A stretch of 64,000 nucleotides of DNA from Ganoderma boninense (lineage: Eukaryota > Basidiomycota > Agaricomycetes > Polyporales > Polyporaceae), in contig CM035314.1 in NCBI GenBank assembly GCA_002900995.3, positions 1 through 64,000 on the forward strand, written 5' to 3'. Both the position numbers and the translations under genes were made by a program. Of this stretch, positions 1 through 64,000 are shown piece after piece (the stretch's first letter is position 1; each line of letters starts with the position of its first letter). Below the pieces are notes generated by a model that made no database searches, had not been told where the DNA came from, and saw only the letters and a program-made list of their open reading frames with translations.

Positions 1-1413
1 TCTGCCATCGACGACCTCCGTCGCTTTCTCCTTCTTCCGTTACAGGCCACTTAATTGTTGAGCGGTTGGCTAGAGACGACGGTACTTACCTCTCGGAGAG
101 TGGAACCCGGCTCCGATTCACTGACGTTCCCTGGCGACCCTCCGTGTTCGCTCGCTTTGCCTTGTTTACTGTTTGATGTGTTGTCGGTGTCCATGCTGTT
201 GCAAGATTTGAGCGTCCTGAGTGGCTCTTCGTGTAAAGATGGGAGGATGAAAGGCGGGATCAAGAAGTAAGCGCGGTGGTCCGGTGTGCAACATGCCAGA
301 CCGAGCCCTTGGCCCTGCCTTGCGGACATCGCATGTCTGCCACATGTATGCACAGCCACCATCTGTGCGAGCCCCCGATGCAACCGCTGCGATTTGACAG
401 TTTGCTTGCTAACCCGCATCCACAGGTCTCGAGCGGAACCGCTGCTCCCTGTCTCGGAACGGCCATATATTCTCAGTTGTACAGGTATTGGTATTTCGTT
501 GGTCCTGATCGACGACAGAGATGCAGAGTCACATACTGATTTCCTCAGCTCATTGCATATAAAATTATTTACGGCGCGCTCTTTGAAGTAAACATGGTGT
601 GTATGTCTTGTAATTTATTGGTCGACGGTTGAATTAACCTGTGTTGATATACACTGTTCATACCCAAGCTTGAGTTGGCCTGGGTGAGTGTTTGGCGACC
701 TCCGCAACATTGTACCATTTAGTGCTCCAGCACGCGTTAACTTCCAGGTGCAACATGGGACTACGATTTACTCAGTAGCCCATACAACTTTAGGCACACA
801 TCACGTCTAAGTATTCCCAAATAACACGCTGTGAATATAGTCGCAGATGAGACTGGTTCAACGCTATGGCAGACTCGACAGTGGGCGACCTGTTGCACGT
901 CCAGAGACACCCACGGACGGCGAGGTTCTGTACGAGGCGCTGTCTAGGCCGCCGGCTATCAGTAGGTAGCCAAAAATGCCACACACCCTCCCGTGGGCCA
1001 GGTCGTCCTATGTTTGTGCTGTTAGTTCGCACGTCGTAGAAAGCCCTCCAACGGTGTGGTAGCCTCCCACAGCAGGGCTCCCTCTGAACTTGCCCTAGAC
1101 TGACCATGTTGGGTAGGTAACTATGCCACGCCCACTGTCAAGGCTCAGGCCAACCTACGCTTTTCCCAGTTACCTGTCATTCCGTCCCATGTGTCACTGA
1201 CGACGTTCATGACAAAGGATTTTCATTGAATTCATAGGTTCCGAGAACGGCAACTGCGACCGTAGCAAGCGAACGCTTCTCCTTGAAGTGATTTTCTGCC
1301 AAGAATAGTGTTCCTCCTACGTACGTCGGAACGCCTTCACGGAAGGGCACGTCTCTCACGTTTGCGGGATTATTTATTTCCCGTTGATGCAGTTTAACCG
1401 GCGGAATGCCTCG
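1..1413. other. gene-poor stretch, no gene supported
   Basis: Only short overlapping open frames on both strands are present and none has a recognisable domain with clean splice sites. The one suggestive patch is about 276-420 on the plus strand, where a C-x2-C followed by L-P-C-G-H and later cysteines looks like part of a RING-type zinc finger. The cysteine pattern would need a frame change to continue, so at best it is a decayed fragment. Confidence 0.4.
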
Positions 1414-1477
1414 TTATATGTCAGTGAACTTGCGCCGCCAGCCATGCCCCGCTGTACACTGACCGCTCTCCGCCACT

Positions 1478-1760
1478 ATGTCTTCCCTTCCAGACCACGA
1501 CCCCTCGGATTCTGCTAGTCTCCCGACTCCTACGTCGCACCAAGCTCCACCCTCCACCCTCCTGGTTAAAACACCTTCAGAAATACCTTTATCGTCCTCT
1601 GACACTCTTCGTCCGTGTTCTTGCATCTCCCGGGACAGCCAGCAACCAGCGTCATCACGCGCTGCTCAAAATGTTGCTTGGAAACTGCCCCCTCCTCCGG
1701 AACTCCATGTCAATCGCGCAGTTCGAACGCTGGCTGTTCATAATGTACGTACATTGCTTC
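1478..1760 (+). pseudogene. Ser/Pro-rich protein fragment, unknown family, copy 1
   Basis: The plus frame encodes a Ser/Pro-rich stretch containing SSDTLRPCSCI and, about 25 residues later, VAWKLPPPP followed by RTLAVHNVR. A region near 5590-5750 encodes SSDVLSPCSCI, VTWKLPPPP and RTLAAETVR in the same order and spacing, so both derive from one ancestral sequence. I do not recognise the family. The frame soon meets stops and no full gene with convincing introns could be assembled, hence the pseudogene call. It could be a remnant of a mobile-element protein or of a gene that was duplicated and lost. Confidence 0.4.
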
Positions 1761-2580
1761 AAGTATTGTCGGTACCAATTTGAACCCTACCTTCCATGCG
1801 CTAGCTTCCTCCCCGCGCTGCTGTCCCTTCGCATCCTCTCCCCCTCCCTCCGCATCTCCCAGAGCCAATCAACATAACCATTCCTGCTTCCTCTCCAACC
1901 CGTGTCGTCCACATCCACAGGGTTATCGTCCCTCCCCCTCCCTCGCAATTGATGCAAGTGCCACTGATTGTGCGACCAGCACCGTCGTATTCCAGGGCGC
2001 CTCTGTCCCCACGTCAAGGATCTCAGCATGCGGAGGAACTGCAACTTGACTCGTACGTTGTTTTCTTCCCTCAGACTTTCGTTCCTTATACTCAATACAG
2101 TTTTATGAACATCACTTCAAGTAGACGTCAAAACGTCCCAAGCCTGACATCAAGCTCTCCGTCATTGTGTACAGGATGTTGCCTGCAGTAGCTTTACCCC
2201 GTTGAATATGTAACCTCACATTCAATCGTAAATCCCATGTAACCGTTCCCGTATGAACGTAATTGTAGACTGGCGTGTGTTGCTATTTACACTTCACCCG
2301 TTTCCCGACATGTTGTGAACATGTGCCGTGTTCGTTTGATGTGCACTTGCTGGTTGGCAGGCGCACTGCTAAATCGCAATGACTTCGTCGATTGCGTGGT
2401 GCGTGTTAGCCGTCCATTTGCTAAACCGCAGATATGACATTTTTGTGATTGCTGTATATCCGAACATGTGCGTATTGTCCATGTGCTGTGACAGCGACAA
2501 TGGCTTGATTGTTTTCTCATCAATGCGTGCCCTGCATTCACGCACATTTTGTGTTTACTCTCTTTCGAACCCTGCCTTAA

Positions 2581-2610
2581 CCTAAATCCCCCCCTACTTT
2601 ACACCCTATT
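2581..2610 (+). repeat. C-rich dispersed motif, copy 1
   Basis: This is one of three related stretches (others near 3391-3425 and 4877-4910) made of a CCTAA-like part, seven or more cytosines, then TACTTTACA or AACTTTACA and a T/A-rich end. The flanks of the three copies are loosely alike, rich in GCGTG/GCGCA words. This suggests the ends of diverged copies of one dispersed element. Confidence 0.4.
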
Positions 2611-3257
2611 AATGCGTGTACGCGTGCTCATGTCTAGGGCTGTGCGCATAGGCAGCTGAACCGCCTGTCCGCATAGTGTAGAGTCCATGTGTGTCATGAG
2701 TCTATCACTGGTATAAGTATGTTGATTTGTTCTGCATCTTGTAAGTTGTTGCATTCTAGCGAGGTCAGGATATGACAGGCGATGCTGGTTCCAACATTCT
2801 TCAGCTCACTGCCATCATCTGCCGTTGAAATCCTTCTATGTGGCCTCAGGGATATTCTCGGGCTATAGGATCGTGTACATAGCTGCAAAATATGTGCAAT
2901 ATCCTATCGGGTAGCCTGACGGAACAGAGGGTTTGGCCTACCCATGCTGAGCACAATTCATTTGATCCGTCCATGGAATGTAACTCATGACGCAGTCATG
3001 TATGGATCATCTACATAGTGCGTCGCTGCTCCCGCCTTCACATTGTCGACTAAATTTATCTTCTTCGGGAAGACCTACTTCCCCGTTCTTCACAACGTTT
3101 GCACCACACACGCACTATTCCCATATTATAACGAGTCACTCTGCCTTGATATATGTCTTATTTTCATCGCATTTACTATATCACCGATCCATACATTATT
3201 CTAGAGCTTCAATTATTTCCTATATGTATACTCCAACTGTTATGCAACTTGTTCGCC

Positions 3258-3288
3258 TGCGCACACGCTCTTTGTCCGCGTGTGCGCA
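3258..3288. repeat. perfect 10-bp-stem hairpin
   Basis: TGCGCACACG at 3258-3267 is followed after 11 nt by its exact reverse complement CGTGTGCGCA at 3279-3288. A related word recurs at 3351-3358, and a perfect 10-bp palindrome, TGTGCGCACA, lies at 3327-3336. The role is unknown; it may be part of a decayed inverted-repeat element. Confidence 0.5.
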
Positions 3289-3390
3289 ACATTGGGCATC
3301 GGGTATGTGGTGGGTTATGTGCCTAATGTGCGCACAGCCTATTCTACCGCGTGTGCGCCATCTTTCTTATTTTACGTCACTCTAATGCCA

Positions 3391-3425
3391 CTCTAACCCT
3401 GAACCCCCCCAACTTTACATCCTTT
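3391..3425 (+). repeat. C-rich dispersed motif, copy 2
   Basis: Second copy of the motif at 2581-2610: CTAACCCT, a run of seven C, then AACTTTACATCC. It ends in an A/T-rich tail like the other copies. Confidence 0.4.
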
Positions 3426-3709
3426 AAATTAGCTTCGATTGACGTAATTCTTACACATTCGCTACTCTCGCATGACCGTAAGGTTTGCGGGATTGCAGTG
3501 CATCCGCGTGTCCGCAGCATTGCCGCTCGGAGATGCGACATCGCTGGGGCTCCGCCATCTCACATTATGGGTGTTAATCGGTGATGTGTTTTGCGATATA
3601 GCAGATTGTCTGCGATGTGGCACGTCTCGCATATTCGCGCAACTTGAGCGTAACAACTCAATATTCACGTCATCAACACGCTCAGGACAATAAAACTGGA
3701 CCATTTATA

Positions 3710-4400
3710 CTACACATTGTGTTGTTCCTCCATTCCGCCCGTTGACCCGTTGACGTGCTGATTCTCTCCAGGCCCATCAACATCCTTCCAAAACACCCCG
3801 TGATCAAGAACCTGACGCACTGAAGAACACAACATATGAGACAAAACCAAGCCGAAACAGCGTGCACCACTCACATTCTTGAAGAGAGACAATCATTAAA
3901 GATATCCACGTACTCAAAGTCCCTTGTGCTGTATCCTTCAGGATGATTTGGACTTTGCATGCATCTCGTGTCTCTGCCGTGGGATGAGCGAAATGATTCT
4001 CGCTCGCTTCCTCCAAGGCCCGAATAGCATTGAGGTATGTATGGAGGGCACTGATGACTTTGTCACTCTCGCCGCGGACTCGGGCGATGCGGGTAATCTC
4101 GGAGTACTCTTTGGCAAATTTGTGCAGCTCGTTGGGAGGCAGCTGGGTGGCGAGGGATGCGTACATATCCCGAAATGCATTGTCGGCATAAGCACGGTAG
4201 TCAAGACTCCGGACGTTGATCAAGAAGGTATCGACGAGGTCGTTGACAGTGACGGTGTCATCTGCATGGAGGTACGCTTGGGTCGTCGTAGGATGGGTAT
4301 CGGAAAGTTGAGCAGGAGGGGGGAGGGGATTCGTGCCGCCAACGATTGCGGAGATGTGGTGAAACAGCTCAGCAAGAATGCGAGTATCTAGTCGATTCAT
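3710..4400 (-). CDS. hypothetical protein, about 211 aa
   Basis: Unrecognised protein. The minus-strand frame is open from ATG at 4400 for about 175 codons. It is predicted mostly helical and soluble, with a charged middle (KEYSEITRIARVRGESDKV) and an Ala/Glu-rich segment. I model one 55-nt intron (3874-3820, GTGAGT...TTCAG) leading to a second exon ending in TAG at 3710-3712, giving 211 aa. If unspliced, the frame stops at 3804 with 198 aa. A TATA-like TATAAAG lies 64 nt upstream on the same strand. No signal peptide or membrane segment is evident. It has no clear operon-like or pathway neighbour; the surroundings are repeats. The single-frame length and the promoter argue that it is real, but the function is unknown. 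Confidence 0.5.
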
Positions 4401-4463
4401 GGAGTGATGTGGGTCAGTTGCGGAGAGAGTTAATGATGGGGGGTTCGATGGCAGAGGCTCGCA

Positions 4464-4470
4464 CTTTATA
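4464..4470 (-). promoter_or_regulatory. TATA-like box for the 4400-3710 gene
   Basis: TATAAAG on the minus strand, 64 nt before the proposed ATG at 4400, is a plausible fungal core-promoter position. Confidence 0.4.
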
Positions 4471-4876
4471 TGCTGTCACAGACGCTCCTCGTAGAGCATC
4501 GGCTATGGTTTAAATTTTAGCATTTCGCTTCCATACTCGGATCTGTGTGCCTTCACGACCCGAGTTATAAATATTGCGACCATTCAATTCCAGAAATCAG
4601 TCTACTTTAAATCTTTATGTGCTCCCACGTTTTTCAGAAGGATGCTCTTGTGACGTCATGTCTACCTCTAGCATGTGTATTTCGGTAATCTATGACGCGG
4701 TGTCGCCGTCCTTCTGCATCATCGCAGGTATCAGTTCACACACGCATTTGATCCTCAGGCTGCGAGGTCCCAGTGAACTTGCTTTGCCGCATTCACTCCC
4801 ACATATATGTAAGTGCGATGTTGCAGCTTCCACTGCATCTTCGCACAATTATTGTCCTAGCTTGCCAGAACCTTTG

Positions 4877-4910
4877 TCTAACCCTCACCCCCCCCTACTT
4901 TGCATACTAT
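4877..4910 (+). repeat. C-rich dispersed motif, copy 3
   Basis: Third copy: CTAACCCTCA, eight C, TACTTTGCATACTAT. It runs into TATAAATAG immediately before the LTR-like block that starts at 4948. Confidence 0.4.
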
Positions 4911-4947
4911 AAATAGCGACAGTCTCAGACTGTTGTTGACTGGACTT

Positions 4948-5520
4948 TGTTACTTGTGTCGTTCCGGGTGACTAGCACTCCCGACAGCTATAACAACAGT
5001 CCCTGGTGGTGTGGGTTCTCTGCACCTGAAAAGGTGGAGCGCAGAGTTTTCAGTCTAATGTTACGTCCTTAACCTATTAGACTTACAGTTCAATAGATCA
5101 GGCCTTTTAGACCAAAGACTAGTGGTTGACTAGAGTTTGGATACTAGACTTGTTAGGTCTAGAGGACGTAGGAGTATGAAGGTACTGCTCACAGAGCAGT
5201 AGCTGGATAGACAAGAGACTGAAAACTGGGGGGTCACTGCTGAGGTGTCGCCCCTTATATACATGTAGGATCCTAAGGTTTCAGGCTATGTAGGTAGTGA
5301 CTGTAGCTATAGTTTCAGGGCTATGGACTGCGGACTGTGGACTGCGGGCTGCGGACTGCGGGCTGTGTACTGTGATCTATGTACTTGGTTACTGTGGGCT
5401 GTGGTCCCTGTGCTGTATCCTGGGAGCTATGTACGTGGTTACTCCTTAAGGTAATAGATCTTTAGTAATGAAAGGGAAAAGCATAGATGTAGTAAGCCTG
5501 CTTACTATGCATCCGTAACA
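4948..5520. mobile_element. LTR-like block (possible solo LTR)
   Basis: The block begins TGTTAC and ends GTAACA, a 6-bp inverted terminal pair of the TG...CA kind typical of retrotransposon LTRs. Inside are a TATA-like TTATATACA near 5260 and a 7-nt tandem array. No protein-coding potential is seen within it. I could not find a matching 4-6 bp target duplication (flanks GACTT and ATGTC), and no second copy is in the window. It could therefore be an LTR remnant, part of a larger element, or unrelated low-complexity DNA. Confidence 0.35.
5325..5366 (+). repeat. 7-nt tandem repeat, six units
   Basis: Six consecutive heptamers of the form GG(A/G)CTG(C/T) are followed by degenerate related words to about 5430. 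The array lies inside the LTR-like block. Confidence 0.7.
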
Positions 5521-5760
5521 ATGTCTCTGCCACGGTACAGGCCCAGCCCACCCAGCCTGGCGGCACTGCAACCCCGTCTCCCTCCTCAGACGTCCTCAGC
5601 CCCTGCTCCTGCATCTTCACTAGCACTGACCGTCTCTCTCCCCTGCCCTCTCAACCAACTGTCACCTGGAAGCTACCTCCACCTCCCTCCCTGGTCGGTA
5701 CTCGGGTGTGCCTTCACACCCGCACCTTGGCAGCGGAAACAGTACGTTGTCAGCTCATTT
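5521..5760 (+). pseudogene. Ser/Pro-rich protein fragment, unknown family, copy 2
   Basis: One plus frame carries SSDVLSPCSCI, then VTWKLPPPP and RTLAAETVR, matching in order the copy at 1478-1760. An ATG at 5521 opens a different frame of 119 codons over the same DNA, rich in Pro and Leu; that frame is not the conserved one. The fragment sits directly after the LTR-like block and just before a decayed LamB/YcsF fragment, so the area appears to be a patchwork of broken duplicates. Confidence 0.4.
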
Positions 5761-5849
5761 TTCCACCCTCTAGCCCTGAAGTCCACTTGTCAGCTTCCTC
5801 CTCGCCCACCCATCCCTTTGCAGCCTCTCCCTATCCCACCTCAACATGC

Positions 5850-6270
5850 TCTCCCTAATGACGAACCTATCACGAAGTGAGTCTGCTGGGTCCAAGTCCA
5901 AGTCCGACTCCGACTCCGCATTCTCTGCGCTTCGCTTCGTTTCCCCGCCCACTGAGCGCGTTCCGTGGCCGTCCCGTCCCCACGGGGTGCACACAGGAAG
6001 CACGACCCGGTGCCGCTCAGCGTGGTCAAAGACACCATGAACACTGTGTACTCGGGGAGAGGAAAACCACGACCGTTGGCGAGTTCATGCCGCCTCCCGA
6101 GGACGTCACCGCGGTGTCAATTTGTTGCAGTCATTCTGACACTCCGGCGACTCGTGCGACCTCCGCGCCGCAGAGGATCCGTTGCCCGGTAGTGCGCTGA
6201 TGGCGGAGGTTTAGGGAGCGGTCGAGATTGAGCACGGGGTGAAAGCGCCAAGGCGCGGTTGGGAAACTAA
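5850..6270 (+). pseudogene. decayed LamB/YcsF (PxpA-like) gene, 3' part
   Basis: This stretch aligns with the last three exons of the intact LamB/YcsF gene at 41018-39497. Recognisable parts are an exon end reading ...PITK before GTGAGTC, an exon with RKHDPVPLSVVKD, then TTVGEFMPPPEDVT and SICC-SHSDTP, and a last exon with GAVEIEHGVK ending TAA at 6268-6270. The intact gene reads [30 protein letters not shown] and [10 protein letters not shown] frame change lies between RKHDPV and TTVG, there is a one-codon-scale insertion near SICC, and an internal TAG sits in the last exon. The first two-thirds of the gene is absent, so it cannot make a working enzyme. Confidence 0.75.
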
Positions 6271-6706
6271 TCTGAGTACATCGATTCTCTCTTCTGACAT
6301 CAATTTGTCTCGCATTGCATCGGCGACAGGCGCAAGCCACCCTCACGGTCCCAAATCCACATATTTCCGATGTGTATACGTCTCGACGGGAAGATTAGAG
6401 AAACCTCAGTATGCCCTGATCGCGGGCACATCCCAAGGGCCTATCGCGCGACATATTCGCGGGGGTCGCGCTTAGCATAGGCAAGCGGTTCGCCTGACCG
6501 CGCGATGATCTCGAGATCCCCCGCTTCCTCAGTTAGGCGACGACTGGACTTCGAATGTATAGGCATCACGCCTTCCTGCCTAGCTTGATGCCTACCCGGC
6601 TGGGGACCAACTCAGAGCACTCTCAATTTAGCGAGCTCGAGAACATCAGCCTGAGCACAAGCATGAGCGCGGCTACTATATACATTTTCATCCTTTCTCG
6701 CGGCCG

Positions 6707-8444
6707 CTATGCTGTCGCATCATGGCGAGGGGCCTCACCGCACTGCTCCTCGCTTGTGCGCCTGCTCACGGCGTCGCCCTCAAAGATGTCTCTGCCTGTC
6801 AAAGGCCTCACCTCCGCGTCTTCTTTGACCGGAACCTCCAACCTCCCATCTACGCGGCTCGCGCGGAGGCTCGTCGCCAGCGTGTCCACGGTAAGAGCAA
6901 GGTTGAGTGTCGGAAGCGACTCGAGGTGCTGCGTGAGTCCGCGCTCCATGTGTGACCGGTTGAGCGCGACGAGGACGATGATGATGGTCGGATATATGGC
7001 CTATGTAGGACAGCGCCGCAACCGCAGATGAGTCAACGAGAGCGCTGGTAGGGCGAAGATGGCTGGGACGTACGATCGTGGGAACGAGGGCCCCATCTAC
7101 AACAATAGAAAAGACACTCATGAACCTGTATTCTTCATGGGACGAGGCCGTGGGGTCGTAATAGTTGCGGGATATGTCCTGGGATTGGCATATCTGGTAG
7201 GCGAGGACGAGAGTCTGGTTGTAGGCGTCAGCATTGGTTAGTTGCGTGCAACTTAGATTTTTTTGTGAATACGATGCACTCACCAGGAGAACGCAATATA
7301 TTGTCCCAGACTCGATGAGCAGCGCCATCAGCTTCTCGACCTGAGAGCCTCCGACCTTCGCAACAAGATACCGCCCGAGACGTCTCCTTGACCGCCTAAA
7401 CAAACTATCAGCGGACGTAATTAGGGCGGACATGATCCGGGAGCGAACCATGCTTTGTAGGCTACAAGAAGTGTTGCCAAAAGGTTCGTTGCGAGAGAGA
7501 GCGCATAGGCAAGACTCCCGGCGATGGATTCGCGTCCGAAGAGCACACTTTGGACGTTTAAGGAATACCGGGCGTTGTCGAATGCCGCAGAGACACAGCT
7601 TCCGCTCGCATTTACGCCTCCCATGACTGCAGTGTCGACTATGAGGAACTCGTATCTCGGATATGAAGTGCCCGTTGAACGTTACCGAATGTACCGAACA
7701 AGAACAGGCCACAGAGAACCCTCACGACGCGATTTTTCTGCCACACGACGCATGCCCTCCAGCATACGATCGCGTCACCGAGCACGACCTGTAACAGTCA
7801 CGTCAATGGGACTGTAATGGAGTATTGAATCAAGGAATCAGCGGAGAATGGGAACGACGAACGTTGATGGCGAGCGTAGTAGCGCTAGTGCAAGCGTGCA
7901 GCTGGCGCGCCTTGAAGAGGCCTTGGTAGCCAGCTAGCTGTTGCGGAACGCCCAAGGAGTCGAGGGGCATGCCGTAGGACCAGATCGCTTCGCCAGAGTA
8001 AAAGAAGTACGCGATGGTGTCGGCTTGATATCGAAGGATGGTGGTGACCATGTATACAGTCGTGGATGAGAAAAGAGCGAGGATTGTGAGGCAAAGGACG
8101 ATCGTTGTACGGTGTATTCTCCCATTTCTCCTACGAGGAGAAAGACGGGCGCTGCGGTCAAGGAGAGGGGAATATATGGGGCTCGAGGAGATTATGCGAC
8201 GCACTGTGTGGTAAGGGCATGGATGGACATGATGGACAAGACGGTGAGCACGCCTAGTGGCATTTGAACATCAGTAGCTCGAACCTAGTTCCCATCTAGA
8301 ACGTAGCGCACCATAGAGACCGCAGAGTAAGCAGACGATGGCAAATTGTTCTCGAAATGAACGGGAAAGAACTTGGTATTCCTGAGGTACGAACGTGCGT
8401 ATAACGGAGGTCGGCAGGGGACACTGGCTCGTCGTATGCGACAT
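6707..8444 (-). CDS. multi-pass membrane protein, basidiomycete family (member D), 432 aa
   Basis: Eight exons: 8444-8312, 8253-8205, 8151-7863, 7788-7686, 7626-7449, 7395-7284, 7214-7074, 7000-6707. All phases close and give 432 aa. Hydrophobic segments in order include FAIVCLLCGLYGVLTVLSIM, a segment starting TIVLCLTILALF, VVLGDAIVCWRACVVW, a segment ending LLATLLVAYKAW, LMALLIESGTIYCVLL and AIYPTIIIVLVAL, consistent with about seven passes, followed by a soluble tail. The GDAIVxWR and ATLLVxYKAW signatures and the 103-, 178- and 112-nt exons match the three paralogues at 43-52 kb. The start is the ATG in MSHTTSQ, with a TATA-like TTTATATCG about 30-40 nt before it. The family is uncharacterised as far as I know; a receptor-like or transport role would be guesswork. 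An extra loop rich in Tyr/Ser follows pass six. Confidence 0.75.
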
Positions 8445-8484
8445 ATGGCAGGAATATGTGGAAGGAGAGCACGATATAAATCGA

Positions 8485-10755
8485 GGGGTAGCGGAGGGTG
8501 AAGTGGCCCGGATTGAATTTAGATCAGCTGTTATATGGCCACAAGGAGCGCGAGACTCACCGAATCGCACCGGCTTACCGCCTGAGCATCCCGCTTTCAC
8601 AAAGAGTCCGGTATGCAACACAGCTCCCATCGAGACGTGTTGAGCGACAGCGTTCCCAGTTGGCGTCCGTGTATCGACTGTCGAACCGCACGGGGGCGGC
8701 GTAAGAGTGTCGTTCGTCCTCCGGGGCCTGCGAGGCCCCGATCTGCCAATGGGAGCATGTTTAAGAATGCTTCGCCGACACAGCATCACTGTTCCTTACA
8801 TTGCGGAGAGGGATCTGTCATGTCTGGCACCGTTGAACGCGTGCAGATTGCGGATGCCACTGCCATCGGCCGCCCAGGGTGTCTTGCAGTGTCCTGAAGG
8901 CGCCAGAGCTCTGGGACTGGCTTCGGTCTGTACAACGAGTCGGGGTTACGCCTACAAAGCCCTCTCATGAAAAGCTCGGGACCTCTCGGGACGTGGTAAG
9001 GGAGAGAGTAGCAAATGCTGGAAACGTGGTCAAGGACAAGAGCACGACATCGACAAGCTCAAAACCCTCACGACGTCGCGCGCCTGTCTCACCGGGAGAG
9101 GCCGTTCGCCCTGGTGGATGCGGCGCTTAGCTCCTTGAACCTGCTCTTCGATGACGACTCGCAGCAAAGTCGCTCGTTGAGCGTCGCTCTATGTGTTTAA
9201 TGTTTCATGCTATGTGAGTACTTCTCTCTACACCAGTCTGTAACCCTTTCACTTCAATGCTAGCCCATGAACAAGCCAATCTCGTATCTGTAGGGCCACC
9301 GCTGGCAGGGAAGCCCTACGAGGCGTGCTCAAAGACTCGGCCAGTCGAGCCACCACGTTTCTAACCACGAACACCATCCGTGGGTGTTCCTCCCGGAATT
9401 CCTGCCACCAGACCACCGCGAGGGAGCTATATGCACTTCTGGATCCAGGTCCGTCATTCCCTCTTCCCGTATATCCTCCGTGTTTCTTCCGTCTCCGTAT
9501 CCCTTGGGTTTCGTGCGCGCAAAGCGAGTTTTATCAATGTCGTCCCAGTTGTCGACTTGTGTTCATTTCTGTGGTTCAAGATGGCATTATTATCCGACGT
9601 CAACGTAATGCAGCTTTCCCTCCAACCATCCTCAGTATAACAGATGTTTTGCATGTTCCCTCGCCCTCACAGTTCCGCGATAGATGAGAGCGATCATCAT
9701 TTACGGTAACTAAATCGCATATCGACACGTGTGAATCTGGGTGTTTGAGTCGGCGCCATCAACTGCGAGTCGCAGATCCCTCCCTTGTGAATCGCGTTCG
9801 GAATCCTCCCGCCGCATCCGGCAGGCTTGCAAACGAGGTCTATTCCGTATTATATGTACGTGGAGTACATGATTGTAGCACTCACCGGCGATATTTACTG
9901 ACCTCACCTCTAGAAGTTTGTCATTTTGACCACTCCGGCCACCGTTACGTCCGGCCTCACGCATGCAGTACCTCCGTCAGCGTTTGAGCGACCACCCTTA
10001 CCGCAAGGGCAACTGACTGTACATTACAGATCGACCGCCGGTCTTGGCGGACCTGTACTTCCCACATGGACGTTCGTAAAGCGCTGAAGACAGAACGGGC
10101 ACCCCGCCTGACGGTTTGGCGGCCCGCCCACACTCAACTCACACTGAGCTCTCGTCGGTGAGTCATCCGTCGGCTTCCACGAGAAAATGTTGGAGCGTAA
10201 TGACCTCCTTCGGGTCAAGAGCGTGCCGCATTTTTACGTTTTGTATTCTGCAGGCACCACCTCTCCACGTCAGCCCAGAACGTGCCTTGAAGGCGTTCGC
10301 TTCCACACGCCTGTATGCGGCAGGTCCAAGCAGCATTCAAGAGTGTCCTTCATACCCCACGAGGGGCTCTCATCCCTCGTTTCTCTTAGCGATGATTGAT
10401 GAGCGACGTTGGATCTTCGCTGCCTTCCACCATGGCCGTCACCCCGTCTCCGTTGCCTCCCAATGCCTCAAGAGTGAGTGAGTCAATGCGCCTCGTTCAA
10501 CGCGGACCGCTGAAGCGGAACTAACATCAGAATCAATCCTTTTTCCTTTAACGGTCGACACCTGCTCGCTTGCCTGCAACGAAGAGAGCGCTTGATCAAG
10601 GCCCTCCAAGCAGAACACGACTGGAGCAGGAGGAGTACCCGTTCCTCAACGGTCTGTACGGCAATGTCGCCTGTTAACGCCGCCCGCGCTCGATGGCGTG
10701 CATGCTGCGTCTCTTCCCCAGGAGATGTACCGCTGCACGTTGTCGCCGCTGACGT
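8485..10755. other. stretch without a supported gene
   Basis: Frames up to 121 codons occur on both strands but none shows a domain, a signal peptide or a consistent splice model. Around 9600-9660 a plus frame reads ITDVLHVP, which resembles a phrase in copia-type polyproteins, but nothing around it supports a retrotransposon. I see no tRNA or inverted-repeat element here. Confidence 0.4.
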
Positions 10756-10770
10756 TCTATTTCTACCCCA
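10755..10770 (+). promoter_or_regulatory. shared FMO core-promoter element (FMO1)
   Basis: TTCTATTTCTACCCCA lies 42-57 nt before the ATG at 10812. The same element stands at a similar distance upstream of FMO2 and, as TTTATTTCTATCC, of FMO3. Conservation of a non-coding block among three paralogues suggests the transcription start or core promoter. Confidence 0.55.
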
Positions 10771-10811
10771 CGTCTGGTCCGCGCCCTGGTCGTTTCCCCA
10801 ACGTCCTCACC

Positions 10812-12493
10812 ATGTCGTCCCCCGTTCCACCATCCCACCCCCATCCCCTCGCGCCAGCCCATGCTGCAGCGAACGCCGAAGGCGCCTCCGCGCACACCAC
10901 CCTCTACAATGGCAGGAAGGCTTCTCACCAGCTCCACGTCCTCATCGTCGGCTGCGGCATGGGCGGGCTCTCCGCTGCACACTGTCTCGGCAAGGCGGGA
11001 CACAAGGTGACGCTCTTCGAGACAGCGGCCGCGATTGGCGAGGTCGGCGCCGGCATCCATCTCACCCCCAACGCGTCGCGCCTGCTCCGGCGCTGGGGCG
11101 CGGGGGCCGCGCTCGACGCGATCGCCGTGCGCTCGCAGGCCATCATCCTCAGGCGGTACAGCACGGGCGAGCGCGTCGGGTACACGCCGCTCATGAACAT
11201 GCAGGAGAAGTACGGTGCGCCGTACTACCACATGCATCGCGCGGACTTGCACAAGATCCTCTTCGACCTCGCCGCGCCGTTCATGACGCTCCGCCTCAAC
11301 GCGACCGTCATCGATATCGACCCCGAGGCGCCGTCCGTCACGCTCGCGTCTGGGGAGGTCGTCCATGGGGACTTGGTTGTTGGCGCGGATGGCATCAAGA
11401 GCTTGACGCAGCGCGTGGTGCAGGGATACACGCAGCCCGCTGAGTTGTCGGGCGACGCGGCGTATCGGATAATCATACCGTCGCACAAGCTCTTGGAGGA
11501 CCCGGATCTCAGGAGCTTGGTGGAGGTTCCGGAGATGACGGGCTGGATGGGCCCCGGCCGCCACGCGATGGCATACAACATCGTACGTCCCGCCGTTTAT
11601 CTGCGTGGCCTGTTGCTGAGTTTGTGCTGCAGAGGGCGAAGCAGATGTACTACCTCGCGCTTTTCCACGAAGACGACGGCTCCGTGGAGGCGTGGAAGGC
11701 CGAGGGCGACGTCGAGAAGATGCGCGCGGACTTTTCAGACTTCGAACCAAGGTGCGTCGCGCCTCCCGTAGGCCTTCGATTTTCTACCATCTTGCTGAGC
11801 GCGGCCCGTTCGTTCCCGTCAGGATCCGCAAGCTGCTGGACCTCACGCCGTCGACGCTCAGATGGCGACTCGTGGACAGGAAGCCTCTCAAAACCTGGAT
11901 CCATCCCTCGTCGCATCTCGTACTCCTTGGTGACGCTTGTCACCCGATGCTGGTAAGTACCCTTGCGCACATAGTGCTCGCACTCGTCGATCTGACCTAC
12001 CAACCGCACTCGCCGCCGCCGCGCGCGACAGCCGTACCGTGCACAAGGCGCCGCGATGGCGATTGAGGACGCGGCCGTCCTCGGCAACCTCCTCTCCCGC
12101 CTCGCGCGCGCCGAACAGCTGCCTGTACTCCTCCGGGGGTACCAGGATCTTCGGCTACCGCGCACGACGAACGGGCAGAACCAGTCGCGCCTGAACCAGG
12201 AGATCTTCCACCTGGCCGACGGGCCCGAGCAGGAGCAGCGCGATGCGGACATGCGCAAGGCCGCCGAGCACGAGCTGCGGGGAGCCTCCGCGTCGAAGGA
12301 TTCGCAGGCCCTCGAAGGGAGCGCGAACCAGTGGGCAGACGAGACGAAGAGCCGCATTCAGTTCGGGTACGACGCGGACGAGGTGGCGGAGGAGTGGTGG
12401 CGCGATGTCGGCGAATCTTTGATTCGCGCGGTGGGTCCTGGAAACGGACGTCTTGAGCGAGGCACGGTTCTTCCGACTCGCACCCGTCTGTGA
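10812..12493 (+). CDS. FAD-dependent monooxygenase, salicylate-hydroxylase-like (FMO1), 493 aa
   Basis: Predicted flavoprotein aromatic hydroxylase using NAD(P)H and O2. Exons are 10812-11582, 11633-11751, 11823-11952 and 12032-12493. The Rossmann FAD site is VGCGMGG (about residues 46-52). A conserved HRADLH lies near residue 140, the second FAD motif GDACHPML ends at residue 340, and it is followed by PYRAQGAAMAIEDAAVLG, typical of this class. The GADG motif before it (VVGADGIKS) is also intact. The length suits the family. There is no signal peptide, so a cytosolic enzyme is likely. FMO2 and FMO3 share all three intron positions and the 119- and 130-nt exons. The C-terminus is a little longer and differs from the paralogues after WWRDVGES. 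The substrate cannot be told from sequence; a phenolic or an aromatic/polyketide-like acid is the usual kind. Confidence 0.88.
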
Positions 12494-13304
12494 GCGGGTC
12501 CAGGCGAGAAGCATTGCACCTAGAGCGAGATGACTCGTGTTTTCTTGGGTTCATTCAGGCTTTTGGGATGAAAATTCGGAGCGGCAGGGTTATCGGTGGT
12601 ATGTTTTGCGGACTACTGTGGTAAACTGCGAGAAGTTGTGCGATGTATGTTCGAGCGGTGGGGGCTCGATTAGTAAGAGTATTCGGAAGACCAGTCCTCA
12701 TCCAACCGTCAAGCGTCAACCGCGTCCACTTGTTGGACTGGCGGTGTAGGAAATGGCGATGGTCTGCCTCTGTCAATGTATCTCCAGAGCCATGTTATTG
12801 AGGCGGTGGTCGCAGGCTCCGAATTGCAGCGTTCCCCGTGACGCACACTAAGAGAAAGAATGACAGTGTAGTAGTGAAAAGCGTGCCACTCCGAACGATA
12901 TTCAGTCATGTAATTCGCTGACAGGAAGATAGTCGCGATATACGCCACCAGTATTAGAGGTGGGCGTACGTCGGTAAAGCAATGACAATGAGCATAAGTA
13001 AAATGCGAGACGTGGGCAAGCGCTTCCTCGGCCGGAGGCCACAGAGCGCGCTTCGCAGCTTGTTCCCGAACCACGACAGCGACGACGTCGCTGTCCCATC
13101 CTCCTCTGTTATCGTGTTCAAAATCAAACCGGTGAGTTTATCCAACTCCAAGCTCTGTTTTAGCACTCGGAAACGTGTTGAAGGGCTCATTCAACGGCAG
13201 AGGAAGGCCAGCGAAGATGCCGCTACCTTGCGGATGTCAAGCGGGCATCCTTGACACAGGCGCAAATATCGCTCCGACGAAATGAATCGTCATGTGGAGG
13301 TCCC
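12494..13304. other. intergenic, no gene supported
   Basis: Opposed frames of 70-120 codons occur around 12700-13260, one with a hydrophobic stretch (ILLMLIVIALP on the minus strand). None has a start, splice sites and length that agree. A small membrane-protein remnant is possible but not supported. Confidence 0.35.
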
Positions 13305-13515
13305 ACAGCGATGGCACGCCGCGTTCATCGCGCGTTGGTCACATCATATTTGCCACCTGCTTACGGCGGTCTCCCGGTAGCTTCATCCTTGGGCCGTTCG
13401 ATGAAGTGGATGAGCCAGAACCTCTGACGATCACGAAGTGAGTCCTATCCCGCCTTCTCCGCTCTCCGCTTCGATGCACTTCTCGTGGTCTCTGAATTTG
13501 TTACGCGGCACCCCA
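13305..13515 (+). pseudogene. decayed LamB/YcsF (PxpA-like) fragment
   Basis: Short remnant matching exon 6 end to intron 7 of the intact gene at 41018-39497: GCGTTCATCGC (the ..PFIA segment), a GGCCGTT...GAAGTGGATG block in the place of [23 protein letters not shown] (ITK plus splice donor), and CACCCCACGGGGTG from the following intron. The same intron words also occur in the decayed copy at 5850-6270. No frame is maintained. It lies about 0.8 kb downstream of FMO1, echoing the neighbourhood of FMO3 and the intact gene. Confidence 0.5.
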
Positions 13516-14782
13516 CGGGGTGTGTGTGTTGGAGATGTTTTTTTTTCAGATAGGATAAACAGATTACTCGAGGAAGAAACTTCTCCCTACTATCCTCGTG
13601 CCCTGAAATGTGCCGGGGACTGACACAAGAGGCGACTGTGTACCTATTCTCCTATTAGTTCAACCTCTCTTCTAAGAGCATCTTTGCACTGTACGGTAGT
13701 AGCGGTACGCGCTCGACTACCCCTGCAAGCTGGGTTTACTGATATATTCCGTGCGAGCTAACACAGACCGGTAAGTGGGACCTTTCAGACTTATGTTTGA
13801 ACCGTTAAATGTTCCTTGTTCCTCAATCATGGACACGCGATTTATACTGCGTTGTGCGACTGGCTGACCGGGCAACGTCGATCTTCAATGCGACCGAGCG
13901 ACTCCTGGCACTAACGGCCGCTGTCACGTGGGCATGAGCGAAGTTTTTGCTTGGGCACTAGTTTTTTTGAGCGACATTGTCCTTTGATCCCAACCATTCG
14001 CAACTTCGCTCAAACGAGATGATGTTCGCAAGTTCTTGCGACGGTATGAGCTAAGCACAACCATTTACTTCTCTCTGATCGGCACCCATATAGTCCAGTG
14101 TCCACCCTGCCGGGGCAAGGGACCCGGACCTCCTCAGATCTGCATCCCTGTATTAGGTGCGTATCTCCACAATTTTAACCAAGTATGTCTTCGTGAATTG
14201 ACTATCCTGACACTGGCAGTTTCAGCCACACTCGGCTCCTCAAAGTTCACCACCGCGATCGGTTTCCGCGCCGAGAGCTACGGGTAAGAAACTTCTAAAC
14301 TGCACCGAATCCACCTCAGAATGAGCAAGTCAGAGTGCGCCGATCCTATCGAAACTCTGAGTCCTCTGACGACAACGTTACAAAGAGAACAAAACGTGGT
14401 GTGGCTAAGGTGCAACCGGGTCAACGTTCCCCACTGTATCCCCGATGAGAGAGGGGTCAGAAAAGGTTTGTGGCCTCGCTCTTGCTCGACGTTAAAAGTC
14501 ATGATGATCTGACGTGAATTTCAGTCGCTGTGGAGACTTCCTCCTCCATGAAGCAGCTATCTGTGCATGATGTACATGTGTATCTGTCGATGCATGGACT
14601 CCGCGAGCTCGAGGTCGGCGTGGGCGTCATCCGTTCATCGTGCCCGATGAGATCTTGTCCTGGATATGGGCTAGACCGACGGATCTTGGCTCTTGAACGA
14701 CATCCACGATGGTCCCCCTCCTGCTCCCCTCTTTGCCGCCTCGCTGCTGGCCAACCATGCGCACTGCTGCCTCCGGAACTTA
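13516..14782. other. intergenic stretch left of the transposon
   Basis: Several plus frames of 60-90 codons occur (for example near 14036, 14321 and 14530), but none is recognisable and no multi-exon model was convincing. The right limit is the TA at 14781-14782 that flanks the mariner element. Confidence 0.35.
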
Positions 14783-14874
14783 CAGTGCCTTGCATAATTG
14801 CGTGAACGCGCCGAAAAAATCCCCGCCAGCGCTTATACCCAGACCTGCCAAATCGGGTAGCCGGTCACGGTCAC
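14783..14874 (+). repeat. left terminal inverted repeat, 92 bp
   Basis: Exact reverse complement of 18202-18293. It starts CAGTGCC next to target TA and ends ...GGTCACGGTCAC. The repeat contains a run of six A (CCGAAAAAATCCC) and two GGTCAC words near the inner end that could be transposase-binding sites. Confidence 0.95.
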
Positions 14875-15111
14875 GAATGCGCTCCCCACCTGTATTACTT
14901 ACTTTTGTAGTCTGCAGAGCCCGGAGAAAGTGACGATTTAGTGTACAATAATATGCGTCAGATGCGGTTGTGTAGCAAGTCGGACTCGGAGGCCCGAGGC
15001 GAAAGTTGGCCCCGTGGCCGGTGGACTTATTAATTGGCAATTGTGCCCTATCGACGCCGCTGCTTTCGCCGTGCATTTCTGTCTGTGAACCTTGCACATC
15101 CACTTCACTAC

Positions 15112-16182
15112 TATGACACCCGCTATCTCTGTCGACTTGAAGGAGCGAATTATCCATCTATATCTCTCTGAAAGATGGACCATGAACAAGTTGCCGATAC
15201 TCTGAACGTCTCGACCGGGCTCGTTTCAAAGGGTCGTTACGACATACCGCACTCATGGCACTGTCGTTGATCCAACCAAGCGACGTACCGGACGTCCTCG
15301 CCACATAGACGATGAAGATTGTCAATATCTCACGGCAATCCTCACCGCCAATCCCAACATGTACCTGGATGAAATTCAACAACGGTTACACACAGTTCTC
15401 AATCTCGACGTCTCTCTCGCTACCATCTCCCGCACACTACACCGCCTCGCAATCACTTGGAAGGAGTTTCCAAGGCAGCATTAGAGCGGGACGAGGATTT
15501 GCGGATGCTGTGGAGGTTGGATATGGCGCAGTATGAAGATCCAGAAATGTTCGTCTTTCTCGATGAAAGTGCGGTCGACAATCACACGGTCCAACGCAGG
15601 CATGGGTGGTCTGCGGAGGGATTTACCATGTGTCAAGCGTGGAACATTCCTCCGTGGTACTCGTTTCTCAATCCTTCCGGCTCTTTAGCTTGGATGGTAT
15701 CCTCGCTCTCGATATTTTTGAGGGCTCAGTCACGAAAGAGCGGTTTTTTTGGCTTTGTGCGTGAATATGTTGTGAGTCGTAATTGTGCATTCAACTGTGC
15801 ATGCCATAACTTGTACTTCAACTAGGCCCCACAGCTCAACCCCTTTCCTGGAAAACGGAGCATCGTAGTGTTGGATAACTGCACGATTCATCACGACGAA
15901 GAGATTCGCCACTTGATTGAGGACGAGTGTGGTGCGTAAAATATTGTATTGTGTGCGCTTTTGCTCAGTAAACACCAGGTGCGAAGTTGATTTATCTTCC
16001 CCCTTATTCACCCGACTTCAATCCAATCGAAGAGGCATTTTCATCTCTCAAAGCTTGGTTGCGGCGAAACGAGGCCCTCTATACGGAAACTGCACAGAAT
16101 GCCTGGCTTATTTCAGCAGGCTTCTATGTCCGTTACACGAGAAATGGCCTGGGGATGGTTCAAGGACTGGATACATCCATGA
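15112..16182 (+). pseudogene. Tc1/mariner (IS630-like) transposase, frameshifted
   Basis: It starts MTPAISVDLKERIIHLYLS, followed after a frame change by a helix-turn-helix segment EQVADTLNVSTGLVSK, then TGRPRHIDDEDCQYL, FLDESAVDNHTV (first Asp), VVLDNCTIHHDEEIRHLI (second Asp) and PPYSPDFNPIEEAFSSLKAW (catalytic Glu), and ends KDWIHP before TGA at 16180-16182. About 35 residues separate the second Asp from the Glu. Two short introns are likely (about 15770-15826 and 15934-15979). At least four frame changes are needed, near 15175, 15230, 15465 and 15630-15700, so no full-length enzyme can be made. Mobilisation would need transposase supplied from another copy. Confidence 0.88.
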
Positions 16183-16234
16183 CATTAATGAGTAGCTATG
16201 CTATGTACACAAAAACGAATGGTCTAGTTTGTAA

Positions 16235-18076
16235 TTACAAGCTATATGGAGTTGAAGGACGGAGTGGTGGTTGATAAGTACTAGAGTGGTGGTTGAACAC
16301 CGACAGCGACAACAGTGACATTCCTACAACGAGACGCCGTACACGCTTAGCAACAATACGACTGTACCAGTTATCAGCATAGTTCTTGAGTGCATAGATC
16401 TGGCCCTCTCCGAACCGAGGGAGGAGCTCCTGGAGACGCTCGATCGGAACACTCGCAAGCGAGTCCGGCGTGAAGGCAAGGTTCGACAACACCAAAATGG
16501 CGTCGTCGATGAGCTGCATTGGGATCCGCCGCTCATGAGCAAATGCCTCGAGGCAGCGAGTCAACTCCTCATGAAACCTCAGGAGGAGGTGATGAGTCCC
16601 GGTGAGGAGTACTCGGAGAGGAGGAAACTGGTCGCTCGCCGTGAGAAGACACAGGCACGGCAGGGCGGACTGGACTCAACAAGCCGTGCTGGGCAACAGT
16701 GGTCAGCAAGGGGACCAGTGCTGTAAGGATTTGAGCAGCACTGTTGTCCGTGTTCGCAGCCACAGTAGTTCAGCAGCAGGATGAGGACCGGTGCGACCAC
16801 GAGCCTTCACAGTAGCTGGGTTTGCCAGTCCACAATGCGAGCAGCTCTGGGGGAGGAGGGTCACTAGCTGCACGGCCAGCAACCTAGGACTAGTTAGCAC
16901 ACATAATGATGGTACGACAGATGAATGGAAGACGTACGACAGCAGAAGACCATTGCAGAAGCCGGATTTCATGTATCTGAACGTGCTCGAGTGATGGCGT
17001 CACGAAACACGTGGCTCGATGAACGGCGCACGCCCATGCTTTCTGAATGAGCTTCGCGGCGTCCTTGCGGGTGTTTTGCTCTTCTGAATATGCAGTAGCT
17101 GAGGGAACCTGAATGACAGCGTCCATTAGTATCAACACACTAGTAGTCACTAGTAGTACACATCGATAAAAGATGACTTACCGCCGTGCCATACGTGATC
17201 TCACCAAGCTCTGGAGACAGTGGCTGAATAGACGTCAGTGACATTCTCAGAGTGGTAAGAAAAATAAGACATACCCGCTTGAGTCTTGCCCATGGTGCCA
17301 AGATGTCCAGGTTGAACTTGACTTGGACAGCCGTCACAGTACGCCGTGTGACGCGCAGCTGGGCAAGGAGCATGGCCCACTCCCGGTCTGTCTGGATTGT
17401 TGGAGGATTGATCTTCCCACCACTGGGATGCGCAATGAGGGAGGGGAGGGAAACAGCAATAGATTTGACGTACACGGAACCAGTCCAGAACACTACCATA
17501 GGAGGGCCATTGGGAACATTTGCGTCGTACCTATCTTGGAGCCCATGTGCAGTCAATGCACCCACAATGAATGCAGAGCGGGTCATCGAGAGAACAGGGT
17601 AGTCGACGGGGGCCTGCTTGGATTCCTCGTGCTTCTCCCGCTTCTCGCTCTTGCCCGACTTGACCGTCTTGGTGCGAGACATCGTGACATGGACAAAGAA
17701 TCGACGGACTGGAGATGGGCATGGTTAGAGTGCCCATGCGTACATGCCTGGACCGAATGAATGCTCACCAAGGTCCGGGTCTACCTGAACTTCTTCTGCA
17801 GGACGAGGCACCTCGACAACGTCTTCAGACTCGGAGTCTACCGTGGGAGATGCAGGATGAGCGTTCTCGTGTGGGGAATCACCGAGATCTGCAGAAGCAC
17901 AGGGTTTTGAGAGAAGCCTCCGGAAGCGAAACAATAGGCGACATACCTGCTTGATGTCTCCCGGAAACCATGGGTGCCTGCCGGAGCAATTGAGGCGCCA
18001 AGGTTGGAATGACTACGAGCTCGTGAAAGGCAGAACCAGCAGGGCCGTTGAGAGACCACCGAGCCTTCCGGGGCAT
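16235..18076 (-). CDS. passenger gene of the mariner element, unknown function
   Basis: Not recognised. A consistent five-exon front part can be read: 18076-17947 (MPRKARWSLNG...), 17888-17769 (acidic, SESEDVVEVPRPAEEVQVDP), 17708-17275 (VRRFFVHVTMSRTKTVKSGK..., a Lys/Glu/Ser-rich basic patch, then TREWAMLL-type globular sequence with QLRVTRRTVTAVQVKFNLD), 17223-17182 and 17108-16938 (NTRKDAAKLIQKAWACAVHR). All have GT-AG borders and closed phases. The back part is less sure: a Pro/Ser-rich frame (about 16760-16570) and a conserved-looking end with EELTRCLEAFAHERRIPMQ and IERLQELLPRFGEGQIYALK are joined only by a one-base frame change or an unseen intron. No membrane segment or catalytic motif is seen. 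The acidic and basic N-terminal patches hint at a nuclear or nucleic-acid-related role, which is inference. The front exons are clean, unlike the broken transposase. Confidence 0.55.
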
Positions 18077-18201
18077 AGAAAAGGATAGGGGACAAGGGGG
18101 ACGGCAGAGCTGGAATAAGGCTTATCTATTGCAGGAACATGCGGAGAACATGAGGGCGCCGCGTGCGCGCAGGGCGAGTGCGACGCGCGTCGTCGTATCG
18201 T

Positions 18202-18293
18202 GTGACCGTGACCGGCTACCCGATTTGGCAGGTCTGGGTATAAGCGCTGGCGGGGATTTTTTCGGCGCGTTCACGCAATTATGCAAGGCACTG
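18202..18293 (-). repeat. right terminal inverted repeat, 92 bp
   Basis: Exact reverse complement of 14783-14874, ending CAGTG-inverted (CACTG) at 18293 followed by TA. Confidence 0.95.
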
Positions 18294-18591
18294 TATATCG
18301 GACCATAAAGCTGCGCCCTGTCCCGCTAGGGTGTATTCAGGTTGGACACGTGAGTCATCACCTCCCTTACAGGCGATCCATTCCCGGCCGCATCCAACAA
18401 ACCTGGGAACACGCAGTGCACACAGAGGCTCAGGAGCGGCGCACGGTTCACACTCGCACACGCTCCATCGCAAATCCGGCTTGTGACCGCACGCTCGTTC
18501 CATGCCCACTGGTGCGCCCAGCTTCTCTTCCCGCCCTTCTCGATGCCCCTCTGACGCCCGCGCAGGATATACCATAACACCACGCTAAATC

Positions 18592-18625
18592 GTTTATCCG
18601 CCCCATTCTATTTCTACCCCGCACT
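18592..18625 (+). promoter_or_regulatory. shared FMO core-promoter block (FMO2)
   Basis: A TTTATCCGCCCC word followed by TTCTATTTCTACCCCGCACTC ends about 43 nt before the ATG at 18668. FMO3 has the same pair (TTTATCCCCCC, then TTTATTTCTATCCTGCGCTC) at the same spacing. Likely core promoter and transcription start. Confidence 0.6.
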
Positions 18626-18667
18626 CTCCTCCAACTCTATGTAATTTCCCCTGGCTCGCCTGGCCCT

Positions 18668-20349
18668 ATGTCTTCCCAAGCTCCTCCACCGCTCTCCCCC
18701 GTCGCTGCTCACGGAGCCGCCACCGCTGAGGGCGCCTCCATTCACACCACCCTCTACGATGGCCGAAAGGCTCCCCACCAACTCCACGTCCTCGTCGTCG
18801 GCTGCGGCATGGGCGGACTCTCCGCCGCACATTGTCTAGGCAAGGCCGGCCACAAAGTCACCCTCTTCGAGGCAGCACCTGCGATCGGCGAAGTCGGCGC
18901 GGGCATCCAGGTCACCCCCAACGTGTCGCGTCTACTGCAGCGATGGGGCGCAGGCCCCGCGCTCGAAGCCGTCGCCGTCCGTCCCGACGCGATCGCCCTC
19001 AGAAGGTACGACACCGGCGAACGAGTGGGATACACGCGGTGGACGAGCATGGAGGCCAAATACGGTGCGCCCTACTACCACATCCATCGTGCCGACCTCC
19101 ACAAGCTCCTCTTCGACCTCGCCGTCCCGCACATGACCCTCCGCCTCAACGCGACCGTCGTCAGCGTCGACCCGGATGCACCTTCGATCACCCTCGCGTC
19201 CGGGGAGGTAGTGCGGGGGGACCTGATTGTCGGTGCCGACGGCGTCAAGAGCTTGTTGCAGGAGGTCGTCATCGGACACACGAACCCGGCCGAGGCCACG
19301 GGAGATGCCGCGTACCGCGCGGTCATTCCTTCGCATCTGCTGTTGGGAGATCCGGAGCTCAAGGAGCTCATTGACGTGCCGGAGATGACGGGCTGGATGG
19401 GGCCGGGGCGACATATCATGGCCTACAACATCGTACGTCGTGTTCTCCTGCGCTCCGTACGCGTTTTCGCTGACTTAGGGGTGAAGAGGAGCAAGAAGGA
19501 GTACAACCTCGTGCTCATCCACCCCGACGACGGCTCGGTGGAATCGTGGACGGCGGAGGGCAGCGCAGATAAGATGCGGGCCGACTTCGCCGATTACGAG
19601 CCCAGGTACGCCCCCGATAGCAGTAATTGTAATGGTCGCCTGCACACGTTGTCTCAATCTCCATCGTACAGGATACGCAAGATTCTGGGTTTCGTGCAGT
19701 CGACGCTCAAATGGCGACTCATGGACCGCAAGCCGCTGAACAAGTGGATCCATTCCTCGAATCGCGTCATACTGTTGGGCGACGCGTGCCATCCAATGCT
19801 GGTCAGTCGCGCTCGAACTTCATTGGAGAGCTAAAACGCGCTCACCGTTATCCGCCTAACCCTCATTTGACATCCTGTCACTGACCACAGCCGTACCGCG
19901 CGCAAGGCGCAGCGATGGCGATCGAGGACGGCGCAGTGCTCGGGAACCTGCTCTCGCGCCTCGCCCACCCTTCGCAGCTCACCGCGTTGCTCCAGGCTTA
20001 CGAAGACCTGCGGCTGCCCCGCACGGCGGAGACGCAGACCCAGTCTCGCCGGAACCAGAAGATCTTCCACTTACCCGATGGACCCGAGCAGGAGCAGCGC
20101 GACGCCGACATGCGCAAGGCGACCGAGCTCGAGCTTCGACGCATGCGTGGGGACCCCGGGCAGGCGGGCGACGCGCTCGCGGGGAGCTCGAACCAGTGGG
20201 CGGATGAGCGGAAGAGTCGCATTCAGTTCGGATATGACGCGGACGAGGCGGCGGACGAGTGGTGGCGCGAGGTCGGGCAGCGCAAGCTGGGTCTGGCGAG
20301 CGCGACGCCCGGCGGGGGCTCCAGTCCGACGATCCTCTCTCGATTGTGA
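18668..20349 (+). CDS. FAD-dependent monooxygenase, salicylate-hydroxylase-like (FMO2), 490 aa
   Basis: Exons are 18668-19432, 19487-19605, 19672-19801 and 19891-20349, with every phase closing. Motifs: VVGCGMGGLSAAHCLGKAGH with the GxGxxG at residues 45-50, HRADLHKLLFDL near 140, IVGADGVKS, and GDACHPML at 331-338, followed by PYRAQGAAMAIEDGAVLG. It is a group A flavin hydroxylase by these motifs. The exon 2 acceptor is GTGAAG rather than the nearer TTAG, because only that choice keeps the frame and matches the RxKKEYN start in FMO3. It is closer to FMO3 than to FMO1 in the C-terminal half. The gene stands 0.37 kb right of the mariner element, which did not disturb it, and points toward the F-box gene. 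The substrate is unknown. Confidence 0.9.
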
Positions 20350-21506
20350 GTGATGCCATGTCTGTCGACGTTGCGCTATTTCTTTTGTCCCCGCTCTCGT
20401 GCTCATCCCTTCTGATTCCTGCATACCTTCTCGTTCCTGCATACCGAGATTACCCCTATGATTGGGAAGCACAGGGTACATTTATGCTCCGGATGCTTCT
20501 ACGCTCGGCGACGGATGGTGACCATGATATCCCCATGTAGACTACTTTGGAACGCAGTGTACCGCTAGACACCTGTACTTATGATCTCCCCGCATGACCC
20601 ACAGAACGTTTGAAACGACTGCAGGATGAGAGGTTTAACCTCGTCTGAATGGTTTTTCCAAAATCGTGTGGGGAAGGCGTGCCGCGTGAATGCACGACCC
20701 CACACGGGTGTGATTCCGTTTACGTCTGCAAGCACCGGGTATGCGATAAAGTTCGCGGCATCGTATTACAAGACCATGTCGCACAACCTTCTACATAGAA
20801 TGTTATTCTTCCGTGGCCCACCGTGGGATGGGCTGCGCTGTCTGATCCTCCGAGTGCGCCACGGCACAGAAGGGTACAAATAGGCAATAGCCTCGCTATC
20901 CTGATACCGGGCGTGTACTCGAGGCTCGCGTTCACAAGAAACGAGGCAGCAGACCCCCGGGGGAAACAAAACCGGACACACGCAGCCCTCGCGCCGTGTG
21001 CCTCGTCGGGGAGAAGGCCATAGCTTCGTAAATCTAGACCGCACGGCGGACCCACGAAGCGGCTGGTGCCGCGAGCCCGGACATAAGAACTGCACACATA
21101 CAGCGGAGGAAGTACAGCGGAGTTTGGGGCGACGTGCGCGGAGCTCACGGGATGCGGGGGAGCCAATGCGAGGCGGGATCGTGTGTGAACGACGCGAACG
21201 CGAATGTGGGCGCGGGGTAACCTAATCGGCGAACACGAAAATACTGTACACGATAGAGCCCGCGAAGGACTTCGCGCTTCGAAGCCCCCGTCGGACGACG
21301 CGCCAGGTATGTAATGTGGGGTGGGCAACCGAGGGTTGGATGGGACAATACCGCTCTTGGCGTCCGCTAGCCGACGCTGGGCTGCCATACGGCGTGGTTC
21401 GACAATGTCGAGCCGTGCGTCAGCAGCGCGCTGAAGCAATGTGAGGTGGGGGAAGGAGGGCGATCACGCTCACTTGCAGACGGTGCTAGATCGCCGCGCG
21501 CATAGC
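20350..21506. other. intergenic between convergent FMO2 and F-box gene
   Basis: A 239-codon minus frame (21439-20720) crosses this stretch. It has no recognisable domain, is Arg/Ala/Ser/Pro-rich as expected of chance frames in GC-rich DNA, and overlaps other frames, so it is not annotated. Nothing else was seen. Confidence 0.5.
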
Positions 21507-23812
21507 TTAGCCAACACGCCACTGCCAGATGACACCTGTGGAGTGGAGAGAAACCGACATCGGACGGCGCGAGTCAGCGGGCGTCGTACTGGCTGACACT
21601 GCGCTAGAGGCGCGCGCAAGCGCGGCGAGGCGAACGACACCTACCTAGCGGGTCGCCGTCCTCGTGGAACGCACCTGTCCACATCCCCAGTGCGCCCATC
21701 GCCGAGCCTACGCCGCCGAGCTGGATGGACTCGGACGCCCACTCGTCCTCGCTCGACCCGGGCGCAGTCGACGTCTAGCGTCACGCGTCCGCGTCCGTGT
21801 TATAGCAAGACGCGGGCGGAGCGGAGGTGAGGGGCGATGGGGGGTAAGATAGGTTGAACGATGAGCCTGTTCGGTTTTGACGACGTCAAAAACGCGCGAG
21901 TACGTACCGTCGACCAGCGCACACTCCCGTCCGAGAGCATGCTGACTGTGCCGTGCACGTGGCGGACGTCTTCGTCGCCGCCGTCGAAGCTCCCGACCCA
22001 CCCGCCGCCGCCCATTTCGCCCTCGACGTGGATCGTCGGCCGGTCGGGGAAGAGGTGAGGGAGCGAGGGCGCGGAGTAGCCGGTGATGCGGAGGGACATG
22101 GGGACGATGATCCACGCCTCGTCGAGCTGCGGGTCATGGAAGTCGCCGTAATTCTGCAGCGAGGGCGATGAGCGGAAGGGACAGGCGAGTTAGTAAGAGA
22201 AGCGGACTAACGCTATGATCTAGAAATCGGAAGATATTAGCTGGAAGCGAAGGTCACAGTGAATCGCAGGGTACGCACATACGAGGTCGTCGTAGTCGAG
22301 CCAGCATACAAGACGTCTGCATGCGAGAGGTAAGTCAGATAATGTGCCAACCAGGAGAGCACGCCTATGACCGACCTCCAGATGCCCTCCGCCCCAGCCC
22401 AGTCACGTTCGTATTTCTTCCACTCCTCAGTGGCATCGTCTGAGTCCTCCACTTTCTCCGATTCACCTAACTCATCATCTGGACCAGGTCTCGGGGGTTC
22501 AGGGATCCACGCGCCCCCGCGGAGGTTGTCCCAGTCCTCCAGCTTCGCGATATCCTCCGCGCCCACGTGCTGGTGAAGCTTGCACTCGGCAACGACGCGC
22601 GCAGCGGCCAACCACGCCCAATCCGGGCGAAGCTGCTCCGGGGTGGGCAGAGTCCCAATCGTAGGCGAAGGCAACTGGCCCGGCTCGGGCGAGGCAGACG
22701 AGGAGCTCACACTGGCGTCGTCATGCGGGACGTAGTCGGCGTCCGCGTCGTCGTCCTGATCAGAGTCGGAGTCGCCAGCGCGCGCATCCGGGATGTCCAC
22801 GTCGCCATTCCCGTCACTCCCGTCCGGCGCGCGAGGCAGGATGGCAAGGTAGGGACCCCAGTTGCGGCGCCGGGACAGGTAGTCCATGTAGAACGCGCGC
22901 GGCCTCGCGCGTTCCCTCGCGCGGGCTCTCTGCGCTGCCTCGCTCATGTCCTGCACCTCTGCCGCTTGATCGTCCTTTGATGCGGCGCGGGACTTGCGTG
23001 CCCTTCTCTGGCGCGATGGGGAGGAAGGGGAGGTGTCGTTTGTCTCCGCGTCGACGGTGGGGATGGGAAGGAAGCCGAGGTAAGCGGTGAGCTGACCCAG
23101 GCACTGGTTCTCGACAGTATTGTGGCCGTAGCCGACGACTTTCCAGGAGAAGATACGCTGTGCGAGGGCGAACGAGAGTCCGTGCGAGAGGGTTCGCGCG
23201 AGCCACGCGATATTGAGCGATGGTGTCCGGACGTGACCGCCGGGCGGGTAGACAGGTGTTTGGGTGTGTGCTCTGGTGAGTGCGGAGTCCTCCTCTGAGC
23301 GAGAGACGGCCTCGTGCGGAGGGGAAGGGGACGCAGACTTGAGAACTGAAAGGAGAGCATTGAGGAGACGCACGTGGTCTTCGGGATCTGAATCATGGGC
23401 ATCTGGTAAACTGTCGAGGGGATACATCACGGCCGTGGTGGAACGGAGAGTGCGCTTCTTAGGAGAGACGGGAAGGGGCTGGGCAGTCCGCCGGAGAAAG
23501 TTGGCAGCCCAGATGCGTTCAGTGAAGGCGTATTGCCAGTCGACGTCTGAGCAGCCGCTCATTCATAAGTAGTGAGTAGTAGCCAAAGAATGGCTTACCT
23601 TGGATAGCATCGGAACGAAGTAGCCGCGGGTCGTCGAAGGTTGTCAAGAACAGTGCACGCCAAAGATGGCGGTCGGCAGCGTCATAGACGAGAGAACGGA
23701 GTTGTCGGCACACCTGAGCAAGCGCCGCGACAGACAAAGGATCGCCTCCGACATTGCAAGAGATGAGAATGCTCTCGAGGAGTTCTGCAGGCAGCGACAG
23801 CAGCTCAGACAT
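21507..23812 (-). CDS. F-box domain protein, 607 aa
   Basis: Predicted substrate-recruiting subunit of an SCF-type ubiquitin ligase. Six exons: 23812-23599, 23546-22376, 22316-22283 (34-nt microexon), 22153-21908, 21774-21645, 21535-21507. The F-box is at the very start: LLSLPAELLESILISCN, then a predicted helix with VAALAQVCRQLRSLVYD and LWRALFL. The middle has a basic stretch (about 250-295) and an acidic tract DSDSDQDDDADAD (about 330-342), probably disordered linkers. The C-terminal third reads RRLVCWLDYDDL, IIVPMSLRITGYSAP, GTVSMLSDGSVRWS and GVIWQWRVG, a beta-rich domain that recurs in basidiomycete F-box proteins. The microexon is needed to give WLDYDDL in frame. The donor at 22375 (GTCGGT) is weak, so that junction is the least certain. 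A fragment of a second copy lies at 30121-30206. Confidence 0.85.
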
Positions 23813-23923
23813 GCAGACAGTGCAGGGAGTGTTTCGACTTGTGCAGTCGATGGCAAGAGCCAACCTCGCTTGACTCACCCCCGGCCCCGCACGTCATTGA
23901 CGCCTGCAGCAGAGACAAAATAT

Positions 23924-23994
23924 TCCGACACGGGGAATCGAACCCCGGGCTATCGCGTGAGAGGCGATAATGTTAGCCACTACACCATATCGGA
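23924..23994 (-). tRNA. tRNA-Glu (anticodon CTC)
   Basis: Read on the minus strand this 71-nt sequence starts TCCGATATGGTGTAGTGGC (A-box-like GTGTAGTGG) and ends with the T-arm GGGGTTCGATTCCCC and acceptor strand GTGTCGGA. The acceptor stem pairs seven bases with one G-T pair. The anticodon loop in CGCCTCTCACGCG gives CTC, which decodes GAG. There is no intron and, as expected of a eukaryotic gene, no encoded CCA. It lies 112 nt upstream of the F-box gene start, on the same strand. Confidence 0.97.
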
Positions 23995-24532
23995 CTGCTT
24001 GATCTTGAATAACATACATTTAGGAAGGGATCCATGGGCAGACCGACGCCCCTGCGAGCGGCTTTCCTCGAGGAGTGGGTTTCCCTCCGCCCACAATCCT
24101 CCGAAAGCTGGATTAATCTTACAAGGCAAGGATGAAAGTAAGCGGATCTTAATTTCCTCGTACGATGACTGATCCATTGATTCTTGACATTTACAGGTCT
24201 CCGTTGGCACGAGAGCATTGCACCACGTCTTCCTAGGCTGCTGTCTCCAATCGACCTCCATGCAAAAGATCGATTAGGCAGTATCGTCCAACCGAATGCC
24301 CAGCAAAGCCCCGCTATTTCATGCCCAACGTCATTCCTCTGCTCCGGTTCAGAAGAGCAACATGCCCCTCCTCGAGAACCCTGCGCTTCTGATTGGCAGC
24401 TCTCGCGCAGAATGATCGCCCCCGTCAGCGAACTCCGACTCCGCCTCCGTCCAGCGTACGACATTCAGCATTAATAAGGACGAGGCCTTGGAACATGAAC
24501 ACCCCTCAACACTCTTCGTCTCCAGCTCCACC

Positions 24533-25977
24533 ATGCCTTCTATCTCTGCCTCGGACAAGGTCCTCGTCACAGGCGCGAACGGCTTCATCGGCCACTGGCT
24601 CATCCGCTTTCTCCTCGAGGGAGGGTACTCCGTTCGCGCGGCCGTACGGTCTGCCGATAAAGGCGAGGGCATCCTCAAGGCTGTCGCCGTCAAGGTTCCA
24701 GAGCGCTCGAACGACGTTGAATACGTCGTGATACCTGACTTCACTGCGGTTCGTAGACTCTTGATGTTCAGTCGCATGCACTCGCTAATGACCCGCCTCT
24801 CTCAGGAGAACGTATACGACGATGCCGTGCGAGGCGTCGCCGGCGTCGTCCACATTGCTTCACCCAGCGGCGAGCCTGTTCCCGAGCCGCAGATGATGAT
24901 TCGCCCCGCGGTCGATGCTACGGTCGGGCTGGTGAAGAGTGCTATCGCCCACGGGTAAAATATGACGCTTCGCCGCCGATATACCTACCGTATACTAACA
25001 GCGTTCGGTAGGGACGCCCTCAAGCGCATCGTCATCACGTCTTCCATCATGGCCGTCCTGGGACCGGAATACGGCAGGACATACACCGAAGAGGACTGGG
25101 CGGAGCACGCTGTGAAGGAAGTCGAGGAGAAGGGTGCCGGAGCCGGAATCTCCGCGGTCTACGCTGCCAGCAAGGTCCTCGCAGAGCAAGGTGCGCCGTG
25201 CATGCTAGCCATAGCAAGTGCTTCTCGCCGGACAGAGACTGTGTGTGGTAGCTGCGTCGAGGCTGCGCGAAGAGAACAAGGAGCGAATCACCTGGGACGT
25301 CTCCGTCATTTGCCCTGGATGGTCTTTCGGCGTAAGCATCCGTTCATGAGCTAGACTTGTGTGCCCTGCGAGTCACTAACGGATGTCTGTGCTATCGATT
25401 CAGCCGCCGATGGACGACCCCGCCTCGCCCGAGACCCTGACCTCCACCGCTCGCATGTTCTACGACGTCTTCACCGGCAACCCGAAGTGGTCGGTGCTCT
25501 TCCGCATCGGGCACAACTTCGTGGACGTGCGCGACGTCGCGCAGGGGATGCTCAAGGCTCTCGAGACCGAAGAAGCGGGCGGCGAACGCTTCCTCATGAC
25601 CTCCCGTACGCGCCGCGGCCCCTTGCCAGCGATACGTCGAGCCCCGCCGCTGACGCACGCCCTTACGCAGAACGGTTGACCTGGCAAGAATACTGTAAGC
25701 ACCCACTACTACACATCCCGCTTTTGCTATCGCGCGTGTAACGTGTAACGTGTAACGCTCGCCCGCCGCCGCAGTCAACACTGCCCGTGATCTCGACTAC
25801 TTCCCGAAGCTCGACAAGGGCGACCCCCGCCGAAGCGACGGCGCGCCTCCCGCGCGCATCGGGTCCAACGAGAAGGCGAAGCGCGTCCTCGGCATCACGT
25901 TCAGGAAGATGCCCGAGACGCTCAGGGACATCCTCGACGACTACCGGGCGCGCGGCTGGCTTGCGGAGTACGAGTAG
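24533..25977 (+). CDS. extended SDR reductase, Gre2/dihydroflavonol-reductase-like (A1), 350 aa
   Basis: NAD(P)H-dependent carbonyl reductase of the extended SDR class. Seven exons: 24533-24748, 24806-24954, 25012-25190, 25252-25331, 25404-25605, 25671-25694, 25775-25977. The lengths 216/149/179/80/202/24/203 are identical in all four paralogues here. The cofactor motif TGANGFIG is at residues 13-20, ITSS near 130-133, and the catalytic YAASK (Y172, K176). ICPGW, GNP and the FVDVRDVAQGML segment fit the cinnamoyl-CoA/dihydroflavonol reductase group. The start is the ATG in CACCATGCC; an upstream in-frame TTG is not a start. It is paired with B1 in the same direction. It could reduce an aldehyde, diketone or phenolic ketone; which one is unknown. 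Confidence 0.9.
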
Positions 25978-26628
25978 CCACATCCGCATCCAGCTGCCAG
26001 TCATTGCCATGTGGCGGACGAACGCGTCGCGGGTCTCGAACGCGCGCGACCGTCCTATGTGATATACTTATAAGCTACTTAAAGCCCATGGTGTCGATCA
26101 TTCGTAAATGATTACGCTCGTCCGAAAGGCACCATCCCTGATCAAGCGACACACCACGAAACACGCTCGGTGCCGAGCTGGTGGCCCCGGGTCCGTTTTA
26201 CTGCGAGAGGTGTAAGCCAAGGGCCGCACGCTCGCATCTAGTCTCTGCCCGCACGCGAACGCCGAGTGTTTCGGGCGCGTCTCAACCAATTCGCCGCTAA
26301 ACGCTATCGTCTCCATGGAGGCAGCAGCCAGCTCGAGTCTGGTTGCGTTCTCAAACGGCCTTGTGGCACACGCGTACCTGCTCCACCGTGCTTCATGGCT
26401 TGCGATCAATCGGCGGCCATGCTGAGCAGCGTGGGGTCACTGTAGGCAACTAACAGTATAGTAGTCAGCGCCATAGCGCTCGATGCTCTACTTAATGGTT
26501 CATTCTGCCAGCACACCCGTAGGTTCCGCCTGCGTCTTTTGTTCTGTGCCTCCTGCGAAGTCCTGACATACGCACCTCGTGACGTCTCAAACTCTTACCC
26601 TGTCCCACCAGAGACTCATTCCTCCTAG
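25978..26628. other. A1-B1 intergenic, duplicated in front of B2
   Basis: About 26270-26420 resembles 33560-33720 upstream of B2: both have GCGTCTCAACCA followed by a TCGCCG/TCTCCG word, CAGCAGCCAG, and AACGGCCTTGT followed by CACACG. There is no coding signal. This supports duplication of the A-B pair together with its spacer. Confidence 0.55.
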
Positions 26629-28089
26629 ATGCCTACTATCGCACCTTCAGATAAGGTCCTCGTCACCGGCGCGAACGGGTACGTCGGCGTCTGGGTCGTG
26701 AAGCTCCTCCTCGACCGCGGATACAAGGTGCGCGGGGCGGTACGGTCCCAGGAGAAGGGCGAGGCGCTCGCGAAGATCATCAAGGACAAGTCCCCTGCAC
26801 ACGCCGCGGACTTCGAGTACGCCGTGGTCGAGGACCTCACCGCCGTGAGTGGTTCTCCAGAACGCTCGGTTTGCTTACTGTCTGACTGCCGCTTCTTCTC
26901 CTTCTTCTTCTCTCCAGGACCACGCGTATGACGACGCGGTCAAGGGCGTGTCTGGGGCCGTGCACGTCGCGTCGCCCCTCACGTCGTGGGCAACGCACCC
27001 AGACCAGGTAATCAAGCCCGCCGTCGAGGGCACGCTGGGGCTTCTGAGGAGCGCGCTCGCGCATGGGTGCGTGTCCTTCGTTCTGCACCGCGGACGCCAA
27101 GTTGTCGTGCAGCGCATTGACAGGGTTCATCTCGGTTTGCTAGGCAAGGCATGAAACGCATCGTCGTCACGTCCTCCGTGCGCGCGGTCATCCGGGCCGA
27201 GGCCGGCCGCACGTACACCGAGGACGACTGGGCAGACGACGCGGTCGCGGAGGTCAAGGAGAAGGGCGGCGCGGCGAACGGCATGAGCATGTACGGCGCG
27301 AGCAAGGTCCTCGCCGAGAGAGGTGCGTCGCGCTGCCTTGTTCTTAAGTACCTTTAATTGCTGACGACATCGGGCAGCTGCGTGGGGTTTCCACGCCGAG
27401 CACAAGGACGAGGTCGGCTGGGACTTGGTCACGATCGACCTGGGCTGGGTGTATGGGGTGCGCGCTCTCGTCTCAGGGTCGACGCAGGCTGTCTCTTCGA
27501 CCGAACTGACGGCAACGTTGTTATCTCTACAGCCGACCGTGGAAGATCCGGCGACGCCGAAGGAGCTCCCCTCGACCGCGGGCCTCTTCTACAACATGAT
27601 ATCCGGCAACCCGATGTTCGACTCGTATAACGGCGCGGGGATGAACTACATCGACTCGCGCGACGGTGCGGAGGCGCATGTGAAGGCGCTAGAGGTCGAA
27701 GCGGCGGGCGGAGAGCGTTTGCTCGTTATGTCACGTAAGTTCTTCCCCATCCTCGCGTCTCGGAGAACTTGGGCCTGACTGACCGTCGTCCCTGGGTGCA
27801 GACTGGTGCCATTGGCAAGACTGGCGTAAGTCCCCGGACAGCTATCCGCGCTTCGCTCTCGTGGCTAACGCCGTCTACCGTTGTAGGAAACAAGGCGGGG
27901 GAGCTCGGGTACTTCCCCAAGCTCGACAAGGGGGATCCTCAACGGTGCGCGAGTTTGCAATCACGGCCGTGCTCCAGCGAGAAGGCGAAGCGCATCTTGG
28001 GCATCGAGTTCAGGAAGCTGCCCGAGACGCTGAAGGACACGTTGGACTACTACCGACAGAGGGGATGGCTCGCGGAATACGAAGCTTAG
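26629..28089 (+). CDS. extended SDR reductase (B1), 350 aa
   Basis: Seven exons: 26629-26844, 26918-27066, 27144-27322, 27378-27457, 27533-27734, 27802-27825, 27887-28089. The exon lengths are the same as in A1. The start is MPTIAPSDKVLVTGANGYVG, giving the TGxNGxxG at residues 13-20. The catalytic YGASK (Y172, K176) is intact and preceded by VVTSSVRAV. The 24-nt exon 6 encodes WCHWQDW, where the A type has RLTWQEY, and the C-terminus reads KLPETLKDTLDYYRQRGWLAEYEA. It differs from A1 in the substrate-facing part (GNPMFDSYNGAGMNYIDSRD), so a different substrate is likely. It is closest to B2. Cytosolic; there is no targeting signal. Confidence 0.9.
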
Positions 28090-28618
28090 CTGGAATGAGG
28101 CGCGAGGGAGCGTCGTGGTAATGACCAGACATTTCTGCGATATGTTTCGAGGTTTATTCTTCTGATACCCCTTCTTATATGGTGGGGTCGCGGCTGAACG
28201 GAGCCTGAGAGATAAGTGTCGAGGACCTCCGGTGAGTGATCGGGATCACGGCGCTCGCTCCTCGGAGCCAAGGCTTGGAAGAGGGCTCGTTGGAATTACC
28301 TACATGCGGAGCCGGAGCGACAGTGCAAGTTGACGATCGCCTCCCACACTCTTCTACTAGCCGCCGGTCGGTATTCCGTACGTATTCTCGAAGTTGTGGT
28401 GCGTCAAGGATTGTCAAGATCGCGGAACGGCGGACGACTCGTCGCGCTAGGTCAGCCAAGTTGGCCTGTATCTGTTGGCATCTTTGCCTCCTTTCTTCGC
28501 GAGGATGTCAGTACGCCTCATGTATGCGCATAACTGGCGCGACTGGTCGACGACGTACGATGTTGCATGAAATTAATTCTATGCTTCCCTGAACCCACCC
28601 TATAGCAGCTGCGACGGA
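28090..28618. other. intergenic, no gene supported
   Basis: Only short frames on both strands and no recognisable product. It ends at the FMO remnant. Confidence 0.4.
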
Positions 28619-28832
28619 CGATCGCGCCAGGGACGACCTGCTGACCCGAGCTCTCGATGCCACCCGCGCCTACAAGAAAGCCTGCGCTCGCGACCGCGCC
28701 CGATGGAAGCGTGGCCCTCTGCGCCACCAGGTCGACGCTCACCATAAACGAGTTCAAGCGGTGAGACCGTACAGGAGCCTGTGCAGGTCCGTGCGCGATG
28801 GATGAGGTAGCTTGGCACGCCTGAGTCCGGAT
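28619..28832 (-). pseudogene. FMO (salicylate-hydroxylase-like) remnant
   Basis: On the minus strand one frame reads VPSYLIHRARTDLHRLLYGL, matching APYYHIHRADLHKLLFDL of the intact FMOs. After a frame break the next reads MVSVDLVAQRATLPSG and FLVGAGGIESSGQQVV, matching VVSVDPDAPSITLASG and LIVGADGVKSLLQEVV. The GADG aspartate is replaced. The sequence covers only the middle of exon 1; the GxGxxG and GDACHP parts are missing. It is a fourth, dead FMO copy lying between the two SDR pairs. Confidence 0.75.
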
Positions 28833-30120
28833 AGGTGTTCAGCATGCAGCGGAGCCGTCCGCTCGCCCTCCGAGTCGTCGAAAGAGCTGTATCAAGAACA
28901 GCGGCAGAGGCGGCCGGAGACCGTGGATGCCAGATCGCGGAAGTGGCCTCGGATAGTGTCACCTTGAGTCGGGAATTAGGCCCGGTGAGAAATCGCTATG
29001 GCAGATTTCAGCGAGAGACGGCAAAATCAGCAAGCGCCATACGAGATATGGTAAACTGAGGCTCATTTCGCCTACCCGCTCGATTTAGACACGTCATAAC
29101 GAAACTGGCCCGCGCGCGAGACACTGGTTGACAGCAAGTTGCAAGGTTTGTTTACGTTCCTTCATCAATACAACGACGCGCATTTTAAGCTCAGCGCGAG
29201 TTTCAAGCAAACATGCATGGCACATGCTGGATTGCTTGAAACTCGCGAGTGTTGTATTTCGTCTCGCAGACCTCGCGAAGTTTGCAAAGCTGAATTCCGT
29301 CCCGTGATAGGCTGGAGTGTCTCCTTATAAAGCGAGCTTCTCATCGCGATTTCTCTTTGTCGCTTCTTGTCCTTCTCCATCATGAAGTTGCCCCCAGGTT
29401 CGAATTCCTGCCCCTCTCCCCCGCTTTACTCGACTATATGCGGCCATTCTACAGCCTCTGCAGCTACTAGGTAACAGGGTGAGTGATGACCAAATACTGT
29501 TACTTCCGTTGCTGACGAACTTCTCGGACTTGTAGGTAGTCGGCGATCTCCCGGGGGTGCCGCACATGGTAAGTTATCCCTTTCTAAGTGGATATATGCG
29601 AGTATTCTGGTTGCCCCGTAAGGGCTCCCACCATCAAGACGTCGCTCCAGTGATGGCTTTGGAGGCAGCGGGATGATGGCGATGAATGCGCCGGCATTGT
29701 GGGTTGGGGGCTCTGGTGACAGGTATGGAAACGGGCGTAATGTAGTGCTAGTAGTGTACACGGTATGCCATATATGTTGGAGCGTGTCAATGCTATTAAA
29801 TAGATGTTATTCCACACCATGAACTGAGCGCGATCCACCTTATTTCTACTGGATCTTCCCAGATGTATTAAATGTAGGGACCGCAGATCCCGCCATTTAT
29901 CGCCCAATTCTGCAGAGTTCGGAAGAAATTGCCGGAGGGAAAATATGCCTCAGCTCAATATCTTGGGCAATATATGGCAGTTGTGGTCCCTTAAGATTTT
30001 GCCACAGCTCGGCGGATTCTGCCATAGGGATTTCTCACCGGGAATTAGGGACCAAGCAACGCTCTGCAGCAAGCCAGTCCATGCCGCAGGAGAGAGAGAG
30101 AGAGCTAGAGAGAGGGCGAC
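28833..30120. other. intergenic, no gene supported
   Basis: No coding signal. A GGTTCGAATTC word at 29397 looks like a tRNA T-arm, but no tRNA fold surrounds it. A short GA-rich run lies at about 30090-30118. Confidence 0.45.
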
Positions 30121-30206
30121 TGAAGGTGCACCAAGTCGGCAAAGCTGAGCAAGCGCCGCGGCCGACACAAGGGGCTGCCCGGGCCGGTGAGACTCTCCAA
30201 CAGGCG
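30121..30206 (-). pseudogene. F-box gene fragment
   Basis: On the minus strand this reads LLESLTGPGSPLVSAAALAQ followed by LCRLGAPS, in line with LLESILISCNVGGDPLSVAA followed by LAQVCRQLRS in the intact F-box protein. At DNA level GCGGCGCTTGCTCAG is shared exactly and TGCCGAC follows at the same spacing. The rest of the gene is gone. It lies about 0.8 kb left of A2, as the intact F-box start lies about 0.7 kb left of A1 in the same orientation. Confidence 0.6.
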
Positions 30207-31042
30207 CGCGCTACCTCATGCCTGAAAACGCTGGCGTCAGCGCATGTTGTCGTCGGTCTCTGATCTCATTTGCTCCTGCCTCTTGGCCATGTTACGCACC
30301 TCCTTCAGGATGGCTTCGCTCTGACGCATATACTCCTCTGTCTTCGCTGGCCACATTCAATATATTCCTTGCCTTCGTCCTTCATGCGCCGCCTCCAGCT
30401 CGGCCGACGTCCGGGCTCCCAAATCAAGCTGACCCAAAGCGGACCTCAACTTTGCCACCGCACGGAGGTAAGTTCCTTCCCCAAACTTTTACGTCTAGGT
30501 CAGTCCACGCACGTTCCATGGATATCTCAAGCGGTTTGAGGGATATTTGGTTTGCCCATCTCAACTGCGTTGACTCCAGTCACAGGTACGGAGGGGTCCA
30601 GGTGAGGCTTGGGGTGCACAACGGGTAGCGGTGGGTGGGGCACTCGGCGGTTAGGGCGCGCAGCGTATGGTCAACGGACGCACGGCATTAAGGTAGTGTC
30701 CTGCGGCATCGTGTGCGCTAGCCTGCGGTCATGCGTGCCTAGCGACATTGGGGACGTTGGTGGACAGTGGTGAGTGCCAGTGAATCTTGAATACTCGCAC
30801 ACCATGTGTGTCAACTGAATTGCTCCATGTACGCAATAACATCGCCGTCAGCACCTACTTATATCGTGGAACGCACAAGAAGCCCTTCGGCCTATTCTCC
30901 GGGCCCCGACGTGAGAAATGCCCCCCGTGCAAGCCCACGACCACGTTGATTGCCCCGCCCGCGCCCCGCGCTGCTGGGGAACTTGTCGAGAAACACCGAC
31001 GTCGAACACCCCTCCTCAACACTCTTCGTCTCTACCTCCACG
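30207..31042. other. upstream region of A2
   Basis: No gene is supported. The last 40 nt (ACACCCCTC...AACACTCTTCGTCTC, then CTCCACGATG) match the leader of A1 almost base for base, marking the duplicated promoter-proximal region. Confidence 0.5.
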
Positions 31043-32548
31043 ATGCCTGCTATCTCTGCCTCGGACAAGATCCTCGTCACGGGCGCGAACGGCTTCATCG
31101 GCCACTGGCTCATCCGCCTTCTCCTCGAGTCCGGGTACTCCGTCCGCGCGGCTGTCCGATCTGCTGATAAAGGCGAAGCGATCCTCAAGACGTTCTCCAC
31201 CAAGGTTCCGGAGCGATTGAAGGACGTAGAGTACGTTGTGATACCAGACTTCGTGGCGGTTCGTAGACTTCGCATATTCAGTCGCACGCGCTCGCTAATG
31301 ACCCACCCCTCTCAGGAGAACGCATACGACGATGCCGTGCGAGGCGTCGCCGGCATCGTCCACATTGCTTCACCCAGCGGCCAGCCTGTTCCCGACCCCC
31401 AGATGGTCATCCGTCCCGCGGTCGACGCCACCGTTGGACTCCTCAGGAGCGCCGTCGCCCACGGGTAAACTCTGGAGTCTTACGGCACATGTAGCATGTA
31501 TACACATACCGTATACTCACCTATGCTCTGCAGGGATGCCCTCAAGCGCGTCGTGATCACGTCTTCCGTCATGGCGGTCTTGGGCCCGGAATACGGGAAG
31601 ACATACACTGAACAAGACTGAGCGGAACACATGGTGAAGGAGGTCGAGGAGAAGGGCGCCACCACGGGGCTTGGCGAGGTCTACGCGGCGAGCAAAGTCC
31701 TCGCAGAGAAAGGTGCGCCCTACAACCATCCATATTTGCACGCAGCCTTTCGTGCCGAATAGTGAATCCTCGATCCTGCAGCCGCGTGGAAGCTGCACGA
31801 CGAGCACAAAGACAGAGTCTCTTGGGACGTCTCCGTCATCTGCCCCGGATGGGTGTTCGGCGTAAGCGCTCCTTGGTCCTTGGACTGCGTGCGCCGACTT
31901 GCTCATGATGCATGAACACGCACCTTGCTTGCCGTCCAGCCCCTGATGGACGACCCCGCCTCGCCCGCCGCGCTGACCTCCACCGCGCGCATGTTCTACG
32001 AGGTCTTCACCGGCAACCCGATGTGGGCGATGATCTTCCAGCTCGGGCACAACTTCGTCGACGTGCGCGACGTCGCGCGCGGGATGCTCAACGTGCTCAA
32101 AACCGGAGACGCAGGCGGCGAACGCTTCCTGCTGACCTCCCGTACGCCCGCCGCGCCCTGACGATTCTTCAGGGCCCACCGCTGACGCCTCCGTTTGCGC
32201 AGAATGGCTGACCTGGCAGGAATACTGTAAGCACTCGCTTTCGCTTTTGCTCTATACTTGTGCATGTGCATGCGCTCGCCTGGGCGGAATCCGGATGTCG
32301 ACAAGGGACTGACGCCGCTGCTGACACCCCTCTGCCGCGCCGCAGTCAACACCGCCCGCGACCTCAACTATTTCCCGAAGCTCGACAAGGGCGACCCCCA
32401 CCGGAGCGACGGCGTGCCGCCCGCGCGCATCGCGTCGAACGAGAAGGCGAGGCGCGTCCTCGGGATGACGTTCAGGAAGATGCCCGAGACGCTCAAGGAC
32501 ATCCTCGACGACTACCGGGCGCGCGGCTGGCTCGCGGAGTACGAGTAG
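31043..32548 (+). pseudogene. extended SDR reductase (A2) with an in-frame stop
   Basis: Close paralogue of A1 with the same seven exons: 31043-31258, 31316-31464, 31534-31712, 31782-31861, 31940-32141, 32203-32226, 32346-32548. All splice sites and phases are intact, as are TGANGFIG and YAASK. In exon 3 the codon that is TGG in A1 (TEEDW) is TGA here at 31619-31621, so translation would stop after about 150 residues, before the catalytic Tyr. Everything downstream is otherwise open. This is the pattern of a very young pseudogene, a polymorphic null allele, or a sequencing error; recoding is possible but there is no evidence for it. Confidence 0.85.
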
Positions 32549-33963
32549 GTGAACCGTGGCCCACGTCGAGCTTGTGCATGTGGCGGGCGGACGCGTCGCA
32601 GGTCGCAGGTGTGAAACGCGCGCGCCACCGCCGTCCCCTGAGTACGATAATGGGATATAGGTCGTGGTTTGGTCATTCGTCGTTCGCAGACGGTTATGAT
32701 AATGTACAGCAGCGGACTGTGAGACGCGCCCGGTCGCGGTCTGTTTTATTGTGAGCGGTTGGCGAAGTGTCCCCGCTCTATCGACTCTAGGCATGCCCGA
32801 ACATACCATGGATGCAGCAACAAGCATGGTTGTGTCCACGTCGACGCGCCTGTGTTCCTGTATGCTTGGTCTTTCGAAGTGTGCTCGCACATGGATACGT
32901 GTCTATCTTTCGGTCCGCACCATGGATACACTTCCATGCAGTCTCGTACCCACGCATAATATATGGCCAGACGGTAGGTACAGCATGACCGAGTTCAAGC
33001 TGCCTCCAATTGCAACCTCACCCATTTCAAATTGTAGATGGTCTGTCTTCGCGTCGATCAATCATCAACTTGTCTTGGCTAGTTCCAGGTCAAGTGCCCG
33101 GCCTCGCTCAGAGTCACCGGCGCATATCATGTTCCGAGTCGCACGCTGTAGGACTTCCCTACCACTGCCGTAGCGAGATTGGCTTCAAGTTGAAGGCATC
33201 GCTGATGGTGGCCTTTGTATGCTTCGCGCATAAATGCGTCCAGCTGACGCCTCGGTGGGAGACTCAGGAAAGAAGGAGGTGAGCTCGCTGGTTCAAATGC
33301 TACGCTATGATAATAATCTCAGTGGTGGCGTGCAGACTCGGACTGTATGCCCCCCCTCGTCCGGGTACGAGACCAACGTTCGTCCGAGTGACACCATCGC
33401 GATAGGGATGCGAAGACAGACTACGAGAGGCGCTCGTGTCCGCAATTATTTTAACTGCGAGCGATATGGCCGGCGTGCCCCACGCTATATCTATCTAACA
33501 CTTAATCTCTCCCCAAGCCTCATCAATGCATCACGTCGGAGCACAGCGAACATTTAGATCAGGTGCGTCTCAACCATTTCTCCGTCCATCGTTATCTGCT
33601 CAGCGGACCACAGCTGCACTCAGATATGCAGCAGCCAGGTCGTGTCTGGTAGTTATGTCCTCGAAGAACGGCCTTGTTCCACACGTGCGTGTCATATCGT
33701 GCTTTGTGGCGTCCGGCGGGTGCGGGGATTTTGATTCATCCACTTAATGAATCGTCGAGTCCTTAGTGCTAGTGAGCACGGGGAGGTAAGCAACTAGTCC
33801 TCGTGATATCGCGCTGGTTGCTACTCTTAACGGCCATTTTGCCACTGGCAACGTATCTCTAGGTCGAGCTGCCTTTCCCCCTCTGTGCTTCCCCCCGAGC
33901 CAAGCAGCGCATTTGCTTCTCTGAAGCTTTTCTTCCATCTAGCCAAAGATTCACTCTTCGCAG
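32549..33963. other. A2-B2 intergenic
   Basis: No gene is supported. About 33560-33720 is the counterpart of 26270-26420 upstream of B1. The spacer is about twice as long as that between A1 and B1, so one of the two has gained or lost sequence since duplication. Confidence 0.5.
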
Positions 33964-35462
33964 ATGCCTGCCATCGCGCCTGCAGACAAGGTCCTCGTCA
34001 CCGGGGCGAACGGCTACGTAGGCACCTGGGCCATCAAAGTCCTCCTCGACCGCGGATACCACGTGCGCGGAGCGGTGCGTTCCAAGGAGAAGGGGGAGGC
34101 GCTCATGAAGATCCTGGAAGACAAGTTGCCCGGCCAAGCGAAGAACTTCGAGTACGTCGTGGTTGAGGATCTCACGGCCGTACGTCTGTCCTCATTTCGC
34201 ATGCATCGCGCACTGTCTGACGATCGTCTTCTCTCCGGCCAGGACCATGCGTACGACGAGGCAGTCAAAGGCGTGGCTGGGGCTGTCCACTCCGCCTCGC
34301 CCGTCACGGCCTGGGCAAAGCACCCGGACGAGGTAATCAAGCCCGCCCTCGAGGGCACGCTCAGCCTTTTGAGGAGCGCGCTCGCGCATGGGTGCGTTTC
34401 ACTCCCTCCCTCCAGATGTAGTTTTTTTTTTTTCGAAAACGTCGTTCACGACGGCCCATTGACGTGATTCCGCTCGTTTTGCCAGGCAAGGCATGAAGCG
34501 TATCGTCCTCACGTCGTCCGTACGAGCGGTCGTCCAGACCGAGGCCGGCCGCACGTACACAGAGGAAGACTGGGCGGACGACGCGGTCCAAGAGATAAAG
34601 GAGAAGGGGAGCGCCGCGAACGGCATGAGCATGTACGGCGCGGGCAAGGTCCTCGCTGAGAGAGGTGCGTCTCCTGGTCCACATCGGCCCCATGCTCAAT
34701 ATCAACCAACGTGTGCATCAAGCTGACGACGTCGACTAGCCGCATGGAACTTCCACGCCGAGCACAAGAACGAGGTCGGATGGGACTTGGTCACGCTCAA
34801 TCTCGGCTGGGTGTTCGGGGTGCGCACCCCCAGCCACGGCGATAGCGGCATCTGACCCTTGGCTGATTGCGACGTTATGATTATCTCGACAGCCGACTGT
34901 GGAAGATCCGACCGCGCCGGAGGACCTTCCCTCTACCGCAGGCATTTTCTATGGTATACTGTCCGGGAACCCGATGTTCGACGCGTTCTACGCCGCGGGG
35001 ACGAACTACATCGACTCTCGCGACAGTGGCGAAGCGCATGTCAAGGCACTCGAAGTCGATGCGGCGGGCGGAGAACGGTTTATTATCGCGTCACGTATGT
35101 GTTTTTGAATCCGTGCGTATCAGAGCAGGGTCTGACTGACGATCGTCCTCGGGTGTAGACTGGTGCAACTGGCAAGATTGGCGTAAGTACATACTCCGAT
35201 CACCGTGGCCCGGGGTGTCTGAACTTCGGTCCCGTGGCTAACGCCGTCTACCATCACAGGGAATAAGGCGGGAGAGCTCGGGTACTTCCCCAAGCTCGAC
35301 AAGGGGGACCCGCAGCGATGCGCGAGCTTGCAATCGCGGCCGTGTTCTAGCGAGAAGGCAAGGCGCGTCTTGGGCATCGAGTTCAGGAAGCTGCACGAGA
35401 CGCTGAAGGACACGCTCGACTATTACCGACAGAGGGGATGGCTGGCAGAATACGAAGCTTAG
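33964..35462 (+). CDS. extended SDR reductase (B2), 350 aa
   Basis: Seven exons: 33964-34179, 34243-34391, 34486-34664, 34740-34819, 34893-35094, 35159-35182, 35260-35462, with the same lengths as A1, B1 and A2. The start is MPAIAPADKVLVTGANGYVG. The active-site segment is YGAGKVLAE, keeping Y172 and K176 but with Gly where B1 has Ser at position 175. Exon 6 encodes WCNWQDW. The end is KLHETLKDTLDYYRQRGWLAEYEA. It is the partner of B1 and appears intact. It is convergent with FMO3, 1.46 kb away. A soluble NAD(P)H reductase is expected. Confidence 0.9.
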
Positions 35463-36921
35463 CACACAAATGCAAGTGATAAATCAACTGAACCATGATG
35501 GCGTTCTATCTTGCTATATCAAGTCTTCGTGCGGGAGCCTTGTGGAAACGACGGAGACGATGGCCGGGCAACCGAACCTTCTTTACTGATAGGTAAGTTA
35601 CTTACGATGACCTCGGATCGGTCATTGTGATGACGATACTGGAGTTCGGAGGAAAGCCTGGTGGGGAACTGGGACGCGGAGCCCTGCAACGATGCTTGAC
35701 AGTCATTCAGGACGCCTGAACCGAGTCGGTGCTCGGTAGGGATTCTCGACGTGACGAAATGTTGAGCCTCCTCGGAATTTCGCTGTGGACGGCAGATCCG
35801 AGTCATGGATCCAGCACGACGGCGACTTGATAATCGCTAGCTTTCACTCTTCTAGAGTGCCTTCGAGTAATGACGATGACGTTAAACAGGAATACCACTC
35901 AACTTCCGAGGTAGGCCGTTATCTTCGTACTTAGTCGCGGTCTTACTTGCTTGAAGCTCCTTACCAACTAGCCGAATTGACGATGGATGGCCGCTCAAGG
36001 CTGTTCCAGCCTTCGGCGGTGTAGTAAGTATCCAAAGGTGCAGTCGACCACCGCGAACGTTGTCACAAATATCTGCGAAAGTGGAAAAGTATCGCATGCC
36101 TGTCAGCGTCTCTTCCTCGCGGTCGACGTGGATGGAGAGATTGCATCGGGAGCCTCGAAGGAACGTCGCGATCGATCAGGCCAGTCTCGCGGGACTACAT
36201 ACGCAGCCTGACCAATGCCCATGAGTCAGACAGGTCTTTGGCTGGGGGTCCCGGCTCCTCGAGGAGTCGAGGAGATAGTCAACGGCGTACTCGATTATAC
36301 AGCCTACCGACATCCGATGAACGGCCATGGCGAATCAAACGCTTCCATCTCTTGCTCGACCACTGTTGACGCCATGAGCGTATTGTCAGATAAGGCCCTT
36401 CGAGAAGGAAAGGTTTTGCGTCATGTTTTAGGGAAAGATGTCACACTCGCCGTGCAGACGGCTGACTGCTCCAGAATCCGCTGCTTTGAATTGCGAATAT
36501 GTATCAACTCGGAGCATCGGGAGGGCACCCTTCCACATAGGTCATGCCAGACACGACGTGATAACCCCAACTACAGACACTTCTGGGGTAAGCCTTGCAC
36601 ACGTAAAGCAGTCGTTGCGCGTTGCACCCCCGCAGTCAAGCACTTCCCCGCACCAGTCTGCAAAAACCGTTCATGCGGGGGTAAACCTCTTAACCATGAG
36701 TGGCCTGGATGTCATGGGGGATCATGAGTGCAGCAATACAAATACCGGTCGGAACAAGGCGCACCACGGGTCTACACGGGGAAGCCGTGTCCTATCCATC
36801 ATCGCCCTAGAAGCACCCAAACCATCAACAACTATCGATCTAAGACGGCAACACGAACGACGAGCAGCATGCTGTCACACATCGCAAAGCGCATTGATCC
36901 AAGAAAATACTCACCGGCAAG
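35463..36921. other. intergenic between B2 and FMO3
   Basis: Plus frames up to 170 codons (36215-36727) have no recognisable domain and no promoter or splice support. I see no RNA gene or repeat. Confidence 0.45.
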
Positions 36922-38599
36922 TCATGTAGAAGCTGGGCCACCATCGACCCCTCCGTGCGGCGCAAGGATCTTCTGCTCGCCCCCCTCGCGCCACCACGCC
37001 TCCGCCGCCTCGTCTGCGTCGTACCCGAACTGGATCCGGCTCTTCTCCTCATCCGCCCACTGGTTCGCGCTCCCTGCCAACCCGTCACCTGCTTTGTTCT
37101 TCCCCTCGCGGATGCGCTCCAACTCGACCGCCGCCGCCTTGCGCATGTCCGCGTCGCGCTGCTCCTGTTCGGGCCCGTCGTGCAGGTGGAAGATGGTCTG
37201 GTTCATGCGCGATTGGTTCTGCGTTTCCGCCGTGCGCGGGAGGCGCAGGTCCTCGTACGCCTGCAGGAACGCGGGCAGTTGGGACGGGTGCGTGATCCTT
37301 GAGAGCAGATTGCCGAGCACCGCCGCATCCTCGATCGCCATTGCGGCGCCTTGGGCACGGTACGGCTGCGGCCCGGGGAGTCGGAAGTTGGGTAGGAGGA
37401 GCATCCGTGGATTCTGAAGTTAGCTCAAAGAAGAACGGCTCGGAGGGTGAGTCTGATGACGAGGGGACTGACCAACATGGGATGACAGGCATCGCCGAGA
37501 AGGATGACGCGGAAGGACGGATGGATCCAGGTTTTAAGCGGCTTGCGGTCCATGAGCCGCCATTTCAGCGTCGACTGGACGAACCCGAGGATCTTGCGCA
37601 ACCTGCGAGGCTCGTTTAGGCGGCATGAAGCAATGGGTACTGGTCTCGGACTTACCGAGGGTCGAAGTCGGCGAAGTCAGCTCGCATCTTGTCCGCGCTG
37701 CCTTCTGCCGTCCACGACTCGACAGACCCGTCGTCCGGGTGTGCGAGTACGACGTTGTACTCTTTCTTACCCCTCTGTCCCCAGGTTCAGTAAACGTCGA
37801 CAGACAGAAAAAAAACACGGCGCACGATATTGTACGCCATGACATGACGCGACGGGCCCATCCACCCCGTCATGTCCGGCACCTCGATCAGCTCCCTCAG
37901 CTCCGGGTCCTCTAACAGCAGCTCTGCCGGCACGATTGCGCGATACACGGCGTCCCCCGTCGGCTCCGCCAGGTTCGTGTGGCCCAGAACGACCCTCTGC
38001 ACCAAGCTCTTCACTCCGTCCGCGCCGACGACCACGTCTCCCCTCACGACCTCCCCGGACTTCAGCGTGACGCTTGGCACGTCTGGGTCGACGCTAACGA
38101 CCGTCGCCCCAAGGCGCAGCTCCATGTGCGGCTCCGCAAGGTCGAACAGCAGCCGATGCAAGTCCGCGCGGTGGATATGGTAGTACGGCGCGCCATACTT
38201 CTCCTCCATGTCCCTCCACTTCGTATACCCGACCCGCTCCCCATTCGCGTACCGCCGCAGGACGATCGCCTCGGGGCGCACGCCGACGGCCTCGAGCGCG
38301 GGGCCCGCGCCCCAGCGCCGGAGCAGGCGCGAGACGTTCGGGGTGACCTGGATGCCCGCGCCGACCTCGCCGATGGCGGAGGCGGCTTCGAAGAGGGTTA
38401 TCTTGTGGCCCGCTTTGCCGAGACAGTGCGCGGCGGCGAGCCCGCCCATGCCGCAGCCGACGATGAGGATGTGGAGTCGGTGGGAAGCTGTCCGGCCGTT
38501 GTAGAGGGTGGTGTGAACGGAGGCTCCCGCGGCCGTCGCTGCGGCGTGCGACGTAACCGGAGGGAGCGGCAGGGGCGGCGGTGGAGGAGTGGCAGACAT
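36922..38599 (-). CDS. FAD-dependent monooxygenase, salicylate-hydroxylase-like (FMO3), 488 aa
   Basis: Exons are 38599-37826, 37774-37656, 37602-37473 and 37365-36922, with the 119- and 130-nt middle exons shared by FMO1 and FMO2. Motifs: LIVGCGMGGLAAAHCLGKAG, HRADLHRLLFDL, VVGADGVKS and GDACHPML (ending at residue 341), then PYRAQGAAMAIEDAAVLG. The N-terminal 20 residues are Pro-rich (TPPPPPLPLPP). The start is the ATG of MSATPPP; the frame is open upstream only through a GTG. All cofactor motifs are intact, so it is likely active. It runs in the same direction as the LamB/YcsF gene 0.9 kb upstream of it. Confidence 0.9.
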
Positions 38600-38648
38600 T
38601 GGGTTGTGGAGAGTGAGGTCGAAGGTACGACACAGAGATGGGGGCACG

Positions 38649-38685
38649 AGCGCAGGATAGAAATAAAACGCGGGGGGATAAATGG
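38649..38685 (-). promoter_or_regulatory. shared FMO core-promoter block (FMO3)
   Basis: On the minus strand TTTATCCCCCCGCG is followed by TTTTATTTCTATCCTGCGCTC, ending about 50 nt before the ATG at 38599. It matches the block in front of FMO2. Confidence 0.6.
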
Positions 38686-39496
38686 TTCTAGCGGGGTGCT
38701 GCGTATGCGAGCGTTAGTGCGCCGTCGGTGCGAATTGGAGGAGAAGCGGCCCCGTGGATGACTGACTTGGACCGTCAAATGAGCGTGCGGGAGAAGTTGG
38801 ATTATTCATGCGGAGTGCCCAGCCTCCACTATCGAGGTCGTCGAGGGACGTGGTTGGAAGAGTGTCGGACATCTTTACCTAGGGCTAACTGGCGGTCCAG
38901 GTTCCTGGCCTGAGACGCCTTCCGTGATGACGGCATAATGTATGGTCGGCCACAAAGGACTAGAAGCACGGAATGAATGAGGAGCAGGAGTTGTGAAGAT
39001 GACGAGCTTCGTGGATGTTGAACTTCAGAAGAGCCGGGGGCGAGCGATGGTCCGCTCACCTGACACAAGCCAAATGGAGTCCGCTGGGGCAAGCAGCCAT
39101 GTTACAAGTCATCAAGTATGACCCCTGTTGCAAAGAAGAGAACACGCTCTGCGCAGGGCGACGTACGTACTTATGGGAAATGTTTGAGAGCTTGAGCTAC
39201 GGCACCGCATTCTTTCGGAAACTGAGAACGCCTACAGTTCCGAGATGGCCACGTCCGTCGGGTGAGAGTATTCACCTGCGGCTCTCGCGCAAGAAACACG
39301 TGCGCCAACATACCAACACGCACAGTTCATCGGAAAGGTGAAAATGGTGGAGTAGAAATAGAATATCGAGACATACATCCTACCCAGGGGATACTGCCAA
39401 ACCGCGTCGACATCTAGGATGCTGGAACTTGTCCGAATGGTCGACGAATACGCATAACTTAACTAGATTCACCGCCGAAGAGAGAAACGCTCAAGG
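38686..39496. other. intergenic, no gene supported
   Basis: Only short frames on both strands; no domain or RNA gene seen. Confidence 0.45.
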
Positions 39497-41018
39497 CTAG
39501 GTTCCCAACCGTGCGTTGTGCTGGTCCACCAGCGCCTTCACCCCCTGCGCGATCTCGACCGCACCCTGACTCATCGTCAGCGAGTTCGGATCCTTACGGG
39601 ATATCGATATCAAACTCGTACTCACCGGAGTATCGGAGTGACAACAAATCGACACTTCGGTGACGTCCTCGGGAAGGGGCACGAACCCTCCAACTGTCGT
39701 TATTTGCCTTCTCTCGAGTAAATTGTTTACCCTATCTTTGACCACGCTCAACGTCACCGGGTCGTGCTTCCTACGTGCACCCCGTGGGGCAGGGGCGGCC
39801 ACGAAACGCGCTTAGCAGGGTCGAGAAGCGACGCGCGGAGAATGAGGGAAAATGCGGGGTCGGATCTGGACCCAGACCCAGACTCACTTTGTGATGAGCA
39901 GCTTGCCCTCGGCGCTGTAGTCCAGGTCCGCGAACCACTCTGTAAAGCGGCCGAGCAAAGTTTTAGACAAACTCAAATTCGACGAAGAACGAGAACTGAA
40001 TGACGAATGCCGGACCTGCGATGAACGGCACGCCGAGCTCCTGCGCGGCGGCCTGGTGGCACGTCCCCGCGAGGCCCATGAAGGGGACGTTGTAGAGCTT
40101 CGACACTCCCACGACGGCGTGGGCCAGAGCCATGTCGCGCGCCGTCATGCCGTACACCGCCCCATGTGGTTTGATCTGCTCGGCGAAATGCATGAGCACG
40201 TTTTGAGGTAGTCCTCGCTCACGGAACAGAGCAGTTGACGTACGTGGTTCAGCCGCACACCGTGGAGCTGGAGAAAGCCGGTGAGCGCACCGACCTGGTA
40301 GATGAAGCACGAAGCCAGTTCGTCCTGCCGGCAGCCGTCAACGTCATGTTACGCGGGGTATATGCGTGGCTCGGCGTACCGGCTCCATCACCATCTCGCG
40401 CCGCCCCCAACCTTGTTTATCCGGGAGTGATGGGTGTGCGCCGACGAGGACGTTGTTCGCCTTCGCCAACTGGACGGTCTCGTTCATGATCGAGAAGTCT
40501 CTGGGGTTAACACGCGATTAGACTGAACGGGAGATGGAGGGACTAGGGAATGCGCCCACGATGCATGAAAACCGCACGCCACATTCGCGAGGTGGATTGT
40601 CTTCATGAGCCCTTCGTCGTCGCCCTGTGAACGCGAGGTAAGCATTCGCAGTCATAACAGCCAAACTGGCAGATGTGACGCACCATCTTGTAAAGGGCGA
40701 ATCCCTTTTCAAATAACAGTCAGCACAGATCCAAGAGCAAGAACATATGTGGCTGGAGGGCGCGAAAAGTCTGTGCAGTAGCATGAGGTCGCCACCAGTA
40801 CGGACTCGGAAGCGCCTTGCTTGGTCGGCTTCTTCGAGTCGCCTGAGAAGTGTCCGTGCGCCGCACGAACAGACCTGTGTCTCTCTCCCCATTCCGCTCC
40901 ACCGTGGCCGCTCAATTGTTGCGATTCTCGCGATGCTAACGAAAGATATACATGGACACGATGCGAAGAGACTCACCTCCCCCATATCACAGTTGACGGT
41001 CGCACGAAGTCCGCACAT
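39497..41018 (-). CDS. LamB/YcsF family protein (5-oxoprolinase subunit A-like), 260 aa
   Basis: Nine exons: 41018-40977, 40704-40684 (21 nt), 40624-40560, 40500-40380, 40324-40244, 40175-40016, 39939-39888, 39770-39626, 39592-39497. Phases close to 260 aa, the usual length of the family. Family motifs appear in order: VNCDMGEGF at 8-16, [93 protein letters not shown] and SICCHSDTP. Bacterial PxpA works with PxpB/PxpC in ATP-driven 5-oxoproline hydrolysis; fungal partners are not visible here. The 272-nt first intron is long for this window. A TATA-like ATAAAA lies 77 nt upstream at 41095-41100. Decayed copies lie at 5850-6270 and about 13305-13515. Confidence 0.88.
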
Positions 41019-41094
41019 CTCCTTGCTGCTTTCCGACGGCCGCGCTCTCGGTGGACTGGTCGAAGCAGGCCGCTCCTCTCACCGAGCCTGAGGG

Positions 41095-41100
41095 TTTTAT
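41095..41100 (-). promoter_or_regulatory. TATA-like box of the LamB/YcsF gene
   Basis: ATAAAA on the minus strand within GCATAAAACCC, 77 nt before the ATG at 41018. Confidence 0.4.
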
Positions 41101-41119
41101 GCCTGCATGAGAACGCAAA

Positions 41120-43238
41120 ATCAGATTGATCTGAGCGTATCAGCCAATCGATGTCGTGCCAGCAAGGTCATGGGGCGGACCTATGACGGAATGTGTTCCC
41201 TGGCTATCGCGCTCTCAGGCTACATATATCCGCAGCAGCGTTCGAGGGGTATAAAAAGAGGTGTGTTCTCTTGCGAGTTCCGGGACGGACCGCGACGGGG
41301 GACACCGGGTGGGTTGCGATGGCGTACGGGTCTGCGCACTGGACATGACGAGTGTCTGTTCGACCAGGAGGGGAATGGACGCGAAGGAGAGGAAGAAAAC
41401 GATAAAGCAGAAACACTCAACCAAGTACAATGAGGGTGTCCAAGGGGAGTTTGGATTGAGCGCGGACTTCTACATGGTTCACGACGACATTCATGGCCCG
41501 GCCTTCTCAGGGATGCCTAGACTCGATGCTACGCCCCATGCGATATAATATCTGGCGATGCCTGCGTTGATGGTCGATTAGATGGGATATAAAATCGAGA
41601 ACACACCATGTCGTTTGAATAGACTCTTTCCTATCACGAGAACATACTATCCCTCTACGTGTCCCAGTCAGCCACCCATTGTCTCAGAGTAGCCGGACGC
41701 GACAAACGGCGGGGTTGTAGTATTGATGTAGGCAGGGTATTATGGAGGAGCGAGGTTTATAAAGACCAGAGAGCTCGCAAGACAGACAGAGAGACAAGTT
41801 AAAGGAAGAAAGGAGAAGGAGAGGTCAAGTTGATTGATGTCGGTCGACGCTTGCCAGTGCCAGGAAAATTTGAAGACGGGGCAGATGGCTGAGTGCTACT
41901 GTGTGCGCATGATGGCGGCACCGCTGCCGTTGTCACAGGTCTAAAAAGCGATATTTGTGAGCTGGAATAGAAGAGCAGGAAGCTAGAGATAAATGTGGTG
42001 TATGGGATCGTCGAATTGGGCGCTCGCCGAGAAACTGCCCTCGCCAGCGCACCACCACATTGGCGTGGAGGCGCCGGTTTATGTTTGTCCTTATTAGTAA
42101 GGGCTGGACCCGGCCAACCATCTACTCCTCGCATCTGGAGATCGTGCGTCGTCTGCAGGGCGAAGCAATCACGTCTCTTGCAACAACCGCAATCCAACGT
42201 TTCCATTGCTAGCGCCACAGTCAGGGGGAACTGAGGACTGGGGCCAGAGAACTGAGTCCCGGTGGGTACCACAGCCTCCATGCTCTCTTTCAGCACGAAC
42301 TTTCCCGCCACATTCTTCGTGCTAGCTGACATGTCCCTCGTCAGCGGTCGAGCATGTGGCGGACTCCCGGAGATGGCCCTCGAATACCGAAATGAGTCTC
42401 CCGCCATCTTTTTAACAAACAGCGTATCGAAAAATGGCGGCAATCTGTTTGATGTCAATCACGACGCACGGAACCCCATGCTGGGTATTTTCCAAATCTA
42501 TTGCCAGTTGTTTTGCTCACTATACTGGATGAGCCCTCACAAACCCTCCTCCAGCGTCGTTGTAGTCCTTTTATTTTCTCTGACTCTCGTTGCACGTCGA
42601 TATGCTGCGGGTGCAAGTGGCAAGGGCGTTTGAAGTCCGTGATCATCTGCCATCACAAGGATGCATGAATGGTGTTTCGGCGAGTCTTCCTCGTCCCTAT
42701 CTACACTGATCGTTGTCTATGGCGTCAAATAGATTCGTGGACCATTTATCAACGCGCGCCGGTCCCAAATCGGGAGGGGCGAGTGCAGGGTTTCTAGAGA
42801 ACCGGGACGATGCGAAGGTTATCCCCGAGCATTGTTCCTCATACGTACGTGAGTCCCATTGCTGGTGTATGTGCCACTCGAGAGCATATGCTCAACAAGA
42901 CGCCCATCTTTCGTAGGTCATCTTCTCTGTCAAAATACCGCTGTTATCAGAATCCGAAGCCTGTTCGGAGATCTTGGCTGCGTATTAGGATAGATCTACA
43001 GCGCAAACGGTGACCTGATTCCATGCCACACAGCCTTTGCCACCATTATTCTATCTTGTATATATGATGAAGGGTGCTGCAACTTGCTGTTGACAATACC
43101 TTCTCCTTCACTGGTACCTCCACGTTCTGGTCTGTATAGCGTCCCACATTGCCTATCGCGCTGGCCACGTCCTCGTCAACATCGCCCAGCAGCACCTTGT
43201 ACGACGTCTCGGAGGCTTTCGGGCTCGACTCTCTCGCC
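41120..43238. other. stretch without a supported gene
   Basis: A 219-codon minus frame (42458-41799) and a 123-codon plus frame (42262-42633) overlap each other. Neither shows a domain, and both have the residue bias of chance frames. I left them out. Confidence 0.35.
41250..41258 (+). promoter_or_regulatory. orphan TATA box
   Basis: TATAAAAAG in the context GAGGGGTATAAAAAGAGG is a strong TATA match on the plus strand. A second one, TTTATAAAGACC, lies near 41756. No convincing coding sequence follows either; short frames are present to about 42630. They may drive an unrecognised short or non-coding transcript. Confidence 0.3.
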
Positions 43239-44576
43239 ATGGAAATTTCGAGGGACGGGTTGGATAGCTTGCAGGTCCAAGTGGTTGCCATTTTGTTATC
43301 GACCGTCCTTCTGGGTGAGTAAACTGTCATCTCTTAAATTTTAATAACCTCATCTCTTACACTGACGTGTGAGAAGGCATATACACCTTTTGCGCTGGAT
43401 ATTCTGCGCAGATATTGATGTATGTCGCTTCCATGGCTGCGAACTCTGGATAGTCGTTTTGCATACTGATCATATGCACAGGAACCGCGGTCTCACCAGC
43501 GCGCGAAGGAAACTCCTTTCTATCATTGCAACCATGTACCTGGCGACTTTGAGTTCCTGGATAGCAATGACCGTGGGCCTCTTCCAGTCATTCAGCGCTG
43601 TCAACAGTGGCTTGTTTCCACTGTCGTCAATGGCAGATTGTGCGGGAACAATTGCCTTGACGTTTAATGTACGCTTTAACAACATCTCTATGCTTTCGGG
43701 TAAATAATATCACCTATACTAACAGGTTTTTCTCGGAGACGGTATCGTGTGGTGGCGGGTGTGGATATTATGGAACAGGAACAGGTGGATCCTGGTAGCG
43801 AGCTGTGTTATAGTACTTGCCACTCTTAGTACGTGCCAGACTTCTCATAGCAGCTCTTGAGACTCAACTTATCGCAATAATTAGCCACAGGATCACTCGA
43901 TTCAGGAGACTCCTGCGGTGCTAGAAGGTTTCTCAAAATAACATTCTCACTTGCCTCAACAAAAGGCACTTTTTTCCAATTCGATGGTTTCGGCCTCCTC
44001 ACCGTCGGCCTGTCACTCTTTTCAAATATTGTAGCAACATTATTGGTTGGATACAAAGCTGGGTGAATATATGAATATCAGACTAGCTCAATTTTGATAA
44101 CAGCCTTATCTCATCTCTCACACAGGGAGCACAGCCAGGACACGAAGACTTATCTCGTCCGAGTTCGCAGCACAACTCGAGTACAGCGCACATTACTGCT
44201 TCTCGTAGAATCAGGATTCGTGTACTGGCTGATCTGGGTAAGTGTCTCTCTCTCTCAACCACGTTGCGTGGCCCTGACTTAAAATTACGACCCATCAGAT
44301 ACTCGTTTTGCTGTCTCAAATACTCGAAGGCACCGCATTCTCAAATGGAATGGTGTACTTCACCGAAGGATGTCTCATTGCTCTAGTCGTGAGTCCTCCG
44401 TAGCAATATCCAATATCCAGGTTTGCGATGCTGACCGGGCTCGGTAGGGAATCTACCCCACAGTGATTATTGTCCTCGTCGCCCTCGACAAGTCTGAAAT
44501 CGAAAAGGAGTCGCAATTATACTCTAAAGACCGCGCTGTGCAGTCTGACTGCGGTGTGGCCTTGTGTCAGTACTAG
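43239..44576 (+). CDS. multi-pass membrane protein, basidiomycete family (member A), 305 aa
   Basis: Eight exons: 43239-43314, 43377-43419 (43 nt), 43482-43668, 43726-43828, 43885-44062, 44126-44237, 44299-44388, 44448-44576. Hydrophobic segments: VVAILLSTVLLGIYTFCAGY, LLSIIATMYLATLSSWIAM, a passage with GDGIVWWRVWILW, WILVASCVIVLATL, LSLFSNIVATLLVGYKA, LLLLVESGFVYWLIWILVLL and LIALVGIYPTVIIVLVAL, giving about seven passes and a short tail. Exons of 43, 103 and 112 nt recur in members B and C. The start is uncertain: the frame is open some way upstream and member B has about 30 more N-terminal residues. It is convergent with member B. The family has no known function to my knowledge. Confidence 0.75.
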
Positions 44577-45248
44577 TCAGATCTGGGCTGGAGGGTGATT
44601 GGGAGCTAGAACTCGGTTGTTACTTGGTATGTATGTCGACCTAGGCGAATGTATAGAAGATTTTTGAACCGTGCAATGCACTCCTATCGGACTCGGGGTG
44701 ACTCGGAGAAGGACATGGAAAGTGGTACATTGGCATACGATCAAGGCATAACCTCAATAGCGGACCAACGAACAAAAGTGGAAGTTAGATATGAGACGCA
44801 CGAGGCACGCGACAGGGCCACAGTCCCTCAGACTCCGGGGCACGCTGCTGGTTTCGACAGATCGTCAAGGCCGTGATGAATGCTTTCACAGCACAAGAGG
44901 AATTTGTCCCAATCTGTATTCAAAGTAAGTACTTTATGCCATACCGTGACGGGCGTCCTGCCTGAGCTTAGCACTCCAAGTCTATACAAGGATCGCAGGC
45001 CCAATTCAAGTTCTTAGGCGACGTGACGTTCACGGCAACCCGACCACATACGCCCCAACTCCGTGCTCGTGCCCGGACTTTCGAGTTCTCACTGGCATGT
45101 CATGAGGCTAACATGAGCGTCGGCGCAGCAAAAGCGATGGCAAAGAATGGTCTGGGCGAGCTGGAACACCAGCAAGTGTGGCGGAGGGATATCACTGGAT
45201 GGCGTCAGCATGGGTTTCAGAATCTAAGATCACTGCTAGCGGTACCTT
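44577..45248. other. intergenic between convergent members A and B
   Basis: No gene, RNA or repeat is supported. Confidence 0.5.
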
Positions 45249-47079
45249 CTAGCACTCCGACTTGACGCGTTCTGAGATCTCCTCGGAATCAACCTCGCTC
45301 AGCTGAGTCGACGACCCATTAGGGGAGGCATGTGGGCCGATCATAATGACCGACTGTGTGCGCAGGCGTGGATCTACCATCAACGCTGCTGCATCAGTGA
45401 CGTCTGTGGATGGATCGCCTGGGACGGGAGACGATCGGAGGCCTCGCGCAACGGGTATGGAGTACGCCTGCGACTGCTTTTCGATTTCCGACTTGTCGAG
45501 GGCGACGAGGATGATGATGAGTGTCGGGTAGATTCCCTATGCCCAGAGACAAGTTCAGTGTACTGGATCGCGCTCGTGATCATGCGGAGGTCGGTGGCTT
45601 ACGACGAATGCGACGAGACACCCTTCCGTAAAGTACAGCATGTCGATCGTCCACCCCTGCAAGCCAGTCGTCCACTCCACACTAAAATGCAGCGGGAGGA
45701 CGGTCGAGAGGTTGGAGGAGAGAACAAATGCCTGAAACAATTAAACAATTGAGGCAGTTAGTAGCGCTGCGGCTGAACGAACAGGAAGACGTTACCCAGA
45801 GAACGCAGTACGCGACGCCGGATTCGACCAGCAGCATGAGCACGCGTTGCACTCGAGTAACGCCGGGGACTCCGGCAAAGTGCTCCTTGGCGCGAATGCG
45901 GTGCCTCCTGTGAGTTGCACAATGATAATGACAATGGTGAGCACGCCGCCGCCTTCAACCCCACTGCTCACCACGCCTTGTATCCAACGAGGAGCGTCGC
46001 CAACGAGTTCGAGAAGAGCGACAGGATGATGGCGACGAGGCCAAACACATTGCCCCCGAAGAACGCCCCGGCTTCGGTGAAGTTCGAGACCGTGTTGCCT
46101 GCACTTGTGTTCCAGACCACCTGCCTACTGGCGCACGACGATATCGAGTCGGCCATGCCACATGCTGGGCCACGCCACATATATGTGTGAGTGCGGAAGG
46201 GAAGGGAAGGCAGCAGGCATGACCACGAACCGAGCGTGGCAAGCAAGACCACACAGCACGCGACCAAGATTGGGCGGTTCTTGTTCCACAGGACCCACAC
46301 CCGCCACCACACGATCGCGTCTCCGATGACGACCTGTCGGAGCAACCCATATTGAGAATAACGTTGTTGCTTCTGCAACGAAGCGTAAGGTCGCCAGCGA
46401 CTGTACGCACATTGAACGTGAGCGTTGCCGTCCCGATGCAGTCGCTCTGCGTGACGTCCCATCCGTCCGTCGGAAAGTCGACCGGGGCACGGATGCTCGT
46501 GCAATACGTGGGCGAGTCTCCCATCGGCGATCCAGGAAAGCATTCCGACGGCGGCACGAGCGAGACCCCGAGGTTGTGCAGCCACCGCGTTTCGTCGGAT
46601 AAGTGCCGCATGACGGCACGCAGCGTCTGGAACTCGGCGACGACGAACGCGACCCAGTACACAAATGTTGCTGCGTACATGGCGACGGTGACGCACAGAA
46701 GCTTCTTGCGGTTCCCTCCTCTGTCGCGGCGGCTGCAGGCCATGACCATATGATATCGGGAGTGAGCAATGTACCTCGCTTCAGGCGGCGGGTCCACGCA
46801 CATCAATATTCTCGCAGCGTAGGCAGCGCAGGCCGTGTATATTGCTACACACAGATATAAGATGAGTGGGAAATGGCTGAGAGCCCGGGATGCTTGAGAT
46901 CACTCACCTATGGAAACGGTCGACAACAAAGTAGCGACCATACGGATTTGAATCCTGTCCAACATCCCGCCGATATCGAACATCTCTTCCAGGATGTAGT
47001 CCAACGTACCGTACTGCATCGTGACGTTGAAACCCCCGACAGACCTCGCAAACGACGACTGCTTGCGCATTGCAGACAT
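45249..47079 (-). CDS. multi-pass membrane protein, basidiomycete family (member B), 453 aa
   Basis: Eight exons: 47079-46908, 46844-46802 (43 nt), 46732-46411, 46333-46231, 46164-45972, 45907-45796, 45731-45603, 45536-45249; 453 aa. Signatures: MVATLLSTVSIGAIYTACAA, a second pass starting LLCVTVAMYAATFVYW, GDAIVWWRVWVLWNKNR, NSLATLLVGYKAWRHRI, VLMLLVESGVAYCVLW and GIYPTLIIILVALDKSEIEK. The loop after pass two is longer than in A and C and holds three cysteines (PPSECF, TYCTS, SDCIG), presumably extracytoplasmic. The hydrophilic C-terminal tail is about 80 residues. The ATG chosen is the first of two (MSAMRKQ). The A and B tails share KSEIEK, so A and B are probably the closest pair. Confidence 0.8.
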
Positions 47080-50000
47080 TGTACGGACGTCCGACGGTGT
47101 ATACCGGAAGGGGCGGGGTCGATGATAAGGTTATATATGTGGTTGAACGACGACGAAGCGCGCCACTCTATATTGCGGGGCGCCCCGCTTAAATCGCCAT
47201 ACTAGGGGTGGACAGTTCATCAAGATCGCAACAGAGGCTCACGCCGCATTGACGTAGTAAAGAAGTTCCCAGTCTCTGGGGGTTCTTCTCTGTGTGCGCT
47301 TAAAGGTGCGTCCGGTGTGGATCGGGAGTTACATGTCGATGCCGTACGGATGTTCTAGGATCGGCCGCGCATTACGGAAACGTTAAACGCTTTGCGCATA
47401 TAGCCGAGGACCGTGCGCACGACCAAGGAGTGCTCCCTCCAGGGACAAGTTGGATTACAGTCCTTGAGGTCGGTGCACGCCGAGAGCGAGTCCGGACCTA
47501 CGTCGCTGTAGGATGGAAGAGGGCCGCTGATAGCACCATGGCCTCAACGCCATTGAAAACGGCAGGGATGACAGATGTCGGACGAATTGCGGCTGTGACC
47601 CCTTCGCCGTCGCTCTTGCATCGCAAGATGAACGTTCTCATGAATCTCCCCAGTGCCCAAACGATAGCAGAGAAGACGTATAGTCCTGCAGATGGCGCAT
47701 CTCCTCCTGGCAAGTCGTGACTCCCGCTCTGTAATAGCATAGACGCCACTCCCAATATATATGCGCCGCTAAACCAAGCGAACACCCCCAGCTGGACGAG
47801 ACATCTCCTGATGGGCCGACACCAAGAGGAAGACCAACACGAGAGCCAGCGAGTAGGCTCCGCCTCCATCCAACGAGCTGCCCCGTTGCTGGACGTCGCC
47901 GAACGGCGGAAGCGACCGCCATAGATGGCGTCTCGGCACCCAAGAGCGATAACTGCAGGGCCTCTCGCCCATGGAGGCAGACGCGCCACCCGATGCGCGA
48001 GTCATCCTCTCTGTCGGAGAACGCGCTTCTCTAGGTGCCGTGGGGCTCGGAAAGGAATAGGAGTGCAGCGAGGAGAGTCGTAGCGAGTTCGAAGGCCACG
48101 GCAGACGTTGAGCGTAGGTACGCGCACTGGCGTCAGCTCTGAGTCTAGGTTCAGAAGTGCTTAGCGAGCGACGAGCGACGGCCTCACGCAGTTTGGCGTG
48201 AAGAAGCGGCCCGGGGTGTGTGAACAAGTCGAAGACACGGGTTGCGTAGATGCAGTGTGCCGCCACTGGCCAGTCTCCAGAGAGCGACGGAGTCGAGGTA
48301 GCGCGCGGCCAGACGTCGTCATCCTCACGCAGGTACTGCAGAAGGCTCCTCCCTGGCCGGTGGTGGTGCGCCGTACATAGCAGAGGTCGGCACCAGGGAT
48401 CGTATCGCGGGTGTCAGACTCCGTGCTCGGCTACACCCAACGTCGCTCCCAGCGTATACGAGGAGAGCCGCGGAGTCCGCGGAAGTCGAGTGAGCTGGTG
48501 CAGACGTGAGACCAGATGCTTCGTCCCGTGGCCAGGACTGGTGACGTCTAGGATCTCAACAGAGCCGCTTGACGCAGGTGCGGTGGAGAGCGCGCTGGAT
48601 GCACCTTCTCGTCTTCGCGTCGGTCGCTCGTTCGTGGGATTGAGTCGTCCGACAGACACGCGTGCTCGCGGGAGCATGGTCTCATGAGTAGCTCCAGCGG
48701 GTTCGTGCACCGCGCATGTCCGCCAGGGCGCATTGAGGCTGAGTGGGAAGTCGACCACACGGCACAGCGGCGGGGGTGGCGGGGGAGAACCTGCCCATGG
48801 CGACAACGCCCGAAGTGCGAGGCAGATGGAGATGGGATGCGCGTGTTCTGGAGAGTAGGATGACGTACAGGACAGGGTACTCGCGCCCTTCGCATGACAC
48901 TCCTGAGCAGCTTCTCTTCCCTTCCTAGCGGCAGCTCGAACTTCGTAGGTTTGCGGAGCAGTTGAACTATGGTGCGGTTAGTTGGCCGAAGAATTGATGC
49001 TTTTCCACAGATATGCAAGTCGACGTACACAGGACATAGATGAGACGCAGGTTCGCCACGGACGGAAGGAGGTGCGCCGGGATAGAGAGCCAGGATGCCT
49101 GTCAGTGCGGGCTACGTCATCACTCACGCACGAGCTTGTTGAGGCGCAGGAGTTCCAGGTAGCCAGGAGAAGCTGTACATGATGGAAAGCCCGAAACAAC
49201 GAAAATCTAGAAAATCGACGTTCACAGGGACCACAGCTTCACGAACGGCGCACGAAACGTGACCATTAGCAGCCCGCGTCCTTGTCCGAAAGGACCAGGA
49301 AGTGCGTGCAAGGATGGAAGCTGTCCACGCGGGGCGCAGGTGAGGTAGGAAAAACTTACGGCGTGCGCTCCTTGGCCTCTCTTCTCGCCCGTCTCCCGCA
49401 GGAACTTTCCAAAATGCGATCCGGGCTGCGGCGAGGATTGGGTGTTTCCGAATGAAGGAGCGGGAATTGCGGAGAAAGAGGTGCTCAGGAAATGCCGAAC
49501 ACGGTGATATGTGCAATCGAGCTGCACCCGCGTCAGGTGGTATCCGGGAATTGTCGCGGTAGAGGGATGCTAGGGCCAGCAGCAGAGGAAACCTGAGAGT
49601 CGGAGGACACCAGCGAGCCTCCAGTGCCAGTCGTGGAGTCGGGGTAGAGCCGAGGCAAAGGTAGAAGGCGACCTCTCTAGTTTGAATATTGCTCGAGTTG
49701 AAGTGGGAGATATGCGTTCGCAGCGATGATGACGACGAAGAGACACAGTGACTCAGTGCGCGTGCAGAAAACGGGGGCGCGGCTCTGTTGTTTGTCCTTG
49801 TTATGAACCTAGCCCAAAGAAGACGCCCGTGCGCGGCGCCAGGGCTCCTCCCGGCTAACCCGTGTTCACCGTCAGCAACCAGCATGGGTATCCGCCTGAA
49901 AATGGTATCTCAAACAGTACACAGTGCTTCGCATTACTCTAGCTGACCGTGGGTCTCATGGCAGGAAGCCGCTGCTCTCCCACCGCGGTCCCACACTTTT

Positions 50001-50798
50001 AGTATTCCAGCCATTCACCAGCTTTCGTATCACTTGCGGCGACGAATACTTATACCGCCATCCGCGTCATAAACATCTCAGCGCAGCGAATCTGACGACC
50101 GTACTCATCACTCAGTACTCCAGCCATGAAAGAATCTTGGCTGTTTCTTCTGCCGTCCATCATCATTCTGTATCCCGCGGCCCGTCGTTGCCATCGCCGT
50201 CCGATCCGCCTAACTATGGTCAACTACGTCCTACTTGTATACGTCCCCACCAAGACACGGTTCTCCGTCACATGTGCGTCGCCTGAGAACCCCGTTTCTC
50301 CTGGACTCGCGGGGACACGCTCGTTCCTGTACAGTATTAATTTACGCTCAGTCAATGTCGATCACAACCCTCAAACCCATTTGTTGAGTTATTTTTCTTG
50401 CATGTACGCCCCTCCGTCTTGACTCGGGCTCGGAATCGTACTGAGACCTGGCTATATGCGAGTCGAGGGTCGACCCTCACCGCGCAGCCTCGAAGACACG
50501 CAACGCAGCAAGTGCCTCATCGCATAGCTGCCCTAGCAGTCAGCTTGTACAAGTGCAGCTGCGAGCTTTGGTTGTCTTCGTTGCGGGAACTAATGCGAGC
50601 CTGGGTCCTGGGAGGACGCCACGTGGATAGAGGCCCCCCGTGTTTGTGTCATATCATCGGCCCATCTGGATTTACTTTTCTCGCCAACGAGGAGGCGCCA
50701 TACTGTTTCAAAAGTCGATTCATTACGTATGTAGCATCCTATTCTAGTTCTCGAAGTCCGTCCTCTTCTGCTTGTCATCTCCAAGTGTCGCACGCAGC
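47080..50798. other. 3.7-kb stretch without a firm gene
   Basis: The best candidate is on the minus strand around 47990-47500, where two overlapping frames, one base apart, hold hydrophobic segments (YSLALVLVFLLVSA, then GVFAWFSGAYILGVASMLL and AGLYVFSAIVWALG). That could be a frameshifted membrane-protein gene, but no family match or start could be fixed. A 253-codon minus frame (49885-49124) and others nearby show no domain. No RNA gene is seen. Confidence 0.35.
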
Positions 50799-52337
50799 CT
50801 ATGTTTCGAATGCTACTGTTTTGCTCGTGAGGGTTAAAGAATCATCGAATGCTCCTGATGACGGCAATCCAACCAATGCCAGTGTGTCGCAATGCCCGTC
50901 GCTCTCTACAGTTTGATTTGTATGGGTGTCTATATCTGCGCCGGTAAGAGGCAGCGACGCCGGAGTGATCCCCACAGACACCACGAAAGACGTGGTGCAT
51001 TCTTGCTCGATTCTGGACTTGTCAAGAGCGACGACGATGATTATCAGCGTTGGATAGATTCCCTTGATGAAAGCTTATTAAATTGACGTAGACATGGAAT
51101 ACGAATGTCATGCTTACAACGACTGAAACTATGCAGCCTTCAACGAAGTATTTCATAACGTTGGTCCACAACCACGGCTCGCCATTATCCGGGTTCAGCA
51201 TCCAAATTTCAGACCATAGGACAAGGGCCTGTTGAAGTGCCTCAATATAACTACACATTAATAGAGGAAGGTAGACTACCCAGAGTATACAGTACACGGT
51301 GCCAGACTGAAACAGCAGCACGAGTACGCGCTGGACTTGACTGACACTCGGGACCCTACTCAAGTGCAAGTTCCGGGCATTTATTCTGTGCTTCCTGGGA
51401 GAGACATATTAGCAAGATGCATAATATGCATAAAATAGTCTCGTTCTTACCAGCTCTTATATCCAACAAGTGATGTCGAGACCACGTTCGAAAACAGTGA
51501 CAACACCATCACGCTTAGACCTACGCCATGACCGCCTGAAAATAACCATGCTATCGTAGCATCAATATCCGAACCAGCAACGAGACAATAGTGTGTACCT
51601 TCAGTGAAAAAATCGCTAGCCGCGCCCAAGCCTGGCAGCCATTATAAGCACGGAGTAGAACCAGAGGCAAAGACAACGACACACCGAGGGTAGCAAATAC
51701 GACCAAGGAACTAGTTATGAGGACAAGGTGGTTCTTGTTCCACAACACCCATACTCTCCACCAGACGATGACATCTCCGATAAAAACCTAGTGATCTCTA
51801 CAAATCAATCCAAAATCTCATGCAAAAGAAGTGATCAACGTACACTGAGGGTTAAAGCACCCGAACCGGCGCACCCCTGTGCCACTTCCCATGGTAACGA
51901 GGTCGAAGTCGAAGACTCGAGCTCTGGCTGCACGTCGCTCTCGAGCTGGCTGAGCCTCTCGAATTGGACACCGAGAGAAGCGATCCACGAGGCAGCAGTC
52001 GCAATATACATCACTGCTATCGCAAGGAGCAGTAATTTTCGAGCACCCTGCAGTCCATGGCGGCTGGCCTGCGTTGTGAGACACGAGGTCCGGAAAACAC
52101 ACGCTCGGATATAGATATTGAAGCGACTCACATCTGGATTTTTAGCGCATATGCTGTGCACACTGTGTGCACGGCTTGGTCCAGAATTCAGCTGACAGTC
52201 GGAAGGGACGGAAACTAAAATCGCTCACCCACGCAGACATTTGACACCAATGCCACTATCATTTTGTCTCGCAAAATGCGTGCGTTATAAAAGGCTTGGC
52301 TTGACTGCCACTCCGGTATGTTGTTGACTGTATTCAT
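50799..52337 (-). CDS. multi-pass membrane protein, basidiomycete family (member C), 385 aa
   Basis: Eight exons: 52337-52229, 52174-52132 (43 nt), 52063-51844, 51787-51685, 51631-51451, 51394-51280, 51240-51118, 51062-50799; 385 aa. Signatures: LLLLAIAVMYIATAASWIAS, GDVIVWWRVWVLWNKNH, SLFSNVVSTSLVGYKSWKHR, VLVLLFQSGTVYCILW and GIYPTLIIIVVALDKSRIEQ. The exon 3 acceptor is the GCCAG one; only that choice keeps phase and the RxGxRKLLL start seen in members A and B. A TATA-like TATTTATAG on the minus strand lies about 85 nt upstream of the ATG. The C-terminal tail (about 65 residues) is acidic and Thr/Ser-rich and has no clear similarity to the tails of A and B. Confidence 0.8.
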
Positions 52338-52439
52338 CCTGGATCTATCGGATCGGGTCGGAAAGAGCGCGTAGAGTTCGCCGAGGAAGCTGGCCCGGCA
52401 GACTCGCAGAGAGACTCCCGACTATAAATATCATACGGC

Positions 52440-55400
52440 AGAAACATCAATGTTTTCGGGAGTGCACGCCGCCGGCTCCGAAGCACCATCGCCACGACAG
52501 AACTGAACTCTAACATACCAGCTGAAATAGGCTTGCTGTATTCTATTCAGCCCCATGGCGGTGCTTGAACAGATGATTCGGATTCGTTCTGCAACGCGGA
52601 CGAGGACAGTTAGATCCGATGTTGGCTCCCTGACTCGTCTTTGAGCCATGTGGGACTTGAGTTTCCGTTCTTGGGCGAGAGGCATAGCCTCGAAGCGCGA
52701 TGAACAGGAGGAAGACCAAGGATGAACGCAGATGCCGAGTGGCGTCCGGCGCGAGTCGACCGCCTGAGCCCCATTGCATGAGAGTTAGGTTCGAGCACTG
52801 CCTCCCTAATAGAAAGACGTTGCATGATATCAACAGCGCCGAGCAGGCGCAATGATAGGCCGACCTAGGTTCGTTCCCCGTGTCGATGCCATCTTTTAAC
52901 TCTGACAAATCTAGACAAAACCAAGACGTCGTCCACCACGTCTTCGCGACGCCTTCCTGCGTCGGCGCCGCACACATTGTACGACGACCGGCCTCCCGAT
53001 TCGATGGACCCTCGACATCTGTCCGCCGACCCACCCGGTTGGTTGAAATCACAGAACCGCCTCACCGTGGCCGCACATCCCACCGCATCCCGCCCACCGC
53101 CGGCCCACTGACGGTACGAGCATCGTATTAGGGTGGTCGGCTTTCCCCTCGCCCCACCGCCCCACCGCATACACAGAACACAGAACCCCAACATGTATAC
53201 GACCCGTCCAGCTCCAGCCCGAGGTAGACTCTCGCACACACCCAGTCCAAGCCGGCTCCCACAGACAGACCGGTCCCCCGCTCGCACCCCCGCGCCCCGT
53301 CGCCGTCGCCCTCTCCAATTCCGCTGACACTAGGCCCGCCCACGAAGTCCCGCGGGCTCGCAACAGCCGCCGCCAGCCCCGCATATATCATCGCCGGAGA
53401 GTGCCTGCATGCAGTCGTGCTCGACGTCCGGAAGGAAAAACGAGGACAACAGCCTCTGTCCAGACTCCAGGAATTCGTCCTCCGGCCGCCGTCATGCGGA
53501 CGCAGAGGCTGTCGCTGGCGGTGCAGGACGGCGTGCGGTTCGTATGCGGGCTGCACCCTCTAGCTCTGGGCGTCGGCATGCGACCCAATAAGTGAAGGAG
53601 AACTCACCCAACGCGGGACCCCCTTGGAGACGAGGGCGAGAGAATTAGGATGCCCGAGTGGGGGTCGCGGTCGAAAGCCACGCTCGAATCTGCAGCGGCC
53701 GTGATATCCGTGTCGGTCTATAATATCGTCCTCGGATCGGAAACGATCGGAGCGCGTGTGCGACAGGCATGGAGTACACCAGTGGCCCCGTGCAATTTCG
53801 GACCTGTCGATGGGGCGATGAGGATGAAAATGTCCATCCTCCACTGGAATGCGCTGGGGGGATGGTCAAGATGTCCGATGAGGGGTCTTCGGGATCTCAT
53901 TGACCATGGCAGCGTGTGCGATGCACGTCGGTGAGAGTTGTGTGCTGAGGAGTGCTACTTGAGTACGCGACGGCCGGAGTCATGCCCGAGTTCGCCGGGT
54001 CGCGCGAAGCAACGGTCACTAACGCGTGACGTAACGCGTTTCGAACTCCGGCACGTCATGCTATTCAGGGTCCGTGGTCCGCGAGAAGCTCCTCGTCGGG
54101 ACGTCGACTGGCTCGTCTTGCAACGAGCCACCGAAACGACATCTGCAGACAGCCATATACCTATACCCAGCGGGCGTGGTTGGATCCCTGAACAACGTGA
54201 CTTCGTCCATCCGACTCTGGGTCCCCCCTCACTGCGGGCAGGACTGTGCTGCTCGCAAGTCCCTCGCCTGCTAGAACCTGAGTGGGTTGCGACACATCAT
54301 GGTTTGTGATCTCTATCCTCACGGTCAAGACCACAGTTACCCTCCATGCCCAACAAAATTGACTTACCTCAGTACCGTCCGTCAAGGCGCCGTCGTGCCC
54401 GTGGACTCCCGAGGGAGGGATCCCGAAGGCAGCTGCAGCTAACAGGGACTGGTCAGAACGAGCGCATGAGGCGGAAGTCTCCAAGCGAGCACAAGCATCA
54501 CGTATGGGGGTCGTTCCGTCACTTGTACCCTGATGGATAGGCCGGACGACAAACACCGAGTGCAAGTGTGCGTGGGTCGAGGAACCGGCGCGTCTGTCGC
54601 CCGAACATGTGCCACAGGGGTCTCGGGGACGTGCAAATGCAACCTGTAAACGGAAGCAGGGACGTTAAGCCATTGGACAGTATCGATTCTTTTTGTTACG
54701 GAGTGACTTCAACGTACCGTCAATGGCGGATCCGAGGCGGAGCTCGTCTGACAGGTACGTGCCCCCGACAGATGCCAACATGACTGTAGATGAGAGGTGT
54801 TGGCGAAAACAGGACCAACGTCACACCAAAGAAAACCCGAACCAACACGACCATTGCCGCAGCGACTGTCCTCCGTCATGGCCATAGCACCGTCTCAGCC
54901 CCCGAATACACGACCTTGTGTGCGACAGGCCTGAGCCCGAGATGGAAGGCATTCAGAAAGGGGACCCAGGTATTATACACGCTTCCTCAGAACAGGGAGC
55001 GCAAAATCAAAGTCAAAGGCGAAGAGCTTACCGATTCGCTGAACCTAGGCAAGGTGAGCATCAGCTGGGGGCGACGCCGAGCAAGGGGCTGTAGCTGTAG
55101 CCCTGCGCTCGGGGTCGTCGTCACGCCGTGACGCCACGGCATGCAGGGAGAGGAGCAACAGATTGAGCGCACGGCGAGAGCATGGGCGACGGAGCACGCG
55201 ACACACCTTCAGTATAGACCGAGCCGGGAGGAACGACGCCACGCACCTGCGGCCCCACCCACTCGACACCGAATTTCCGAACTGCGCCGTCTCTACAGAC
55301 TACCGCCTCCGCGAATCACGCCCCTCGTCGCTATCCCTCAGCGTCGTTGTATCGCCCGTCCGGAAGACGAGCTTGTCCGCAAGCGAAAACCCTCTGCGCC

Positions 55401-57070
55401 CGAACGTCAGCACTCGGCCGGCCCCGACACGCTCACCAAGGCCACAAAATCTCCAAACACCGCAGCCTGTTCATCGGACCATCTTCGTGCGCTTTCCATC
55501 TCCACGCTGGCTCCGAGGGTAAGCGACCATACCATGGGTGCATTGCGAGCGGAGGTCGAAATGGAGTGGATGCGCGCTGCCTGGCAAAGAATTGGAGATA
55601 GCGTCGAATCTGACGAGTTCACAAGTTGAGGCCAGGTGAAGTATCGGGAGAGAGAGAGAGACAGAGAGAGAGACAGAGAGACAGAGAGACAGAGAGACAG
55701 AGAGAGAGGAAAGGCGAGGCATCGCCAATAAAGAGCATAACTTGTCACGAAGCCAGCGCGGGCGGAACGGCCGTGGTCGTTCGTCTCAGGGTCGTCGCCG
55801 TCGTCTGCCAGAGAGCTGATCTACAATAAGCGCCCCCAATAAACGGATTCATGATCAGAGCCAGCCACGAAGCGCCCGCGGGCACTAGTCCTGCGGTCAG
55901 CGGCCGCCATATTGGTCCAGCCTGCCTGGGTGTGGCACGAAAACGAAGGACATGCTGCCGCACATCTCACGGCGCACAGCAGGAGATCCCGCCGAGCACT
56001 GTTTGTCTGAGATCGGAGAAAGAGAAAGGAAGGTGAGTGATCTCAGGCTCACTCATCATCTGCATCCCGCTGCACTGCATTTGCATGGGTCTGCCCTCGC
56101 CGAAGATCGAGGACTCTCAGATCCAGATCCAGACCCGCGGCCGGCGACATCGTATGCGCCGCGGGGGGGAGGGGGGCAGATTCGCGTGTCTTTGAAGGTC
56201 GCACGACGTCGTTCTGTCCTCGGGTGCACGCATGCATGGAGTGCACGACGCCACCCGATCCCGTCTCGTGGAGCCGCACTGAGTGGAAGCCTGCCATGAG
56301 TCGAAGACGTGTGCCCACCTCCGGAGCTCTTCAGCTCTCGATACGACAATGGTGGCGAACTCGACACTTGGACATTTTCTGCTCTAGATCTCATGCATGC
56401 CCTCCGGTGGTGGGGTATGCCGATGCGTCGTCCTCAGCGTGCGCTATGATCACCTCCCACCTCGCGCGCTGCATGCCCCTCCCGGTATAGCCGTACGGCG
56501 TACGGCTGACTACCCCCATCCCATCGTAATCATGCCCAAGTCTCGACAATGATGCGTGGCTGAGAATGGGCTAACATTCGATTAGGGTCTCTCACTCTGC
56601 ATCTTGACATCCTCTCCCTCGCTCTGATCGCCTCAGACATTCAATGCCTGTCGAAGTCGAAGAGACGCTGCATGAAGGAACGGCTCTGTGCGACGTCCCT
56701 GACTCTCTGGCACATCGATATCTGTGATTGACGTGTGTGCACTGCGACTCGGACTCTGAACGGTTGCTGGAGGCCGCTTCCTTGGCTTCCTCTACAGCCT
56801 CCTGTATCGTGGGGTACAACTGGCGATCGAGATGGATGGCGGAATGCGAGACGACAGTTGGACATCCTGAAGAGACTGACCGTGTGGGCAGGAATCCGGC
56901 GGAGCCTGGGATGATCGCGCAAGAGCGAGGAGCCGTCGGAAAAGAGAGACCTTGACCCGGAATCGTGACCGGCACCGGCCGCTTCCTTCCTCAGAGTGCT
57001 CGCCCGCTGCATCTACTTCCACATCATCCGGTCTACAGTCCCTTCGAGCTCGCACAGCGTCCGCCGCATG
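52440..57070. other. 4.6-kb stretch without a firm gene
   Basis: Candidate but unproven pieces lie on the minus strand between 54900 and 54160. A short exon-like MLASVGGTYLSDELRLGS ends at a GTACGT donor, and another exon-like ALTDGTE ends at GTAAGT, with a CACTCAG acceptor leading to VLAGEGLASSTVLP in phase. I do not recognise the product and could not close a gene. From about 55990 on, the DNA resembles sequence further right at about 61040, part of the tandem array's upstream region. Confidence 0.35.
55648..55709 (+). repeat. (GA)n/(GACA)n microsatellite
   Basis: About 60 nt of GAGA with regular ACAG interruptions. It creates apparent Ser/Leu-rich open frames on the opposite strand that are not genes. 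Confidence 0.9.
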
Positions 57071-57072
57071 TG

Positions 57073-57082
57073 TATATATAAG
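57073..57082 (+). promoter_or_regulatory. TATA box of secreted-protein gene S1
   Basis: TATATATAAGG in the context GTGTATATATAAGG. The same box precedes S2 (59206-59214) and S3 (61542-61549), each followed by a CAGACG- or GGACGC-containing leader. Confidence 0.6.
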
Positions 57083-57194
57083 GTCCCCAAACGGGCAGAC
57101 GCGTGCCCGGGCCCCTGCACGTCCTCTCTCCTCTCTCCCCGCACCTCCACAGCCACTCTGCACCCTACATCTGCATCGCACCACGCAGACAAAT

Positions 57195-57783
57195 ATGGTC
57201 GACACGCGCCTCCCCGCCGCCGCGCTCGCGCTCGCGCTCCTCGCGGCGCTCTGTGGCTCCGCTGGTGCCCGGCCCTCGAAGGCCTCCACCGAGCCCGCCG
57301 CACCGAACCCCGAGCACCAATACCGCGCCCTCAGAGACTACGGGCGCACGGCGATCCCGCGGCGCCAGCTCCCACGTGAGTCGTAGTCGTCTTCCCCCCC
57401 GCCTCCTCCTCCCCGTGACCAGTGACTGGTTGACTCCCTCGCCCGAGTCGGCCGCACCTGTCGGCGGCCGTGTCACGGTGTATGTGCACAGCCGCTCTCA
57501 TTGGACTGCCCGGGCCGTGCAGGCAGGCTGCTGTTGACGTTGGGGGCTTGTCGTCTGTCTCTGTCTCTGTCTTTGGCAGGAATCAGGTTGCAGACGCTGA
57601 CGCCGTACACGCGGATGAATCTTTTTTCTTTGTTTTCCATCATGCCGCTACTACTCCTACTCAACAGCGCTCCACATCGACCGCGAATGCCTCGAGGAGT
57701 GCGAAGAGAACTGCAAGCAGTTCAATACGGAGGAGTTCAAGGCGTGGTGTACTGCTGACTGCATATACGTGTGCTCGAGATAG
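57195..57783 (+). CDS. small secreted Cys-rich protein S1, 98 aa precursor
   Basis: Exons are 57195-57375 and 57668-57783. The N-terminus is a classic signal peptide (ALALALLAALCGSAGA, cleavage predicted near residue 25), followed by a Pro/Glu/Ala linker (KASTEPAAPNPE). A dibasic site, IPRR, precedes the Cys-rich tail, whose six cysteines follow C-x3-C-x3-C-x11-C-x3-C-x3-C (CLEECEENC, then CTADCIYVC). Cysteines every fourth residue on both arms suggest two disulfide-stapled helices. This is an inference; alpha-hairpinin-like peptides use C-x3-C pairs. The phase-1 intron falls just before the Cys-rich part, as in S2. It is not assigned to a known family. Secretion to the medium or cell wall is likely; the function is unknown. 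Confidence 0.75.
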
Positions 57784-59205
57784 TCATAGGGGGGCCCGGG
57801 GGGGGGCGCGTACGGTACCGGTAACGGCTTGAAGCTTGGAGGTCCGGAGAGGTGGGGAGAAGAGACTGGGATGGATGTTCGTCACGGTGGCTCGTGGTGG
57901 CATGCGGGGTGGTCTGGCGTTTCCGAAATTCTTGGTCCTTGGTAGTGAGGCGGAGTTTGTGCGAATCGTGGGGGTGGGGTCTATGGCATTCTTGTTCTTG
58001 GTAGAGGTAGAGAAAGAAAGTATGCAACTGTAGCTGGGAAGTGAGGTCTCGGGAAGCAAGCTGCGCTCGACGACCATCCACAGCTTTCAAGTTCCGGTTC
58101 GAGCGAAAGGCCGGTCCTGCTTACTTACTCGCCACTGCCTCCAATCGGCATTGTGGGATCCCCAGTGACCAGCAGAGTACCAACAATATTGCGCTCGCTG
58201 TCGAAAACTAATTAATGGACAGAGGGGGATGAGAAGCAGGGGAGTGCGCCAGCTGTCAATGAACGACCGGCCTCAATGTATGCATGGACACTTTTTTCTG
58301 TGCTTCCCCAGACCTGCGTCAAGCCCTGCTCGGTCTGCGTCAGTCCGCGTCGCTCTCGCGTTTCTCTGCGCCACTCCCGTGCCAGCGCGCGGCGGCGAAG
58401 GCTCACTCCAGACTGCCCTTCGTCTCCGCTGCTCGTCTGCGCACTAACCTACGCTTGCCTTTCGGTCGGCGCGGGGCTGGATGGAGCACATCCAAGTCCT
58501 AGCACCAACAGATCTAGACGTCCAGTAAGTTCGGCACACGGCCGTTGTATCCGTCGAACCGGAAAAGAGATATCCATGCTCACTCAGCTCAGGTGTTGCA
58601 CGCGCCGTCATGTGCGTCGCTTCGTGGACCTCTGAGTCGGTCCGAGGCGCATTCTGCGTTCTGCGTCTCTGCATGGAGTTCCGCTGCAAGTAACGTCGTT
58701 TTTACCATGCCTCGGAGGCCCGAAGGACCCTACCGGTCCAACATGGCAGGAACGCAAGGAGTCGCAGCTGGGTACTACTCCACGCGACGTCCGCAGTTGC
58801 GTTGTCGCAGCAGCTCATACGGCGAACAGGAGATTAAACGGAGTAGTGTCCATCGCTGCATGGATCGGAGGAGCGGGAGTGGTCGACATCAGGTGTGGAC
58901 GCTCAACTTCGCCGATGCATTTCCCCATGAATGATGAGGTACCACTGAGGCACGACCCTAGGCGCGAGTCGCATACACAGACCCTCAGCACTCTCACTCT
59001 GTGCTACAGCATCTATGCTCGGAAAACGACGCTCAATACCTATCAAGACAGTCGAGGGGCCTAGCACCCGTCGATCAGACCGAGTGGACACTGCGTGAAG
59101 GAATGGCTCAGCACGACCAACCATCCCGCGAGTACGCCGCGGGCCCTCTGCGTGTGCACACCCAGGCTGCGGACCAGAACACCTGCAGGACGCCCGCTGT
59201 GTCTG
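57784..59205. other. S1-S2 spacer of the tandem array
   Basis: No gene is supported. About 58730-58900 resembles 60930-61040 in the next spacer: both have CAACATGGCAGG/CGACATGACAGG, then AAGGAGT..GCAG, then CGGCGAACAGGAG. This marks the array unit. Confidence 0.5.
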
Positions 59206-59214
59206 TATATAAGG
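59206..59214 (+). promoter_or_regulatory. TATA box of S2
   Basis: TATATAAGG, 128 nt before the S2 ATG, in the context GTCTGTATATAAGG. Confidence 0.6.
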
Positions 59215-59341
59215 GCCGCCAAAGTTGGACGCTGCCCCCCAGGTCTACGCCTCCTCCCTCACACGCACCGTTGCACCGTCGCACCGTCGCACCGTCGCAT
59301 CGTCGCATCCCGCAGCCGCTCTCCACAACAACCAATCCACC

Positions 59342-59859
59342 ATGCGCATCATCTCCCTCCAAGTCGTCGCGCTCGCGCTCCTCGCCGCGGCCTCCGGCTC
59401 CGCAGTTGCCCGGGTCCCGAAGGCCCCCACTGAGCCCGCCGAGCCCGCACCCGGGGACCCCCAAGGCCTTCCCTTTGGGGACCACATCACCGCGTCCGAC
59501 ATCAAGAAGCTGGAAGCGGCCATGCGTGAGTCTTATCCGCTCTCCTCTCCTCGCTCTGCACCTCCGTGGTCCACCTCAGAGTCGGCCGCACCTGCAGGGG
59601 GTGCCAGTGGAGTGCGCCGCTGTTTGTGGAAGGGGGGTGGGGGGTGGGGCACGGTCTCTGCAACTGGTGTAGCATTTGCAGCGCTGACCCGTGCTCATTC
59701 ATTTTTTTTTCGCTAGCGGATTCATTTGACAAGTGCTTCTCGAGCTGCACGGGAGATTGCCCGTGGTTCACTCAATTAGTTGATCACGCGTGCGACGTAT
59801 ACTGTGTCGGGAAATGTATTTTGGAGTGTGGCGCAGCGGGAAGAGAACGGGGAGGTTAG
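59342..59859 (+). CDS. small secreted Cys-rich protein S2, 108 aa precursor
   Basis: Exons are 59342-59525 and 59717-59859. The signal peptide MRIISLQVVALALLAAASGS is followed by the linker KAPTEPAEPAPGDPQG, an amphipathic TASDIKKLEAAM segment and the Cys-rich end. The latter has cysteines C-x3-C-x3-C-x10-C-x3-C-x3-C-x3-C (CFSSCTGDC, then CDVYCVGKCILEC), one more than in S1. There is no strong dibasic site before the Cys-rich domain, unlike S1. The phase-1 GTGAGT donor and the position before the Cys-rich exon match S1 and S3. The end is Gly/Arg-rich (GRERGG). It is the best-preserved unit with S3, sharing KAP(T/S)EPAEPAP. Confidence 0.8.
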
Positions 59860-61541
59860 ACGCGGCAGCACTCGGGGGGGGGGGTTCGGTTTGAATTAGC
59901 TTGGTAGCCAGGCGTATATCGTCTGAGTTTTGGGTCAGGTGTAGGATATGCGGTATAAACATGTGATATATGTTCTTGGTCATCTTCGTGGAGAGCGTAA
60001 AGACGCGTATTGGAGGTCTCGGGAGGCAAGTTATACTTCTACTAGACTGTCGGTCGAGTGACAGGCCATTCCGAGTTGCCACCACCCGAGTCCACTCGGT
60101 GCTTGCTTTCCAGAGTCGTCAACTGCGATGCACTATACCAGCCTCAACAGCATATCGATGGTGGTTATAGCTTTCTATTGTTGGGTCGAGAGTGAGAGCG
60201 AGCGGGGCATCAGAACATGGAGTGGTACATCGACAGAAGATTTTTTTACTGCCCTGGGGCGTCCGAGAGGGCTATGATGATCGTCGGGTATACGTATATT
60301 GCTTGACAGAAGCTACAAAGAATAGCATGAGGGACAGACTAGCAACGCTTAGCACAATAACGACTGCATGGACTCGCGTACGATCGGGGGGCTCGGGCAC
60401 TGGCCATAAAGACATTTGGGAAGTTCGTCTCTCTTTTCCTCTGGGACTTTAACCCCACGACCCCGAACCTACTCCAACATCGATCAGCTTCGGAGGGCGG
60501 CGATGGTTTCCAATTCCGGTATTATATGGAATACAAGGAGTCGCAGGCAGATGCCACCAGTGTACGTAACTCCATTGTGCTACAACAGCACTGTACGACC
60601 CGTTGACGTGCTTCCCCCTTTCCCCCGTGCTAATTTGCTTCGTTATAGACAACTATGTCTCCGTAAATATGCGATGCAACGTCACCGATGCACTGCGCAG
60701 AATTCCATTCCATGCTTCAAAGATTCAGGCTTCAAGCTTCAAGCTCAATCGAGCCTATCTGCTCTTTTTAGGGTCGCATCCGTATGCTTTACTCTGTGTC
60801 AGTCCATGGTACCCTTTCCGTCACGGTAGCTGCATCGTACGTTCCAATGCTACATACCACTGCATTGCGTCGCCATGTTTCACCTTTCCCGTGACTCAGA
60901 GGCACGAAGGCCACTTGTGGTTCAACGTTCGACATGACAGGGACTCAAGGAGTTGCAGGCGCATACTTGGAAGTTTGCGCAACTCAGACATGCTCTCTCA
61001 GCACCTCAAACGGCGAACAGGAGCCTTTATAGGTTACTGTCTATCAGAGATCGCAGAAGCGTGAGTGATTCAAATCTTGTGCATCCTGCTGGGTATCTAT
61101 GAAGTGCACCTCGCTGAATGTCGAGGATGAGAAGGTGACAGAGGCGCATCACACAGTTGCACATTGAAGATGCGACGATGCGGCTCTACTTTCGGCGGTG
61201 TCTACTATGGCGGGTAAAATGGCAGAAGACCCGTGGATCATTCAAATAAGTCTGCTAGCATCACATTCTTCGTCCGCTCTTCTATCACCTGTAATGATTG
61301 AGTCTGGAAGTGGGGTATTGACTCACAGACACAGGACTCTTGGCCGGAATATTGTAAGCTATGATCGAAGCATGATACTCAATACCTACCAAGACAGAAG
61401 ATGAGCCTAGCACGCATTGATCATATCAAGCGGACCCTGTGTGAATGGATGTAGGCTCGGCACGACCCCGCGGGTGGTGCGCCACCTATTTACGCAGGCA
61501 ACCTGCGAATGCGCAAAGTTGCAGAAGGCCCGCCGTATGTG
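59860..61541. other. S2-S3 spacer of the tandem array
   Basis: It starts with a run of 12-13 G just after S2. It contains the membrane-protein remnant at about 60230-60400. Its right part repeats upstream sequence of S2: ATACCTA(T/C)CAAGACAG..GAG, CCTAGCAC and GGCACGACC occur in the same order at about 59035-59120 and 61380-61470. Confidence 0.5.
60230..60400 (-). pseudogene. possible 3' remnant of a membrane-protein gene (member D-like)
   Basis: On the minus strand a CCCCGATCGTACG word (compare CCCACGATC at an exon end, then GTACG, in member D) is followed about 80 nt on by AG and an exon-like AIYVYPTIIIALSDAPGQ ending in a stop. This is close to AIYPTIIIVLVAL in member D. A two-codon insertion and the early stop suggest a dead fragment. 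Similarity is short, so this is tentative. Confidence 0.3.
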
Positions 61542-61549
61542 TATATAAG
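61542..61549 (+). promoter_or_regulatory. TATA box of S3
   Basis: TATATAAG, 74 nt before the S3 ATG, in the context GTGTATATAAGC. Confidence 0.6.
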
Positions 61550-61622
61550 CACAGCCAATAGGCAGACGTCCCCAGGTCTACTGCCTTACACGCATCCTCC
61601 CACATATTTGCAACCAACCACC

Positions 61623-61930
61623 ATGCACATCTCCATCCAAGTCATCGCGCTCGCCCTCCTCGCCGCCACCTCTGGCTCCGCAGGTGCCCAGCTCCCGAAG
61701 GCCCCCTCCGAGCCCGCTGAGCCCGCACCCACCCCACAACGCATTACCACCAGAGACGACACACTGGCAGGCGCCGACATCGAGAAGCACGATGTCCTGC
61801 GTGAGTCTTCTGACTCTTCTCTCCGCTCTCCTCTCCTCGTCCTCGCCCTCCGCAGTCCACCCCGTGGTCTGGCGCCGGCGGCACCATGCTGTGGGCTCCG
61901 CCGTGCAGCGATGGCTGCTGTCCTAGCTTC
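61623..61930 (+). pseudogene. small secreted protein gene S3, split by a copia element
   Basis: Exon 1 (61623-61800) encodes a signal peptide HISIQVIALALLAATSGSAG and the linker KAPSEPAEPAPTPQ, then a short segment ending with the same phase-1 GTGAGT donor as S1 and S2. The intron start resembles that of S2 for about 120 nt and then stops abruptly at 61930/61931, where a copia LTR begins. The Cys-rich second exon is not in the window and, if it survives, lies beyond the retrotransposon. Transcripts would have to splice across the element or end in its LTR, so S3 is probably not functional. Confidence 0.75.
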
Positions 61931-62447
61931 TGTTGGGCACCATTATTTTAAGGTGCTGGGCGTCCTTGGGATTGCTGCAAAGCTGATGCGCGGATGCGCG
62001 TAAGTCTCACACGCTTTGCGGATCAATGAACGTGTATATAGTATGCTAACCTGATGCGCGGATGCGCGTAAGTCTACAGTACACAATGTAAGTACGCAGT
62101 ATAAACATTGTGGTATGCGGGGGCTCACCTCACACGCTTTGCGGATCAATGAACGTGTGAGGTGAGCGGGTGCAGCTCCGAGCCTGAAGAGTCCGAAAAT
62201 TGGTAAGTAAACATGCCCAAACACTACGTACCAGACTCCGGACACAGACGTACGCGTCCGCGAGACGTAAGCAATAAAACTATACAGTTCCGCGTGAACT
62301 CTAACCTCAACATCGTCAACATACCATAACGGGCCGCCCGGTTACCGGATATGGGCGCCCTTCTACCGAACTCCCCGCCACAAGCGCTCTACCGTCCTGC
62401 GAGCGCTTTGCCATCTGCGCCGCGCCACGCCTTCAACATCCTCAACA
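61931..62447 (-). mobile_element. 3' LTR of a Ty1/copia retrotransposon
   Basis: In element orientation (minus strand) it starts TGTTGAGGATG at 62447 and ends GGTGCCCAACA at 61931, 517 bp, with TG...CA termini. Directly before it lies the purine-rich GAGGGGGCG that overlaps the pol stop codon, the usual copia polypurine tract position. It contains two direct repeats: a 24-nt word (TGATGCGCGGATGCGCGTAA...) at 61984 and 62052, and a 27-28 nt word (CACACGCTTTGCGGATCAAT...) at 62009 and 62132. The second copy of the latter ends in a GTGAGGTGAG/CTCACCTCAC inverted pair. The 5-bp sequence outside is GCTTC; its duplicate should lie beyond the other LTR. Confidence 0.75.
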
Positions 62448-62456
62448 CGCCCCCTC
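62448..62456 (-). promoter_or_regulatory. polypurine tract of the copia element
   Basis: GAGGGGGCG on the minus strand abuts the LTR start TGTTG and overlaps the TGA stop of pol, as in many copia elements. It primes plus-strand DNA synthesis. Confidence 0.6.
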
Positions 62457-64000
62457 AAAGTGCGAGCAGTCCGAACATGGCGCGTAGGTGTTCGAGACGA
62501 GCCCTCGTAACCGGCTTCGTGAATATGTCGGCCGGGTTGTCTTCGGTGCGCCTGTGCCCGAGGATCACGTCCCCTCGCTCGACGGCCTCGCGTATGAAAT
62601 GGTACCTAATGGCGATGTGCTTGGTGCGCGCGTGGTAGGCTCCGTTGTGCGCGAGGTCCATGGCGCTTCGATTGTCGCTATAGAGGCGCACCGCGTGTGT
62701 AGCGAAGTCGGGATGAACCATGTCCGTGAGCAGAGCCTTCAGCCAGATGGCCTCCTTGGCCGCGTGGGTGATCCCGATGTACTCGGCCTCCGTTGACGAC
62801 AGCGCGACCACGTTCTGTTGTTTAGCGGACCAGGAGACGGCTCCACCATCGAACGTATAGATGTATCCGCACACGGAGTGGCAGGCTTCGTCGCTCGTTC
62901 CCCAATCCGCGTCCGTGAATCCGGCGAGTCCCGTTCGCGTCCCGTCCGTAGAACAACCAAAGGTCCCGCGTCCCCATGAGGTACCGGACGAGTCGCTTCA
63001 ACGCCTCCCAGTGCGGACGTCCCGGGTTGGACATGTACTTTGCTAGACGGTGGACCGTGTGCGCGATGTCGGGACGCGTCGTAACTGAGATGTACATGCA
63101 CATCCCGACGCCCTGTCGGTACGGTACTTCCGCCATGTCCGCGATCGCGTCGGTTGTCGTCGGGCATTGCGTACGGTTGAGCTGCCCGCCTACAGCGATG
63201 GGAGTGCTGACTGACTTCGCCCCCTCGAGGTGTAAGGCCCGAGCGACTGCGTCAATCGCGGACCGTTGAGCAATTCGTACCGTCCCGTGCACCGTGTCGC
63301 GTACGACCTCGATCCCGAGCAACCATGCGACCTCTCCGGCGTCCGTGATCGTGAAGCGCGTCTTGATCCCGGCTCGGAACTTCTCGACGAGGTTGGGTGT
63401 CCCAGTTACGAGCATGTCGTCTACAATGGTTCCCACCATCGCAAGCGACTCGCCTTCATGCTTCCAGAAGCAAGCGTGGTCGGCTTCGCAGCGAGTCATG
63501 CCTAGAGCCGTCATGGCCTCGCGGTAAGTGTGGTACCACGCTCGTCCTGCTTGCTTCAGGCCGTACAGTGACTTTTTGAGCCGACAGACGAGGCCCTCCT
63601 CTCCTGGTGCTGCTGTCCCCGGTGGCTGGCGCATGAAGATTTCCTCGTCGAGTTCGCCGTTCAGATATGCGCTTTTGACGTCTAGTTGGATCAACGGCCA
63701 CCCGAAGCGGGCTGCGAGCGCAATCATCAGGCGGAGTGAGCTTGACTTCGCGACCGGCGCGAACGTTTGGTCGAACTCGAGTCCCGGGACTTGAGCGAAT
63801 CCCTGCGCGACGACGCGAACCTTGTGTTGCGTAACTTTTCCTTCAGTGTTTCGCTTCCGGTGGAAAACTAGCCTGCTGCCTATGACGTGCGCCCCCCTCG
63901 GTTTAGCGACCAGTTCGTACGTCCCGTGCGCTCTCAAATTCTCCATCTCGACGTCGATCGCCTTCTCCCACTCCGGCCAATCCGACGCCTCCTGTGCTTC
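62455..64000 (-). CDS. Ty1/copia pol: reverse transcriptase and RNase H, partial, one frameshift
   Basis: Minus-strand polyprotein running off the window at 64000. RT motifs: NLRAHGTYELVAKPRG, a passage with RVVAQGFAQVPGLEF and FAPVAK, LDVKSAYLNGELDEEIFMRQ, CRLKKSLYGLKQAGRAWY, VDDMLVTG and LLGIEVVRD, then YRQGVGMCMYISVTTRPDIA. After a one-base frame change near 62930-62945 the next frame gives FTDADWGTSDEACHS, QNVVALSSTEAEYIGI (RNase H) and HIAIRYHFIREAVERGDVIL, ending TGA at 62455-62457. gag, protease and integrase lie outside. The catalytic VDD is kept. The single frameshift makes this copy probably inactive unless it is an assembly error. Confidence 0.92.

Follow-up and report, generated by a model that had tools for sequence, protein, structure and literature searches.

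Textbooks present Tc1/mariner as the transposon type that requires only one protein, and a second conserved gene in such an element is unusual because the class normally carries a transposase alone. One-gene members of the superfamily (IS630-Tc1-mariner), which include four copies of about 1.42 kb in the genome analysed here, have the TA target, the terminal inverted repeats, and the DDE_3 and helix-turn-helix domains in common with the two-gene elements that we describe. The latter are twice as long, however, carry a second, convergent gene, and have inverted repeats of 92 and 73 bp rather than about 52 bp. Among other transposons, CACTA/En-Spm elements encode a transposase and an accessory DNA-binding protein (TnpA and TnpD). 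They thus share the pairing of transposase and accessory protein, but differ from the TA target, the CAGTG ends, and the DDE_3-containing, Tc1/mariner-type transposase found here.

Multi-gene Tc1/mariner elements are known from ciliates. According to the accessible parts of two reports (PMC7325037, PMC4724952), TBE of Oxytricha and Tec of Euplotes combine a Tc1/mariner-type transposase with extra genes, giving three ORFs, so that the statement of the first-pass annotation that standard Tc1/mariner elements carry only a transposase does not hold universally. As in the present elements, the extra genes lie inside long inverted repeats with one of them on the opposite strand, and the TBE 57kD protein, as described there, has a zinc finger, which recalls a C-H-C-H module in the second gene product reported below. 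The same sources describe differences: three ORFs rather than two genes, ciliate hosts, telomere-like ends in TBE, and a TBE kinase and a Tec site-specific recombinase, neither of which appeared in our Pfam scans of the second gene. In the accessible text of the open-access literature searched, including PMC7325037, PMC3158057, PMC3441728, PMC4112212, PMC4724952, PMC6431247, and PMC4188875, we found no two-gene Tc1/mariner from a fungus, and such an element has apparently not been described in open-access papers.

Structure of the element

The window, which is the whole analysed stretch of 64,000 nucleotides of Ganoderma boninense contig CM035314.1, contains a 3,511-bp Tc1/mariner element (14783-18293) with both of its genes inside its inverted repeats (Table 1). 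The arms at 14781-14874 and 18202-18295 are 94 nt long and 100% complementary, TA included, which sets the terminal repeats at 92 bp and fixes the limits of the element, just as the first-pass annotation had read them from exact 92-bp repeats and a TA on either side. The terminal 20-mer, with up to three mismatches, occurs twice in the window compared with a mean of 0.01 in shuffled sequences. A search for arrays of short repeats resembling binding sites found none.

Table 1. Features of the two-gene element in the window.
Feature	Position	Strand	Remarks
TA target-site duplication, left	14781..14782	.	sequence; lies within the complementary arms
92-bp terminal inverted repeat, left, starting CAGTGCCTTGCATAATTGCG	14783..14874	+	arms 100% complementary; six genome ends at 96-100% identity
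Transposase gene	15113..16195	+	3 exons; introns 15772-15825, 15932-15978; frameshifted in window copy
Gene 2	16324..18076	-	7 exons; splice model and homologues; frameshifting indels in last exon of window copy
Gene 2 introns	17889-17946, 17709-17768, 17423-17473, 17224-17274, 17109-17181, 16884-16937	-
92-bp terminal inverted repeat, right	18202..18293	-	100% complementary arms
TA target-site duplication, right	18294..18295	.	sequence

The rightward gene encodes a transposase, the exons of which match the DDE_3 and helix-turn-helix families. The second gene (gene 2) converges on it from the right, with 128 bp between them, and is indeed the leftward multi-exon gene fully inside the repeats that had been proposed, with full-length homologues in other species. 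Gene 2 is most likely split into seven exons, and one of the six introns could be recognised only by the absence of that stretch from homologues. The element thus displays the TA duplication, the terminal inverted repeats, and the DDE transposase with helix-turn-helix domain of Tc1/mariner, but where these elements usually hold a single transposase ORF in about 1.3 kb, it is 3.5 kb long and holds two genes. To its right, an open frame of 418 aa (18578-19834) encodes what we take, from motifs recognised by eye, to be an FAD-dependent monooxygenase.

Copies in the Ganoderma boninense genome

Screening the genome (55.6 Mb, 74 contigs) with the 92-bp repeat yielded 169 candidates, 40 of which were scored. 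Among these, six ends have 96-100% identity and belong to three full-length elements, here called family 1; the other 34 have 83% identity, and nine distinct places among them were inspected and are short MITEs. The full-length copies are the one in the window, one of 3,544 bp on contig C9, and a decayed one of 3,410 bp on C2. Whether other full-length copies hold both genes had been posed as the check on the element, and both are present in all three. Protein searches in which all candidates were scored (7/7 for gene 2, 34/34 for the transposase) found no further full-length family-1 copy.

Both genes are open in the C9 copy, with GT-AG introns of 47-73 bp, and encode a transposase of 326 aa (Pfam: DDE_3, E 2.1e-32; HTH_32, E 2.1e-11) and a gene 2 protein of 471 aa. 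Aligned to it, the window copy has frameshifting small indels in both genes and is therefore not autonomous.

We then searched the genome for gene 2 with three family-1 queries, one of them a 194-aa exon stretch. The four matches of this exon query all lie inside the three family-1 elements, as do 11 of the 12 matches of the second query and five of the six of the third; the exceptions are one match on C8 and a weak one on C3 (E 0.047). On C8, the matching fragment (L046 4655-4906) spans 252 bp and is 90% identical to the last exon, which encodes the C-terminal domain, and no transposase match was found in the surrounding 9.9 kb. It carries 17 non-synonymous and 8 synonymous changes in 249 bases. 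We rejected the possibility that gene 2 is simply a gene of the host, given that the genome searches for families 1 and 2 returned no full-length host paralogue. The outcome that the first-pass annotation had named as contrary to its reading, transposase-only copies with gene 2 as an ordinary host locus, was likewise not seen in these searches.

A second two-gene family

Two further elements, on C1 and C5 (L041 1963-5516 and L042 2304-5862), form family 2. They are 3,554 and 3,559 bp long, similar in size to family 1, 99.6% alike, and flanked by TA. Their transposase is about 37% identical to that of family 1, the ends (CAGCGCCTTGCAAAACG in family 2, CAGTGCCTTGCATAATT in family 1) are a near-identical motif, and the D-to-E spacing, counted by eye, is 34 residues compared with 35 in family 1. 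The convergent two-gene layout is present in both copies: the C5 copy has an open transposase of 325 aa and an open gene 2 of 516 aa with three introns, and gene 2 of the C1 copy is frameshifted. No family-2 gene 2 was found elsewhere in the genome. Compared with the family-1 gene 2 profile, only the C-H-C-H module of the family-2 protein aligned (E 3.5e-5, probability 72%, 59 columns). The family-2 protein also possesses a KRRRK stretch and an acidic tail. The recurrence of the layout in a second family points to a lineage and not to a one-off nesting.

In a midpoint-rooted transposase tree of 41 rows, none of them a named reference (Tc1, mariner, pogo, maT, TBE, Tec), a large distance separates the two families, and one-gene copies from the same genome fall on the family-1 side of the root. 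The two-gene layout either dates far back and was lost in places, or arose on two occasions.

The gene 2 protein and its relatives

Scoring of the 7,998 candidates that share most words with the family-1 gene 2 protein identified at least eight relatives, from Dichomitus squalens, Ganoderma sinense, G. leucocontextum (two), Mycena galopus, M. leptocephala, and M. amicta, and a 263-aa sequence, P0008. The last lies on a single 3,532-bp contig, and a transposase from the same source, P0034, likewise lies on a single contig of this size. P0034 is 66% identical over 62% of the query and belongs to the family-1 clade (seven rows, support 100/100). Since source and contig size are the same and the size is near that of the element, the two sequences most likely derive from one element. 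For the other seven of the eight homologues, no equal-sized contig with a transposase was found among the best 120 of 556 matches, with the longest contig considered for each. Two near relatives of the transposase in ENA, P0011 and P0013, are 87-89% identical over 60% of the transposase and lie on contigs of 3.2-3.7 kb.

No Pfam family matched the family-1 gene 2 protein or its relatives, and the family-2 protein matched SAM_2 alone (E 0.14). Sequences in the PDB gave no match up to E 1, and a plasmid collection gave none; in viral contigs, 53 stretches fitted a pattern and none was confirmed. Structure modelling of the family-1 protein reached modest confidence (mean pLDDT 58.5), and Foldseek returned no match to the model at E <= 0.001. 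With the same modest confidence, the protein is predicted to consist of a disordered tail, a PB1-like domain (residues ~79-199), a C-H-C-H module, which probably binds zinc, and a SAM/HhH-like C-terminus. The model of the family-2 C-terminus (pLDDT 46) was too poor for a structure search.

One-gene mariners and MITEs

The transposase search (34/34 candidates scored) identified 14 places: the three family-1 and two family-2 elements, four one-gene mariners, and five fragmentary loci. The one-gene mariners are complete, measure 1,420-1,426 bp, have ~52-bp inverted repeats, and encode a transposase alone that is about 40-44% identical to that of family 1. The absence of gene 2 from these four elements implies that related transposases need no such protein in general. 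The fragmentary loci (C3, C13, C7, C11:1.34 Mb, and C14) gave no gene 2 match at E 0.01 with the family-1 query, with the flank of the C3 locus reading N. The C3 transposase (L035 4253-5409) is family-1-like (67% identical), has one end, and is interrupted after the transposase by what we presume, from motifs seen by eye, to be a chromodomain-bearing LTR element, beyond which the sequence reads N. On C13, a degraded transposase fragment (L040 3145-7285) lies between 279-bp inverted repeats that are 94% alike, with ends that lack TA.

The MITEs are short, non-coding, TA-flanked elements with inverted repeats and many copies, the main types being 386-387 bp long. The 386-bp MITE has the same outermost ~30 bases as the two-gene element. 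Forty places of 107 candidates were scored: 22 are identical over the full length, one is identical over positions 3-386, five are 92-97% identical, and twelve are 89-90% identical. All 20 MITEs fetched for a flank check are flanked by TA. The 22 identical copies (e.g., L064, L065, and L066), spread over ten contigs, reflect a very recent burst. On the gene 2 side, representatives of the first and second MITE types match the C9 element in two inner stretches and one, respectively, and in both types these fall within the first exon of gene 2 or at its margin. The MITEs are therefore deletion derivatives of a gene 2-containing element from a related subfamily.

Indel-rich divergence between copies

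The window copy differs from the C9 copy by 17 pure-gap clusters, two complex clusters, and no isolated substitution in 3.5 kb, and the C9 and C2 copies differ by 54 gap or complex clusters and two isolated substitutions; the copies share ancestry, so that the events in this and the following counts are not independent. Among the young-type MITEs, five variants show 22 clusters (15 pure gaps, six complex, one multi-base) and no isolated substitution. In the two-gene family (window compared with L009 and L010) and the youngest MITEs (L047-L051), nearly all differences are small indels or complex replacements, isolated substitutions being absent or very rare; within the same genome, one-gene mariners and older MITEs do not follow this pattern. 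Three divergent comparisons of one-gene mariners gave 16-19 isolated substitutions versus 1-4 pure gaps and five complex clusters each, and a close comparison gave four isolated substitutions versus one gap. Twelve MITEs of the second type have substitutions only, with no gaps; L014, a further copy of this type, has a 1-bp gap. Family-2 copies show four isolated substitutions versus eight gaps.

An assembly error seems an unlikely, if possible, cause of the indel-only pattern, because the twelve second-type MITEs compared are gap-free and the 418-aa frame beside the element is open; the 1-bp gap in L014 counts the other way. The pattern might be the signature of error-prone gap repair. Break-induced replication is described, in the accessible part of PMC3039667, as a form of repair that promotes frameshifts along the track it follows, and we conjecture by analogy that gap repair after excision could act in a similarly frameshift-prone way.

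Discussion

The element is very probably a member of a basidiomycete lineage in which autonomous Tc1/mariner transposons carry two genes. An arrangement in which gene 2 is a second mobile gene inserted once into a mariner, which the one-gene relatives in the same genome could suggest, is highly improbable and for practical purposes refuted, as all three full-length copies found and a second family have both genes, no inverted pair flanks gene 2 in the window (14 pairs, and a second search of pairs up to 400 bases apart), and P0008 and P0034 from another source share a contig size of 3,532 bp.

The chances are about even that gene 2 encodes an accessory factor in transposition, a role suggested by its constant linkage to the transposase, its conservation, its recurrence in a second family, and the lack of a full-length host copy. 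Given its superfamily membership, the transposase would, like its Tc1/mariner counterparts, cut at the CAGTG ends and insert into TA. The gene 2 protein would act on the movement of the element itself, most likely by binding the element DNA or the transposase, and would use its PB1-like and SAM-like domains to oligomerise, thereby pairing both ends of the 3.5-kb element; such a bridging or DNA-binding role is our guess from the modelled domains. The window copy is a non-autonomous relic and could be mobilised only by proteins from an intact copy.

Gene 2 could also matter to the lineage by acting on the host, by countering silencing or by setting where and when the element moves, outside cutting and pasting. 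We consider this possible, if rather unlikely. PB1-like and SAM-like domains typically mediate protein-protein interaction and polymerisation, which, taken with the structure model, would suit such a function, and the related one-gene elements multiplied to four copies without gene 2. Nothing in our data ties gene 2 to silencing, however, and the C-H-C-H module would suit DNA binding equally.

It is improbable that gene 2 is cargo in the strict sense, captured from the host, transported passively, and retained through hitch-hiking. In favour of this reading, cargo-bearing elements are numerous in fungi, a solitary gene 2 fragment is present on C8 outside the elements, and the domain make-up of the protein is unlike that of any transposase partner known to us. 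Against passive carriage, no full-length host paralogue was found for either family, the protein is conserved over its full length in three genera, and the C-H-C-H module recurs in family 2. Of the "cargo-bearing mariner lineage" proposed by the first-pass annotation, the lineage stands on the three copies and the second family, and "cargo" is probably the wrong word because conservation, the derivation of the MITEs, and the recurrence in family 2 better fit an accessory part.

Extending the accessory reading, an old two-component lineage of mushrooms may need a polymerising PB1/C-H-C-H/SAM-like partner for its movement, with frameshift-prone gap repair leaving part of its copies, both full-length and MITE, riddled with small indels and with hardly any substitutions; we put this combined view forward as a speculation that is unlikely to hold in full. 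A conserved second gene beside one-gene relatives in the same genome is a natural comparison for what an accessory protein adds to a mariner, and larger size, end pairing, regulation, and escape from silencing are candidate gains. The gene pair, an intact copy, and abundant MITEs make this question testable in yeast.
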